DNA of 37,089 nucleotides from Lachnospiraceae bacterium (GTDB lineage Bacteria; Bacillota; Clostridia; Lachnospirales; Lachnospiraceae), in contig JAFSXC010000046.1 in assembly GCA_017450105.1 (NCBI GenBank), positions 1 to 37,089 on the forward strand, read 5' to 3'. Below, piece after piece: positions 1 through 37,089 of the stretch. The notes under the pieces were generated by a model. That model was not told the origin of the DNA, did not search any database, and saw nothing but the letters and a program-made list of their open reading frames with translations. The translations under genes and the position numbers were made by a program. Position 1 is the first letter of the stretch; every line of letters starts with the position of its first letter.

Positions 1-142
1 CGGGCACGGGGAGGACCATTGTTTTCCCGGGGGACGGTATTATCGCGGGACCCCCGCGCACAGAGTCTGGGAGATGGCTTACCAAGGCGCCGTCACTGCG
101 TAAATTTGCTTAAGTTACTGACATTGCGGTGTGAACAGTAAC
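1..142 (-). repeat. TIR-bearing intergenic repeat, copy 1 (cut by window edge)
   Basis: This stretch is the reverse complement of the left part of the elements at 3713-3930, 7838-8055 and 28412-28625. Its outer end at 142 carries the shared terminus, read on this strand as GTGTGAACAGTAAC, and the inner part shares the GGGAGATGGCTTACC block and the run around GCGGGACCCCCGCGC. The other end lies outside the window. It is the only copy in this orientation. There is no coding capacity, so a MITE-like or other non-autonomous repeat is the best description. Confidence 0.85.
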
Positions 143-180
143 TCGGTTTTCGCATTTTACAGGGAACCCTTTCAAGTGTC

Positions 181-209
181 TTGAAACACCATTCATCCTG
201 TGTTATGAT
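181..209 (+). promoter_or_regulatory. Sigma-A-type promoter for the Rpn-like gene
   Basis: TTGAAA at 181-186 and TATGAT at 204-209 are separated by 17 bp, a near-consensus vegetative promoter. It starts 38 bp beyond the end of repeat copy 1 and leaves a leader of about 105 nt before the TTG start at 322. Confidence 0.7.
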
Positions 210-219
210 GCACGTATCT

Positions 220-239
220 TTCGGAACGATCGTTCCGAA
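220..239. promoter_or_regulatory. Perfect 20-bp palindrome in the rpn leader
   Basis: TTCGGAACGATCGTTCCGAA is a perfect dyad starting about 11 bp after the -10 box, so it overlaps or follows the expected start of transcription. A second imperfect hairpin follows, with GGAATT at 242-247 pairing with AATTCC at 266-271 and GGCC at 252-255 pairing with GGCC at 260-263. It could be a repressor operator or a leader RNA structure; the sequence alone does not decide. Confidence 0.6.
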
Positions 240-321
240 TCGGAATTCTCTGGCCTCTCGGCCGTAATTCCCGGTTGCAGATGATTTTTTATCAAACTAT
301 AATGAAAGGAGATGCGATTAT

Positions 322-1335
322 TTGGACAATTTCAACCACGAAAAGACCTATGACTCCGTGTTCTGGACCGGGGTGGTACGATTGACCCCGTATCTTGTCC
401 CGCTGGTGAATGAGGCCTTCGGGGAGCATTATTCGGAGCATACAATAGTCCGCCTGCTGCCGATGAAGCAGGTGACAAAGCTTCCGGACAAGACTCTGCC
501 GAAAAGGGAAGCGGATTCCCTGGCGGAGCTGACAGACAGGGCTGCCGGTATTTCCAGGTTATACCACTTCGAATGTGAAACCTGGCCGGATAAAAGCATA
601 GCGATCCGGATCGCGGAATATGCTGCCGGCGCGGCCTTCGGAAGTATCCGGCTGACGGAAAACGGTGCCTGCATGACGGTTCCGAATTCCGCTGTGATCG
701 TACTGAAAAACAAAACTCCTATGCCTGAAAAGCTGTGCATTACGATCCGGTATCCGGGCGGAAGCGTGGATTATTTTGCACCGCTGATAAAAATGTGGCA
801 CTATCCGCTGGATGTGCTTTTGGAGAAAAGATTGTATTTATTGCTCCCGTTTTACTGGATCTATGGTATGGAAGCAAAGGAAAAAAGCAGTCCGGAGGAG
901 CTCCTTAAGGGGATCCGATCGGATATGGAAAGGATCGGTTATGCGTTCTCCGAAGCCGGAAGAAGGGGCGAACTGAACGTAACGCAGATACGTTACCTGT
1001 TTGATCTGATAGAGCAGGTATTGAAAAGACTTTCGGAAAATGACAGATCAGTAGCAGAAGGAGTGGAGAAAATTATGGGTGGAGAAATATTAGAGTTGGA
1101 AACGGACCGCATTCTGGAACGTGGACGCACAGAAGGCAGGGAAGAAGGCCGTCAGGAGGGCAGGGAGCAAGGCCGTCAGGAGGGCAGGCAAGAAGGCCGC
1201 CTGGAAGGACAAAACGATATCCGGCTTCAAATCGACCATATGAGACAGCAGGGAAAATCTGCGGAAGATATTATAGCTGAGATCATGAAAAAAGAAGCTA
1301 TTCCTGCGGGTACTGAGGAAACTTACACAAAGTGA
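322..1335 (+). CDS. Rpn-like PD-(D/E)XK nuclease family protein
   Basis: The 337-residue protein resembles the Rpn (recombination-promoting nuclease, putative transposase) group. The N-terminal part holds a plausible PD-(D/E)XK core: D65, then E84-C-E86 where the family often has ExQ, then R96 and Y100. Residues about 265-297 are a Gly-Arg-Glu/Gln repeat typical of these proteins, followed by a short helical tail. The start is TTG at 322, with GGAG at 307-310 upstream. Inside the gene, GGAG at 1065-1068 stands 6 nt before an in-frame ATG at 1075, which would give an 86-residue C-terminal product. In E. coli Rpn proteins such an internal product acts as antitoxin to the full-length nuclease. 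Catalytic assignment is by motif only and the nuclease core is divergent. Confidence 0.65.
   Translation: MDNFNHEKTYDSVFWTGVVRLTPYLVPLVNEAFGEHYSEHTIVRLLPMKQVTKLPDKTLPKREADSLAELTDRAAGISRLYHFECETWPDKSIAIRIAEYAAGAAFGSIRLTENGACMTVPNSAVIVLKNKTPMPEKLCITIRYPGGSVDYFAPLIKMWHYPLDVLLEKRLYLLLPFYWIYGMEAKEKSSPEELLKGIRSDMERIGYAFSEAGRRGELNVTQIRYLFDLIEQVLKRLSENDRSVAEGVEKIMGGEILELETDRILERGRTEGREEGRQEGREQGRQEGRQEGRLEGQNDIRLQIDHMRQQGKSAEDIIAEIMKKEAIPAGTEETYTK
1056..1077 (+). promoter_or_regulatory. Internal ribosome site and in-frame ATG within the Rpn-like gene
   Basis: AGAAGGAGTGGAG followed by ATG at 1075-1077 is in frame with the long protein (ATG codon 252). The GGAG at 1065-1068 is spaced 6 nt from the ATG, better than the site of the full-length gene. 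The same sequence is the translation start of the duplicated tail at 1366. Confidence 0.6.
1135..1206 (+). repeat. Three 24-bp tandem units (Gly-Arg-Glu/Gln repeat)
   Basis: Units at 1135, 1159 and 1183 follow the pattern GGCAGGGA(A/G)(G/C)AAGGCCG(T/C)C(A/T)GGA and encode octapeptides such as GREQGRQE. They form the repetitive hinge between the nuclease core and the tail. Confidence 0.9.
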
Positions 1336-1365
1336 AAATCGGTAGCAGAAGGAGTGGAGAAAATT

Positions 1366-1662
1366 ATGGGTGGAGAAATATTAGAGTTGGAAACGGACCG
1401 TATTCTGGAACGTGGACGCACAGAAGGCAGGGAAGAAGGCCGCCAGGAGGGCAGGGAGCAAGGCCGCCTGGAGGGCAGGGAGCAAGGCCGCCTGGAGGGC
1501 AGGGAGCAAGGCCGTCAGGAAGGCAGGGAGCAAGGCCGCCTGGAAGGACAAAATGATATCCGGCTTCAGATCGACCATATGAGACAGCAGGGAAAATCTG
1601 CGGAGGACATTATAGCTGAGATTATGAAAAAAGAAGCTGCTCCTGCCCTTCAGAGCCCGTAA
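1366..1662 (+). CDS. Stand-alone duplicate of the Rpn C-terminal tail (possible antitoxin-like protein)
   Basis: This 98-residue reading frame repeats the last quarter of the gene at 322-1335: MGGEILELETDRILERG, then five GREQGRLE-type octads, then the QNDIRLQIDHMRQQGKSAED tail, ending differently (AAPALQSP instead of AIPAGTEETYTK). I chose ATG 1366 because GGAG at 1356-1359 is spaced 6 nt; GTG 1354 overlaps the ribosome site. It lies 30 nt after the upstream stop with no promoter between, so it is probably cotranscribed. By analogy with intragenic Rpn antitoxins it may bind and restrain the nuclease. It could instead be a non-functional duplication product. Confidence 0.6.
   Translation: MGGEILELETDRILERGRTEGREEGRQEGREQGRLEGREQGRLEGREQGRQEGREQGRLEGQNDIRLQIDHMRQQGKSAEDIIAEIMKKEAAPALQSP
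1426..1545 (+). repeat. Five 24-bp tandem units in the duplicated tail
   Basis: Units start at 1426, 1450, 1474, 1498 and 1522. Units 2 and 3 are identical, suggesting recent slippage expansion. The upstream copy has three units, so the two tails differ only in hinge length and in their last residues. Confidence 0.9.
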
Positions 1663-1757
1663 TCAAGATGCGGCTTGAGAACAATCGCATAGATTGCGAG
1701 AGACAGACAAGAAATACGACAGGCGAGGCGGAGCAGGTCCCGGAGGAAGCTTATTTC

Positions 1758-1816
1758 CGAAACGTTTCGCTTTACAAAGCTGCATTTATGGATTATATTC
1801 ATAAGTGAAACGTTTC
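1758..1816 (+). promoter_or_regulatory. fucI promoter flanked by two LacI-type operators
   Basis: TTTACA at 1771-1776 and TATATT at 1794-1799 are 17 bp apart. CGAAACGTTTCG at 1758-1769 lies directly upstream of the -35 box, and GAAACGTTTC at 1807-1816 covers the start of transcription. The centres are 48 bp apart. The same palindrome is found at the kinase and ABC promoters, so the regulator at 21689-22705 is the obvious candidate; a CcpA-like protein is the alternative. Confidence 0.8.
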
Positions 1817-1850
1817 CAAATTATAACATTAAGAAGGAGGAGGAAAGGAA

Positions 1851-3659
1851 ATGGCGAAAAACAGGTATATCGGGGAGTATCCGGCGATCGGAATCCGGCC
1901 CTGTATCGACGGGAGAAGGGGGCCCTTGAAGGTAAGGGAATCTCTCGAGGAGCAGACCATGAATATGGCGAAGTCGGTGAAGAAGCTGTATGAGGAGAAT
2001 CTGAAATACTCCAACGGCGAACCGGTGAAGGTGGTGATCGCGGATACGACGATCGGCCGTGTAGCGGAATCGGCGGCGGCGCAGGCGAAGTTCAAGAAGG
2101 AGGGTGTGGCGATTACGCTTTCTGTGACGCCCTGCTGGTGCTATGGCTCGGAAACCATGGATATGGATCCTCTGACCATCAAGGGTGTCTGGGGACTGAA
2201 TGCGACGGAGCGCCCCGGCGCCGTGTATCTGGCGTCTGTTCTCGCAACGCATGCCCAGAAGGGTCTGCCGGCCTTCGGTATTTACGGGAAGGACGTGCAG
2301 GACGCGGATGATACCGTGATCCCCGAGGATGTAAAGACAAAATTGTTACGTTTCGCGCGCGCGGCTGTGGCTGCAGCTTCGATGCGGGATAAATCCTATC
2401 TGCAGATCGGCTCGGTGACCATGGGCATCGGCGGCTCCATCATCGACCAGAGCTTCTTCGAGGAATATCTCGGGATGCGCGTGGAATCTGTGGACGAGGT
2501 TGAGATTCTGCGCCGCATGGAGGAGCATATCTACGATGAGGCCGAATACCAGAAGGCGCTTGCCTGGATCAAAAAATACTGCAAACCCGGTTTTGATAAG
2601 AACCCGGATTTCGTAAAGAAGTCCGACGAGCAGAAAGAGAAGGACTGGGAGTTCACAGCCAAGATGGCCTGCATTATCGAAGACCTCTATCAGGGCAACA
2701 AAAACCTGCCCGAAGGGTGCGAAGAAGAGGCAGTCGGCCACAACGCGATCTGCGGCGGCTTCCAGGGCCAGCGTCAGTGGACCGACCACTGGCCGAACTG
2801 CGATTTCCCGGAGGCGATCCTGAATACCAGCTTCGACTGGAACGGGGCGAGAGAGCCCTTTATCCTGGCCACGGAAAACGATACCTTAAACGGTACCTCC
2901 ATGATGTTCATGAAGCTGCTTACAAACCGTCCCCAGATGTTCGCGGATGTGCGGACCTATTGGAGCGGCGATGCGGTGAAGCGTGTGACCGGCTATGACA
3001 TCGAAGGCCATGCAAAGGAGGCCGACGGCTTTATCCATCTGATCAATTCCGGCGCCTGCTGCCTGGATGCCTGCGGCGAGGTAAAGGATAAGGACGGAAA
3101 CCCGGTCATGAAGGAATGGTATGATGTGACCGAGGCCGATATCGAGACCATCATGAACGCCACCGAATGGTGCCCGGCGGACAACGGCTACTTCCGCGGT
3201 GCCGGTTATTCCTCGCGGTTCCTTACCAGAGCCGAGATGCCCGCGACGATGATCCGTCTGAACCTGGTGAAGAACCTCGGACCGGTTCTGCAGATCGCGG
3301 AAGGGTGGACCGTGAACCTTCCGGACGAGGTCAGCGACGTTTTATGGAAGCGCACAGACTATACCTGGCCCTGCACCTGGTTTGCACCCCGTACCGACGG
3401 AAAGGAGGGGTCGCCGTTTAAGACCGCTTACGATGTGATGAACAACTGGGGAGCCAACCACGGCGCCATCAGCTACGGCCACATCGGCGCCGATCTGATT
3501 ACAATGGCTTCGATGCTCCGTATTCCGGTCTGCATGCATAACGTACCGCTGGATGACATCTACCGTCCGGCTGCCTGGAATGCGTTCGGCTCCGATAAGG
3601 AGGGCGCCGATTTCCGCGCCTGCGCTGCTTACGGGCCGCTTTATAAGACAATCCGGTAA
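1851..3659 (+). CDS. fucI: L-fucose isomerase
   Basis: FucI interconverts L-fucose and L-fuculose in the cytoplasm (also D-arabinose and D-ribulose) using a divalent metal. The 602-residue length fits the family (E. coli about 591). Visible metal and catalytic positions are E342 in [10 protein letters not shown]366 in FADVRTYW and H537 in [21 protein letters not shown] and [10 protein letters not shown] are further family blocks near 437-487. ATG 1851 follows a long GGAGGAGGAAAGGA ribosome site. It stands alone: a terminator follows at 3679 and the rest of the pathway begins 11 kb downstream, linked through the shared operator. Base-level evidence for the isomerase family is very strong; the exact sugar is inferred. 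Confidence 0.95.
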
Positions 3660-3678
3660 TCAGAGCATTGTCAGAGCT

Positions 3679-3712
3679 GTGTCAGGGGGACAGTCCCCCT
3701 GGCACTTTTTTT
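3679..3712 (+). terminator. Rho-independent terminator after fucI
   Basis: GTGTCAGGGGGAC at 3679-3691 pairs with GTCCCCCTGGCAC at 3693-3705 (one G:U) and is followed by seven T. The T-run joins directly to the start of repeat copy 2. Confidence 0.9.
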
Positions 3713-3930
3713 GTTACTGTTCACACCCCAATGTCATTAACTTAAGCAAATATACATAGTGGCGTCGCTCCCGCAAGCCATCTCCCAGACTTAAGTGCGC
3801 GGTGACCCCGCGAAAAATAAGTCCTCCCGGAAAAGCATCGGTTTCCCCGTGCTCGGTCCGGGGCCCTCTTACTTGCGTTATGAGGAAGGTTTTGGGCTTA
3901 AGTTAATGACTTTGAGGTGTGAACAGTAAC
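3713..3930 (+). repeat. TIR-bearing intergenic repeat, copy 2
   Basis: The element is 218 bp long. Its ends are inverted repeats of about 34 bp, starting GTTACTGTTCACACCCCAAT and ending GAGGTGTGAACAGTAAC, each running on to the TTAAGC/GCTTAA block. The interior holds CAAGCCATCTCCCAGAC, a GCGGTGACCCCGC block and GGTCCGGGGCCCTCTTAC, and it is not itself palindromic. T-runs flank both sides. No reading frame in it looks real. Confidence 0.9.
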
Positions 3931-3942
3931 TTTTTGTTTTCT

Positions 3943-3971
3943 TTGACAGGCCCCGGTAATCTCTGTAAAAT
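3943..3971 (+). promoter_or_regulatory. Promoter for the hybrid histidine kinase
   Basis: TTGACA at 3943-3948 and TAAAAT at 3966-3971 are 17 bp apart. The -35 box begins 12 bp after the end of repeat copy 2. Confidence 0.75.
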
Positions 3972-4015
3972 GGAAAAAGAACATAGAAGTTGTACAAAGA
4001 GGATATGCGCTCGAG

Positions 4016-6058
4016 ATGAGAGAATATGTATTAACAAATGAAATAGAATACGGAGAGCAGATCAAAAATGCCAGCGGTATGATCACAGCCATGGCTTCGG
4101 ACTACCGGAGCGTTTACTATGTGGATCTGGATAAGGATGAGGGGATCTGCTACCGCTCTTATAAGGATCTGGAGGGCGCAATCCGGGAGGGCGAGCATTT
4201 CTGCTTTTCCGAGGCTTTTACCCGCTATGCCGAAAAGTATGTGGCGGAGGGGTATCGCGCGGAGTTTCTCCGGATGATTACTCCGGAGAATATCCGTAAG
4301 GAGCTCGAGAACGAGACGATTGTCACGCATCGCTATCTGGTTGTCCGGAATGGCCAGGAAAGCTATGAGATGTTCCGCATGGCCGGGGTCCGCCATCCCG
4401 AAGAGCGTGACGACCATATGATCCACGCCGTCGGAGTCGGCTTTACGGATGTGGATAAGGAGACAAGAAAAACCTTGCGCCAGCAGCAGCTCTTAAGCGA
4501 CGCGCTGACGGTGGCGGAGGAGGCAAACCGGGCGAAGACGGCCTTCCTCAGTACGATGAGCCATGAGATCCGTACGCCGATGAACGCCATTATCGGCCTG
4601 GATACCTTGGCGCTGAATACCCCCGGGCTCTCTTCGGAAACAAGGGAATACCTGGAGAAGATCGGAGCCTCGGCGAGACACCTTCTGGGTCTGATCAACG
4701 ATATCCTCGATATGTCCCGGATCGAAGCGGGGCGGATGGTCATAAAACGAGAGGAATTCTCGCTGAAAAAGCTGCTGGACGAGATCAACGCCATGGTGGA
4801 CAGCCAGTGCCACAGCAGGGGACTCCGTTATGAATGCCGGATGGAGGAGGATCTTCCGAATTACTTTATCGGCGATGCCATGCGCCTGAAGCAGGTCATC
4901 ATCAATATACTCGGAAATTCCGTGAAGTTTACGCCCTGGGGCGGGAGCGTGATCTTCTCGGTAAAGCGGATAGCCTCCTTCGAAGGAAAAACGACGCTCT
5001 GCTTTACGATGGAGGATACCGGGATCGGTATGGATAAGGAATTTATCCCGAAGCTCTATGAGGCATTCAGCCAGGAGGATTCCTCCACAAAGAACAAATA
5101 CGGGAGTACCGGCCTCGGCATGGCCATTACCCGGAATTTTGTGGAAATGATGAACGGCCGGATCGAGGTGGAGAGTGAAAAGGGAAAGGGAACGACCTTT
5201 ACTGTTACCGTGACGCTTCAGAATTCGGATCACCACGAGGAGAGTGAGCAGGACGATGTGCCGCTGAGCGGCCTGTCCGTGCTGGTGGTGGACGATGATC
5301 CGGTGGCGTTGGGGCATACCCGGCTGATGCTTGGGAAGATCGGGATTACTGCGGATACGGCGAATACCGGTGCGGAGGCTGTTGATATGGCGCGGCTCCG
5401 TCATGCCAGGGGAGAGGCCTATGACCTGATCCTGATGGACTGGAGAATGTCGGAAATGAACGGGATCGAGGCAACGCGCCGGATCCGGGACAGCCTCGGA
5501 GAGGAAGCGGCCGTGGTCCTTCTGACGGGCTACCAGTGGGAGGATATCGCGCAGGAAGCGGTGGAGGCGGGTGTTGCGGGCTTCCTGACAAAGCCGGTTG
5601 CGCCGGCGAACGTGCAGGAGGAAGTGCATAAGGCGCTGGAAAAGGCGCGGTCCGGCCGCAGGGAAAAGGCCGGGCTGAATGGACGCCGGATCCTGCTGGC
5701 GGAGGATATGCCGATCAATGCGGAGATCATGAAAAAGATTCTCGGCATGAAGAGGATTGAGGTGGAGCACGCCGAGAACGGGCGGATCGCGACGGAGATG
5801 TTTGCGGAGCATCCGCATGGGTATTACGATGCGATCCTGATGGATATGCGAATGCCGGAAATGGACGGGCTGCAGGCGGGCAGCCTGATCCGTTCCATGG
5901 ACCGGGAGGATGCGAAAACCATACCGATCATTGCCCTGACCGCCAATGCCTTTGATGAGGACGTAGAGCGGAGTCTGCAGGCGGGACTGAACGCCCACTT
6001 AACTAAACCCGTGGAGCCGGATATTCTCTTTGCTACGCTGGAGAATCTTATGAAGTGA
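4016..6058 (+). CDS. Hybrid sensor histidine kinase with two receiver domains
   Basis: This 680-residue protein has no membrane segment, so it is probably a soluble sensor. Residues 1-160 form a PAS-like input region of unknown ligand. The HisKA phosphoacceptor is H183 in STMSHEIRTPMN. The ATPase domain shows N301 (N box), DTGIGM near 334 and a GSTGLGMAI box near 363. Receiver 1 has D426-D428 and phosphoacceptor D475 with K526; receiver 2 has E563/D564, D610 and K664, with the full LMDMRMPEMDG motif. No Hpt domain or separate output gene is adjacent, so the phosphorelay partner must be elsewhere. ATG 4016 has AGAGGA at 3998-4003, a rather long spacing. Confidence 0.9.
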   Translation: MREYVLTNEIEYGEQIKNASGMITAMASDYRSVYYVDLDKDEGICYRSYKDLEGAIREGEHFCFSEAFTRYAEKYVAEGYRAEFLRMITPENIRKELENETIVTHRYLVVRNGQESYEMFRMAGVRHPEERDDHMIHAVGVGFTDVDKETRKTLRQQQLLSDALTVAEEANRAKTAFLSTMSHEIRTPMNAIIGLDTLALNTPGLSSETREYLEKIGASARHLLGLINDILDMSRIEAGRMVIKREEFSLKKLLDEINAMVDSQCHSRGLRYECRMEEDLPNYFIGDAMRLKQVIINILGNSVKFTPWGGSVIFSVKRIASFEGKTTLCFTMEDTGIGMDKEFIPKLYEAFSQEDSSTKNKYGSTGLGMAITRNFVEMMNGRIEVESEKGKGTTFTVTVTLQNSDHHEESEQDDVPLSGLSVLVVDDDPVALGHTRLMLGKIGITADTANTGAEAVDMARLRHARGEAYDLILMDWRMSEMNGIEATRRIRDSLGEEAAVVLLTGYQWEDIAQEAVEAGVAGFLTKPVAPANVQEEVHKALEKARSGRREKAGLNGRRILLAEDMPINAEIMKKILGMKRIEVEHAENGRIATEMFAEHPHGYYDAILMDMRMPEMDGLQAGSLIRSMDREDAKTIPIIALTANAFDEDVERSLQAGLNAHLTKPVEPDILFATLENLMK

Positions 6059-6119
6059 GCAGGTGCCGCCGGCCGTTTCCGGATCATAGATAATCAGGGA
6101 ACAATAAAGAGGAGGAGTC

Positions 6120-6812
6120 ATGAACATAATTATAATCCACGGACAGAGCCATCAGGGCTCCACCTGCCAGATTGCAAGGATCCTTGCAAAAAAGCTTGGG
6201 GGAGAGGTAAAGGAATTTTTCCTTCCGAGGGACTTCGGTGAATTCTGCGTGGGCTGTACTCAGTGCTTTACCAAAACCCATACGGCCTGCCCTCATTACG
6301 AAAAGCTGAATCCCATCACAGAAGCCATCGACCGGGCGGATGTGATCATTCTGGCCAGTCCGGTCTATGTCTATCATGCCACGGGCGCGATGAAGGCCTT
6401 CCTGGACCATTACGGCTGGAGGTGGATGGTACACCGGCCGGATGAACGGATGTTTCAGAAGCAGGGCGTTGTGATCTCCACCGCTGCGGGAGCCGGGACG
6501 AAGACAACGAACAGGGATATGGAGGACAGCCTGTTCTTCTGGGGCGTGGCGAAGATCTATCGCATCGGGGTCACGGTATCCGCTGTGAACTGGAACGCGG
6601 TTACCGGGAAGAAGAGGGCGCTGATCGAAAAGGCGACCGATGCGATCGCTTCGCGTATCCGGTCCGGAGCCGGCCGCATCAAGCCCGGCCCGAAGACCCG
6701 GTTCTGGTTTTCGATCATGCGCATGATCCAGAAGAAATGGGGCTTTAACCAGGCGGATATGGATTATTGGAAAGAGAAGGGCTGGCTTGGGAGCAGGAGA
6801 CCGTGGAGTTAG
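6120..6812 (+). CDS. Flavodoxin-fold NAD(P)H-dependent oxidoreductase with cysteine cluster
   Basis: The 230-residue protein belongs to the NADPH-dependent FMN reductase / iron-sulfur flavoprotein group. The phosphate-binding loop for FMN is HGQSHQGST at residues 7-15. A cysteine motif C43-x2-C46-x2-C49-x7-C57 follows, as in proteins that may hold an Fe-S cluster or redox cysteines. ASPVYVYHATGAMKAFLDH near 79-97 is the typical second flavin loop. The C-terminal 50 residues are basic. ATG 6120 follows AGAGGAGGAG. It sits 61 nt after the kinase gene and may share its transcript. The electron acceptor is unknown. Confidence 0.85.
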   Translation: MNIIIIHGQSHQGSTCQIARILAKKLGGEVKEFFLPRDFGEFCVGCTQCFTKTHTACPHYEKLNPITEAIDRADVIILASPVYVYHATGAMKAFLDHYGWRWMVHRPDERMFQKQGVVISTAAGAGTKTTNRDMEDSLFFWGVAKIYRIGVTVSAVNWNAVTGKKRALIEKATDAIASRIRSGAGRIKPGPKTRFWFSIMRMIQKKWGFNQADMDYWKEKGWLGSRRPWS

Positions 6813-6890
6813 ACCGGACCGGCAGAGCCTGCGGATGAGCGAGGCGTAAGACAAAACAGAGCAGAAAGTCCGGCGGAAAACACGTTGAGA

Positions 6891-6932
6891 AAAAACGGCT
6901 GTCGCGCAGCTTGAAGCGACAGCCGTTTTTTT
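6891..6932. terminator. Bidirectional terminator between convergent genes
   Basis: AAAAACGGCTGTCGC at 6891-6905 pairs with GCGACAGCCGTTTTT at 6916-6930. A-run on the left and T-run on the right let it work for both the reductase gene (plus) and the secreted protein gene (minus). Confidence 0.9.
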
Positions 6933-6934
6933 AT

Positions 6935-7729
6935 TTACCGGATGAACTGGACTATGCCGGAGCAATCGCCATTGGCGCTGTCCCAGTCCTTACCGCCGGG
7001 AAGCTGGAGCGTTCCGGAAATCGTAATGTTCCGCTTTCTTCCGGGCTCGATGTGATATTTCGTCAGGTCAATGTTGAACCCGGGATTTTTCTGAACGGGC
7101 TTGGGGGTCTTTCCGCTGTTCGCGAAGGGCTCCTTCGGATACTTAAGGGAAACATTCTTAAACACCGCGTTCAATGCGTCGCCGCCCTTCTTCGCGGAGG
7201 CCGCTACGCCGAGAACCACAGGGCGCTTTCCGATAGCGCTGTTTGTAACCGGCCCAATGTATCCGCCGTTGGCATATACATAAAAGGTCGGGGAGTTCTT
7301 CTTCCGGACGATCATGATCTGAATATCCTTATCTCTCTGTGTCGGGGCAACCCGTTTTTGCTTTTTGCCGTCGGATGTGTTGTTCAGAACATTTTCGACC
7401 AGAATGGAGGGTATACCGCGGTATTCCGCGTTTTTACATTCGGCGTCATACTGGACCCCGATGCTGATCGATGCGCTGTCCGAATACATAACAATCTTTG
7501 CGTGGGAACCGGTTCCCTGAGTGGTTCTTAAGTTTACCTTCGCCTGGATCGCCCACCAGCCGAGAGGCACCTGCTCGATGGAACGGATCGCCTCCGGTTT
7601 CACCGCAAAGGTCGTCTCCGGGTTTACCGCCGCAAAGGCCGCCTCCGGCTTGCTCACAAATCCTGCCATGGTAAGAAGCAGAACCGCAGCCATAATGATT
7701 GCCGATATTCTTTTTCCTGTTTTTTTCAT
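6935..7729 (-). CDS. Secreted protein of unknown function, possible concanavalin-like fold
   Basis: I set the start at the ATG read from 7729, because AAGGAGAGAGACGT precedes it on the minus strand; a longer frame to 7798 lacks a ribosome site and would overlap the promoter. The product is 264 residues. Residues 1-33 form a signal peptide (MKKTGKRIS, hydrophobic core, cleavage near AFA33). The mature part has alternating beta-rich stretches such as FYVYANGGYIGPV and VVLGVAASAKKGGDALNAVFKNVSLKYP, which resemble sugar-binding jelly-roll domains, though I do not recognise the family. It has its own promoter and terminator. No membrane anchor or sortase motif is seen. Confidence 0.75.
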   Translation of the reverse strand: MKKTGKRISAIIMAAVLLLTMAGFVSKPEAAFAAVNPETTFAVKPEAIRSIEQVPLGWWAIQAKVNLRTTQGTGSHAKIVMYSDSASISIGVQYDAECKNAEYRGIPSILVENVLNNTSDGKKQKRVAPTQRDKDIQIMIVRKKNSPTFYVYANGGYIGPVTNSAIGKRPVVLGVAASAKKGGDALNAVFKNVSLKYPKEPFANSGKTPKPVQKNPGFNIDLTKYHIEPGRKRNITISGTLQLPGGKDWDSANGDCSGIVQFIR

Positions 7730-7769
7730 ACGTCTCTCTCCTTCTTCCGTATTTTTTGTTACACCAATA

Positions 7770-7798
7770 ATAGTAATCTTTCCTTTGCCGGGAGTCAA
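7770..7798 (-). promoter_or_regulatory. Promoter for the secreted protein
   Basis: On the minus strand TTGACT (7798-7793) and TACTAT (7775-7770) are 17 bp apart. Two bases beyond the -35 box lies a stray repeat terminus (GAACAGTAAC on this strand, 7810-7801). Confidence 0.7.
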
Positions 7799-7800
7799 AC

Positions 7801-7837
7801 GTTACTGTTCATATCATCCCTTGCGGGTTACTGTTCA
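7801..7837. repeat. Two extra partial termini of the TIR repeat
   Basis: GTTACTGTTCA occurs at 7801-7811 and again at 7827-7837, directly before the complete terminus of copy 3 at 7838. These look like remnants of earlier insertions or of end-to-end rearrangement. Confidence 0.7.
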
Positions 7838-8055
7838 GTTACTGTTCGCACCCCAATGTCATTAACTTAAGCAAATATACATAGTGGCGTCGCTCCCGCA
7901 AGCCATCTCCCGGACTTAAGTGCGCGGGGGCCCCGCGAAAAATAAGTCCTCCCGGAAAAGCATCGGTTCCCCCGTGCTCGGTCCGGGGCCCTCTTACTCG
8001 CGTTATGAGGAAGCTTTTGGGCTTAAGTTAATGACATTGAGGTGTGAACAATAAC
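7838..8055 (+). repeat. TIR-bearing intergenic repeat, copy 3
   Basis: This is 218 bp, the same length as copy 2 and nearly identical to it, including ATACATAGTGGCGTCGCTCC and GGAAAAGCATCGGTT. Ends are GTTACTGTTCGCACCCC on the left and GGTGTGAACAATAAC on the right. It is in the same orientation as copies 2 and 4. Confidence 0.9.
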
Positions 8056-8056
8056 A

Positions 8057-8082
8057 GTCCGGGAGATGGCTTACGGAAGCGA
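8057..8082 (-). repeat. Inverted internal fragment of the TIR repeat
   Basis: GTCCGGGAGATGGCTTACGG and the following AAGCGA match the reverse complement of the interior of copy 3 (around 7890-7916) at 24 of 26 bases. It lies directly after copy 3, so this locus carries a second, truncated copy in opposite orientation. Confidence 0.75.
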
Positions 8083-8094
8083 ACAGCAACAGCC

Positions 8095-8123
8095 TTTTCA
8101 AGCCGACCGCTTTATGCGATAAT
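8095..8123 (+). promoter_or_regulatory. Probable promoter for the MBL-DUF4298 gene
   Basis: TTTTCA at 8095-8100 and GATAAT at 8118-8123 are 17 bp apart. The -35 match is only partial. It lies 39 bp after the end of repeat copy 3. Confidence 0.5.
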
Positions 8124-8168
8124 GGGAGGAAGAAACGGACAGGACGGGAGAGTAAGGAAGGGGACAGA

Positions 8169-9185
8169 ATGAAGCTGAGATGGCACGGTACGGCTGCAGT
8201 GGAGCTGATACACAGGGAGGGACGGATCCTTTTCGATCCCTTCGTAACGCTGCCCCATGCAAAATACCGTACAGAGCTTTCGGACTTTGACGGGGCAACG
8301 GCTGTGCTGGTGACCCATGGCCATTTTGACCATATCGCGAGCCTTCCCGCGCTTGTACAGAGGAATCCCGGGGTAAAGATCTTCTGCACGAAAACGCCCT
8401 ATGTGACGCTCAGAAAGCGGGGGGTGCCGAGGAAAAATCTGAAGGGCATATGGTATGGAGACGAGCTATGGATCAACGGCTTCCGGATCACGGTCTTTCA
8501 CGGGAAGCACGCCGTTTTGCCGGGGCTTTCCGCAAAGCGTGTTTTGAAGATGGTAAAGAGCCCGGCCAGAGGAAACGTTCCCTGGCTTTTGCGCAATCAC
8601 CTCTCGTTCCCGGAAAACGACGAGACGGTGTTTTATCTGGTGGAAGCGGAGGGACTCAGGCTGGCTCTGATGGGAAGCCTGAATCTGAGGGAGGAGGAGG
8701 ACTACCCGGTCGAAACGGATGTGCTGATCCTTCCCTACAACGGCTGGGAGGATAACCTTTTGCCCGCGGTCAGCGCAGTGGAGAGACTGAAGCCGCGTTA
8801 TATCCTTCTGGACCACTACGACAACGCCTTCCCGCCCGCCACAACGCCGCTGGATCTGTCTCCGGTGCTGGATACCTACGGATCCCGGATCGCGCCTCTC
8901 CGGTTTCGTGAGACGCTGGAGCTGAACGCGCGGCTCATACGAATGGAGTCGATCCTGGAGGAGGGAAACCGCCTGATCGATACGCTGGAAAAGCAGCTCG
9001 AGGAGCTTCGCCGGTTCCAGCCGAAGCTACGGGAGCTGGATCATTATTATACCGGCCCAAGGTGGAGGGAGGACTATCTGATGGACGAGAGAGGGCTGCT
9101 TAAGGACGTGCCAAAACGCGGGATTTTGTCCCAGGACGGAATTTATAATCTGCTCGAACGGAACGGAGAGTGGATGGATTTTTGA
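8169..9185 (+). CDS. Metallo-beta-lactamase-fold hydrolase with C-terminal DUF4298 domain
   Basis: The 338-residue protein begins with an UlaG/ComEC-like beta-lactamase fold. The metal motif is H50-G-H52-F-D54-H55, preceded by HGTAAVELI and D23. Residues about 255-338 match DUF4298: a helical RLIRMESILEEGNRLID segment, then LDHYYTGPRWREDY, then KRGILSQDGIYNLLE. DUF4298 is usually a small stand-alone protein, so this is a fusion. The hydrolase substrate is unknown; candidates are sugar lactones or phosphodiesters. ATG 8169 follows AAGGAAGGGGACAG. The MATE gene begins 13 nt downstream and is probably cotranslated from the same message. Confidence 0.85.
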   Translation: MKLRWHGTAAVELIHREGRILFDPFVTLPHAKYRTELSDFDGATAVLVTHGHFDHIASLPALVQRNPGVKIFCTKTPYVTLRKRGVPRKNLKGIWYGDELWINGFRITVFHGKHAVLPGLSAKRVLKMVKSPARGNVPWLLRNHLSFPENDETVFYLVEAEGLRLALMGSLNLREEEDYPVETDVLILPYNGWEDNLLPAVSAVERLKPRYILLDHYDNAFPPATTPLDLSPVLDTYGSRIAPLRFRETLELNARLIRMESILEEGNRLIDTLEKQLEELRRFQPKLRELDHYYTGPRWREDYLMDERGLLKDVPKRGILSQDGIYNLLERNGEWMDF

Positions 9186-9198
9186 ACAGAGGAAACAG

Positions 9199-10533
9199 GT
9201 GAATATACGTTACATAAAAAGAATTTTGATCATCGCGATCCCCGTTATGCTTTCGGAGCTGGTTTCACAGCTTCAGCTTTTGATCGACAAGATCTTTATC
9301 GGCAGGCTCTCCATTCAGAGCATGAGCGCAGTCGGGAATGCGACGACACCGATGTGGACCACCATGAATACCCTGTTCGCCCTGACGACCGGGGCGACGA
9401 TCCTGGTGAGTCAGGCGTACGGGGCCGGGGATCAGGACCGGGCAAGGAGCCTTCTGGCTTCGCTCTTTAAGTACAACAATCTCTTCGGCTTTGCCCTTTT
9501 CCTGTTCTGGCTGCTCTGCCCGAGACTGGTTTTCGGGCTGACCGGAGTGGACGAGAGCATCCTGCCGCTCAGCATCGATTACGCGGTTACTTTTTCACCG
9601 ATCTTTATTCTGACCGGGATCGGGGCTTCGATCACCTGTCTGCTGCAGGTCTGTCAGAAAACAAAGATCATGATCTGGTACGCTGTTGTGAGATCGCTGA
9701 CCAACGTGGTTCTGGATTACGCTCTGATCTTCGGGAATCTCGGCCTTCCCGCCATGGGGGTCCGGGGTGCGGCTCTGGCCACGACGATCGCGGAGCTTCT
9801 CGGGGATCTGCTCGTGGTTCTCTATGTTTTGAAATCAAAAGAGCTGCCGCTTCGGCCCTCGATGAAGCAGATCCTTCAGGCGAAGCTGAAGCCCTATCTG
9901 GAAACCGTAAAAAAAGGAGCGCCCGCCGCGCTGGAGGGCTTTGCCTGGAACTTCGGAAACCTGTATCTCATCGTCATGCTGAACCGCGTTTCCGTGGAAG
10001 CGGCCGGGATCCATTCCATTATCTTCGGCGTGGAGCTGATCGCCGTGGTATTGATCGAATCCATCGGAACGGCGACGCTTACGCTTTCCGGCTACGAGAC
10101 CGGAAAACGGAATATAAACGGGGTCTGGGAGGTGGTCAAAAACTCCGTGGCTCTTGGCTTTGGAATCTCCGGTGTGAACCTGTTGTTGTTTCTGCTCCTG
10201 CCCCAGCAGATCCTCGGGCTGTTTACAAAGGATGCCGCGGTGCTCGCCGGTGCGCCGGTCTACCTTCTGATTGTCGGGATCGACCTGTTTCCTAAGACGG
10301 GCAATATTATCTTCGGGTCCGGGATCAAGGGCTACGGAGAACCGAGCTGGATGCTAAAGACCCAGCTTTTCGGAACGGTCTTTATCATCGCATTCAGCTC
10401 GGTCATGGTGCTGGGCTTCGGCCTCGGCATCCGGGAAATTTTCTGCCTGGTGGTGGCCGATGAAGCCATAAGGTTCCTCTTAAACGGCCTTAAGCTCCGC
10501 CGGATCCGGCGCCGGCCTCTGACCACAGCCTGA
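9199..10533 (+). CDS. MATE family multidrug efflux transporter
   Basis: This 444-residue integral membrane protein has about twelve hydrophobic segments in two similar halves. It begins with the family pattern IAIPVMLSELVSQLQLLIDKIFIGRL. MATE proteins export cationic drugs and metabolites using Na+ or H+ gradients. The start is GTG 9199, with AGAGG at 9188-9192 as ribosome site; no ATG fits. It lies 13 nt after the MBL-DUF4298 gene. Substrate cannot be told from sequence. Confidence 0.9.
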   Translation: MNIRYIKRILIIAIPVMLSELVSQLQLLIDKIFIGRLSIQSMSAVGNATTPMWTTMNTLFALTTGATILVSQAYGAGDQDRARSLLASLFKYNNLFGFALFLFWLLCPRLVFGLTGVDESILPLSIDYAVTFSPIFILTGIGASITCLLQVCQKTKIMIWYAVVRSLTNVVLDYALIFGNLGLPAMGVRGAALATTIAELLGDLLVVLYVLKSKELPLRPSMKQILQAKLKPYLETVKKGAPAALEGFAWNFGNLYLIVMLNRVSVEAAGIHSIIFGVELIAVVLIESIGTATLTLSGYETGKRNINGVWEVVKNSVALGFGISGVNLLLFLLLPQQILGLFTKDAAVLAGAPVYLLIVGIDLFPKTGNIIFGSGIKGYGEPSWMLKTQLFGTVFIIAFSSVMVLGFGLGIREIFCLVVADEAIRFLLNGLKLRRIRRRPLTTA

Positions 10534-10644
10534 CTCCTGTGCCGGCACAGCTCAGGAATACAATGGAGCAGACGGACAGGTCTTAAGGGAAAGGAGAAAG
10601 AGACGGCTTCTGCTTGTTTCAGGTATGGAAAAAAGGAGAGTACC

Positions 10645-12441
10645 ATGTTTGTAAATAAATTAAATCAGGTTTATAAACCAGAGAGAATCCTTTATTATAT
10701 TGAGCCTGAGGAGAGTGTGATCGACGATGCTCGAAGTGAGCTCCTGCCGGAAGCGGTGAAACAGTATGCAGGTGCATTCGGTACCTATGACCGGCCGGGA
10801 ATCTTCTATATCCGGAAGCTGCACCGCGAGGTGTTCGGGATCGAATACAGGATGGAGGATCCGAGGATCTCGTATCCGAAGGACCTGAGCTCCATGGTGC
10901 TGCCGGAAGCCTTCTTTTATTCGGTGGAGCTGGACGATGATACGGTCGTGACGCGGGAGTCCATCCGCGGGCTCTTTGAAGAGATGGCAAAGGACGGGGA
11001 TGCACACCGCCTGCACAGTGATCTTCGTATATGCGGGGAATCCGGTATCACCGCCGTGTTCTTTGATTACCGGAAGAAGCGGATCCTGAGCGAATGTCGG
11101 CTGGAGGAGGACCGCGCGAAAGCGATTATTCTGGACGACCGGGACGCGATGAATAAGGATGCTCTGTTTCGGATGGCATTCTGCGATCCGATTACCGGAC
11201 ATTATACCTGGAATCATCTGGTCGCTTTTCTGGAGATGCCCATGCATAAAGGGATCCGGGATTATGCCTTTGTACATTTCGACATCAAGGAGTTCCGGGT
11301 GATCAATGAGGTTTACGGGCATGTAACGGCAAACAGGGTGCTTTGCCGCGTAGTGCAGGCGATGAAGGATGCGGACTTTGTCTATACCAGCGCGCGATGT
11401 CATAACGACAATTTTGCGATGATGATCCGGGATATGAGTGAGGAAGAGACGCGAAGGAGGCTGGAGGAATTTTTCGCCGGTCTTTCGGTATTGGAAGAGG
11501 ATCCGTATTACCGGATCTATTTCCGGTGCGGCGTCGTGCCGATGGCCAGGGCGGTCCTGATGGGAAACCGTGTGGCAGATGCCGGGAAAATGGCGCAGGC
11601 GCTCGGCCTAAGCCCGAAAAAAACCGATATCATCATTTACAACGATCAGATGCATAATGATATCTCATGGGGCAATTACATTAAGGCCTATGTGGACACA
11701 GCGGTGGCGCAGGACGAATTTGTGGTGTATCTGCAGCCGAAATTCGATATCAGAACAGAGACGATCAACGGAGCAGAGGCTCTGATCCGTTGGAATTACA
11801 AGAACAAGGAATTGCTGCCGCCGGGAAGGTTCATCCCCTTCTTCGAAAAAGACGGATCCATCGGAAAGATTGACCGCATCGTTTTGGAGAAGGTCTGCGA
11901 AGCGATGGCCCGCTGGAAAAAAGAAGGGAAAAGGCTGGTCCCCGTTTCGGTCAACCTTTCCCGGAACCGTATGTATGACGAACGGCTGATCGAGCATTTG
12001 ACGGAGACCGTGGATAAATACGGCGTGGAGCATGGCCTCATAGATTTCGAATTGACCGAGAGCGCCACGTATGACAACCGGGAGCATATGATCCGCGTAC
12101 TTGAAGAGCTAAGGAAGGAAGGCTTTGAGATTTCGATGGACGATTTCGGAACCGGCTATTCCTCCCTGTCGCTTTTGACCGAAATGCCGATCGATACCTT
12201 AAAGATCGACAAAAGCTTCGTGGACAAGGTCGGGATCAGGAAAGAGAAAAAGGAAGACATTGTGGTGATCAACTCCATTATTTCCCTGGCAAAAGAACTC
12301 GGCTTATGCTGCCTTGCGGAGGGAGCGGAAACCGGGGAACAGGTGGACAGGCTTCGGGAGCTCGGCTGCGAGACCATCCAGGGCTTCTATTACAGCCGGC
12401 CGATCCCGATCCCGGAATTTGAGAAGAGGTATTTCGCCTGA
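10645..12441 (+). CDS. EAL-domain c-di-GMP phosphodiesterase with degenerate GGDEF domain
   Basis: The 598-residue soluble protein has an N-terminal region (1-170) of unknown fold, a GGDEF domain at about 175-335 and an EAL domain at about 350-595. The GGDEF signature is replaced by CHNDN at 252-256, so cyclase activity is not expected; it may bind GTP or serve as a scaffold. The EAL domain keeps its catalytic set: E378-A-L380, N437, E469, D499-D500 in DDFGTG, K520 and E559. It should hydrolyse c-di-GMP to pGpG. ATG 10645 follows AAAAGGAGAGTACC. An HD-GYP protein lies 0.7 kb downstream, so two degradative enzymes cluster here. Confidence 0.9.
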   Translation: MFVNKLNQVYKPERILYYIEPEESVIDDARSELLPEAVKQYAGAFGTYDRPGIFYIRKLHREVFGIEYRMEDPRISYPKDLSSMVLPEAFFYSVELDDDTVVTRESIRGLFEEMAKDGDAHRLHSDLRICGESGITAVFFDYRKKRILSECRLEEDRAKAIILDDRDAMNKDALFRMAFCDPITGHYTWNHLVAFLEMPMHKGIRDYAFVHFDIKEFRVINEVYGHVTANRVLCRVVQAMKDADFVYTSARCHNDNFAMMIRDMSEEETRRRLEEFFAGLSVLEEDPYYRIYFRCGVVPMARAVLMGNRVADAGKMAQALGLSPKKTDIIIYNDQMHNDISWGNYIKAYVDTAVAQDEFVVYLQPKFDIRTETINGAEALIRWNYKNKELLPPGRFIPFFEKDGSIGKIDRIVLEKVCEAMARWKKEGKRLVPVSVNLSRNRMYDERLIEHLTETVDKYGVEHGLIDFELTESATYDNREHMIRVLEELRKEGFEISMDDFGTGYSSLSLLTEMPIDTLKIDKSFVDKVGIRKEKKEDIVVINSIISLAKELGLCCLAEGAETGEQVDRLRELGCETIQGFYYSRPIPIPEFEKRYFA

Positions 12442-12598
12442 ACTAACGGCTCCGAACCACTGCTTTGCGCGGCAGTCCGCAGAACCAAAAGAAGGCCCCG
12501 AAAGGGTACCGGTTCAGAAAAAAGAACGGCAAAGGGAAAAGGACAGGAAGGCAGAGAGGAATGGAGATACGGATGGAGTTCTTCACGAAAGGAGACGT

Positions 12599-13105
12599 AT
12601 GACAGAAAAGGGAGACATAAGGATAGTGATTCTTTCGGATACGCATGGGGACCGAAGGGTGATCGAAAGGGTGATCGCAGAGGAGGCGCCCTTTGATTAT
12701 CTGATCCATTGCGGCGACGCCGAGATCGACCTTTCGGAATATGCAGATCCGGCGAAGCCTTACGAGCTTCTGGCGGTGCGCGGAAACTGCGATTACTACA
12801 GTGATCTTCCGGCAGCGATCAATACGCAGCTTGGAGGCCTGAACGTGCTGATCACCCATGGACATCACGAAAACGTCCATTCCGGAGTGCAGGCGCTGGC
12901 GGAGGCCGGAAGGAGTCTGGAGGCCGATCTTATTTTTTACGGTCATACGCATATTCCGGAGATCGCCGAAGAGGGCGGGATTCTGATCATCAATCCGGGC
13001 AGCCCCGTATATCCCAGAGGCCTTCGCAGACAGCGGACCTACGCTGTTCTGACGGTGTCGGGGAAGCAGGAACGAAATGCGGTGATTAAGACGGTAAAGG
13101 ATTGA
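12599..13105 (+). CDS. YfcE/MJ0936-type metallophosphodiesterase
   Basis: The 168-residue protein is a small calcineurin-like phosphoesterase with all metal motifs: LSDTHGD (D14, H16), CGDAE, RGNCD, ITHGHHE and YGHTH, ending with NPGSPVYPRG. The family hydrolyses phosphodiesters using two divalent metals; the natural substrate is usually unknown. ATG 12599 with AAAGGAGACGT is chosen; an upstream in-frame extension to 12314 overlaps the EAL gene and is low-complexity basic sequence. It lies 21 nt before the HD-GYP gene, so the two form an operon. Confidence 0.9.
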   Translation: MTEKGDIRIVILSDTHGDRRVIERVIAEEAPFDYLIHCGDAEIDLSEYADPAKPYELLAVRGNCDYYSDLPAAINTQLGGLNVLITHGHHENVHSGVQALAEAGRSLEADLIFYGHTHIPEIAEEGGILIINPGSPVYPRGLRRQRTYAVLTVSGKQERNAVIKTVKD

Positions 13106-13126
13106 TTCTATGGGCGGAGGGAAGCC

Positions 13127-14491
13127 ATGAAGCTGGATCTTACGGACTTTTTATATGCAATGTCTTTTGCGCTGGACGCGATCGAGCATGAATTCTCGGG
13201 GGCGACTGCCGAACACGGGAAAAGGGTCGCCTGGCTCTCCATGAGGATGGCGGAGGGCGTGGGTCTTTCGGAGGAGCAGCTTGTGGATTTCGTCGGCTGC
13301 GCGATCCTCCACGACAATGCGTTTGCGGAATATGTAAAGGAGGAGCTGAACCGGGAGCGTGATCCCGGGGAGGATCAGGGGGAGGAGGCAGAACGGGCCA
13401 GACGGACGGCGGGACACGCCATCATCGGCGAACGAAACGCCGCCCTGCTGCCGTTTCGTACGGACGTGAAAAATGTGATCCTGTGGCACCATGAAAACGC
13501 CGACGGCTCGGGGGCGCTGGGACTGACGCAGGATGAGACGGACTGCCGCTCGGAAATGATCCATCTGGCGGATGTGCTGGACATCTGGTTTGATCTGAGA
13601 AGCCTGACCGCAGAGGCGTTTGATGAGATCCGGGAGTTTGTGGCAAAGGAAAAGGGACACCTGTTTTCCGATTGCGCGGTGGAGCAGTTCCAAAAGAAGC
13701 TTTCGTTCCAGGATATCCTTATGCTTCAGGAGAAGGGTCCGGAGGCCTTGCTGAAGGAACGGCTCCCGGCGATATGGCATGACTATTCCGATGAGGAGGT
13801 AACGGCGATCGCCGGGTTCTTTGCCCGGATCATTGATTACAAATCTCCGTTTACGACGGCGCATTCTCTGGGCGTCGCGGACAAGGCCAGGCGCATGGCC
13901 GGCTTTTACGGCTGGAACGGCGAGAAAGCGATCCGCTTCTACTTCGCGGGGGCGATGCATGATATCGGGAAGGTCGTGGTCGGGAATGAGATCCTGGAGA
14001 AGCCCGGAAAGCTGAATGGGTGGGAATTTTCCAGGATGAAGGATCACGCCCGCGCATCGCTTCGGATCTTAAGCGATATCGAAGGCCTGGAGGATATTAC
14101 GAAATGGGCGGCCAATCACCACGAGAAGCTGGATGGGACAGGCTACCCGAACGGGCTTTCGGCTTCGGAGCTTTCATTTGAGGAGCGCCTGATGGCCTGC
14201 ATCGATATCTATCAGGCATTGACGGAGGACAGGCCCTATAAGGCGGGGATGAGTCATTCCAAAACCATGGCGATCATGGAAAGCATGGTAAACGAGGGGA
14301 AGATCGATCAGAAGATTACAGAGGACATGAATGCGGTGTTCGGCGCCGGAGAGGAGACCAGCCGCTATGTGTTTGATACGGCGTCAAAGAAATGGAGATG
14401 CATCGTCTGCGGCTTTATCGAGGAGGGCGAAGCGCCTCCGGATCAATGCCCGGTCTGCCATTCCGATGCCGGCCATTTCATACCTTTATAA
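13127..14491 (+). CDS. Tandem HD/HD-GYP protein with C-terminal rubredoxin domain
   Basis: The 454-residue protein has two HD-type halves and a zinc- or iron-binding tail. The first HD domain keeps H30, H62-D63 and H121-H122. The second is HD-GYP-like: H246, H278-D279 with K282, H307, H331-H332 and GTGYP at 337-341. HD-GYP proteins degrade c-di-GMP with a di- or tri-iron site. Residues 423-454 are rubredoxin-like: C425-x2-C428 and C441-P-V-C444. Rubredoxin modules transfer electrons, so the fusion suggests redox or oxygen control of the iron centre. ATG 13127 has GGAGGGAAGCC upstream. A terminator hairpin follows. Confidence 0.88.
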   Translation: MKLDLTDFLYAMSFALDAIEHEFSGATAEHGKRVAWLSMRMAEGVGLSEEQLVDFVGCAILHDNAFAEYVKEELNRERDPGEDQGEEAERARRTAGHAIIGERNAALLPFRTDVKNVILWHHENADGSGALGLTQDETDCRSEMIHLADVLDIWFDLRSLTAEAFDEIREFVAKEKGHLFSDCAVEQFQKKLSFQDILMLQEKGPEALLKERLPAIWHDYSDEEVTAIAGFFARIIDYKSPFTTAHSLGVADKARRMAGFYGWNGEKAIRFYFAGAMHDIGKVVVGNEILEKPGKLNGWEFSRMKDHARASLRILSDIEGLEDITKWAANHHEKLDGTGYPNGLSASELSFEERLMACIDIYQALTEDRPYKAGMSHSKTMAIMESMVNEGKIDQKITEDMNAVFGAGEETSRYVFDTASKKWRCIVCGFIEEGEAPPDQCPVCHSDAGHFIPL

Positions 14492-14502
14492 AAACGGACG
14501 AA

Positions 14503-14536
14503 AACCGGCCGGCGGATAGTCCCCGGCCGGTTCTTT
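14503..14536 (+). terminator. Terminator hairpin after the HD-GYP gene
   Basis: AACCGGCCGG at 14503-14512 pairs with CCGGCCGGTT at 14523-14532, followed by a short CTTT. The T tract is weak. Confidence 0.6.
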
Positions 14537-14655
14537 GAGCGAAATGACGTCCCCGGTGCAAGGAGGCTTATGCCGCGGCGCCGGGTTTTCGTCCAGGAGT
14601 CGGAACGTGTGTCAAAAAGACCGTCTCTGCGCATTCCTGTAAGACTTAGGAAACA

Positions 14656-14667
14656 AAAACGTTTCGA
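14656..14667. promoter_or_regulatory. Weak operator-like site upstream of the kinase promoter
   Basis: AAAAACGTTTCG is a 10-of-12 match to CGAAACGTTTCG. Its centre is about 68 bp upstream of the good operator at 14724-14735, so it could be an auxiliary looping site. The left half is poor. Confidence 0.35.
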
Positions 14668-14672
14668 TAAGC

Positions 14673-14708
14673 AAAGAATCCCGTATTTTCGGGGTTCTTT
14701 ATTTTTGG
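14673..14708 (+). terminator. Rho-independent terminator upstream of the kinase promoter
   Basis: AAAGAATCCCG at 14673-14683 pairs with CGGGGTTCTTT at 14690-14700 (one G:U) around a TATTTT loop, followed by ATTTTTGG. It would insulate the kinase promoter from upstream transcription. Confidence 0.65.
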
Positions 14709-14719
14709 ATAGAAAAATC

Positions 14720-14749
14720 TTGACGAAACGTTTCGCTTTGTGTTATAAC
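14720..14749 (+). promoter_or_regulatory. Kinase operon promoter with embedded operator
   Basis: TTGACG at 14720-14725 and TTATAA at 14743-14748 are 17 bp apart. The operator CGAAACGTTTCG at 14724-14735 overlaps the -35 box and spacer, so a bound LacI protein would block polymerase directly. Confidence 0.8.
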
Positions 14750-14773
14750 TTTGTGCATAAGGGGGATGAAGGA

Positions 14774-16288
14774 ATGAGAGAGCTTCTGCTTGGAATTGAT
14801 ATCGGAACCAGTTCCTGCAAATGCGCTGTCTTCGATCCGGAGGGCGCGGTGCTGGCGTCAAGGACTGCTGAATACGAGGTGTTTCGCCCGAAGGCTTTTT
14901 GGGCAGAGCAGGCCCCGGAGGACTGGGCCGAGTCGGTGTTTTCCTGTATCCGCTCGATCTTCGCGGAAACGGATGTGCTGCCCGGAGAGATCAGCGGGAT
15001 CGGAATCGACGGACAGAGCTGGTCGGCGATCCCGATGGATAAGGACGGGAACGTTCTTGCAAAAACGCCGATCTGGATGGATATGAGATCCCAGTCGATC
15101 TGTGACCGGCTGAACCGGGAGATCGGAGAGGAAGCGATCTTTGCCTGCGCCGGAAACCCTCTGACTCCCAGCTATTCTACGGCCAAGGTGACCTGGTTTA
15201 AGGAAAACCGGCCGGATATCTACCCGAAGATCGATAAGATCCTGCAGAGCAACAGCTATCTGGTCTATCGTCTGACGGGTCTTCTTTCCCAGGATAAAAG
15301 TCAGGGCTACGGTCTCCACTGCTTTGATATGAGGACCGGAACCTGGAATATGGATATGGCTAAGGCCCTCGGTATCGAGGAACGGTTTCTGCCGGAGATC
15401 TTCTCCTGCGATGAGGTCGTCGGAGGCGTGACCGAGGAGGCCGCGGCGCAAACGGGCCTTCTGATCGGAACGCCTGTGGTGGCAGGCGGTCTGGACGCGG
15501 CCTGCGGGACGCTCGGAGCCGGTGTCTTTCTGGACGGAGATACCCAGGAGCAGGGCGGCCAGGCCGGCGGTATGAGCATATGCATCGAGGACTACGCGGC
15601 GGACCCGCGGCTGATCTTAAGCTGCCACGTTGTTCCGGACCGGTGGCTCTTACAGGGCGGGACGACCGGCGGCGGCGGAGCGATGCGCTGGTTTGAAGCG
15701 AACTTTGCGGATTTTGAAAGGAACAACGGCGGGAAGCCCTCGCTGGTACAGCTCAACGAGATCGCCGAGAAGATCCCGGCGGGATCGGAGGGCCTGATCT
15801 TCCTTCCCTACATGTCCGGTGAACGGACGCCGATCTGGGATCCGAAGGCAAAGGGTGTGTTCTACGGCCTGGATTTCGGAAAGACAAAGGGCCATTTCGT
15901 CCGTGCCCTGATGGAGGGAGTCGCCTTTTCCTTGAAGCACAATCTGGATACGGCGGAAGGGGCCGGGGCGAAGGTCGGAGCGCTGCGGGCCATGGGAGGC
16001 TCCGCCAACTCCTTATTATGGACGCAGATCAAGGCCGATGTAACCGGAAAGGAGATCATCGTACCCTCCTCGGATACGGCCACAACGCTCGGCGCCGCCA
16101 TCCTAGCCGGTATCGGAACCGGGATCTATTCCTCCTACGAGGAGGCTGTGAAAAAGACAGTAAAGGATCAGAGAAAGCATGAACCGTATCTTACGAACAG
16201 AGCGGTTTATGACAAAACCTATGAAACCTATCTGGAGCTCTATCAGGCTCTGAAGGGTACCATGCATAAAGGAGGAGAAGAAGCATGA
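14774..16288 (+). CDS. FGGY-family sugar kinase (probable ketose kinase of the fucose pathway)
   Basis: The 504-residue protein phosphorylates a sugar with ATP in the FGGY fold. The N-terminal phosphate loop is GIDIGTSSCKCAVFD at 7-21. GIDGQSWSAI, GGLDAACGTLGAG (likely catalytic Asp), TTGGGGAMRWF and the FGGY-type ERTPIWDPKAKGVFYG block follow. Overall it looks nearer xylulokinase than E. coli FucK. Given FucI and FucU, L-fuculose (or D-ribulose) is the likely substrate. ATG 14774 is chosen because the promoter and operator at 14720-14749 lie upstream; an in-frame ATG at 14570 with a good AAGGAGG would place them inside the gene. It overlaps the next gene by 4 nt. Confidence 0.85.
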   Translation: MRELLLGIDIGTSSCKCAVFDPEGAVLASRTAEYEVFRPKAFWAEQAPEDWAESVFSCIRSIFAETDVLPGEISGIGIDGQSWSAIPMDKDGNVLAKTPIWMDMRSQSICDRLNREIGEEAIFACAGNPLTPSYSTAKVTWFKENRPDIYPKIDKILQSNSYLVYRLTGLLSQDKSQGYGLHCFDMRTGTWNMDMAKALGIEERFLPEIFSCDEVVGGVTEEAAAQTGLLIGTPVVAGGLDAACGTLGAGVFLDGDTQEQGGQAGGMSICIEDYAADPRLILSCHVVPDRWLLQGGTTGGGGAMRWFEANFADFERNNGGKPSLVQLNEIAEKIPAGSEGLIFLPYMSGERTPIWDPKAKGVFYGLDFGKTKGHFVRALMEGVAFSLKHNLDTAEGAGAKVGALRAMGGSANSLLWTQIKADVTGKEIIVPSSDTATTLGAAILAGIGTGIYSSYEEAVKKTVKDQRKHEPYLTNRAVYDKTYETYLELYQALKGTMHKGGEEA

Positions 16289-17334
16289 AAGCCGGTGTTG
16301 TACACGCAAGAGAAGACATTCGTTACGAGGAGATCGAAAAGCCGAAGGCAGAACCTGGGAAGGTCGTTGTAAAGGTAAAATATACCGGGATCTGCGGCTC
16401 GGATATCCCGCGGGTGAACGGGGATGCCTGCCACTATTTCCCGAATGTTCTCGGACATGAATTTTCCGGGGTTGTGGACGAGGTCGGGGAGGGCGTGACC
16501 TCCTTAAAGCCCGGTGATAGGGTCGCGGGAATCCCGCTTGTCCCCTGCATGAAATGCGAGGACTGCCAGAAGGGGAATTATTCCTTATGCAAGCACTACA
16601 GCTTTATCGGCTCCCGGGAATTCGGAAGCTTCGCGGAATACGTTTCCGTACCGGAGAAAAACGCGGTGAAATTTTCGGAGGACGTAAGCTTTATCCAGGG
16701 CGCTTTTTTTGAGCCCGCAACCGTTGCCCTGCACGGGCTGGAACGGACCGGCTACACCGGCGGAAAGACGGTGGCGATCCTCGGCGGCGGAACAATCGGT
16801 ATGATGACTCTGCAGTGGGCGAAGATCTTCGGGGCTTCGAAGGTCGTGGTCTTTGATATCGTGGATGAGCGGCTTGACCTCGGAAAGCGCCTCGGCGCGG
16901 ATGCCGGGATCAATACCCTGCAGGAGGGCTTTATGGAAAAGGCTATGGAGCTCACGGACGGGAGAGGCTTTGACTATGTTTATGAAACCGCGGGCAATAC
17001 GATTACGATGAAGATGGCCTTCAAGCTGGCGGCAAACAAGGCCGGCGTCTGCTTTATCGGAACGCCGACGAAGGAGCTTTCGTTTACGGTCGAGGAATGG
17101 GAGAATATGAACCGGAAGGAGTTTACCCTGACCGGTTCCTGGATGAGCTATTCGGCGCCCTTCCCGGGACACGAGTGGGCCTTGACGGCGCATTACTTCG
17201 GGACCGGGGAGCTGAAGTTTGATGACAGCTTTGTATTTAAGATCCAGCCGCTTTCGAAGATTGCCGAGGCCTTTGAATGGTTTAAGGTGCCGGGGACCGT
17301 TAAGGGGAAGGTTCTTATTGATTCGGAGGCTTGA
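16285..17334 (+). CDS. gatD: Zinc-dependent dehydrogenase, GatD (galactitol-1-phosphate 5-dehydrogenase) type
   Basis: The 349-residue medium-chain dehydrogenase has catalytic zinc motifs GICGSDIPR (C37) and GHEFSG, four structural zinc cysteines in CMKCEDCQKGNYSLC (near 90-104), and the NAD loop GGGTIGM. The stretch LTGSWMSYSAPFPGHEW is very close to the one I recall in E. coli GatD, so galactitol-1-phosphate oxidation to tagatose-6-phosphate is the nearest known reaction. No galactitol PTS genes accompany it, so the true substrate may be another polyol or polyol phosphate. ATG overlaps the kinase stop (ATGA), implying translational coupling. Confidence 0.8.
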   Translation: MKAGVVHAREDIRYEEIEKPKAEPGKVVVKVKYTGICGSDIPRVNGDACHYFPNVLGHEFSGVVDEVGEGVTSLKPGDRVAGIPLVPCMKCEDCQKGNYSLCKHYSFIGSREFGSFAEYVSVPEKNAVKFSEDVSFIQGAFFEPATVALHGLERTGYTGGKTVAILGGGTIGMMTLQWAKIFGASKVVVFDIVDERLDLGKRLGADAGINTLQEGFMEKAMELTDGRGFDYVYETAGNTITMKMAFKLAANKAGVCFIGTPTKELSFTVEEWENMNRKEFTLTGSWMSYSAPFPGHEWALTAHYFGTGELKFDDSFVFKIQPLSKIAEAFEWFKVPGTVKGKVLIDSEA

Positions 17335-17350
17335 TACGGCCTCCCGGACG

Positions 17351-17564
17351 GTTCCGCCTGAAACGTCCCGAGTAGACGTGCCGGCTGGCCTCCCACTATG
17401 ATGTATTTTCGGAGAAATTTTCCCCTTGCTCCGACGTATTGTCTCCGGAACCTAACCTTTACTTTGGTTCATCATTCTGGCATCAGGACCGGGGAAAATT
17501 TTCCGAAAACACATCCACCGTTCGCGGCCCGAGGAAGACTGTGGCGGGACGTTTCAGGCGGAGC
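17351..17564. repeat. Large imperfect inverted-repeat element, second family
   Basis: GTTCCGCCTGAAACGTCCCG at 17351-17370 is matched in inverse at 17545-17564 (19 of 20). A second arm pair lies inside: 17400-17425 against 17491-17515, both with the TTTTCGG and ATTTTCCCC blocks. The whole 214-bp intergenic element can fold on itself and has no coding frame. It is unrelated in sequence to the GTTACTG repeats though similar in size. Confidence 0.8.
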
Positions 17565-17593
17565 CTGACAGTGAATTCGTTTCATATTATAGC
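17565..17593 (+). promoter_or_regulatory. Possible promoter for the aldo-keto reductase operon
   Basis: CTGACA at 17565-17570 and TATAGC at 17588-17593 are 17 bp apart. The -10 match is weak. If real, it starts directly at the end of the inverted-repeat element. No GAAACGTTTC operator is present here. Confidence 0.4.
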
Positions 17594-17626
17594 TTTATAA
17601 AAACAAGAAATAAGGAGGAAGAAAAA

Positions 17627-18643
17627 ATGGGAGTTGATCCGAAAAATGTACCGCAGATCACACTGAACACCGGTGACAAGGTTCCCTGCATGGGCATGGG
17701 TACCTTCGGCTCGGACCGGTTTACGGCAGAGGAGGTCAGCAATGCTGTGGCCGGCGCTATCCGAAACGGCTACCGTATGTTTGACTGCGCGGCCTGCTAC
17801 GGGAACGAGGACCAGATCGGGCAGGTGTTCAAGGCGGCCTTTGACGAGGGCGTTGTGGAACGGAAGGACCTTTATATTATGACAAAGGTCTGGAACGATA
17901 TGCATCGTAAGGTGGAGGAGAGCGCGAAGAAGAGTATCGCCGATCTGCAGTGCGATTACATCGACCTCTTCTTCATCCACTGGCCCTTCCCGAACTATCA
18001 TGCGCCGGGGTGTGACGTGGATTCCAGAAATCCCGACAGCAAGCCCTTCTCGGTCGCGGAATTCATGGATACCTATCGTCAGATCGAGGACCTTGTGGAC
18101 AAGGGTCTGGTACGGCATATCGGTATCTCCAATATGACGATTCCGAAGCTGAATCAGGTCGTGGACAAGTTCCGGATCAAGCCCGTGGCCTGTGAGATGG
18201 AGCTTCATCCCTGCTTCCAGCAGCAGGAGCTCTTTGATTATCTCGTGGCCCACGATATCCAGCCCATCGGCTTCATGCCCCTCGGCTCACCGCAGCGGCC
18301 CGAGCGCGACATCGTGGCTACGGACATCGCGGATATGCAGGTACCGGAGTTCAAGGCCATTGCCGAGAAGCACGGCGTACATCCGGCCATCATCGCTCTG
18401 AAGTGGGCGGTACAGAGAGGCCAGATCCCGATTCCCTTCTCGATCCATGAGAACGAGTATGTCAGCAATCTGATGTCGACCCAGACCGAGCCGCTGACCG
18501 ATGAAGAGATGGCGACGATCGCCACCCTCGAGAAGAACAACCGCCTTGTAAAGGGCCAGGTCTTCTTATGGCCGGGCGCGAGTGACTGGCACGATTTATG
18601 GGACGAGAACGGAACCATTACCGACTGTCCCGATGCGGAGTAA
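17627..18643 (+). CDS. Aldo-keto reductase
   Basis: The 338-residue protein is an NADPH-dependent aldo-keto reductase with the full catalytic tetrad: D53 in FDCAACYG, Y58, K87 in IMTKVW and H118 in FFIHWPF. The usual GTFG opening and the PIPFSIHENEYVSNL cofactor region are present. In a fucose pathway it could reduce L-lactaldehyde to 1,2-propanediol, the job of FucO elsewhere; it could also reduce a sugar to a polyol. ATG 17627 follows TAAGGAGGAAG. It appears to lead the operon into gatZ and gatY. Confidence 0.85.
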   Translation: MGVDPKNVPQITLNTGDKVPCMGMGTFGSDRFTAEEVSNAVAGAIRNGYRMFDCAACYGNEDQIGQVFKAAFDEGVVERKDLYIMTKVWNDMHRKVEESAKKSIADLQCDYIDLFFIHWPFPNYHAPGCDVDSRNPDSKPFSVAEFMDTYRQIEDLVDKGLVRHIGISNMTIPKLNQVVDKFRIKPVACEMELHPCFQQQELFDYLVAHDIQPIGFMPLGSPQRPERDIVATDIADMQVPEFKAIAEKHGVHPAIIALKWAVQRGQIPIPFSIHENEYVSNLMSTQTEPLTDEEMATIATLEKNNRLVKGQVFLWPGASDWHDLWDENGTITDCPDAE

Positions 18644-18705
18644 TATTCCTTTGTCCGGGGTCCTATACGTGCCCTATGGGTGCGCATCCTCCGGAGGCTG
18701 CAAAA

Positions 18706-18733
18706 GTGAACGACAGGCTTTTATGTCGTTCAC
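18706..18733 (+). other. Intercistronic hairpin between the reductase and gatZ
   Basis: GTGAACGACA at 18706-18715 pairs perfectly with TGTCGTTCAC at 18724-18733 around an 8-nt loop. No T-run follows, so it is more likely an mRNA stability or processing element than a strong terminator. A CCTCCGGAGG palindrome at 18688-18697 precedes it. Confidence 0.65.
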
Positions 18734-18766
18734 TATAGAAATAGAATTGAACAACAGGAGTACAAC

Positions 18767-20077
18767 ATGAGCGACTTAATGCGAAATATGGTAAAATCAC
18801 AGAAGGAGGGGAAGCCCGTCGGGGTTCCCTCCTACTGTACTGCAAATGAACTGGTGCTGGAGGCGCTTCTGATCCAGGCGAAGAAGAAGGACGTGGATAT
18901 CCTGATCGAGGCCACGGCGAACCAGGTGAACCAGTTCGGAGGCTACACGGGGATGCTTCCCGCGGACTTCAGGGATGTGGTATATAAGATCGCCGAAAGG
19001 GTGGGCTATCCGAAGGAACGGATCGTTCTGGCCGGTGACCATCTCGGCCCCCTTACGTGGGTAAATGAGCCCGAGGAGAGCGCCATGGCCAAGGCCGAGA
19101 CGCTGGTGAAGCTTTTTGTGGAGGCCGGGTATAAGAAGATCCATCTGGATACGAGCATGCGGCTGGCGGACGATGATCCGAACGCGCCGCTGACGGATGA
19201 GACCGTGGCGAGACGCGGGGCCAGGCTTTATCAGGCCTGCGAGGACAGCTACCAGGAGCTTTTGAAGAAGAATCCGGACGAGAAGCGGCCGGTCTTCATC
19301 ATCGGCAGCGAGGTTCCGATCCCGGGCGGTGCGAAGGAGCAGGAGGACTCCATTTCCGTAACGAAGCCGGAGGCTGTCGAGGCGACGCTCGCGGAATACA
19401 AAAAGCAGTTTGCCGGACTTTCGGATCCGAAGGCCATGGAAAACGTTATCGCGATCGTCGTGCAGCCGGACGTGGAGTTCGGAGATGACGAGGTCTTCCC
19501 CTACAACAGGGAAAAGGCTGCCGAGCTTTCCAAACGGATCCGCGAAATGGACGGGATCGTAATGGAGGGTCATTCCACGGATTATCAGCCGCCGGAATGC
19601 TTAAAGCAGATGGTGGAGGACGGTGTCGGGATCCTGAAGGTCGGGCCTGCGCTTACCTTTGCGCTGCGGGACGGTCTCTTTGCCCTGAGTCATATCGAGG
19701 AAAGGCTGCTGCCCGGGGAAAAGCGGGCCGGCTTTCCGGAACTTCTGGAAAAGAAGATGCAGGAGGACCCGTCGAAGTGGAAGAAATATTATCAGGGAAC
19801 GGAGGAAGAGATTGCCGTAAAGCGGCGCTTCAGCCTGTCTGACCGGTGCCGTTATTATCTGGCGGACGAGGAGCTGAAGGCCTGCATCGAAAAGCTGCTG
19901 GAGAATCTGGACAGCGTGCATGTGCCAACCGGCCTTCTGTACCAGTATCTGCCGGTGCAGTACGCGAAGGTCCGGGATCAGAAGCTTGAGCTTAAGGCAA
20001 AGGCTCTTTTGTTCGATGTGATCGAGGAAGCGGCGGATGATTATAACTATGCCGCGGGGTATATCGAGAGACGCTGA
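18767..20077 (+). CDS. gatZ: GatZ/KbaZ-type aldolase subunit
   Basis: The 436-residue protein belongs to the GatZ/KbaZ family, the non-catalytic partner needed for full activity and stability of the class II tagatose-bisphosphate aldolases GatY and KbaY. Family blocks seen are IEATANQVNQFGGYTGM, LAGDHLGPLTW, HLDTSMRLADD, EGHSTDYQ and KVGPALTFALR. The internal TIM-barrel-like pattern is complete and length is normal. ATG 18767 has CAGGAG at 18755-18760. The gatY-like gene follows by 118 nt, so the pair probably forms one enzyme. Confidence 0.9.
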   Translation: MSDLMRNMVKSQKEGKPVGVPSYCTANELVLEALLIQAKKKDVDILIEATANQVNQFGGYTGMLPADFRDVVYKIAERVGYPKERIVLAGDHLGPLTWVNEPEESAMAKAETLVKLFVEAGYKKIHLDTSMRLADDDPNAPLTDETVARRGARLYQACEDSYQELLKKNPDEKRPVFIIGSEVPIPGGAKEQEDSISVTKPEAVEATLAEYKKQFAGLSDPKAMENVIAIVVQPDVEFGDDEVFPYNREKAAELSKRIREMDGIVMEGHSTDYQPPECLKQMVEDGVGILKVGPALTFALRDGLFALSHIEERLLPGEKRAGFPELLEKKMQEDPSKWKKYYQGTEEEIAVKRRFSLSDRCRYYLADEELKACIEKLLENLDSVHVPTGLLYQYLPVQYAKVRDQKLELKAKALLFDVIEEAADDYNYAAGYIERR

Positions 20078-20195
20078 TACCGGACAAACGCAGGAAGTAA
20101 TTTATGCCGGCGCCCGCTTCCCGGCCGCCGGTGTAAATGAAACTTTTTGGGCTTTTCGAAAGATCGAAACGAGCGCTTTATTGAGGAGAAAAAGT

Positions 20196-21044
20196 ATGCT
20201 GGTTACTTCAAAGGAACTGTTGCTTGACGCGCAGAAAAAGGGCTATGCCGTAGGCGCGTTCAACGTGGAAAATATGGAAATGGTCATGGCCGTTCTGGCT
20301 GCGGCCGAGGAGACCGGTTCGCCGGTGATCATGCAGACCACGCCGGGAACGCTGAAATACGCGGGAACGGATTTTTATCTGGCGAATGTGCGTGCCGCCG
20401 CCGAGCGGACAAAGCTTCCCGTTGTGATGCATCTCGATCACGGGAACAGCTTTGCACTGGCCATGGAAGCCTTCCGGAGAGGCTACACCTCGATTATGAT
20501 CGATGGGAGCAAGCTTCCGTTCGAGGAAAACATCGCGCTGACAAAGAGCGTGACGGATGCCTGCCATCCGGGCAATGTGCCTGTGGAGGCGGAGCTCGGC
20601 CGGGTCGGCGGGAAGGAGGACGACCTCGATAACGGGGATGAGAATCCCTACACAGATCCGGAGGAGGCGAAGGAGTTTGTAAAGAGAGCCGATCCCGATT
20701 CGCTGGCGGTCGGTGTCGGAACCTCCCACGGGGTCTATAAAGGGGTCCCGAAGGTCAATGTGGACGTGCTGACACAGATCCGGAACGTCGTGGACATTCC
20801 GCTGGTGCTTCATGGGACGAGCGGTGTGCCGGACGATCAGGTAAGGGACTGCGTGTCCCGGGGGATCTGTAAGGTGAACTATGCGACGGATCTGCGTATC
20901 GCCTACACAAAGGGTGTCCGGAAGTATCTGGAGGACCATCCGGACGATTTTGATCCGAAGAAATACGGCATTCCCGGCATGGAGGAGGTAAAGAAGTACG
21001 TCATCCAGAAGATGGAGGTTGTCGGATCCGTAAATCGGGGATAG
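20196..21044 (+). CDS. gatY: Class II aldolase, GatY/KbaY type
   Basis: The 282-residue protein is a zinc-dependent class II aldolase cleaving a ketose phosphate to dihydroxyacetone phosphate and an aldehyde. Visible residues are D81-H82 in MHLDHGNS, E133 in VEAELG, H178 in GTSHGVYKG and H206 in LHGTSG. Known relatives cleave tagatose- or fructose-1,6-bisphosphate. In this locus a 6-deoxy ketose 1-phosphate such as L-fuculose-1-phosphate is an alternative that would require altered stereochemistry. ATG 20196 with TTGAGGAGAA is chosen over a frame open to 20037 that overlaps gatZ. Confidence 0.88.
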   Translation: MLVTSKELLLDAQKKGYAVGAFNVENMEMVMAVLAAAEETGSPVIMQTTPGTLKYAGTDFYLANVRAAAERTKLPVVMHLDHGNSFALAMEAFRRGYTSIMIDGSKLPFEENIALTKSVTDACHPGNVPVEAELGRVGGKEDDLDNGDENPYTDPEEAKEFVKRADPDSLAVGVGTSHGVYKGVPKVNVDVLTQIRNVVDIPLVLHGTSGVPDDQVRDCVSRGICKVNYATDLRIAYTKGVRKYLEDHPDDFDPKKYGIPGMEEVKKYVIQKMEVVGSVNRG

Positions 21045-21093
21045 AGGACGGAGCCGGAAGAATTCTGACCATAATCAGATAGGAGGACAAGGC

Positions 21094-21687
21094 ATGGATG
21101 CAGCCTGGGTTGCGGAGTACAAACGGGAAACCGACAGGAAACGAAGGATGGAGATCCTGAAGCGGGCGGAGGAGGAGACGGGGCCGGATGACCCCGCGCT
21201 TTTGATCCGGAAGGAGCTCTACGGGAAACGTTACGACCGTAGAGGGGACCAGGACATCGACTATTATATCCGGGGCTGGGTCAATCTGGAGGGCCTGCAG
21301 CGCCGGGTGTACCTGCCCGGAGAAAAGAAACGGGTGCGGCGTGAGATCGATTCCGTCCTTGCCGACTGGCAGTATGCTTTATGCCGGGAGCAGGGGGAGG
21401 TCGGAGAGAGGGCCTTGTACGATGAGCTTTTCAACATGACTCTGTTTTATATGGAGCTGTGTGAAAAGGACAAGACCTACAATGCCATTCTTCTCGGACT
21501 CGGGAAGATCAAGGAAAACCGTCGTGTGGAAAAGATTGCAAAGGAGATTGCACTGATCATCAAGGGCATACCGGAAAAGCTCGGGATCGAAAAGGAACTG
21601 GAGCCGTTCCAGAAGGCCGCCGGGGATGCGTTCCGCTATAAGTATCCGTCGGATTCGGCCCTGCTGGACGACAGACTGGGGGCGTAA
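21094..21687 (+). CDS. Protein of unknown function in the sugar operon
   Basis: I do not recognise this 197-residue protein. It is charged, soluble and mostly helical by composition, with no signal peptide or membrane segment. Residues 45-60 (KRYDRRGDQDIDYYIR) and 61-80 (a GWVNLEG block) look like conserved core. It starts 49 nt after gatY with AGGAGGACAAGGC as ribosome site and ends one base before the LacI start, so it is cotranscribed and coupled to the regulator. A role in the pathway or in sensing its state is possible but unproven. Confidence 0.7.
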   Translation: MDAAWVAEYKRETDRKRRMEILKRAEEETGPDDPALLIRKELYGKRYDRRGDQDIDYYIRGWVNLEGLQRRVYLPGEKKRVRREIDSVLADWQYALCREQGEVGERALYDELFNMTLFYMELCEKDKTYNAILLGLGKIKENRRVEKIAKEIALIIKGIPEKLGIEKELEPFQKAAGDAFRYKYPSDSALLDDRLGA

Positions 21688-21688
21688 T

Positions 21689-22705
21689 ATGGCTGCTACG
21701 ATCAAGGATATAAGGCGGGAGACCGGGCTGGCGCTGGCGACGATCTCCAAATATCTGAACGGGGGCAATGTCAAGAAGGAGAACCGGGAGAAGATCGAAG
21801 AGGCGATCAAAAAGCTGGATTATCATCCCAACGAAATGGCCCGGAGCCTTGTGACGAAAAAGACCAGAACCATTGCCTTTGTCATCAACGATATCGCCAG
21901 TCAGTTCAGCGGTATTTTGTTAAGACATGCGGGTGAACTCCTCCGGAAGGAGGGCTACAGCATGATGATCTGCGATTCCGGCCATGACAAAAGCCGGGAG
22001 GCGGAGAATATCCGGTTCTGTATCGAGAAGCAGGTGGACGGGATCCTGCTGCTTCCGGTTTCAATGGACAATGGCTTTTTAGAGCCTGCGGTTAGGGCGA
22101 ATGTACCTGTGGTGCTTCTGGACCGGGAAATGAAGGAGCAGAGGTTTGACAGTGTGACCATCGATAATCAGAACGCGGCTGAGCGGGCGGTGAATCAGCT
22201 CATCCGCTGCGGACACAGGCGTATCGCCGTGATCCATTCCCTGGAGTACACGGGAGCGGAGAGGTTTCTCGGCTATAAGCGGGCGCTTGAGAAGGCGGGC
22301 ATCCCCTTTGTCAGGGAATATGAGATCGCGGGGAAGCTTCATTCCACGGGACTGGGGTATGAGGGTATGCGTTATCTAACCGCGCTTCCCGAAAGGCCGA
22401 CGGCGGTGTTCATGACCAATTATGAGATCGGTCTCGGCGTGGTGATGGCGCTGAACGAGGACGGGCTCAGGTGTCCGGAGGATGTTTCTCTGATCGGCTT
22501 TGACGAGCTGATCCTTACGCTGGTCATGCGGCCGCGGATGGCGGTGGTGATCCAGCCGATGGAGGAGATCTGCCAGGAGGCGGTCCGCCTGGTCTTAAAG
22601 AGAATCCGGGAGGGAAACGCCGCCGTGCCGCAGAGGCTTACGCTTTATGCGCCTCTGGAGGAGGGCGAATCCGTCGCCTGGTACCGGGAGGAGATCGGGA
22701 GCTGA
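21689..22705 (+). CDS. LacI-family transcriptional regulator of the fucose-type regulon
   Basis: The 338-residue regulator has an N-terminal helix-turn-helix (ATIKDIRRETGLALATISKY, residues 3-22), a hinge helix YHPNEMARSL that in this family inserts at a central CpG, and a sugar-binding-protein-like effector domain (ending FDELILTLVMRPRMAVVIQPM). The start at 21689 lies one base after the upstream stop; a longer frame would overlap that gene. The palindrome GAAACGTTTC with a central CpG at 1758, 1807, 14724, 22888 and 22916 is the type bound by such proteins. It is probably a repressor relieved by a pathway sugar or its phosphate. Confidence 0.88.
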   Translation: MAATIKDIRRETGLALATISKYLNGGNVKKENREKIEEAIKKLDYHPNEMARSLVTKKTRTIAFVINDIASQFSGILLRHAGELLRKEGYSMMICDSGHDKSREAENIRFCIEKQVDGILLLPVSMDNGFLEPAVRANVPVVLLDREMKEQRFDSVTIDNQNAAERAVNQLIRCGHRRIAVIHSLEYTGAERFLGYKRALEKAGIPFVREYEIAGKLHSTGLGYEGMRYLTALPERPTAVFMTNYEIGLGVVMALNEDGLRCPEDVSLIGFDELILTLVMRPRMAVVIQPMEEICQEAVRLVLKRIREGNAAVPQRLTLYAPLEEGESVAWYREEIGS

Positions 22706-22725
22706 GGGAGATAATTTGGAAGCTG

Positions 22726-22750
22726 CTGACATTGGGTTGTGAAGAACAAC
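22726..22750 (+). repeat. Possible decayed terminus of the TIR repeat
   Basis: CTGACATTGGGTTGTGAAGA followed by ACAAC resembles the outer end of the repeat (CTGACATTGCGGTGTGAACA then GTAAC) with a few changes. Its GGTTGT/ACAACC halves also form a small hairpin after the regulator gene. Resemblance may be chance. Confidence 0.35.
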
Positions 22751-22881
22751 CTTTCGAAATGTAACCGCTGCGGACAGGCGCGGAGCAGTTGCTTTTGGTT
22801 GTGAATGGATTATTAACAATTTGAATAACCCGTAACAAAAATATGTACAAAATTTTCATGAAATGTTTGTAGAAATCATTA

Positions 22882-22929
22882 TTGACAGAAACGTTTCGCT
22901 GGGCTACAATAATAGGCGAAACGTTTCGC
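22882..22929 (+). promoter_or_regulatory. ABC transporter promoter with two operators
   Basis: TTGACA at 22882-22887 and TACAAT at 22905-22910 are 17 bp apart. GAAACGTTTC at 22888-22897 sits in the spacer against the -35 box, and GCGAAACGTTTCGC at 22916-22929 covers the start of transcription. Centres are 30 bp apart. Confidence 0.85.
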
Positions 22930-22998
22930 TTTTCCTTTTTGAAAATCCGGAAAACGGAACGAAAAATTATGCAAGCTTTGCATGGACGGGAGGGCAAT

Positions 22999-23976
22999 GT
23001 GGAGAAGATTAAAGAAAACCCTATTGTGAAAAAGCTCGGCTTCAACCGGATCATCCTATTCTGTGTGCTGATCCTGATGTATGTCGTCTTTTCGCTTCTG
23101 GTGCCGGGGTTCGCCGGAATGGCCAGAATTATGAGTGTTTTGAACTATGTATACTTCCTGGGCTTTCTTTCCCTGGGAGTTACCTTCGTGATCGCGACGG
23201 GAGGGATCGATTTCTCCATCGGACCGGTTATGTTCTGCTGTGCGCTGATCTCCGGTTATTCGATGATGACGCTCGGAATGCCGACGATTCTGGCGCTGAT
23301 ATTGAGTATTGTCATCGGCCTTCTGTTCGGCCTGTTTAACGGATATCTCGTATCCTACTGGTCGGTTCCGCCCTTCATCGTATCCATGGCCTCGATGAAT
23401 ATCGCGAAGGGTGTTGCGGCGGTGTTTACCAAGACCCAGAGCGTAAGCTGGCCCCTGAAGGACGATATCGAGCATGGCGGGTGGTTCCGTAATCTCGTCA
23501 GTGCCAACGGCTTTCCGGTCGGTCTCATTATCTTCCTTGCGGCGGCCGTTGTCTGCATGATCCTTCTGAACAACACCAAGCCCGGAAGATATATCCTCTG
23601 CCTCGGAAGTAATCGCGAAGCGGTTCGCCTTTCCGGGGTCAATACCAAAAAATGGGAGATGCTTGCCTATACGATCTGCGGCATTCTCGTCGGGATCGCG
23701 GCCATCTTCTTCGTAGGCGCCTATACGACGGTTCAGCCCGGCTACGGCGACCAGTACAACAACGAGGCGATCGCCGGCTGTGTTATGGGCGGTACCTCCA
23801 TGGTCGGAGGTCTGGCCAGTATCGGGGGAACGATCCTCGGGGTGTTTATCATATCGCTCCTGCAGGAAGGAATCCTGGCGCTCGGCTTCGCAAAGGATAT
23901 CCAGCTGATTGTGACCGGTATCATCGTTATCGTTGTGGTGTACGCCGACGTTATGGCGCGGCGCAGGAAAAACTAG
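22999..23976 (+). CDS. Sugar ABC transporter permease (first)
   Basis: The 325-residue protein is a ribose/galactose-type permease (RbsC/MglC family) with about eight to ten membrane segments. The family loop ATGGIDFSIGPV is near residue 64, and GSNREAVRLSGVNTKKWEMLAY is the coupling-helix region that contacts the ATPase. I chose GTG 22999 with GGGAGG at 22988-22993; ATG 22969 lacks a ribosome site and a frame open to 22882 would include the promoter. It is the first gene of a four-gene operon encoding two different permeases. Confidence 0.88.
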   Translation: MEKIKENPIVKKLGFNRIILFCVLILMYVVFSLLVPGFAGMARIMSVLNYVYFLGFLSLGVTFVIATGGIDFSIGPVMFCCALISGYSMMTLGMPTILALILSIVIGLLFGLFNGYLVSYWSVPPFIVSMASMNIAKGVAAVFTKTQSVSWPLKDDIEHGGWFRNLVSANGFPVGLIIFLAAAVVCMILLNNTKPGRYILCLGSNREAVRLSGVNTKKWEMLAYTICGILVGIAAIFFVGAYTTVQPGYGDQYNNEAIAGCVMGGTSMVGGLASIGGTILGVFIISLLQEGILALGFAKDIQLIVTGIIVIVVVYADVMARRRKN

Positions 23977-23991
23977 AAGGAGGCGTGTCTT

Positions 23992-25488
23992 ATGGGTGAA
24001 TGTATCTTAAAGATGGAAGACATCGACAAATCCTTCCCCGGTGTTCATGCGCTTGACCATGTACATTTCGATGTCAATAAGGGTGAGGTCCACGCCCTGA
24101 TGGGGGAAAACGGAGCCGGAAAGTCGACGCTGATGAAGGTGCTGACCGGGATCTATACGAAGGACTCCGGATCCATTAATTTTGAAGGCAGGGAAGTAGA
24201 ATTTCATAATACGAGAGAAGCGCAGGATGCCGGTATCGTTATCGTGCATCAGGAGCTGAACATGGTCGGCGATCTGACCGTGGCCCAGAACATCTTCATC
24301 GGACGGGAATTTATGAAGGGCTTCAAGATCGACGACAAAAAGATGATCGAGGAATCCAACCGGCTCTTCGCCGAGCTGAAGATCGAGATCGATCCGAAGG
24401 CCAAGATGAAGGACCTGACGGTCGGAAAGCAGCAGATGTGTGAAATCGCAAAAGCCATTTCTCACGACGCGAAGCTGATCATCTTCGACGAGCCCTCGGC
24501 GGCGCTGACGGAAAAGGAGATCGAGGACCTGTTCGTGATCATCCGGGACCTTCGGGCCAAGAACCTCGGGATTGTATACATCTCCCACCGTATGGACGAG
24601 ATCAAGGTCATTACGGACCGCGTTACGGTCATGCGGGACGGCGGCTACGTCGGAACCCTGATCACAAAGGACTGTACAAAGGAAGATATCATCAATATGA
24701 TGGTGGGCCGCGTGATCTACGAAGAGCCCAAGACGAAGAGCCAGGTAGCACCGGACGCTCCGGTTGTGCTTAAGGTCGAGCATCTGAACGCCGGCCGTAT
24801 GGTGAAGGATGTGAGCTTCGAGCTTCGTAAGGGCGAGATCCTCGGCTTCTCCGGCTTGATGGGAGCGGGACGTACCGAAACGGCGAGAGCCCTGTTCGGA
24901 GCGGATCCGAAGACCAGCGGGGATATTTATGTAAACGGAGAAAAGGTAACGATCAATTCTCCGCAGGACGCGGTAAAGTACGGCATCGGTTATCTCTCCG
25001 AGGACCGGAAGCGCTACGGGATCGTGGTCCAGAAATCCATTACCGAAAACTCGACGCTCGCGGCCCTCGAAAACTATATGAGCGGCATCTTCATCAACAA
25101 AAGCGCAGAGAAGAAGGTTACGAACCAGTATATTAAAGAACTGGCGACGAAGACCCCGAACGCGGACCAGCTGGTGGTGAACCTGTCCGGCGGAAATCAG
25201 CAGAAGGTGGTTATCGCCAAGTGGCTCGTAAGGAACTGTGATATCCTGATCTTTGATGAGCCGACCAGAGGTATCGACGTCGGGGCGAAGAACGAGATCT
25301 ATAAGCTGATGAACCGTCTGGCCGCGGAAGGAAAATCCATCATCATGATCTCCTCCGAAATGACAGAGATCCTTCGTATGAGTGACCGTATCGTGATCAT
25401 GTGCGAGGGAGAGAAGACCGGTGAGATCGACATTGCGGAAGCTACCCAGGAACTGATCATGGATAAAGCAACGCGGAATATCGAATAA
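23992..25488 (+). CDS. Sugar ABC transporter ATPase, tandem-domain (RbsA/MglA type)
   Basis: The 498-residue protein holds two ABC domains in one chain and powers uptake at the inner face of the membrane. Domain 1 has Walker A GENGAGKST, a degenerate signature LTVGKQQM and Walker B IFDEPSAALTE. Domain 2 has a degenerate P-loop GLMGAGRTE but intact signature LSGGNQQK and Walker B IFDEPTRGIDVG. This asymmetry is normal for the family. ATG is 23992 with AGAAGGAGGCG upstream, 15 nt after the first permease gene. Confidence 0.95.
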   Translation: MGECILKMEDIDKSFPGVHALDHVHFDVNKGEVHALMGENGAGKSTLMKVLTGIYTKDSGSINFEGREVEFHNTREAQDAGIVIVHQELNMVGDLTVAQNIFIGREFMKGFKIDDKKMIEESNRLFAELKIEIDPKAKMKDLTVGKQQMCEIAKAISHDAKLIIFDEPSAALTEKEIEDLFVIIRDLRAKNLGIVYISHRMDEIKVITDRVTVMRDGGYVGTLITKDCTKEDIINMMVGRVIYEEPKTKSQVAPDAPVVLKVEHLNAGRMVKDVSFELRKGEILGFSGLMGAGRTETARALFGADPKTSGDIYVNGEKVTINSPQDAVKYGIGYLSEDRKRYGIVVQKSITENSTLAALENYMSGIFINKSAEKKVTNQYIKELATKTPNADQLVVNLSGGNQQKVVIAKWLVRNCDILIFDEPTRGIDVGAKNEIYKLMNRLAAEGKSIIMISSEMTEILRMSDRIVIMCEGEKTGEIDIAEATQELIMDKATRNIE

Positions 25489-25499
25489 GGGAGGAAGCC

Positions 25500-26483
25500 A
25501 TGACGAAGAAGAAAAACAAACTGTTATCAGATCAAAGATTTATAGTTCTTTTGGTCATCGCGGCCCTGATCATCATCTACATGATCTTCAGCCCGGAGTT
25601 CCGGCAGTATTCGTCCATCCTTTCGATGCTGGATTTCTCCTACTATGATGTTCTGATGGCCATCGGCGTGACCTTCCCGCTGATTACCGCAGGCGTGGAT
25701 CTTTCCATCGGAACCGGTATGGTTTGCTACGCCCTGCTGGCCGGGTCCCTGATCCGGAATCAGCACGTTCCGGTCGGCGTGGCGATGCTTGTCTGCGTAT
25801 TGCTCGGCTGCATCGTCGGCATGGTCAACGGCCTGCTCATCGCGGTCATGAACCTGCCTCCGTTCCTGGCAACGCTCTGTACCTGCATGATCACCCGCGG
25901 GATCGGCTCGATGTCGAGCGCGGTGCCGTGGCCCACGACCCAGCAGGATGGCGGCTGGTTCCATTCGATCTTCAAGCTCACCTTCGGAACGGGGCGGTCG
26001 GCGCTGAAAATTCCGATCGGCTTTATCCTGGTGGTGGCGCTGGTGATTTTGATGGAGTTCGTTTTAAACCATACCAAGTTCGGTCGTTATACGATCGCCA
26101 TCGGCAGCAATAAGGAAGCTGTGATCCTTTCCGGGATTAATGTAAAATTCTATCATGTTATGGCCTATGTGATCTGCGGTCTCTTCGCAGGCCTTGCGGC
26201 CATCGCCTACGCAGCCGTGGTGCCGACGGTTCAGCCCGGTACCGGCGCGGGATTGGAGCTGGATGCCATCGGCGGGGTCTTCGTCGGAGGCGTGTCGGCC
26301 ACCGGCGGTTACGGGTCGGTTCTCGGAACCCTCGCCGGCGTGTTCGTCATCGTCCTCTTGAAAACCGGACTGCCCTATGTCGGACTCCAGGCCAACTGGC
26401 AGCAGATCATTACCGGTGCGGTCCTGATCGCCGCGGTTCTGATCGACGTCATCAAGAGACGCCGGGCGGCCAAGGCGCAGTAG
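25500..26483 (+). CDS. Sugar ABC transporter permease (second)
   Basis: The 327-residue membrane protein is the same family as the gene at 22999: TAGVDLSIGTGMV near 62, GSNKEAVILSGINVKFYHVMAY and the VQPGTGAGLELDAIGGVFVGG glycine-rich block. The two permeases are clearly diverged, so the transporter is probably a heterodimer. ATG 25500 follows AAGGGAGGAAGCC, 11 nt after the ATPase stop. Confidence 0.92.
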   Translation: MTKKKNKLLSDQRFIVLLVIAALIIIYMIFSPEFRQYSSILSMLDFSYYDVLMAIGVTFPLITAGVDLSIGTGMVCYALLAGSLIRNQHVPVGVAMLVCVLLGCIVGMVNGLLIAVMNLPPFLATLCTCMITRGIGSMSSAVPWPTTQQDGGWFHSIFKLTFGTGRSALKIPIGFILVVALVILMEFVLNHTKFGRYTIAIGSNKEAVILSGINVKFYHVMAYVICGLFAGLAAIAYAAVVPTVQPGTGAGLELDAIGGVFVGGVSATGGYGSVLGTLAGVFVIVLLKTGLPYVGLQANWQQIITGAVLIAAVLIDVIKRRRAAKAQ

Positions 26484-26527
26484 CTTTGACGGAAGAGAAA
26501 TTCATCCGTCGTCTGTAACCTGTTTGG

Positions 26528-26550
26528 TATAAACGCATGGTGCGTTTATA
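26528..26550 (+). other. Intercistronic hairpin before the binding-protein gene
   Basis: TATAAACGCA at 26528-26537 and TGCGTTTATA at 26541-26550 pair perfectly around a 3-nt loop. No T-run follows. Such hairpins upstream of a binding-protein gene can protect its message and raise its level over the membrane components. Confidence 0.65.
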
Positions 26551-26578
26551 TAGATCAACTAAGAAAAGGAGAGAAAAG

Positions 26579-27850
26579 ATGAAAAAGAAAGTGTTAGCAA
26601 CTGTTCTTTCTGCAGCAATGGCTGTTTCCATGATGGCCGGCTGCGGACAAAAAGCAGCGGAACCTGCAGCAGCGCCTGCAACAGAAGCGGCAGCCCCGGC
26701 GGCAGAGCCCGCACCGGCTCCGGAACCGGAACCGGCGCCCGAACCGGAACCGGCAGCTACCGAAGAAGCCGCTGCAGAACCTGCAGAGGAGCCCGCAGCA
26801 GCGGCTACCGAAGGCGAATACACCGCCGGTACTCCGTTCTCCGGAATTACGGCGAAGGAAGCCTACAAGTTCCCGATCGATGTGAAGTCCTTCCAGTCTA
26901 CTTACTGGCAGGCTGCTCTGGCCGGCATGGACATCGCCAAGGCTGAGCTGGGTGTAGATTACGACGCACACGGCCCGAACTCCGAGTCCGATATCGCTGA
27001 CCAGGTGAACATGCTGAACTCCGACATCAACAGCAATCCTCCCGGAATCGGCCTTGCTGCCTGCGATACCAGCTCCGTTCTGGATAGCCTGCAGACCTGC
27101 GCTGACAAGGGAATCCCGGTTGTCTGCTTCGATACCGGTGTAGCGGATGCTCCGGAAGGCTCTGTTGTATGTACGGTTGCTACCGACAACGCACAGGCCG
27201 GTGAGGTTGCCGCTGACAATATGTATGCAGCTCTTGCTGACGTGATCGCAAACGCGGAAGGCCAGGTCCGTATCGGCGAGATCAACCAGGACGCTACCGC
27301 TCTGAACATCCAGCAGAGAGGTCTTGGCTTCATTAACGAGATGATCGCTCTGATCCAGGCAGACGGCAAGACCGTTTCCGTAGAAGGAAATGAGTTCTAT
27401 GTGAATGCTGCTGAAGGCGCTGACAGCGGTGACACCGATGTTGTTATCGAGGTACAGGTTCCTGCACAGACTACTGTTGAGCTTTGCTCCGCTCAGGCAC
27501 AGGCCATCCTTTCCAAGGCAGATACGATCGGTGTATTCGGCTCCAACCAGACCGCTGCTGAAGGTCTTCTGGCAGCCGATGCCAACCTTTCCCTGCTTGG
27601 CTCTGATCCGGAAGCCGGTGATGTCATCGGTGTCGGCTTCGATGCCGGCTCCATCATCAAGGGCGCTGTTGCCAGCGGCCAGATGTACGGTGCGGTTACC
27701 CAGTCTCCGCTGATGATGGGCTACTATACTCTGTATGCTCTTACCGCAGCTGCGAACGGAGATCCGGTTGAGGATTATCCGACCGATGGTTATTGGTATG
27801 ATGCGTCGAACATCGACGATCCGACCATTGCTCCGAACCTTTATGACTGA
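26579..27850 (+). CDS. Sugar-binding lipoprotein of the ABC transporter
   Basis: The 423-residue protein is a type I periplasmic-binding-fold protein (RbsB-like) exported as a lipoprotein. The lipobox is MMAGC, with Cys about residue 22. A linker of about 60 residues rich in Ala, Pro and Glu (EPAPEPEP-type) spaces the domain from the membrane. The binding domain begins about residue 95 with FPIDVKSFQSTYWQAALAGM and includes PVVCFDTGV and GVFGSNQTAAEG. ATG 26579 with AAAAGGAGAGAAAAG is chosen. It is the likely specificity determinant for the imported sugar; the ligand cannot be read from sequence. Confidence 0.92.
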   Translation: MKKKVLATVLSAAMAVSMMAGCGQKAAEPAAAPATEAAAPAAEPAPAPEPEPAPEPEPAATEEAAAEPAEEPAAAATEGEYTAGTPFSGITAKEAYKFPIDVKSFQSTYWQAALAGMDIAKAELGVDYDAHGPNSESDIADQVNMLNSDINSNPPGIGLAACDTSSVLDSLQTCADKGIPVVCFDTGVADAPEGSVVCTVATDNAQAGEVAADNMYAALADVIANAEGQVRIGEINQDATALNIQQRGLGFINEMIALIQADGKTVSVEGNEFYVNAAEGADSGDTDVVIEVQVPAQTTVELCSAQAQAILSKADTIGVFGSNQTAAEGLLAADANLSLLGSDPEAGDVIGVGFDAGSIIKGAVASGQMYGAVTQSPLMMGYYTLYALTAAANGDPVEDYPTDGYWYDASNIDDPTIAPNLYD

Positions 27851-27867
27851 TTTATAACGGTTACTCT

Positions 27868-27903
27868 GAGGCACCCCGCAGGAGATTCCTGCAGGGTGCC
27901 TCT
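27868..27903 (+). terminator. Strong hairpin after the binding-protein gene
   Basis: GAGGCACCC at 27868-27876 pairs with GGGTGCCTC ending at 27902, with an inner CAGGA/TCCTG stem. The following bases (TGCATTTA) lack a T-run, so it may be a partial terminator or a 3' stabiliser that limits read-through into fucU. Confidence 0.6.
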
Positions 27904-27968
27904 GCATTTATGGGGCGGGCTTATTTGCCTGTCCGGATCTTAAAAATTAATTATTCAAGGAGGCTGTC

Positions 27969-28403
27969 ATGTTAAAAGGAATACCGAAAATCTTACCGCC
28001 GGAGCTTTTGAAAATCTTATGCGAGATGGGGCATACGGATGAGCTTACCATCGGGGACGGGAACTTTCCCGGAACGACCTATGGGCAGAAGGTGATCCGC
28101 ATGGACGGACACGGAGTGCCGGAGATCCTCGAGGCGATCCTGCAGCTCTTCCCGCTGGATACCTATGTGGAGCATCCGGTGGTCCTGATGGCAAAGGTCG
28201 CGGGGGACCCGACGCCGACGCCGATCTGGGATACCTATAAGGAGATCGTCCGGAAGTATGATGACCGGGGAGACGCCTGCTTCGAGGAGATCGATAAGTG
28301 GGAGTTCTATGACCGTACACGGGACCATTCTTCGGTGGTTATTCAGACCGGGGAAAGTGCGCTTTATGCGAATATTATTTTGAAGAAGGGTGTTGTGATT
28401 TAA
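27969..28403 (+). CDS. fucU: L-fucose mutarotase (FucU/RbsD family)
   Basis: The 144-residue protein matches FucU along its length: MLKGIPKILPPELLKILCEMGHTDELTIGDGNFP opening, the VIRMDG block, FPLDTY, EFYDRTRD and the closing ANIILKKGV. FucU interconverts alpha and beta anomers of L-fucose, speeding supply of the form used by the isomerase. H22 and D30 are at the expected catalytic positions. ATG 27969 follows CAAGGAGGCTGTC. It probably belongs to the ABC operon and is the clearest pointer to a fucose-like substrate. Confidence 0.92.
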   Translation: MLKGIPKILPPELLKILCEMGHTDELTIGDGNFPGTTYGQKVIRMDGHGVPEILEAILQLFPLDTYVEHPVVLMAKVAGDPTPTPIWDTYKEIVRKYDDRGDACFEEIDKWEFYDRTRDHSSVVIQTGESALYANIILKKGVVI

Positions 28404-28411
28404 GGAAACGC

Positions 28412-28625
28412 GTTACTGTTCACACCCCATGTCAGTAACTTAAGCAAATTTACGTATTGGCGGCGCTTTGGCAAGCCATCTCCCAGACTCTGTGCGCGGG
28501 GGCCCCGCAATAATAACGGCCCCCGGGAAATCTTCCGTCCCCCCGTGCTCGGTCCGGGGCCCTCTTGCTCGCGTTATGAGGAAGGTTTTGGGCTTAAGTT
28601 ACTGACATGGGGTGTGAACATATAA
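28412..28625 (+). repeat. TIR-bearing intergenic repeat, copy 4
   Basis: The left end is GTTACTGTTCACACCCCATG and the right end GACATGGGGTGTGAACA followed by a degraded terminus (TATAAG). Its interior resembles copy 1 (GACTCTGTGCGCGGGG, GCCCCCGGGAAA) more than copies 2 and 3, so at least two subtypes exist. It fills the gap between fucU and the plsX promoter. Confidence 0.88.
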
Positions 28626-28629
28626 GTCC

Positions 28630-28658
28630 TTGCAATCTCAGAAGGGATGGGCTATATT
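28630..28658 (+). promoter_or_regulatory. Promoter for plsX-acpP
   Basis: TTGCAA at 28630-28635 and TATATT at 28653-28658 are 17 bp apart. The -35 box starts about 4 bp after the repeat end. Confidence 0.7.
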
Positions 28659-28689
28659 ATAAAAAGCCTTATTCTAGGAGGTAGATTGT

Positions 28690-29721
28690 TTGGAAAAAGT
28701 GGTTCGAGTCGCCCTGGACGCCATGGGCGGGGACAACGCGCCCCGTGAGATCGTTCTGGGGGCTGTGGAGGCCCTGCAGGCGGCGGAGGATATAAGGATC
28801 CTTCTGGTGGGCCAGGAGGAGGTTCTGAAAAAGGAGCTGACTGCTCTTTCGTATGATCCGGAACGTCTTACGGTTGTAAATGCCACGGAGGTGATCGAAA
28901 TGGCGGAGCCTCCGGTGAATGCGATCCGGAAAAAGAAGGACAGCTCCATTGTTGTGGGAATGAAGCTGGTCCGGGATAAGGAGGCGGATGCCTTTGTCTC
29001 GGCGGGAAGTACCGGAGCGGTGCTTGTCGGGGGACAGCTTTTGATCGGCAGGATCCGCGGGATTGACCGGCCGCCGCTGGCGCCCTTGATCCCTACGGAA
29101 AACGGGGTGTCTCTCCTTGTGGACTGCGGAGCGAATGTGGACGCCAGAGCGGAACATCTGCTCCAGTTTGCCGAGATGGGCTCCATCTACATGAAATACG
29201 TGATGGGCGTCCAGGATCCGAAGGTGGCCATCGTAAATGTGGGTGCCGAGGAGGAAAAGGGAAATGCCCTTGTGAAGGAAACGTTTCCGCTTCTGAAGGC
29301 GTCGAAGCAGATCCATTTCGTCGGAAGCATCGAGGCCAGGGAAATCCCCCATGGAGGGGCGGACGTGATCGTCTGCGAGGCCTTTACCGGGAACGTGATC
29401 CTGAAGCTTTATGAAGGGGTTGCCGCGACGTTTCTGTCGGCGGTGAAGGAGGGGCTGATGAGTACCCTCCGGAGTAAGCTCGGGGCGCTTCTGATCAAGT
29501 CGGCCCTGAAGAAAACCCTGAAGAATTTTGATGCCGCGCAGTACGGCGGCGCGCCGATGCTCGGCTTGAACGGGCTCGTGGTAAAGACCCACGGAAGCGC
29601 GAAGGCGAATGAGGTGAAAAATACGGTGCTGCAGTGCAGGACCTTTATACAGCAGGATATAAACGGAAAGATCAGAGAAAACTTAAAACAGGCTGTGCAG
29701 AAAACAGAGGAGGGAGAATAA
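28690..29721 (+). CDS. plsX: Phosphate acyltransferase PlsX
   Basis: PlsX makes acyl-phosphate from acyl-ACP for membrane phospholipid synthesis. The 343-residue protein shows the family blocks LDAMGGDNAP near the start, SAGSTGAVLVGG near 107, VDCGANVDARAEHLLQFAEMG, VNVGAEEEKG and CEAFTGNVILK. The start is TTG 28690, with AGGAGG at 28676-28681; there is no nearby in-frame ATG. It is directly followed by acpP, as in many bacteria. Confidence 0.95.
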   Translation: MEKVVRVALDAMGGDNAPREIVLGAVEALQAAEDIRILLVGQEEVLKKELTALSYDPERLTVVNATEVIEMAEPPVNAIRKKKDSSIVVGMKLVRDKEADAFVSAGSTGAVLVGGQLLIGRIRGIDRPPLAPLIPTENGVSLLVDCGANVDARAEHLLQFAEMGSIYMKYVMGVQDPKVAIVNVGAEEEKGNALVKETFPLLKASKQIHFVGSIEAREIPHGGADVIVCEAFTGNVILKLYEGVAATFLSAVKEGLMSTLRSKLGALLIKSALKKTLKNFDAAQYGGAPMLGLNGLVVKTHGSAKANEVKNTVLQCRTFIQQDINGKIRENLKQAVQKTEEGE

Positions 29722-29725
29722 ACAG

Positions 29726-29962
29726 ATGGAATTTGAAACACTGGTAAAGGTGATCGCAGAGATTATGAATGTGGACCCGGCGGAGGTAACGGAGGATACG
29801 ACCTTTGTGGACGATCTGGGAGCGGATTCTCTGGATCTGTTCCAGATTATCATGGGTGTCCAGGAACAACTGGATATCGAGGATTCCGATGAATTTGACG
29901 AGGCCATGGGCAAGGTGGTTACGGTGGGTGACGCTGTAGAGCTGCTGAAGAAGGCCAGATAA
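29726..29962 (+). CDS. acpP: Acyl carrier protein
   Basis: This 78-residue acidic helical protein carries growing fatty acids on a phosphopantetheine arm. The attachment serine lies in LGADSLD (Ser35). It starts 4 nt after the plsX stop region with GGAGGGAGAATAAACAG upstream and ends before a strong terminator. Confidence 0.95.
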   Translation: MEFETLVKVIAEIMNVDPAEVTEDTTFVDDLGADSLDLFQIIMGVQEQLDIEDSDEFDEAMGKVVTVGDAVELLKKAR

Positions 29963-29977
29963 GAAAAGCAGAAAGGA

Positions 29978-30009
29978 AGACCATGCGGAGCTTTCCGCAT
30001 GGTCTTTTT
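29978..30009 (+). terminator. Rho-independent terminator after acpP
   Basis: GACCATGCGGA at 29979-29989 pairs with TCCGCATGGTC at 29994-30004 around GCTT, followed by TTTTT. Confidence 0.92.
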
Positions 30010-30029
30010 AGGGATGACCGATAGATAAG

Positions 30030-30719
30030 ATGATAAACGAAGAACTGGAAGAAAAATGTGGTTATTCTTTTAAGGATAAGGACCTTTTAAACCGTGCCTT
30101 AAAGCACAGCTCCTGGTCCTTTGAGCATAAGGAGGATCCGCTTCTTTGCAATGAGCGGCTGGAGTTTCTGGGGGATGCGGTGTTGGAGCTGGCTTCCTCT
30201 GTTTTTCTGTACCATGAGTATCCGAAAAAGCAGGAGGGCGAGCTGTCGCGGCTGCGGGCGGCTCTGGTCTGGGAGGACGCCCTCTTTGAGGCGGCGGAGG
30301 AGCTTTCGCTCGGAGACTATCTTCTGCTCGGAAAAGGGGAGGAGCAATGCGGAGGCCGTGGAAAAAAATCGCTCCTGTCCGATGCGTTCGAAGCGTTGAT
30401 CGGCGCTATCTATCTGGATGGCGGGTTTGCGCCGGCGGAGGCCTTTGTCCGGCGGTTCTGCTTAAAGGACGTGGAACGCCACAGTAGAAACCATGACTGT
30501 AAATCCGCTCTGCAGGAGCTTACCCAGAAAAAGAACGGACATCTTCCCTCCTACCGGCTGGTGGCGGAGAAGGGGCCGGACCACAGCAAGGAATTTGTGG
30601 TGGAGGTCCTTTTGGACGGGAGAGTGCTCGGCAGCGGAAGCGGAAATTCCAGAAAGACGGCAGAGAAGGAAGCGGCGAAGTCTGCGCTTGAAACGCTGAA
30701 GAGGAAAGAATGTATCTGA
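30030..30719 (+). CDS. rnc: Ribonuclease III
   Basis: The 229-residue enzyme cleaves double-stranded RNA in rRNA and mRNA processing. The signature NERLEFLGDAVLEL is at 42-55, the second acidic motif is DAFEALIGAIYLD near 118-130, and a double-stranded RNA-binding domain (SALQELTQKKNG to EKEAAKSALETL) fills the C-terminus. The ribosome site before ATG 30030 is weak. The gene sits 21 bp after the acpP terminator, so its promoter is unclear. It overlaps smc by 10 nt. Confidence 0.95.
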   Translation: MINEELEEKCGYSFKDKDLLNRALKHSSWSFEHKEDPLLCNERLEFLGDAVLELASSVFLYHEYPKKQEGELSRLRAALVWEDALFEAAEELSLGDYLLLGKGEEQCGGRGKKSLLSDAFEALIGAIYLDGGFAPAEAFVRRFCLKDVERHSRNHDCKSALQELTQKKNGHLPSYRLVAEKGPDHSKEFVVEVLLDGRVLGSGSGNSRKTAEKEAAKSALETLKRKECI

Positions 30720-33700
30720 AAAGCATCGAGGTACAGGGCTTTAAGTCCTTTGCCAATCGAATCCTATTCGAATTTCATAACGGGATTACCGGGATCGTCG
30801 GCCCGAACGACAGCGGAAAGAGTAACGTTGCCGACGCGGTCCGGTGGGTCCTCGGAGAGCAGAGCGCGAGGACCCTGCGCGGGGTGTCCATGACGGATGT
30901 GATCTTCTCCGGAACGGAGGAGAGAAAGCCCTTAAGCTATGCCTATGTGGCCATTACGATGGACAACTCCGACCATGTACTTCCCGTGGAATATGAGGAG
31001 GTGACCATCGCCCGGCGGGTCTATCGGTCGGGGGAGAGCGAGTACCTTTTGAACGGGGCGCCCTGCAGGCTGAAGGACGTAACGGAGATGCTCTATGATA
31101 CCGGAATCGGTAAGGAGGGGTATTCGATCATCGGCCAGGGCCAGATCGACCGGATCCTTTCCGGAAAGCCGGAGGACAGAAGAGAGCTGTTCGACGAGGC
31201 CGCCGGGATCGTGAAGTTCAAACGACGGAAAACGGCGGCAGAAAAAAAGCTGGAGAAGGAACGCGATAATCTCGTCCGGGTCCGGGATATCCTGAAAGAA
31301 CTGGAGGGGCGGGTCGGCCCCCTAAAGCTTCAGTCCGACGCGGCGAGACAGTATCTGACGAAGAAGGAGGCGCTGAAGGCAGCGGAATTAAACCGGTTTT
31401 TGCTGGAAATGGAGGACTCCGAGAAGCGTCTTTCGGAGCTTCGGAAAAACGAGGAGCATACCGGCACAGAGCTGAATGAATCGAAGGCGGGGATGGAACG
31501 GATCCACCGGGAATACGAGGAAACGGAAAAGACCATTGCCGAGCTGGATGCAGCGCAGGAATCCATCCGTGAACAGATCTCCAACGCGGCCATGCACAAA
31601 CAGAAGCTGGAGAGCGAGATCGAGCTTCTGCAGGAGCAGATCAAAACGGCGGAAAGGACAAGGGAGCATTACGAGGAACGTTCCCTTGCCGTTGAAAAGG
31701 AGCTCGCCGGGAAGGCGGAGCAGTTTAAGACCTATGAGACCTCTCTTTCGAAGCTGAAAAAGGAGCTCAGTGAGCTTGCCGAAAAAAGGGAAAAGTCCGA
31801 GGAAGAGCTTTCGAAGATCCAGAGAGAGGCCAACGAGGCCAGAGAGACGATCCAGCAGGGAAACAAAGAGATCATCGAGCTCTTAAACAAGCGGTCGGAG
31901 ATCTCGGCCAGGAAGGAACGCTCCGGAACGCTTTATGAACAGACCAATCTGAAAAAGGCGGAGCTGAGTGCCAGACTGATCCAGAAAAAGGCCGAGGGCG
32001 CCGAACGGGAGGAGGCTCTGAAAAAGAGCGAGGAAGAGGAAAAGCAGGCGCTGCAGGCAATCGAAGAGGCAAAGGAGGCGCTTGCGGCTTCCAAAAAGAA
32101 GGCGTCGGAAACCGGAGAAAGGGTCGAAGCGGAGCAGAAGGCTCTGCTGGATCTGAACGCGGCTTTCCAGAAGGAGCAGTCCAGGTATGAGGCGCTTAGA
32201 AATCTGTCCGAGCGCTACGAGGGCTACGGAAGAAGCGTACGCTTTCTGATGGAGCAGAAAAAACGGTTCCCGGGACTCAGGGGCGTGGTGGCGGATCTGA
32301 TCCGGGTGGAGAAAAAATACGAGATCGCCATTGAGACGGCGCTGGGCGGAAATATCCAGAATATTGTGACCGAGGACGAGGCCTCTGCGAAGGAAGCGAT
32401 CCGCCACCTGAAGAAGGAGAAGATGGGACGGGCCACCTTCCTTCCGATGGAAAGCGTTACGGGCCGGGATATGGAAAAACAGAAGGGCTTTCTTTCGGAG
32501 CCCGGTGTGATCGGCTTTGCGAATACGCTGGTGAAAACGAAGAAGGAATATGACGGGGTCGTATCCTACCTGCTGGGGCGGGTCTTTACCGTGGATACGG
32601 TGGACAATGCCCTGGCCCTTGCGAGAAAGAGCGGGTATTCCCTGCATATCGTGACGCTTGAGGGCGAGTACCTAAGCCCCGGCGGCTCCATCGCCGGCGG
32701 TGCCTTCAAGAACAATTCGAATCTTCTCGGCCGTATGCGTGAGCTCGAGGAGCTCGGGAAGCGCCTTGCGGATCTGAAGGAAAAAATCGGAAATAAGGAA
32801 AAGGAGCTGGAGAGTCTCCGGGAGGAGAAGGAAAGGGTTAAGCTGGAAACCGCCGAAAGGGAGCAGACGCTTCAGAAGGCGGTCCTGGCGGAAAATACCG
32901 CAGCCTTGAACTGCAACCGTCTGAAGGAGCAGTATAAGGAAGCGGCTCTGGCCTTTTCAAAGCTCGTGGAGGAGCGTAAGGAGCTGGACCAGACACTGTC
33001 TAGGATCCGTGAGGAGCAGACGCAGATCGAGGAGGAGCTTACCGCCTCCAACGACCGCGAGACAAAAATCAAGAAAACCGCAGACGATTTAAGGAAGGTC
33101 TACGACCAGCAGACCTACCTGGAGGAGGGTGCGCAGCGTACCGCCAACGAGCTGCGGATGGACGAGTCCGGCATCCGCCAGAAGACCCTGTTCGCGGAGG
33201 AAAACCTAAAGCGCGTGGAGGGCGAAAAAAAGAACCTCGAGGAGGAAAAGGAGCGTCTTGTCCTGCAGAAGAAGGAGATGCAGGAGGAGGCCGAAAAGAA
33301 GGCGGAAACGATCCGGACGATCCATAAGACGATCAAAGAAACCGATGAGGAGGCCGAACGGCTGAAAAAGCGGCAGGCCGAGACGATAGAGAAGAAGGAA
33401 GCGGTCCAGACGCAGCACAAGGAGTTCTTCACAAAGCGAAATGACTTATCCGACCGGATCGCTCGTTTGGATAAGGAGCTGTACCGTCTTCGGGCCCAGA
33501 TCGATAAGCTGGAAAATGACCGCGAGGGGCTGACCAATTTCATCTGGGAGGAATATGAGATCACGCTTCATAATGCCGAAGGCTACCGGGACGAGTCCCT
33601 CGGAGATCTCTATACGCTCCGCCAGTCGGCGCATAAGCTGCGGGATGAGATCCGGCGGATGGGAGAGATCAATGTCAACGCGATCGAGGAATACAAGGAG

Positions 33701-34270
33701 GTCTATGAACGCTATACCTTCTTAAAGACCCAGCACGACGATCTGATCGAATCCGAACAGACCCTGCTCGGTGTGATCAAGGATCTGGAGGAGGGCATGC
33801 GCCGGCAGTTTGAACAGGAATTTGAAACGCTTCAGAAGGAATTCGACAAGGCCTTCAAGGAGCTGTTCGGAGGCGGCAAGGCGACACTGGCGCTTCAGGA
33901 GGAGGAGGATATTCTGACCAGCGGGATCCTGATCAATGCCCAGCCGCCGGGAAAGAAACTGCAGAACATGATGCAGCTTTCCGGCGGGGAGAAGGCGCTG
34001 ACCGCGATCGCTCTGCTCTTTGCGATCCAGAACATGAAGCCTTCGCCGTTCTGCCTTTTGGATGAGATCGAAGCGGCCCTGGACGATTCCAACGTGGGAA
34101 GGTTTGCGAAGTACCTGTCCAAGCTTACAAAATACACCCAGTTCATCATCATTACCCACCGCCGCGGCACCATGGCTTCCGCGGACCGGCTATACGGAAT
34201 TACAATGCAGGAGAAGGGGGTTTCGGCCCTGGTCTCCGTGAACCTGATCGAGGACAAGCTGAGCGAATAA
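30710..34270 (+). CDS. smc: Chromosome partition protein SMC
   Basis: The 1186-residue SMC ATPase organises and segregates the chromosome with ScpA and ScpB. Head motifs are Walker A GPNDSGKSN at 31-39, signature LSGGEKAL near 1090 and Walker B FCLLDEIEAALDD near 1114. Two long coiled coils (about 170-500 and 680-1010) flank a hinge at about 517-669 (GLRGVVADLI to PGGSIAGGAF). Residue D34 replaces the glycine usual in the SMC P-loop (GPNGSGKS), although GxxxxGKS is kept. The start overlaps the rnc end, so the two are coupled. Confidence 0.96.
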   Translation: MYLKSIEVQGFKSFANRILFEFHNGITGIVGPNDSGKSNVADAVRWVLGEQSARTLRGVSMTDVIFSGTEERKPLSYAYVAITMDNSDHVLPVEYEEVTIARRVYRSGESEYLLNGAPCRLKDVTEMLYDTGIGKEGYSIIGQGQIDRILSGKPEDRRELFDEAAGIVKFKRRKTAAEKKLEKERDNLVRVRDILKELEGRVGPLKLQSDAARQYLTKKEALKAAELNRFLLEMEDSEKRLSELRKNEEHTGTELNESKAGMERIHREYEETEKTIAELDAAQESIREQISNAAMHKQKLESEIELLQEQIKTAERTREHYEERSLAVEKELAGKAEQFKTYETSLSKLKKELSELAEKREKSEEELSKIQREANEARETIQQGNKEIIELLNKRSEISARKERSGTLYEQTNLKKAELSARLIQKKAEGAEREEALKKSEEEEKQALQAIEEAKEALAASKKKASETGERVEAEQKALLDLNAAFQKEQSRYEALRNLSERYEGYGRSVRFLMEQKKRFPGLRGVVADLIRVEKKYEIAIETALGGNIQNIVTEDEASAKEAIRHLKKEKMGRATFLPMESVTGRDMEKQKGFLSEPGVIGFANTLVKTKKEYDGVVSYLLGRVFTVDTVDNALALARKSGYSLHIVTLEGEYLSPGGSIAGGAFKNNSNLLGRMRELEELGKRLADLKEKIGNKEKELESLREEKERVKLETAEREQTLQKAVLAENTAALNCNRLKEQYKEAALAFSKLVEERKELDQTLSRIREEQTQIEEELTASNDRETKIKKTADDLRKVYDQQTYLEEGAQRTANELRMDESGIRQKTLFAEENLKRVEGEKKNLEEEKERLVLQKKEMQEEAEKKAETIRTIHKTIKETDEEAERLKKRQAETIEKKEAVQTQHKEFFTKRNDLSDRIARLDKELYRLRAQIDKLENDREGLTNFIWEEYEITLHNAEGYRDESLGDLYTLRQSAHKLRDEIRRMGEINVNAIEEYKEVYERYTFLKTQHDDLIESEQTLLGVIKDLEEGMRRQFEQEFETLQKEFDKAFKELFGGGKATLALQEEEDILTSGILINAQPPGKKLQNMMQLSGGEKALTAIALLFAIQNMKPSPFCLLDEIEAALDDSNVGRFAKYLSKLTKYTQFIIITHRRGTMASADRLYGITMQEKGVSALVSVNLIEDKLSE

Positions 34271-34292
34271 GACGCTGCGGCAGAGGAGAAAT

Positions 34293-35225
34293 ATGGAAGA
34301 AAAACCAAAAAAAGAAGGCTTTTTTGCCAGACTGAAGAGAGGGCTTCAGAAGACCCGGGAAACCTTTGCGGCGGGCTTTGAAGCGGTATTTACCAACGGA
34401 AAGATCGACGAGGAATTCTATGACGATCTGGAGGAGGTTCTGATCACCGGAGACATCGGCGTACGCATGACCGAACAGCTCATGACGGACATGAGGGAGA
34501 AGGTGGCGGCGGAGTACATCGTGGATCCGAAGATCGTGAAGAGGTGGCTTCTGGACGAGATCCGCCGGGAGATGCAGACGCCTCCCGATGCCTATCGCTT
34601 TGAAAAGGAGAAGGCGGCGCTTCTCATCGTCGGAGTCAACGGCGTCGGGAAAACGACGACGGTCGGAAAGCTGGCCGGCAAGATGAAGGATGAGGGCAAG
34701 CGCGTTGTCATAGCGGCTGCCGATACCTTCCGCGCCGCAGCGGGAGAACAGCTCATGGAGTGGGCCAGGCGTGCCGACGCGGAGCTGATCGGAGGAAGAG
34801 AGGGCGCGGATCCGGCTTCGGTCGTTTACGATGCCACAGCGGCGGCGAAGGCCCGGAACGCGGACATGCTTCTCGTGGATACGGCCGGTCGTCTCCACAA
34901 CAAAAAGAACCTGATGATGGAGCTGGAAAAGATCAACCGGATCATTACCAGGGAATACGCGGATGCCTGCCGGGAAACGCTGGTCGTTCTGGATGCGACG
35001 ACGGGGCAGAACGCGCTGGAGCAGGCCAGACAGTTTAAGGAGGTGACGGATCTCACCGGGATCATCCTGACCAAGATGGACGGGACCGCCAAGGGAGGGA
35101 TCGCGATCGCCATCCAGTCGGAGCTGAAGGTGCCGGTGAAATATATCGGCGTCGGGGAAGGGATCGACGATCTGCAGAAGTTTGATGCCGATGCGTTTGT
35201 GGACGCGATCTTCGATACGAAATAA
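34293..35225 (+). CDS. ftsY: Signal recognition particle receptor FtsY
   Basis: FtsY is the membrane-associated GTPase that receives SRP-ribosome complexes. The 310-residue protein has a short basic amphipathic N-terminus (KKEGFFARLKRGLQK), a four-helix N domain and the NG GTPase with G1 GVNGVGKT at 114-121, DTFRAAA, DTAGR and TKMD. The acidic A domain of E. coli is absent, which is common in Bacillota. ATG 34293 with AGAGGAGAAAT follows smc by 22 nt. Confidence 0.96.
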   Translation: MEEKPKKEGFFARLKRGLQKTRETFAAGFEAVFTNGKIDEEFYDDLEEVLITGDIGVRMTEQLMTDMREKVAAEYIVDPKIVKRWLLDEIRREMQTPPDAYRFEKEKAALLIVGVNGVGKTTTVGKLAGKMKDEGKRVVIAAADTFRAAAGEQLMEWARRADAELIGGREGADPASVVYDATAAAKARNADMLLVDTAGRLHNKKNLMMELEKINRIITREYADACRETLVVLDATTGQNALEQARQFKEVTDLTGIILTKMDGTAKGGIAIAIQSELKVPVKYIGVGEGIDDLQKFDADAFVDAIFDTK

Positions 35226-35245
35226 TACGGATAAAGGAGTTTTTC

Positions 35246-36457
35246 ATGTTCCAGTTAGAAGATTTTGAAAAAGCGGAAAAAGTGGTTTCGGAGGTGACGC
35301 TGGAAACGAAGCTGGTCTACAGCGAATTTTTAAGCGCACAGACGAAGAACCAGGTCTATCTGAAGCCCGAGAATATGCAATACACCGGAGCCTACAAGGT
35401 GCGCGGTGCGACCTATAAGATCAGTACGCTGAGTGAGGAGGAAAAGGAACGCGGACTGATTACGGCGTCGGCCGGGAATCATGCCCAGGGAGTCGCTTAT
35501 GCGGCGAAAAAGAACGGGATCCCGGCGGTGATCGTTATGCCGAATACGACGCCGCTGATCAAGGTGAACCGGACAAAAAGCTACGGGGCCGAGGTGGTCC
35601 TCTACGGGGATGTGTATGACGATGCCTGCAGGAGGGCCTATGAGCTGGCGGAGGAAAAGGGCTATACCTTTATCCACCCCTTCGATGATCCCGAGGTGGC
35701 GACGGGGCAGGGAACCATTGCAATGGAGATATTTAAGGAGCTGCCCTTGGTGGAGTACATTCTTGTACCGGTCGGCGGAGGCGGGCTGGCGGCCGGAGTT
35801 TCGGCGCTCGCGAAGCTTTTGAACCCGAATATCCGCGTGATCGGTGTGGAGCCGGAGGGCGCGGCGTGCCTTACCGCTTCTCTGAAGGAGGGGCATGTGG
35901 TGACGCTGGATCATGTCAGCACGATCGCCGACGGAACCGCGGTAAAAACCCCGGGAACCTCGATCTTCCCCTATCTCCAGAAGAATCTGGACGACGTGAT
36001 CACGGTGGGCGATGACGAGCTGATCACGGCCTTTTTGGATATGGTGGAAAATCATAAGATGATCGTGGAAAATTCCGGCCTCCTTACCGTGGCGGGAGTA
36101 AAGCATTTAAAGCTTCAGGACAAGCGGATCGCGCTGGTCTTATCCGGAGGAAATATGGATGTGATCACGATGAGCTCCGTGGTACAGCAGGGGCTGATCT
36201 TCCGCGACCGGATCTTTACGGTTTCGGTCCTGCTTCCCGACCGGCCGGGCGAGCTGGCGCGGGTGGCCGGCGTTGTGGCGAAGGCGCTCGGGAATGTGAT
36301 CCGGCTCGAGCACAATCAGTTTGTATCCACCAACCGTAACGCGGCGGTGGAGCTTAAGATCACAATGGAATCCTTCGGGACCGCGCATAAAAAAGAGATC
36401 ATGGAAAAGCTTGAAAAAGAGGGTTATCAGCCGAAGCTTGTGCAGACGAATCTATGA
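35246..36457 (+). CDS. ilvA: Threonine ammonia-lyase with ACT domain
   Basis: The 403-residue PLP enzyme converts L-threonine to 2-oxobutanoate and ammonia. The PLP lysine is K51 in TGAYKVRGA, the phosphate-binding loop is VPVGGGGLAAG near 177, and SAGNHAQG contacts the cofactor. Residues about 325-400 form one ACT-type regulatory domain (FTVSVLLPDRPGELARVAGVV). This single-ACT form of about 400 residues is found as both biosynthetic and catabolic versions, so ilvA versus tdcB is open. ATG 35246 follows AAAGGAGTTTTTC. Confidence 0.9.
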   Translation: MFQLEDFEKAEKVVSEVTLETKLVYSEFLSAQTKNQVYLKPENMQYTGAYKVRGATYKISTLSEEEKERGLITASAGNHAQGVAYAAKKNGIPAVIVMPNTTPLIKVNRTKSYGAEVVLYGDVYDDACRRAYELAEEKGYTFIHPFDDPEVATGQGTIAMEIFKELPLVEYILVPVGGGGLAAGVSALAKLLNPNIRVIGVEPEGAACLTASLKEGHVVTLDHVSTIADGTAVKTPGTSIFPYLQKNLDDVITVGDDELITAFLDMVENHKMIVENSGLLTVAGVKHLKLQDKRIALVLSGGNMDVITMSSVVQQGLIFRDRIFTVSVLLPDRPGELARVAGVVAKALGNVIRLEHNQFVSTNRNAAVELKITMESFGTAHKKEIMEKLEKEGYQPKLVQTNL

Positions 36458-36825
36458 GAAAAAAGAAGGCATTTGAGGAAGGGCAGGTCATTACGATCCA
36501 CGATCTGCCGAAGGGGAAAAAGATAAAAAAGAAGAAGGCGAAGAAGACCGAAGCAAAGAACCGCGTTAAGGCGGCAGGCTTTCTTGTTCTTGCGATCCTC
36601 ATTTCCGCGGCTCTCGGAATAGGAGCGGCCTTCCTCGCTGCCGCCTGTAACCATGAGGGCTTTCGTGTCATCCGGCACTGGCCCATCATCGTTTCCGTGT
36701 TTGTGTTTTCGCTGTCCTCCATCGGGTTCTTTTCCTCGCATAAGGAAGCAGAGAAGCTCTACGGCATCTTTCTCGCCTTAAGCGCGGTCTGCATTGCGGC
36801 GGAGCTGATTATGATGTTTCGGTGA
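36454..36825 (+). CDS. Small three-helix membrane protein of unknown function
   Basis: This 123-residue protein starts with a lysine-rich cytoplasmic stretch (GKKIKKKKAKKTEAKNR, 21-37), then membrane segments near 39-65, 76-93 and 102-122. By the positive-inside rule the N-terminus is cytoplasmic. Its ATG overlaps the stop of the threonine lyase gene (ATGA), which implies coupled translation. I do not recognise the family. Confidence 0.75.
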   Translation: MRKKKAFEEGQVITIHDLPKGKKIKKKKAKKTEAKNRVKAAGFLVLAILISAALGIGAAFLAAACNHEGFRVIRHWPIIVSVFVFSLSSIGFFSSHKEAEKLYGIFLALSAVCIAAELIMMFR

Positions 36826-36846
36826 GGTTTTTGGCCACCCGGACAA

Positions 36847-36862
36847 TACTGTTCACACCCCA
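36847..36862 (+). repeat. Solo fragment of the TIR repeat terminus
   Basis: TACTGTTCACACCCCA matches the left terminus of the GTTACTG repeats exactly over 16 bp, then diverges. It is followed 15 bp later by an unrelated inverted-repeat element. Confidence 0.7.
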
Positions 36863-36877
36863 GGAGTTTTCAAACCA

Positions 36878-37048
36878 GAAAATCGTGCGGCGGCACGGTG
36901 TGATCGTTTCAACGCAGGAATGTGGAAAACGCCGGCACTTAACAAAATTGTCGGCTTGCCGGCGATTTTGTTTAGTACCGCTGCGTTTTCCCCATAGCGA
37001 GAGCGGTCCAGCGTTGAAATGATCGCACCGTGCCGCCGCACGATTTTC
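36878..37048. repeat. Nested inverted-repeat element, third family
   Basis: Outer arms of 38 bp at 36878-36915 and 37011-37048 match at 36 of 38 positions. Inside, GGAAAACGC at 36924-36932 pairs with GCGTTTTCC at 36983-36991, and AACAAAATTGTCGG at 36941-36954 pairs with CCGGCGATTTTGTT at 36959-36972, its two mismatches being G:U pairs as RNA. The 171-bp element can form one long, nearly continuous hairpin. No coding frame or transposase is visible. Confidence 0.85.
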
Positions 37049-37089
37049 GTCCGGGAGGCCATTTCCCCCCGCGCCTCACTCATTTGATA

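Follow-up and report, generated by a model that had tools for sequence, protein, structure and literature searches.

Why would a bacterium keep, just downstream of a toxin-antitoxin gene, a second antitoxin that does not seem to match the toxin beside it? This testable question is posed by the differing repeat numbers of two antitoxin-like tails in a 37,089-nucleotide stretch of DNA from a Lachnospiraceae bacterium (hereafter the window), where a layout described mainly in E. coli was recognised from raw sequence in a distant lineage. In that layout, the small protein RpnS is translated from an internal start within the gene of the toxin RpnL, which it blocks, and carries four-residue repeats (Zhong et al. 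2023, PMC10327210). According to the same study, RpnS may also be encoded on its own: second copies, independent in origin, lie downstream of rpnE (ypaA) and of rpnC in E. coli, and free RpnE_S (ypaA) is made, as detected by tagging. The authors add that free rpnS copies may be lost or undergo fusion, and that RpnC_S fails against RpnC once it carries an extra repeat, a specificity shown for RpnC only. The layout of the window, to which a sequence-only reading of this DNA had drawn attention, is therefore not a novelty; the extra antitoxin gene proves, however, to be recurrent and apparently conserved. The features concerned are as follows.

322..1335, + strand: rpnL, predicted PD-(D/E)XK nuclease with a C-terminal repeat tail, 337 aa, TTG start (open reading frame list, alignment, TIGR01784 in relatives)
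1058..1068, + strand: Shine-Dalgarno-like stretch AAGGAGTGGAG ahead of the internal start (sequence, Shine-Dalgarno statistics)
1075..1335, + strand: putative intragenic rpnS, 86 aa, MGGEIL..., 6 repeat units counted by eye (Met invariant in 31/31 genes, Shine-Dalgarno tests)
1308..1341, + strand: probable duplication junction, comprising the last RpnL codons and the stop TGA at 1333-1335 (weak similarity to the sequence upstream of the internal start)
1338..1365, + strand: duplicated 28 nt before the second start, including a second Shine-Dalgarno-like stretch at 1349-1359 (sequence comparison)
1366..1662, + strand: putative free-standing rpnS copy, 98 aa, 10 repeat units, last residues APALQSP (open reading frame list, repeat comparison)

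The TTG start of rpnL is preceded by a GGAG, and its stop is the TGA at 1333-1335. Residues D11, D65, E84, E86 and R96 of the window protein align with D11, D63, E82, Q84 and R94, the catalytic set of RpnA (PMC5350276); the position of RpnA Q84 is also E in several relatives. Invariant columns of a 31-gene alignment include D65, E84, R96, Y100 and M252 (31/31). Since scans of the window protein alone stayed below the cut-off of every model for the Rpn (recombination-promoting nuclease, COG5464) family (TIGR01784, E 0.13; PF04754, no match), its membership rests on its relatives: TIGR01784 (Rpn) matched 24 of the 31 aligned genes and PF04754 four of them at E ≤0.1 (best 4.5e-10 and 2.1e-4, respectively), and a profile comparison of the window family with E. 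coli RpnC/RpnE aligned the catalytic region with a probability of 91 and E 1e-6. Matches of the tail to FliH (NCBIfam) and Yae1/Yae1_N (Pfam) were set aside as driven by the repeats. With 18% identity in the profile alignment, the window gene belongs to another Rpn sub-family than RpnC and RpnE, from which its MGG start motif and glycine-arginine-glutamate repeats also distinguish it, and by contrast to K-12 RpnE, which is reported to have been inactive in the assays of PMC5350276, it retains the catalytic set. It shares with the C. difficile rpn, whose RpnS arises from an internal start when cloned in E. coli, the Gram-positive origin; for that gene no free copy is described in the main text of PMC10327210. 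Assignment of the window gene to the gene-within-gene RpnL/RpnS toxin-antitoxins of Zhong et al. 2023 is well supported by these comparisons.

Used as a single query, the window protein has matches (25-37% identity, E ≤1e-15) in 34 of the 298 further genomes sampled from its family, or 35 of 299 with its own genome counted, and in one of three other genomes of the genus. Its own genome, a draft of 138 contigs and 85.7% completeness, contained no further paralog of this rpn type; it holds two Rpn-type genes of other sub-types, one weakly matched (L143, G000:C85, E 0.006) and one running off its sequence inside the tail (L142, G000:C120). Searches by sequence among solved structures gave nothing convincing for the window protein (3 matches, best E 0.33), PADLOC-DB returned no match to it at E ≤0.01, and one scan of viral contigs with the L036 protein gave no match. 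An AlphaFold2 model built from the window and L034 proteins only was too weak to use (mean pLDDT 52.5, pTM 0.38).

The putative internal start, ATG 1075, is in frame as codon 252 of rpnL, with AAGGAGTGGAGAAAATT before it and GGTGGAGAA (MGGE) after it; AAGGAG stands at 1058-1063 and GGAG at 1065-1068. The internal Met is invariant in all 31 aligned genes, each with a purine-rich stretch upstream, and among the fetched loci an M-x-G pattern occurs where it should in 89 of the 95 unique full-length genes. Four of the remaining six have a Met at or near the place, and the other two, L057 and L059, have Phe instead of the internal Met, preceded by a GTG codon, itself a start codon. L057 (minus strand, frame from 2950) holds, by eye, two tail-like segments in one reading frame, devoid of four-residue repeats.

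The energy of pairing between the 17 nt upstream of the internal start and the 16S tail averaged -9.2 kcal/mol over the 89 genes, as compared with -7.0 for synonymous-codon shuffles (Z -9.1, n=89) and -2.5 for 651 other internal ATGs, and was ≤-6 at 87/89 internal starts versus 66/651 other internal ATGs (Fisher p 5e-68), these Z and p values being optimistic because the sequences are related. The residues encoded over the site vary (KGV, KEV, RRF, ERL), so that protein constraint alone does not explain the signal. It does explain part of it, since many single genes do not exceed their own synonymous shuffles, and the window gene is among them (p 0.41). Sequence conservation and the Shine-Dalgarno statistics together support the view that the internal start is under selection.

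The free tail starts at ATG 1366, 30 bases past the rpnL stop, in the same phase as the intragenic tail, and the 24 nt upstream of it are identical to those before ATG 1075. A repeat finder matched 1047-1208 to 1338-1499 (94% over 162 nt) and 1116-1307 to 1455-1646 (88% over 192 nt), both far beyond chance. The copy is inexact: 43 versus 27 repeat residues lie between fixed landmarks, that is, four more four-residue repeats, and the C-terminal residues differ (PALQSP in the free tail, PAGTEETYTK in the intragenic one). The 96-nt stretch after the repeats contains seven differences; on inspection by eye, five of them are synonymous and the other two affect a single codon. Clear homology includes the 28 nt that precede the ATG (27/28 identical) and so sets in immediately ahead of the ribosome site; a weak extension to -61 spans the last codons of the upstream reading frame (shuffle p 0.0055), for which reason the 3' end of rpnL may have arisen at the duplication junction. 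The free tail matched the neighbouring gene with E 5.5e-33 and 96% identity, and elsewhere in 295 genomes with 7.4e-14 or weaker among the matches listed. By these sequence criteria, the free tail appears to be a separate rpnS cistron derived from the adjacent gene, of the ypaA type. The sequence-only reading, which had pointed out the ATG at 1075 with its GGAG and the recurrence of this start and the tail as a 98-residue frame, and had proposed an Rpn-like nuclease gene with an internal start, agrees with these results; it had described the tail as copied, which holds insofar as an antitoxin-like tail is present twice, but not for the four added repeats and the different end.

E. coli rpnE-ypaA and rpnC resemble the window in having an rpn gene with an internal start and a second rpnS cistron directly downstream, the two tails differing in repeat-region length. 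In rpnE/ypaA, too, the duplicated sequence begins at the internal ribosome site, 14 nt ahead of the start codon, whereas free rpnC copies have a different leader, so that a boundary at the ribosome site is not universal. We infer that the window duplication is of independent origin from those of E. coli.

To survey the relatives, 80 regions were fetched among the matches listed, with ≤5 candidates scored per genome, and segments of every gene were used to search the locus of that gene. Reading frames open at a contig end were removed, as were duplicates sharing the last 250 residues and the next 60 nt, which hides one identical same-genome pair in L077; gene counts leave out L002 and L003 (same place as L001) and L034. 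Copies of the tail outside full-length genes were found at 12 loci (15 genes), and copies of three nuclease segments at 4, 1 and 5 loci (7, 1 and 9 genes). This self-search missed a thirteenth tail locus, L051, because its copy overlaps the gene end, so that 13 loci is a minimum; the 89 genes come from 54 genomes, of which 12 contain these loci. Left uncounted are a frame made up of the tail only, in L092, and frames at contig ends in L077 and L109. All 13 loci were fetched for full-length or nearly full-length matches rather than tail-only ones, and "free-standing" means only the lack of a full nuclease, as G430 and G252a carry nuclease remnants. At least one tail frame is open at 11 of the 13 loci, and the frames in G224 and G432 are broken. 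Tail cistrons, which the sequence-only reading had proposed to seek in relatives, do therefore exist there, so that the reading withstood its own test on this point, and the recurrence of free rpnS copies in the window's family, two of the loci having a decayed copy, is new here. In another family of the order, a small tail frame (L133, 2982-3284) lies stop to stop beside an Rpn-like gene (1995-2981). L037 (2904-10513) contains three full-length rpn genes that are almost the same in sequence (about 98% in the nuclease part); two free tails come after them, and all five tails differ in length.

Recurrence bears on the possibility that the window copy is an assembly artefact, in which two strain alleles of the tail were placed in series on a metagenome-type contig. 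Such an origin would fit a draft assembly and repeat-rich DNA, but the arrangement is seen again elsewhere, at loci of other genomes and in E. coli genomes that are complete, and the two tails, although on one contig, differ in their repeats and at synonymous sites scattered along them, all of which makes it very improbable.

The left edge of the duplications was also informative. Among 14 copies of the family (G252b, at a contig start, was omitted), clear homology began within 90 nt upstream of the internal ATG in 10 (-10 to -72) and at -170 to -278 in the other four, a clustering with binomial p 4e-7 if edges are assumed uniform over 750 nt and copies independent. The boundary directly before the ribosome site, already remarked upon in the sequence-only reading, is thus a recurrent one. 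In two of these 10, G190 (L028) and G224, another piece from farther upstream comes next, and the left edge is there that of a deletion. What precedes the tail in the L028 copy and in G430 matches DNA at the start of the gene itself or immediately before it, as would be left if a full copy had lost its nuclease part. Other nuclease pieces are present in G224 and G368, and in G368 and G430 the nuclease pieces are partly deleted or frame-shifted, the tail being still open. The ribosome site of the L051 copy is overlapped by the stop codon of the gene before it; in E. coli rpnE the stop abuts it.

That the locus captures an evolutionary intermediate, on a one-way path from an intragenic to a free-standing antitoxin, was the interpretation of the sequence-only reading. 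The case most favourable to it is L034 (2672-3598), the nearest relative (43% identical in the alignment), in which a stop codon separates nuclease and tail and is followed, in frame, by a tail start with a ribosome site; this is, however, a single metagenome contig, which may represent a mutant or an error. A one-way move is not supported: the window still has an intact internal start, and copies have been gained and lost repeatedly. Furthermore, none of the genes examined had lost the intragenic start yet kept a free copy, and L057 and L059, with GTG before the lost ATG, have no free copy in the fetched region. We consider such an intermediate quite improbable.

Selection on the free copies was assessed by codon comparison, from the internal Met, of 12 intragenic/free tail pairs, omitting G224 and G432, whose frames are broken, and G356, which read by eye is open and apparently four residues longer. 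Pooled pN/pS was 0.20 (133.5 synonymous differences over 549 sites; 97.5 nonsynonymous over 2031 sites), or 0.19, by hand, without the G252b pair, which sits at the beginning of a contig and may be a truncated gene of full length. Single pairs ranged from 0.08 (G111, with synonymous sites near saturation at pS 0.85) to 0.45 (G190b); the window pair, with few substitutions, gave 0.31. Neutral drift of a free copy next to a constrained gene should give a value nearer 0.5, and the open free copies accordingly look maintained by purifying selection, although a low pN/pS can alternatively come from gene conversion or from divergence before duplication.

These values weigh against the free copy being a non-functional by-product of duplication of a repeat-rich 3' end, heading for decay or collapse. 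Such a fate is illustrated by the decayed copies in G224 and G432 and by E. coli strains lacking the second tail (L131, L129), and other parts of the gene are duplicated too, at 4, 1 and 5 loci for the nuclease segments versus 12 for the tail. It would leave unexplained the pooled pN/pS of 0.20, the clustering of left edges just upstream of the ribosome site and the loss of nuclease pieces beside open tails in G368 and G430, and on balance it is unlikely.

The window has RpnS-type four-residue repeats in variable number, six in the intragenic and ten in the free tail. Tail length was unequal in 12/12 measured pairs of the family, with net differences, ends included, of +12 residues in the window and of -4, -12, -8, -12, -4, +11, +14, -12, +8, +12 and +4 in the others; most are multiples of four, and that of 11 belongs to G368. 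The tail in L075 has a repeat of 11 residues instead of four, and its second tail is 11 residues longer. In E. coli, none of ten rpnE/ypaA pairs (K-12 and nine more loci, with seven distinct length combinations) were equal in length, and none of four rpnC pairs were so between fixed landmarks; these loci are not a random sample, as they were picked from 80 listed rows for an apparent second tail, and about 0.7 matches in the ten pairs would be expected by chance (by hand). The second tail was absent from two of 15 E. coli loci fetched by match (L129, L131) and from K-12 rpnC. No comparison of repeat numbers between free and intragenic copies is made in the main text of PMC10327210, and searches of open-licence PMC papers listed none on the subject.

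Because repeat number varies so fast, mismatch is expected even without selection, and alone it could be fast drift. Active avoidance of a shared repeat number was tested on full-length paralogs of the same genome (≥70% nuclease identity) and was not significant on its own: 0/15 pairs were equal, versus 22/134 between genomes (Fisher p 0.13; p 0.07-0.19 at identity cut-offs of 70-90). Pooling of free copies and paralog pairs gave p 0.027, rising to 0.13 once the identical de-duplicated pair in L077 is counted. The contrast within versus between genomes is suggestive, not significant. A precedent for a specificity changed by the number of four-residue repeats is the TAEL repeat of EcoR124I/II, as cited in PMC10327210, where it concerns the spacing of the DNA site of a restriction enzyme and not toxin-antitoxin pairing.

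The simplest function for the free copy would be an extra dose of antitoxin against the adjacent RpnL, with repeat mismatch tolerated in this family. Gene order and strand are the same, the copy has its own ribosome site and is highly conserved outside the repeats, and the E. coli free copy is translated (PMC10327210). Against it stand the unequal tail lengths in 12/12 pairs of the family and 14/14 fetched E. coli pairs. As one extra repeat abolishes neutralisation in RpnC, the role of the window copy is probably not simply that of a reserve antitoxin against the adjacent toxin, and restraint of the same toxin by the free tail, as the sequence-only reading had it, is doubtful given the differing repeat numbers; a spare dose is to be regarded as somewhat unlikely. 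If the 98-aa protein does not simply neutralise the neighbour, as predicted, another reason is needed for its conservation.

The locus as a whole is best explained, with a probability of roughly 0.6, as an Rpn toxin-antitoxin gene with a duplicated and maintained free RpnS of shifted specificity. Full-length RpnL would be a DNA nuclease whose C-terminal tail is also made from the internal start and, as taken from the literature on RpnS, blocks it. A duplication of the 3' end, with a left break immediately ahead of the internal ribosome site, would have put a second rpnS 30 nt downstream; Zhong et al. 2023 suggest that RpnL itself may help start duplications (PMC10327210). The second rpnS would be a cistron of its own, probably translationally coupled, expressed as its E. 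coli counterpart is reported to be, and the copy would have kept frame and ribosome site and then been maintained while its repeats became ten against six. Its product may be a working RpnS that forms its own dimers with a shifted pairing specificity, and which, by analogy with the repeat-dependent pairing of RpnC, would neutralise the neighbour poorly or not at all. It could serve against an RpnL of another repeat number, from older or incoming alleles; alternatively, the free copy could be a donor that supplies a new repeat number by recombining with the intragenic one. Extension of this reading to a general rule, from the window's family to E. coli, is tentative and somewhat unlikely: free RpnS copies would form a maintained pool of repeat-shifted antitoxins, Rpn modules coexisting in one cell would avoid sharing a repeat number, and the outcome would be immunity to non-self or former RpnL alleles, or a switching cassette.

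Other features of the window were noted. A MITE-like element of about 219 bp with inverted ends of about 35 bp lies at 3713-3931, with further occurrences at 64-143, 7837-7916 and 28412-28489, the contig probably starting inside a copy (64-143); an 80-bp arm used as query gave 65 matches in the genome, long and short arms together. No Rfam match was obtained in window positions 1-5000 at E ≤0.1. A promoter scan of 150-1900 was uninformative, with four sigma-70-like sites against 1.4 expected and none inside the rpn gene or between the two cistrons. Two GAAACGTTTC-like palindromes at 1752-1823, presumably operators of the LacI/GalR type by their look, stand just upstream of an L-fucose isomerase gene (1851-3659).
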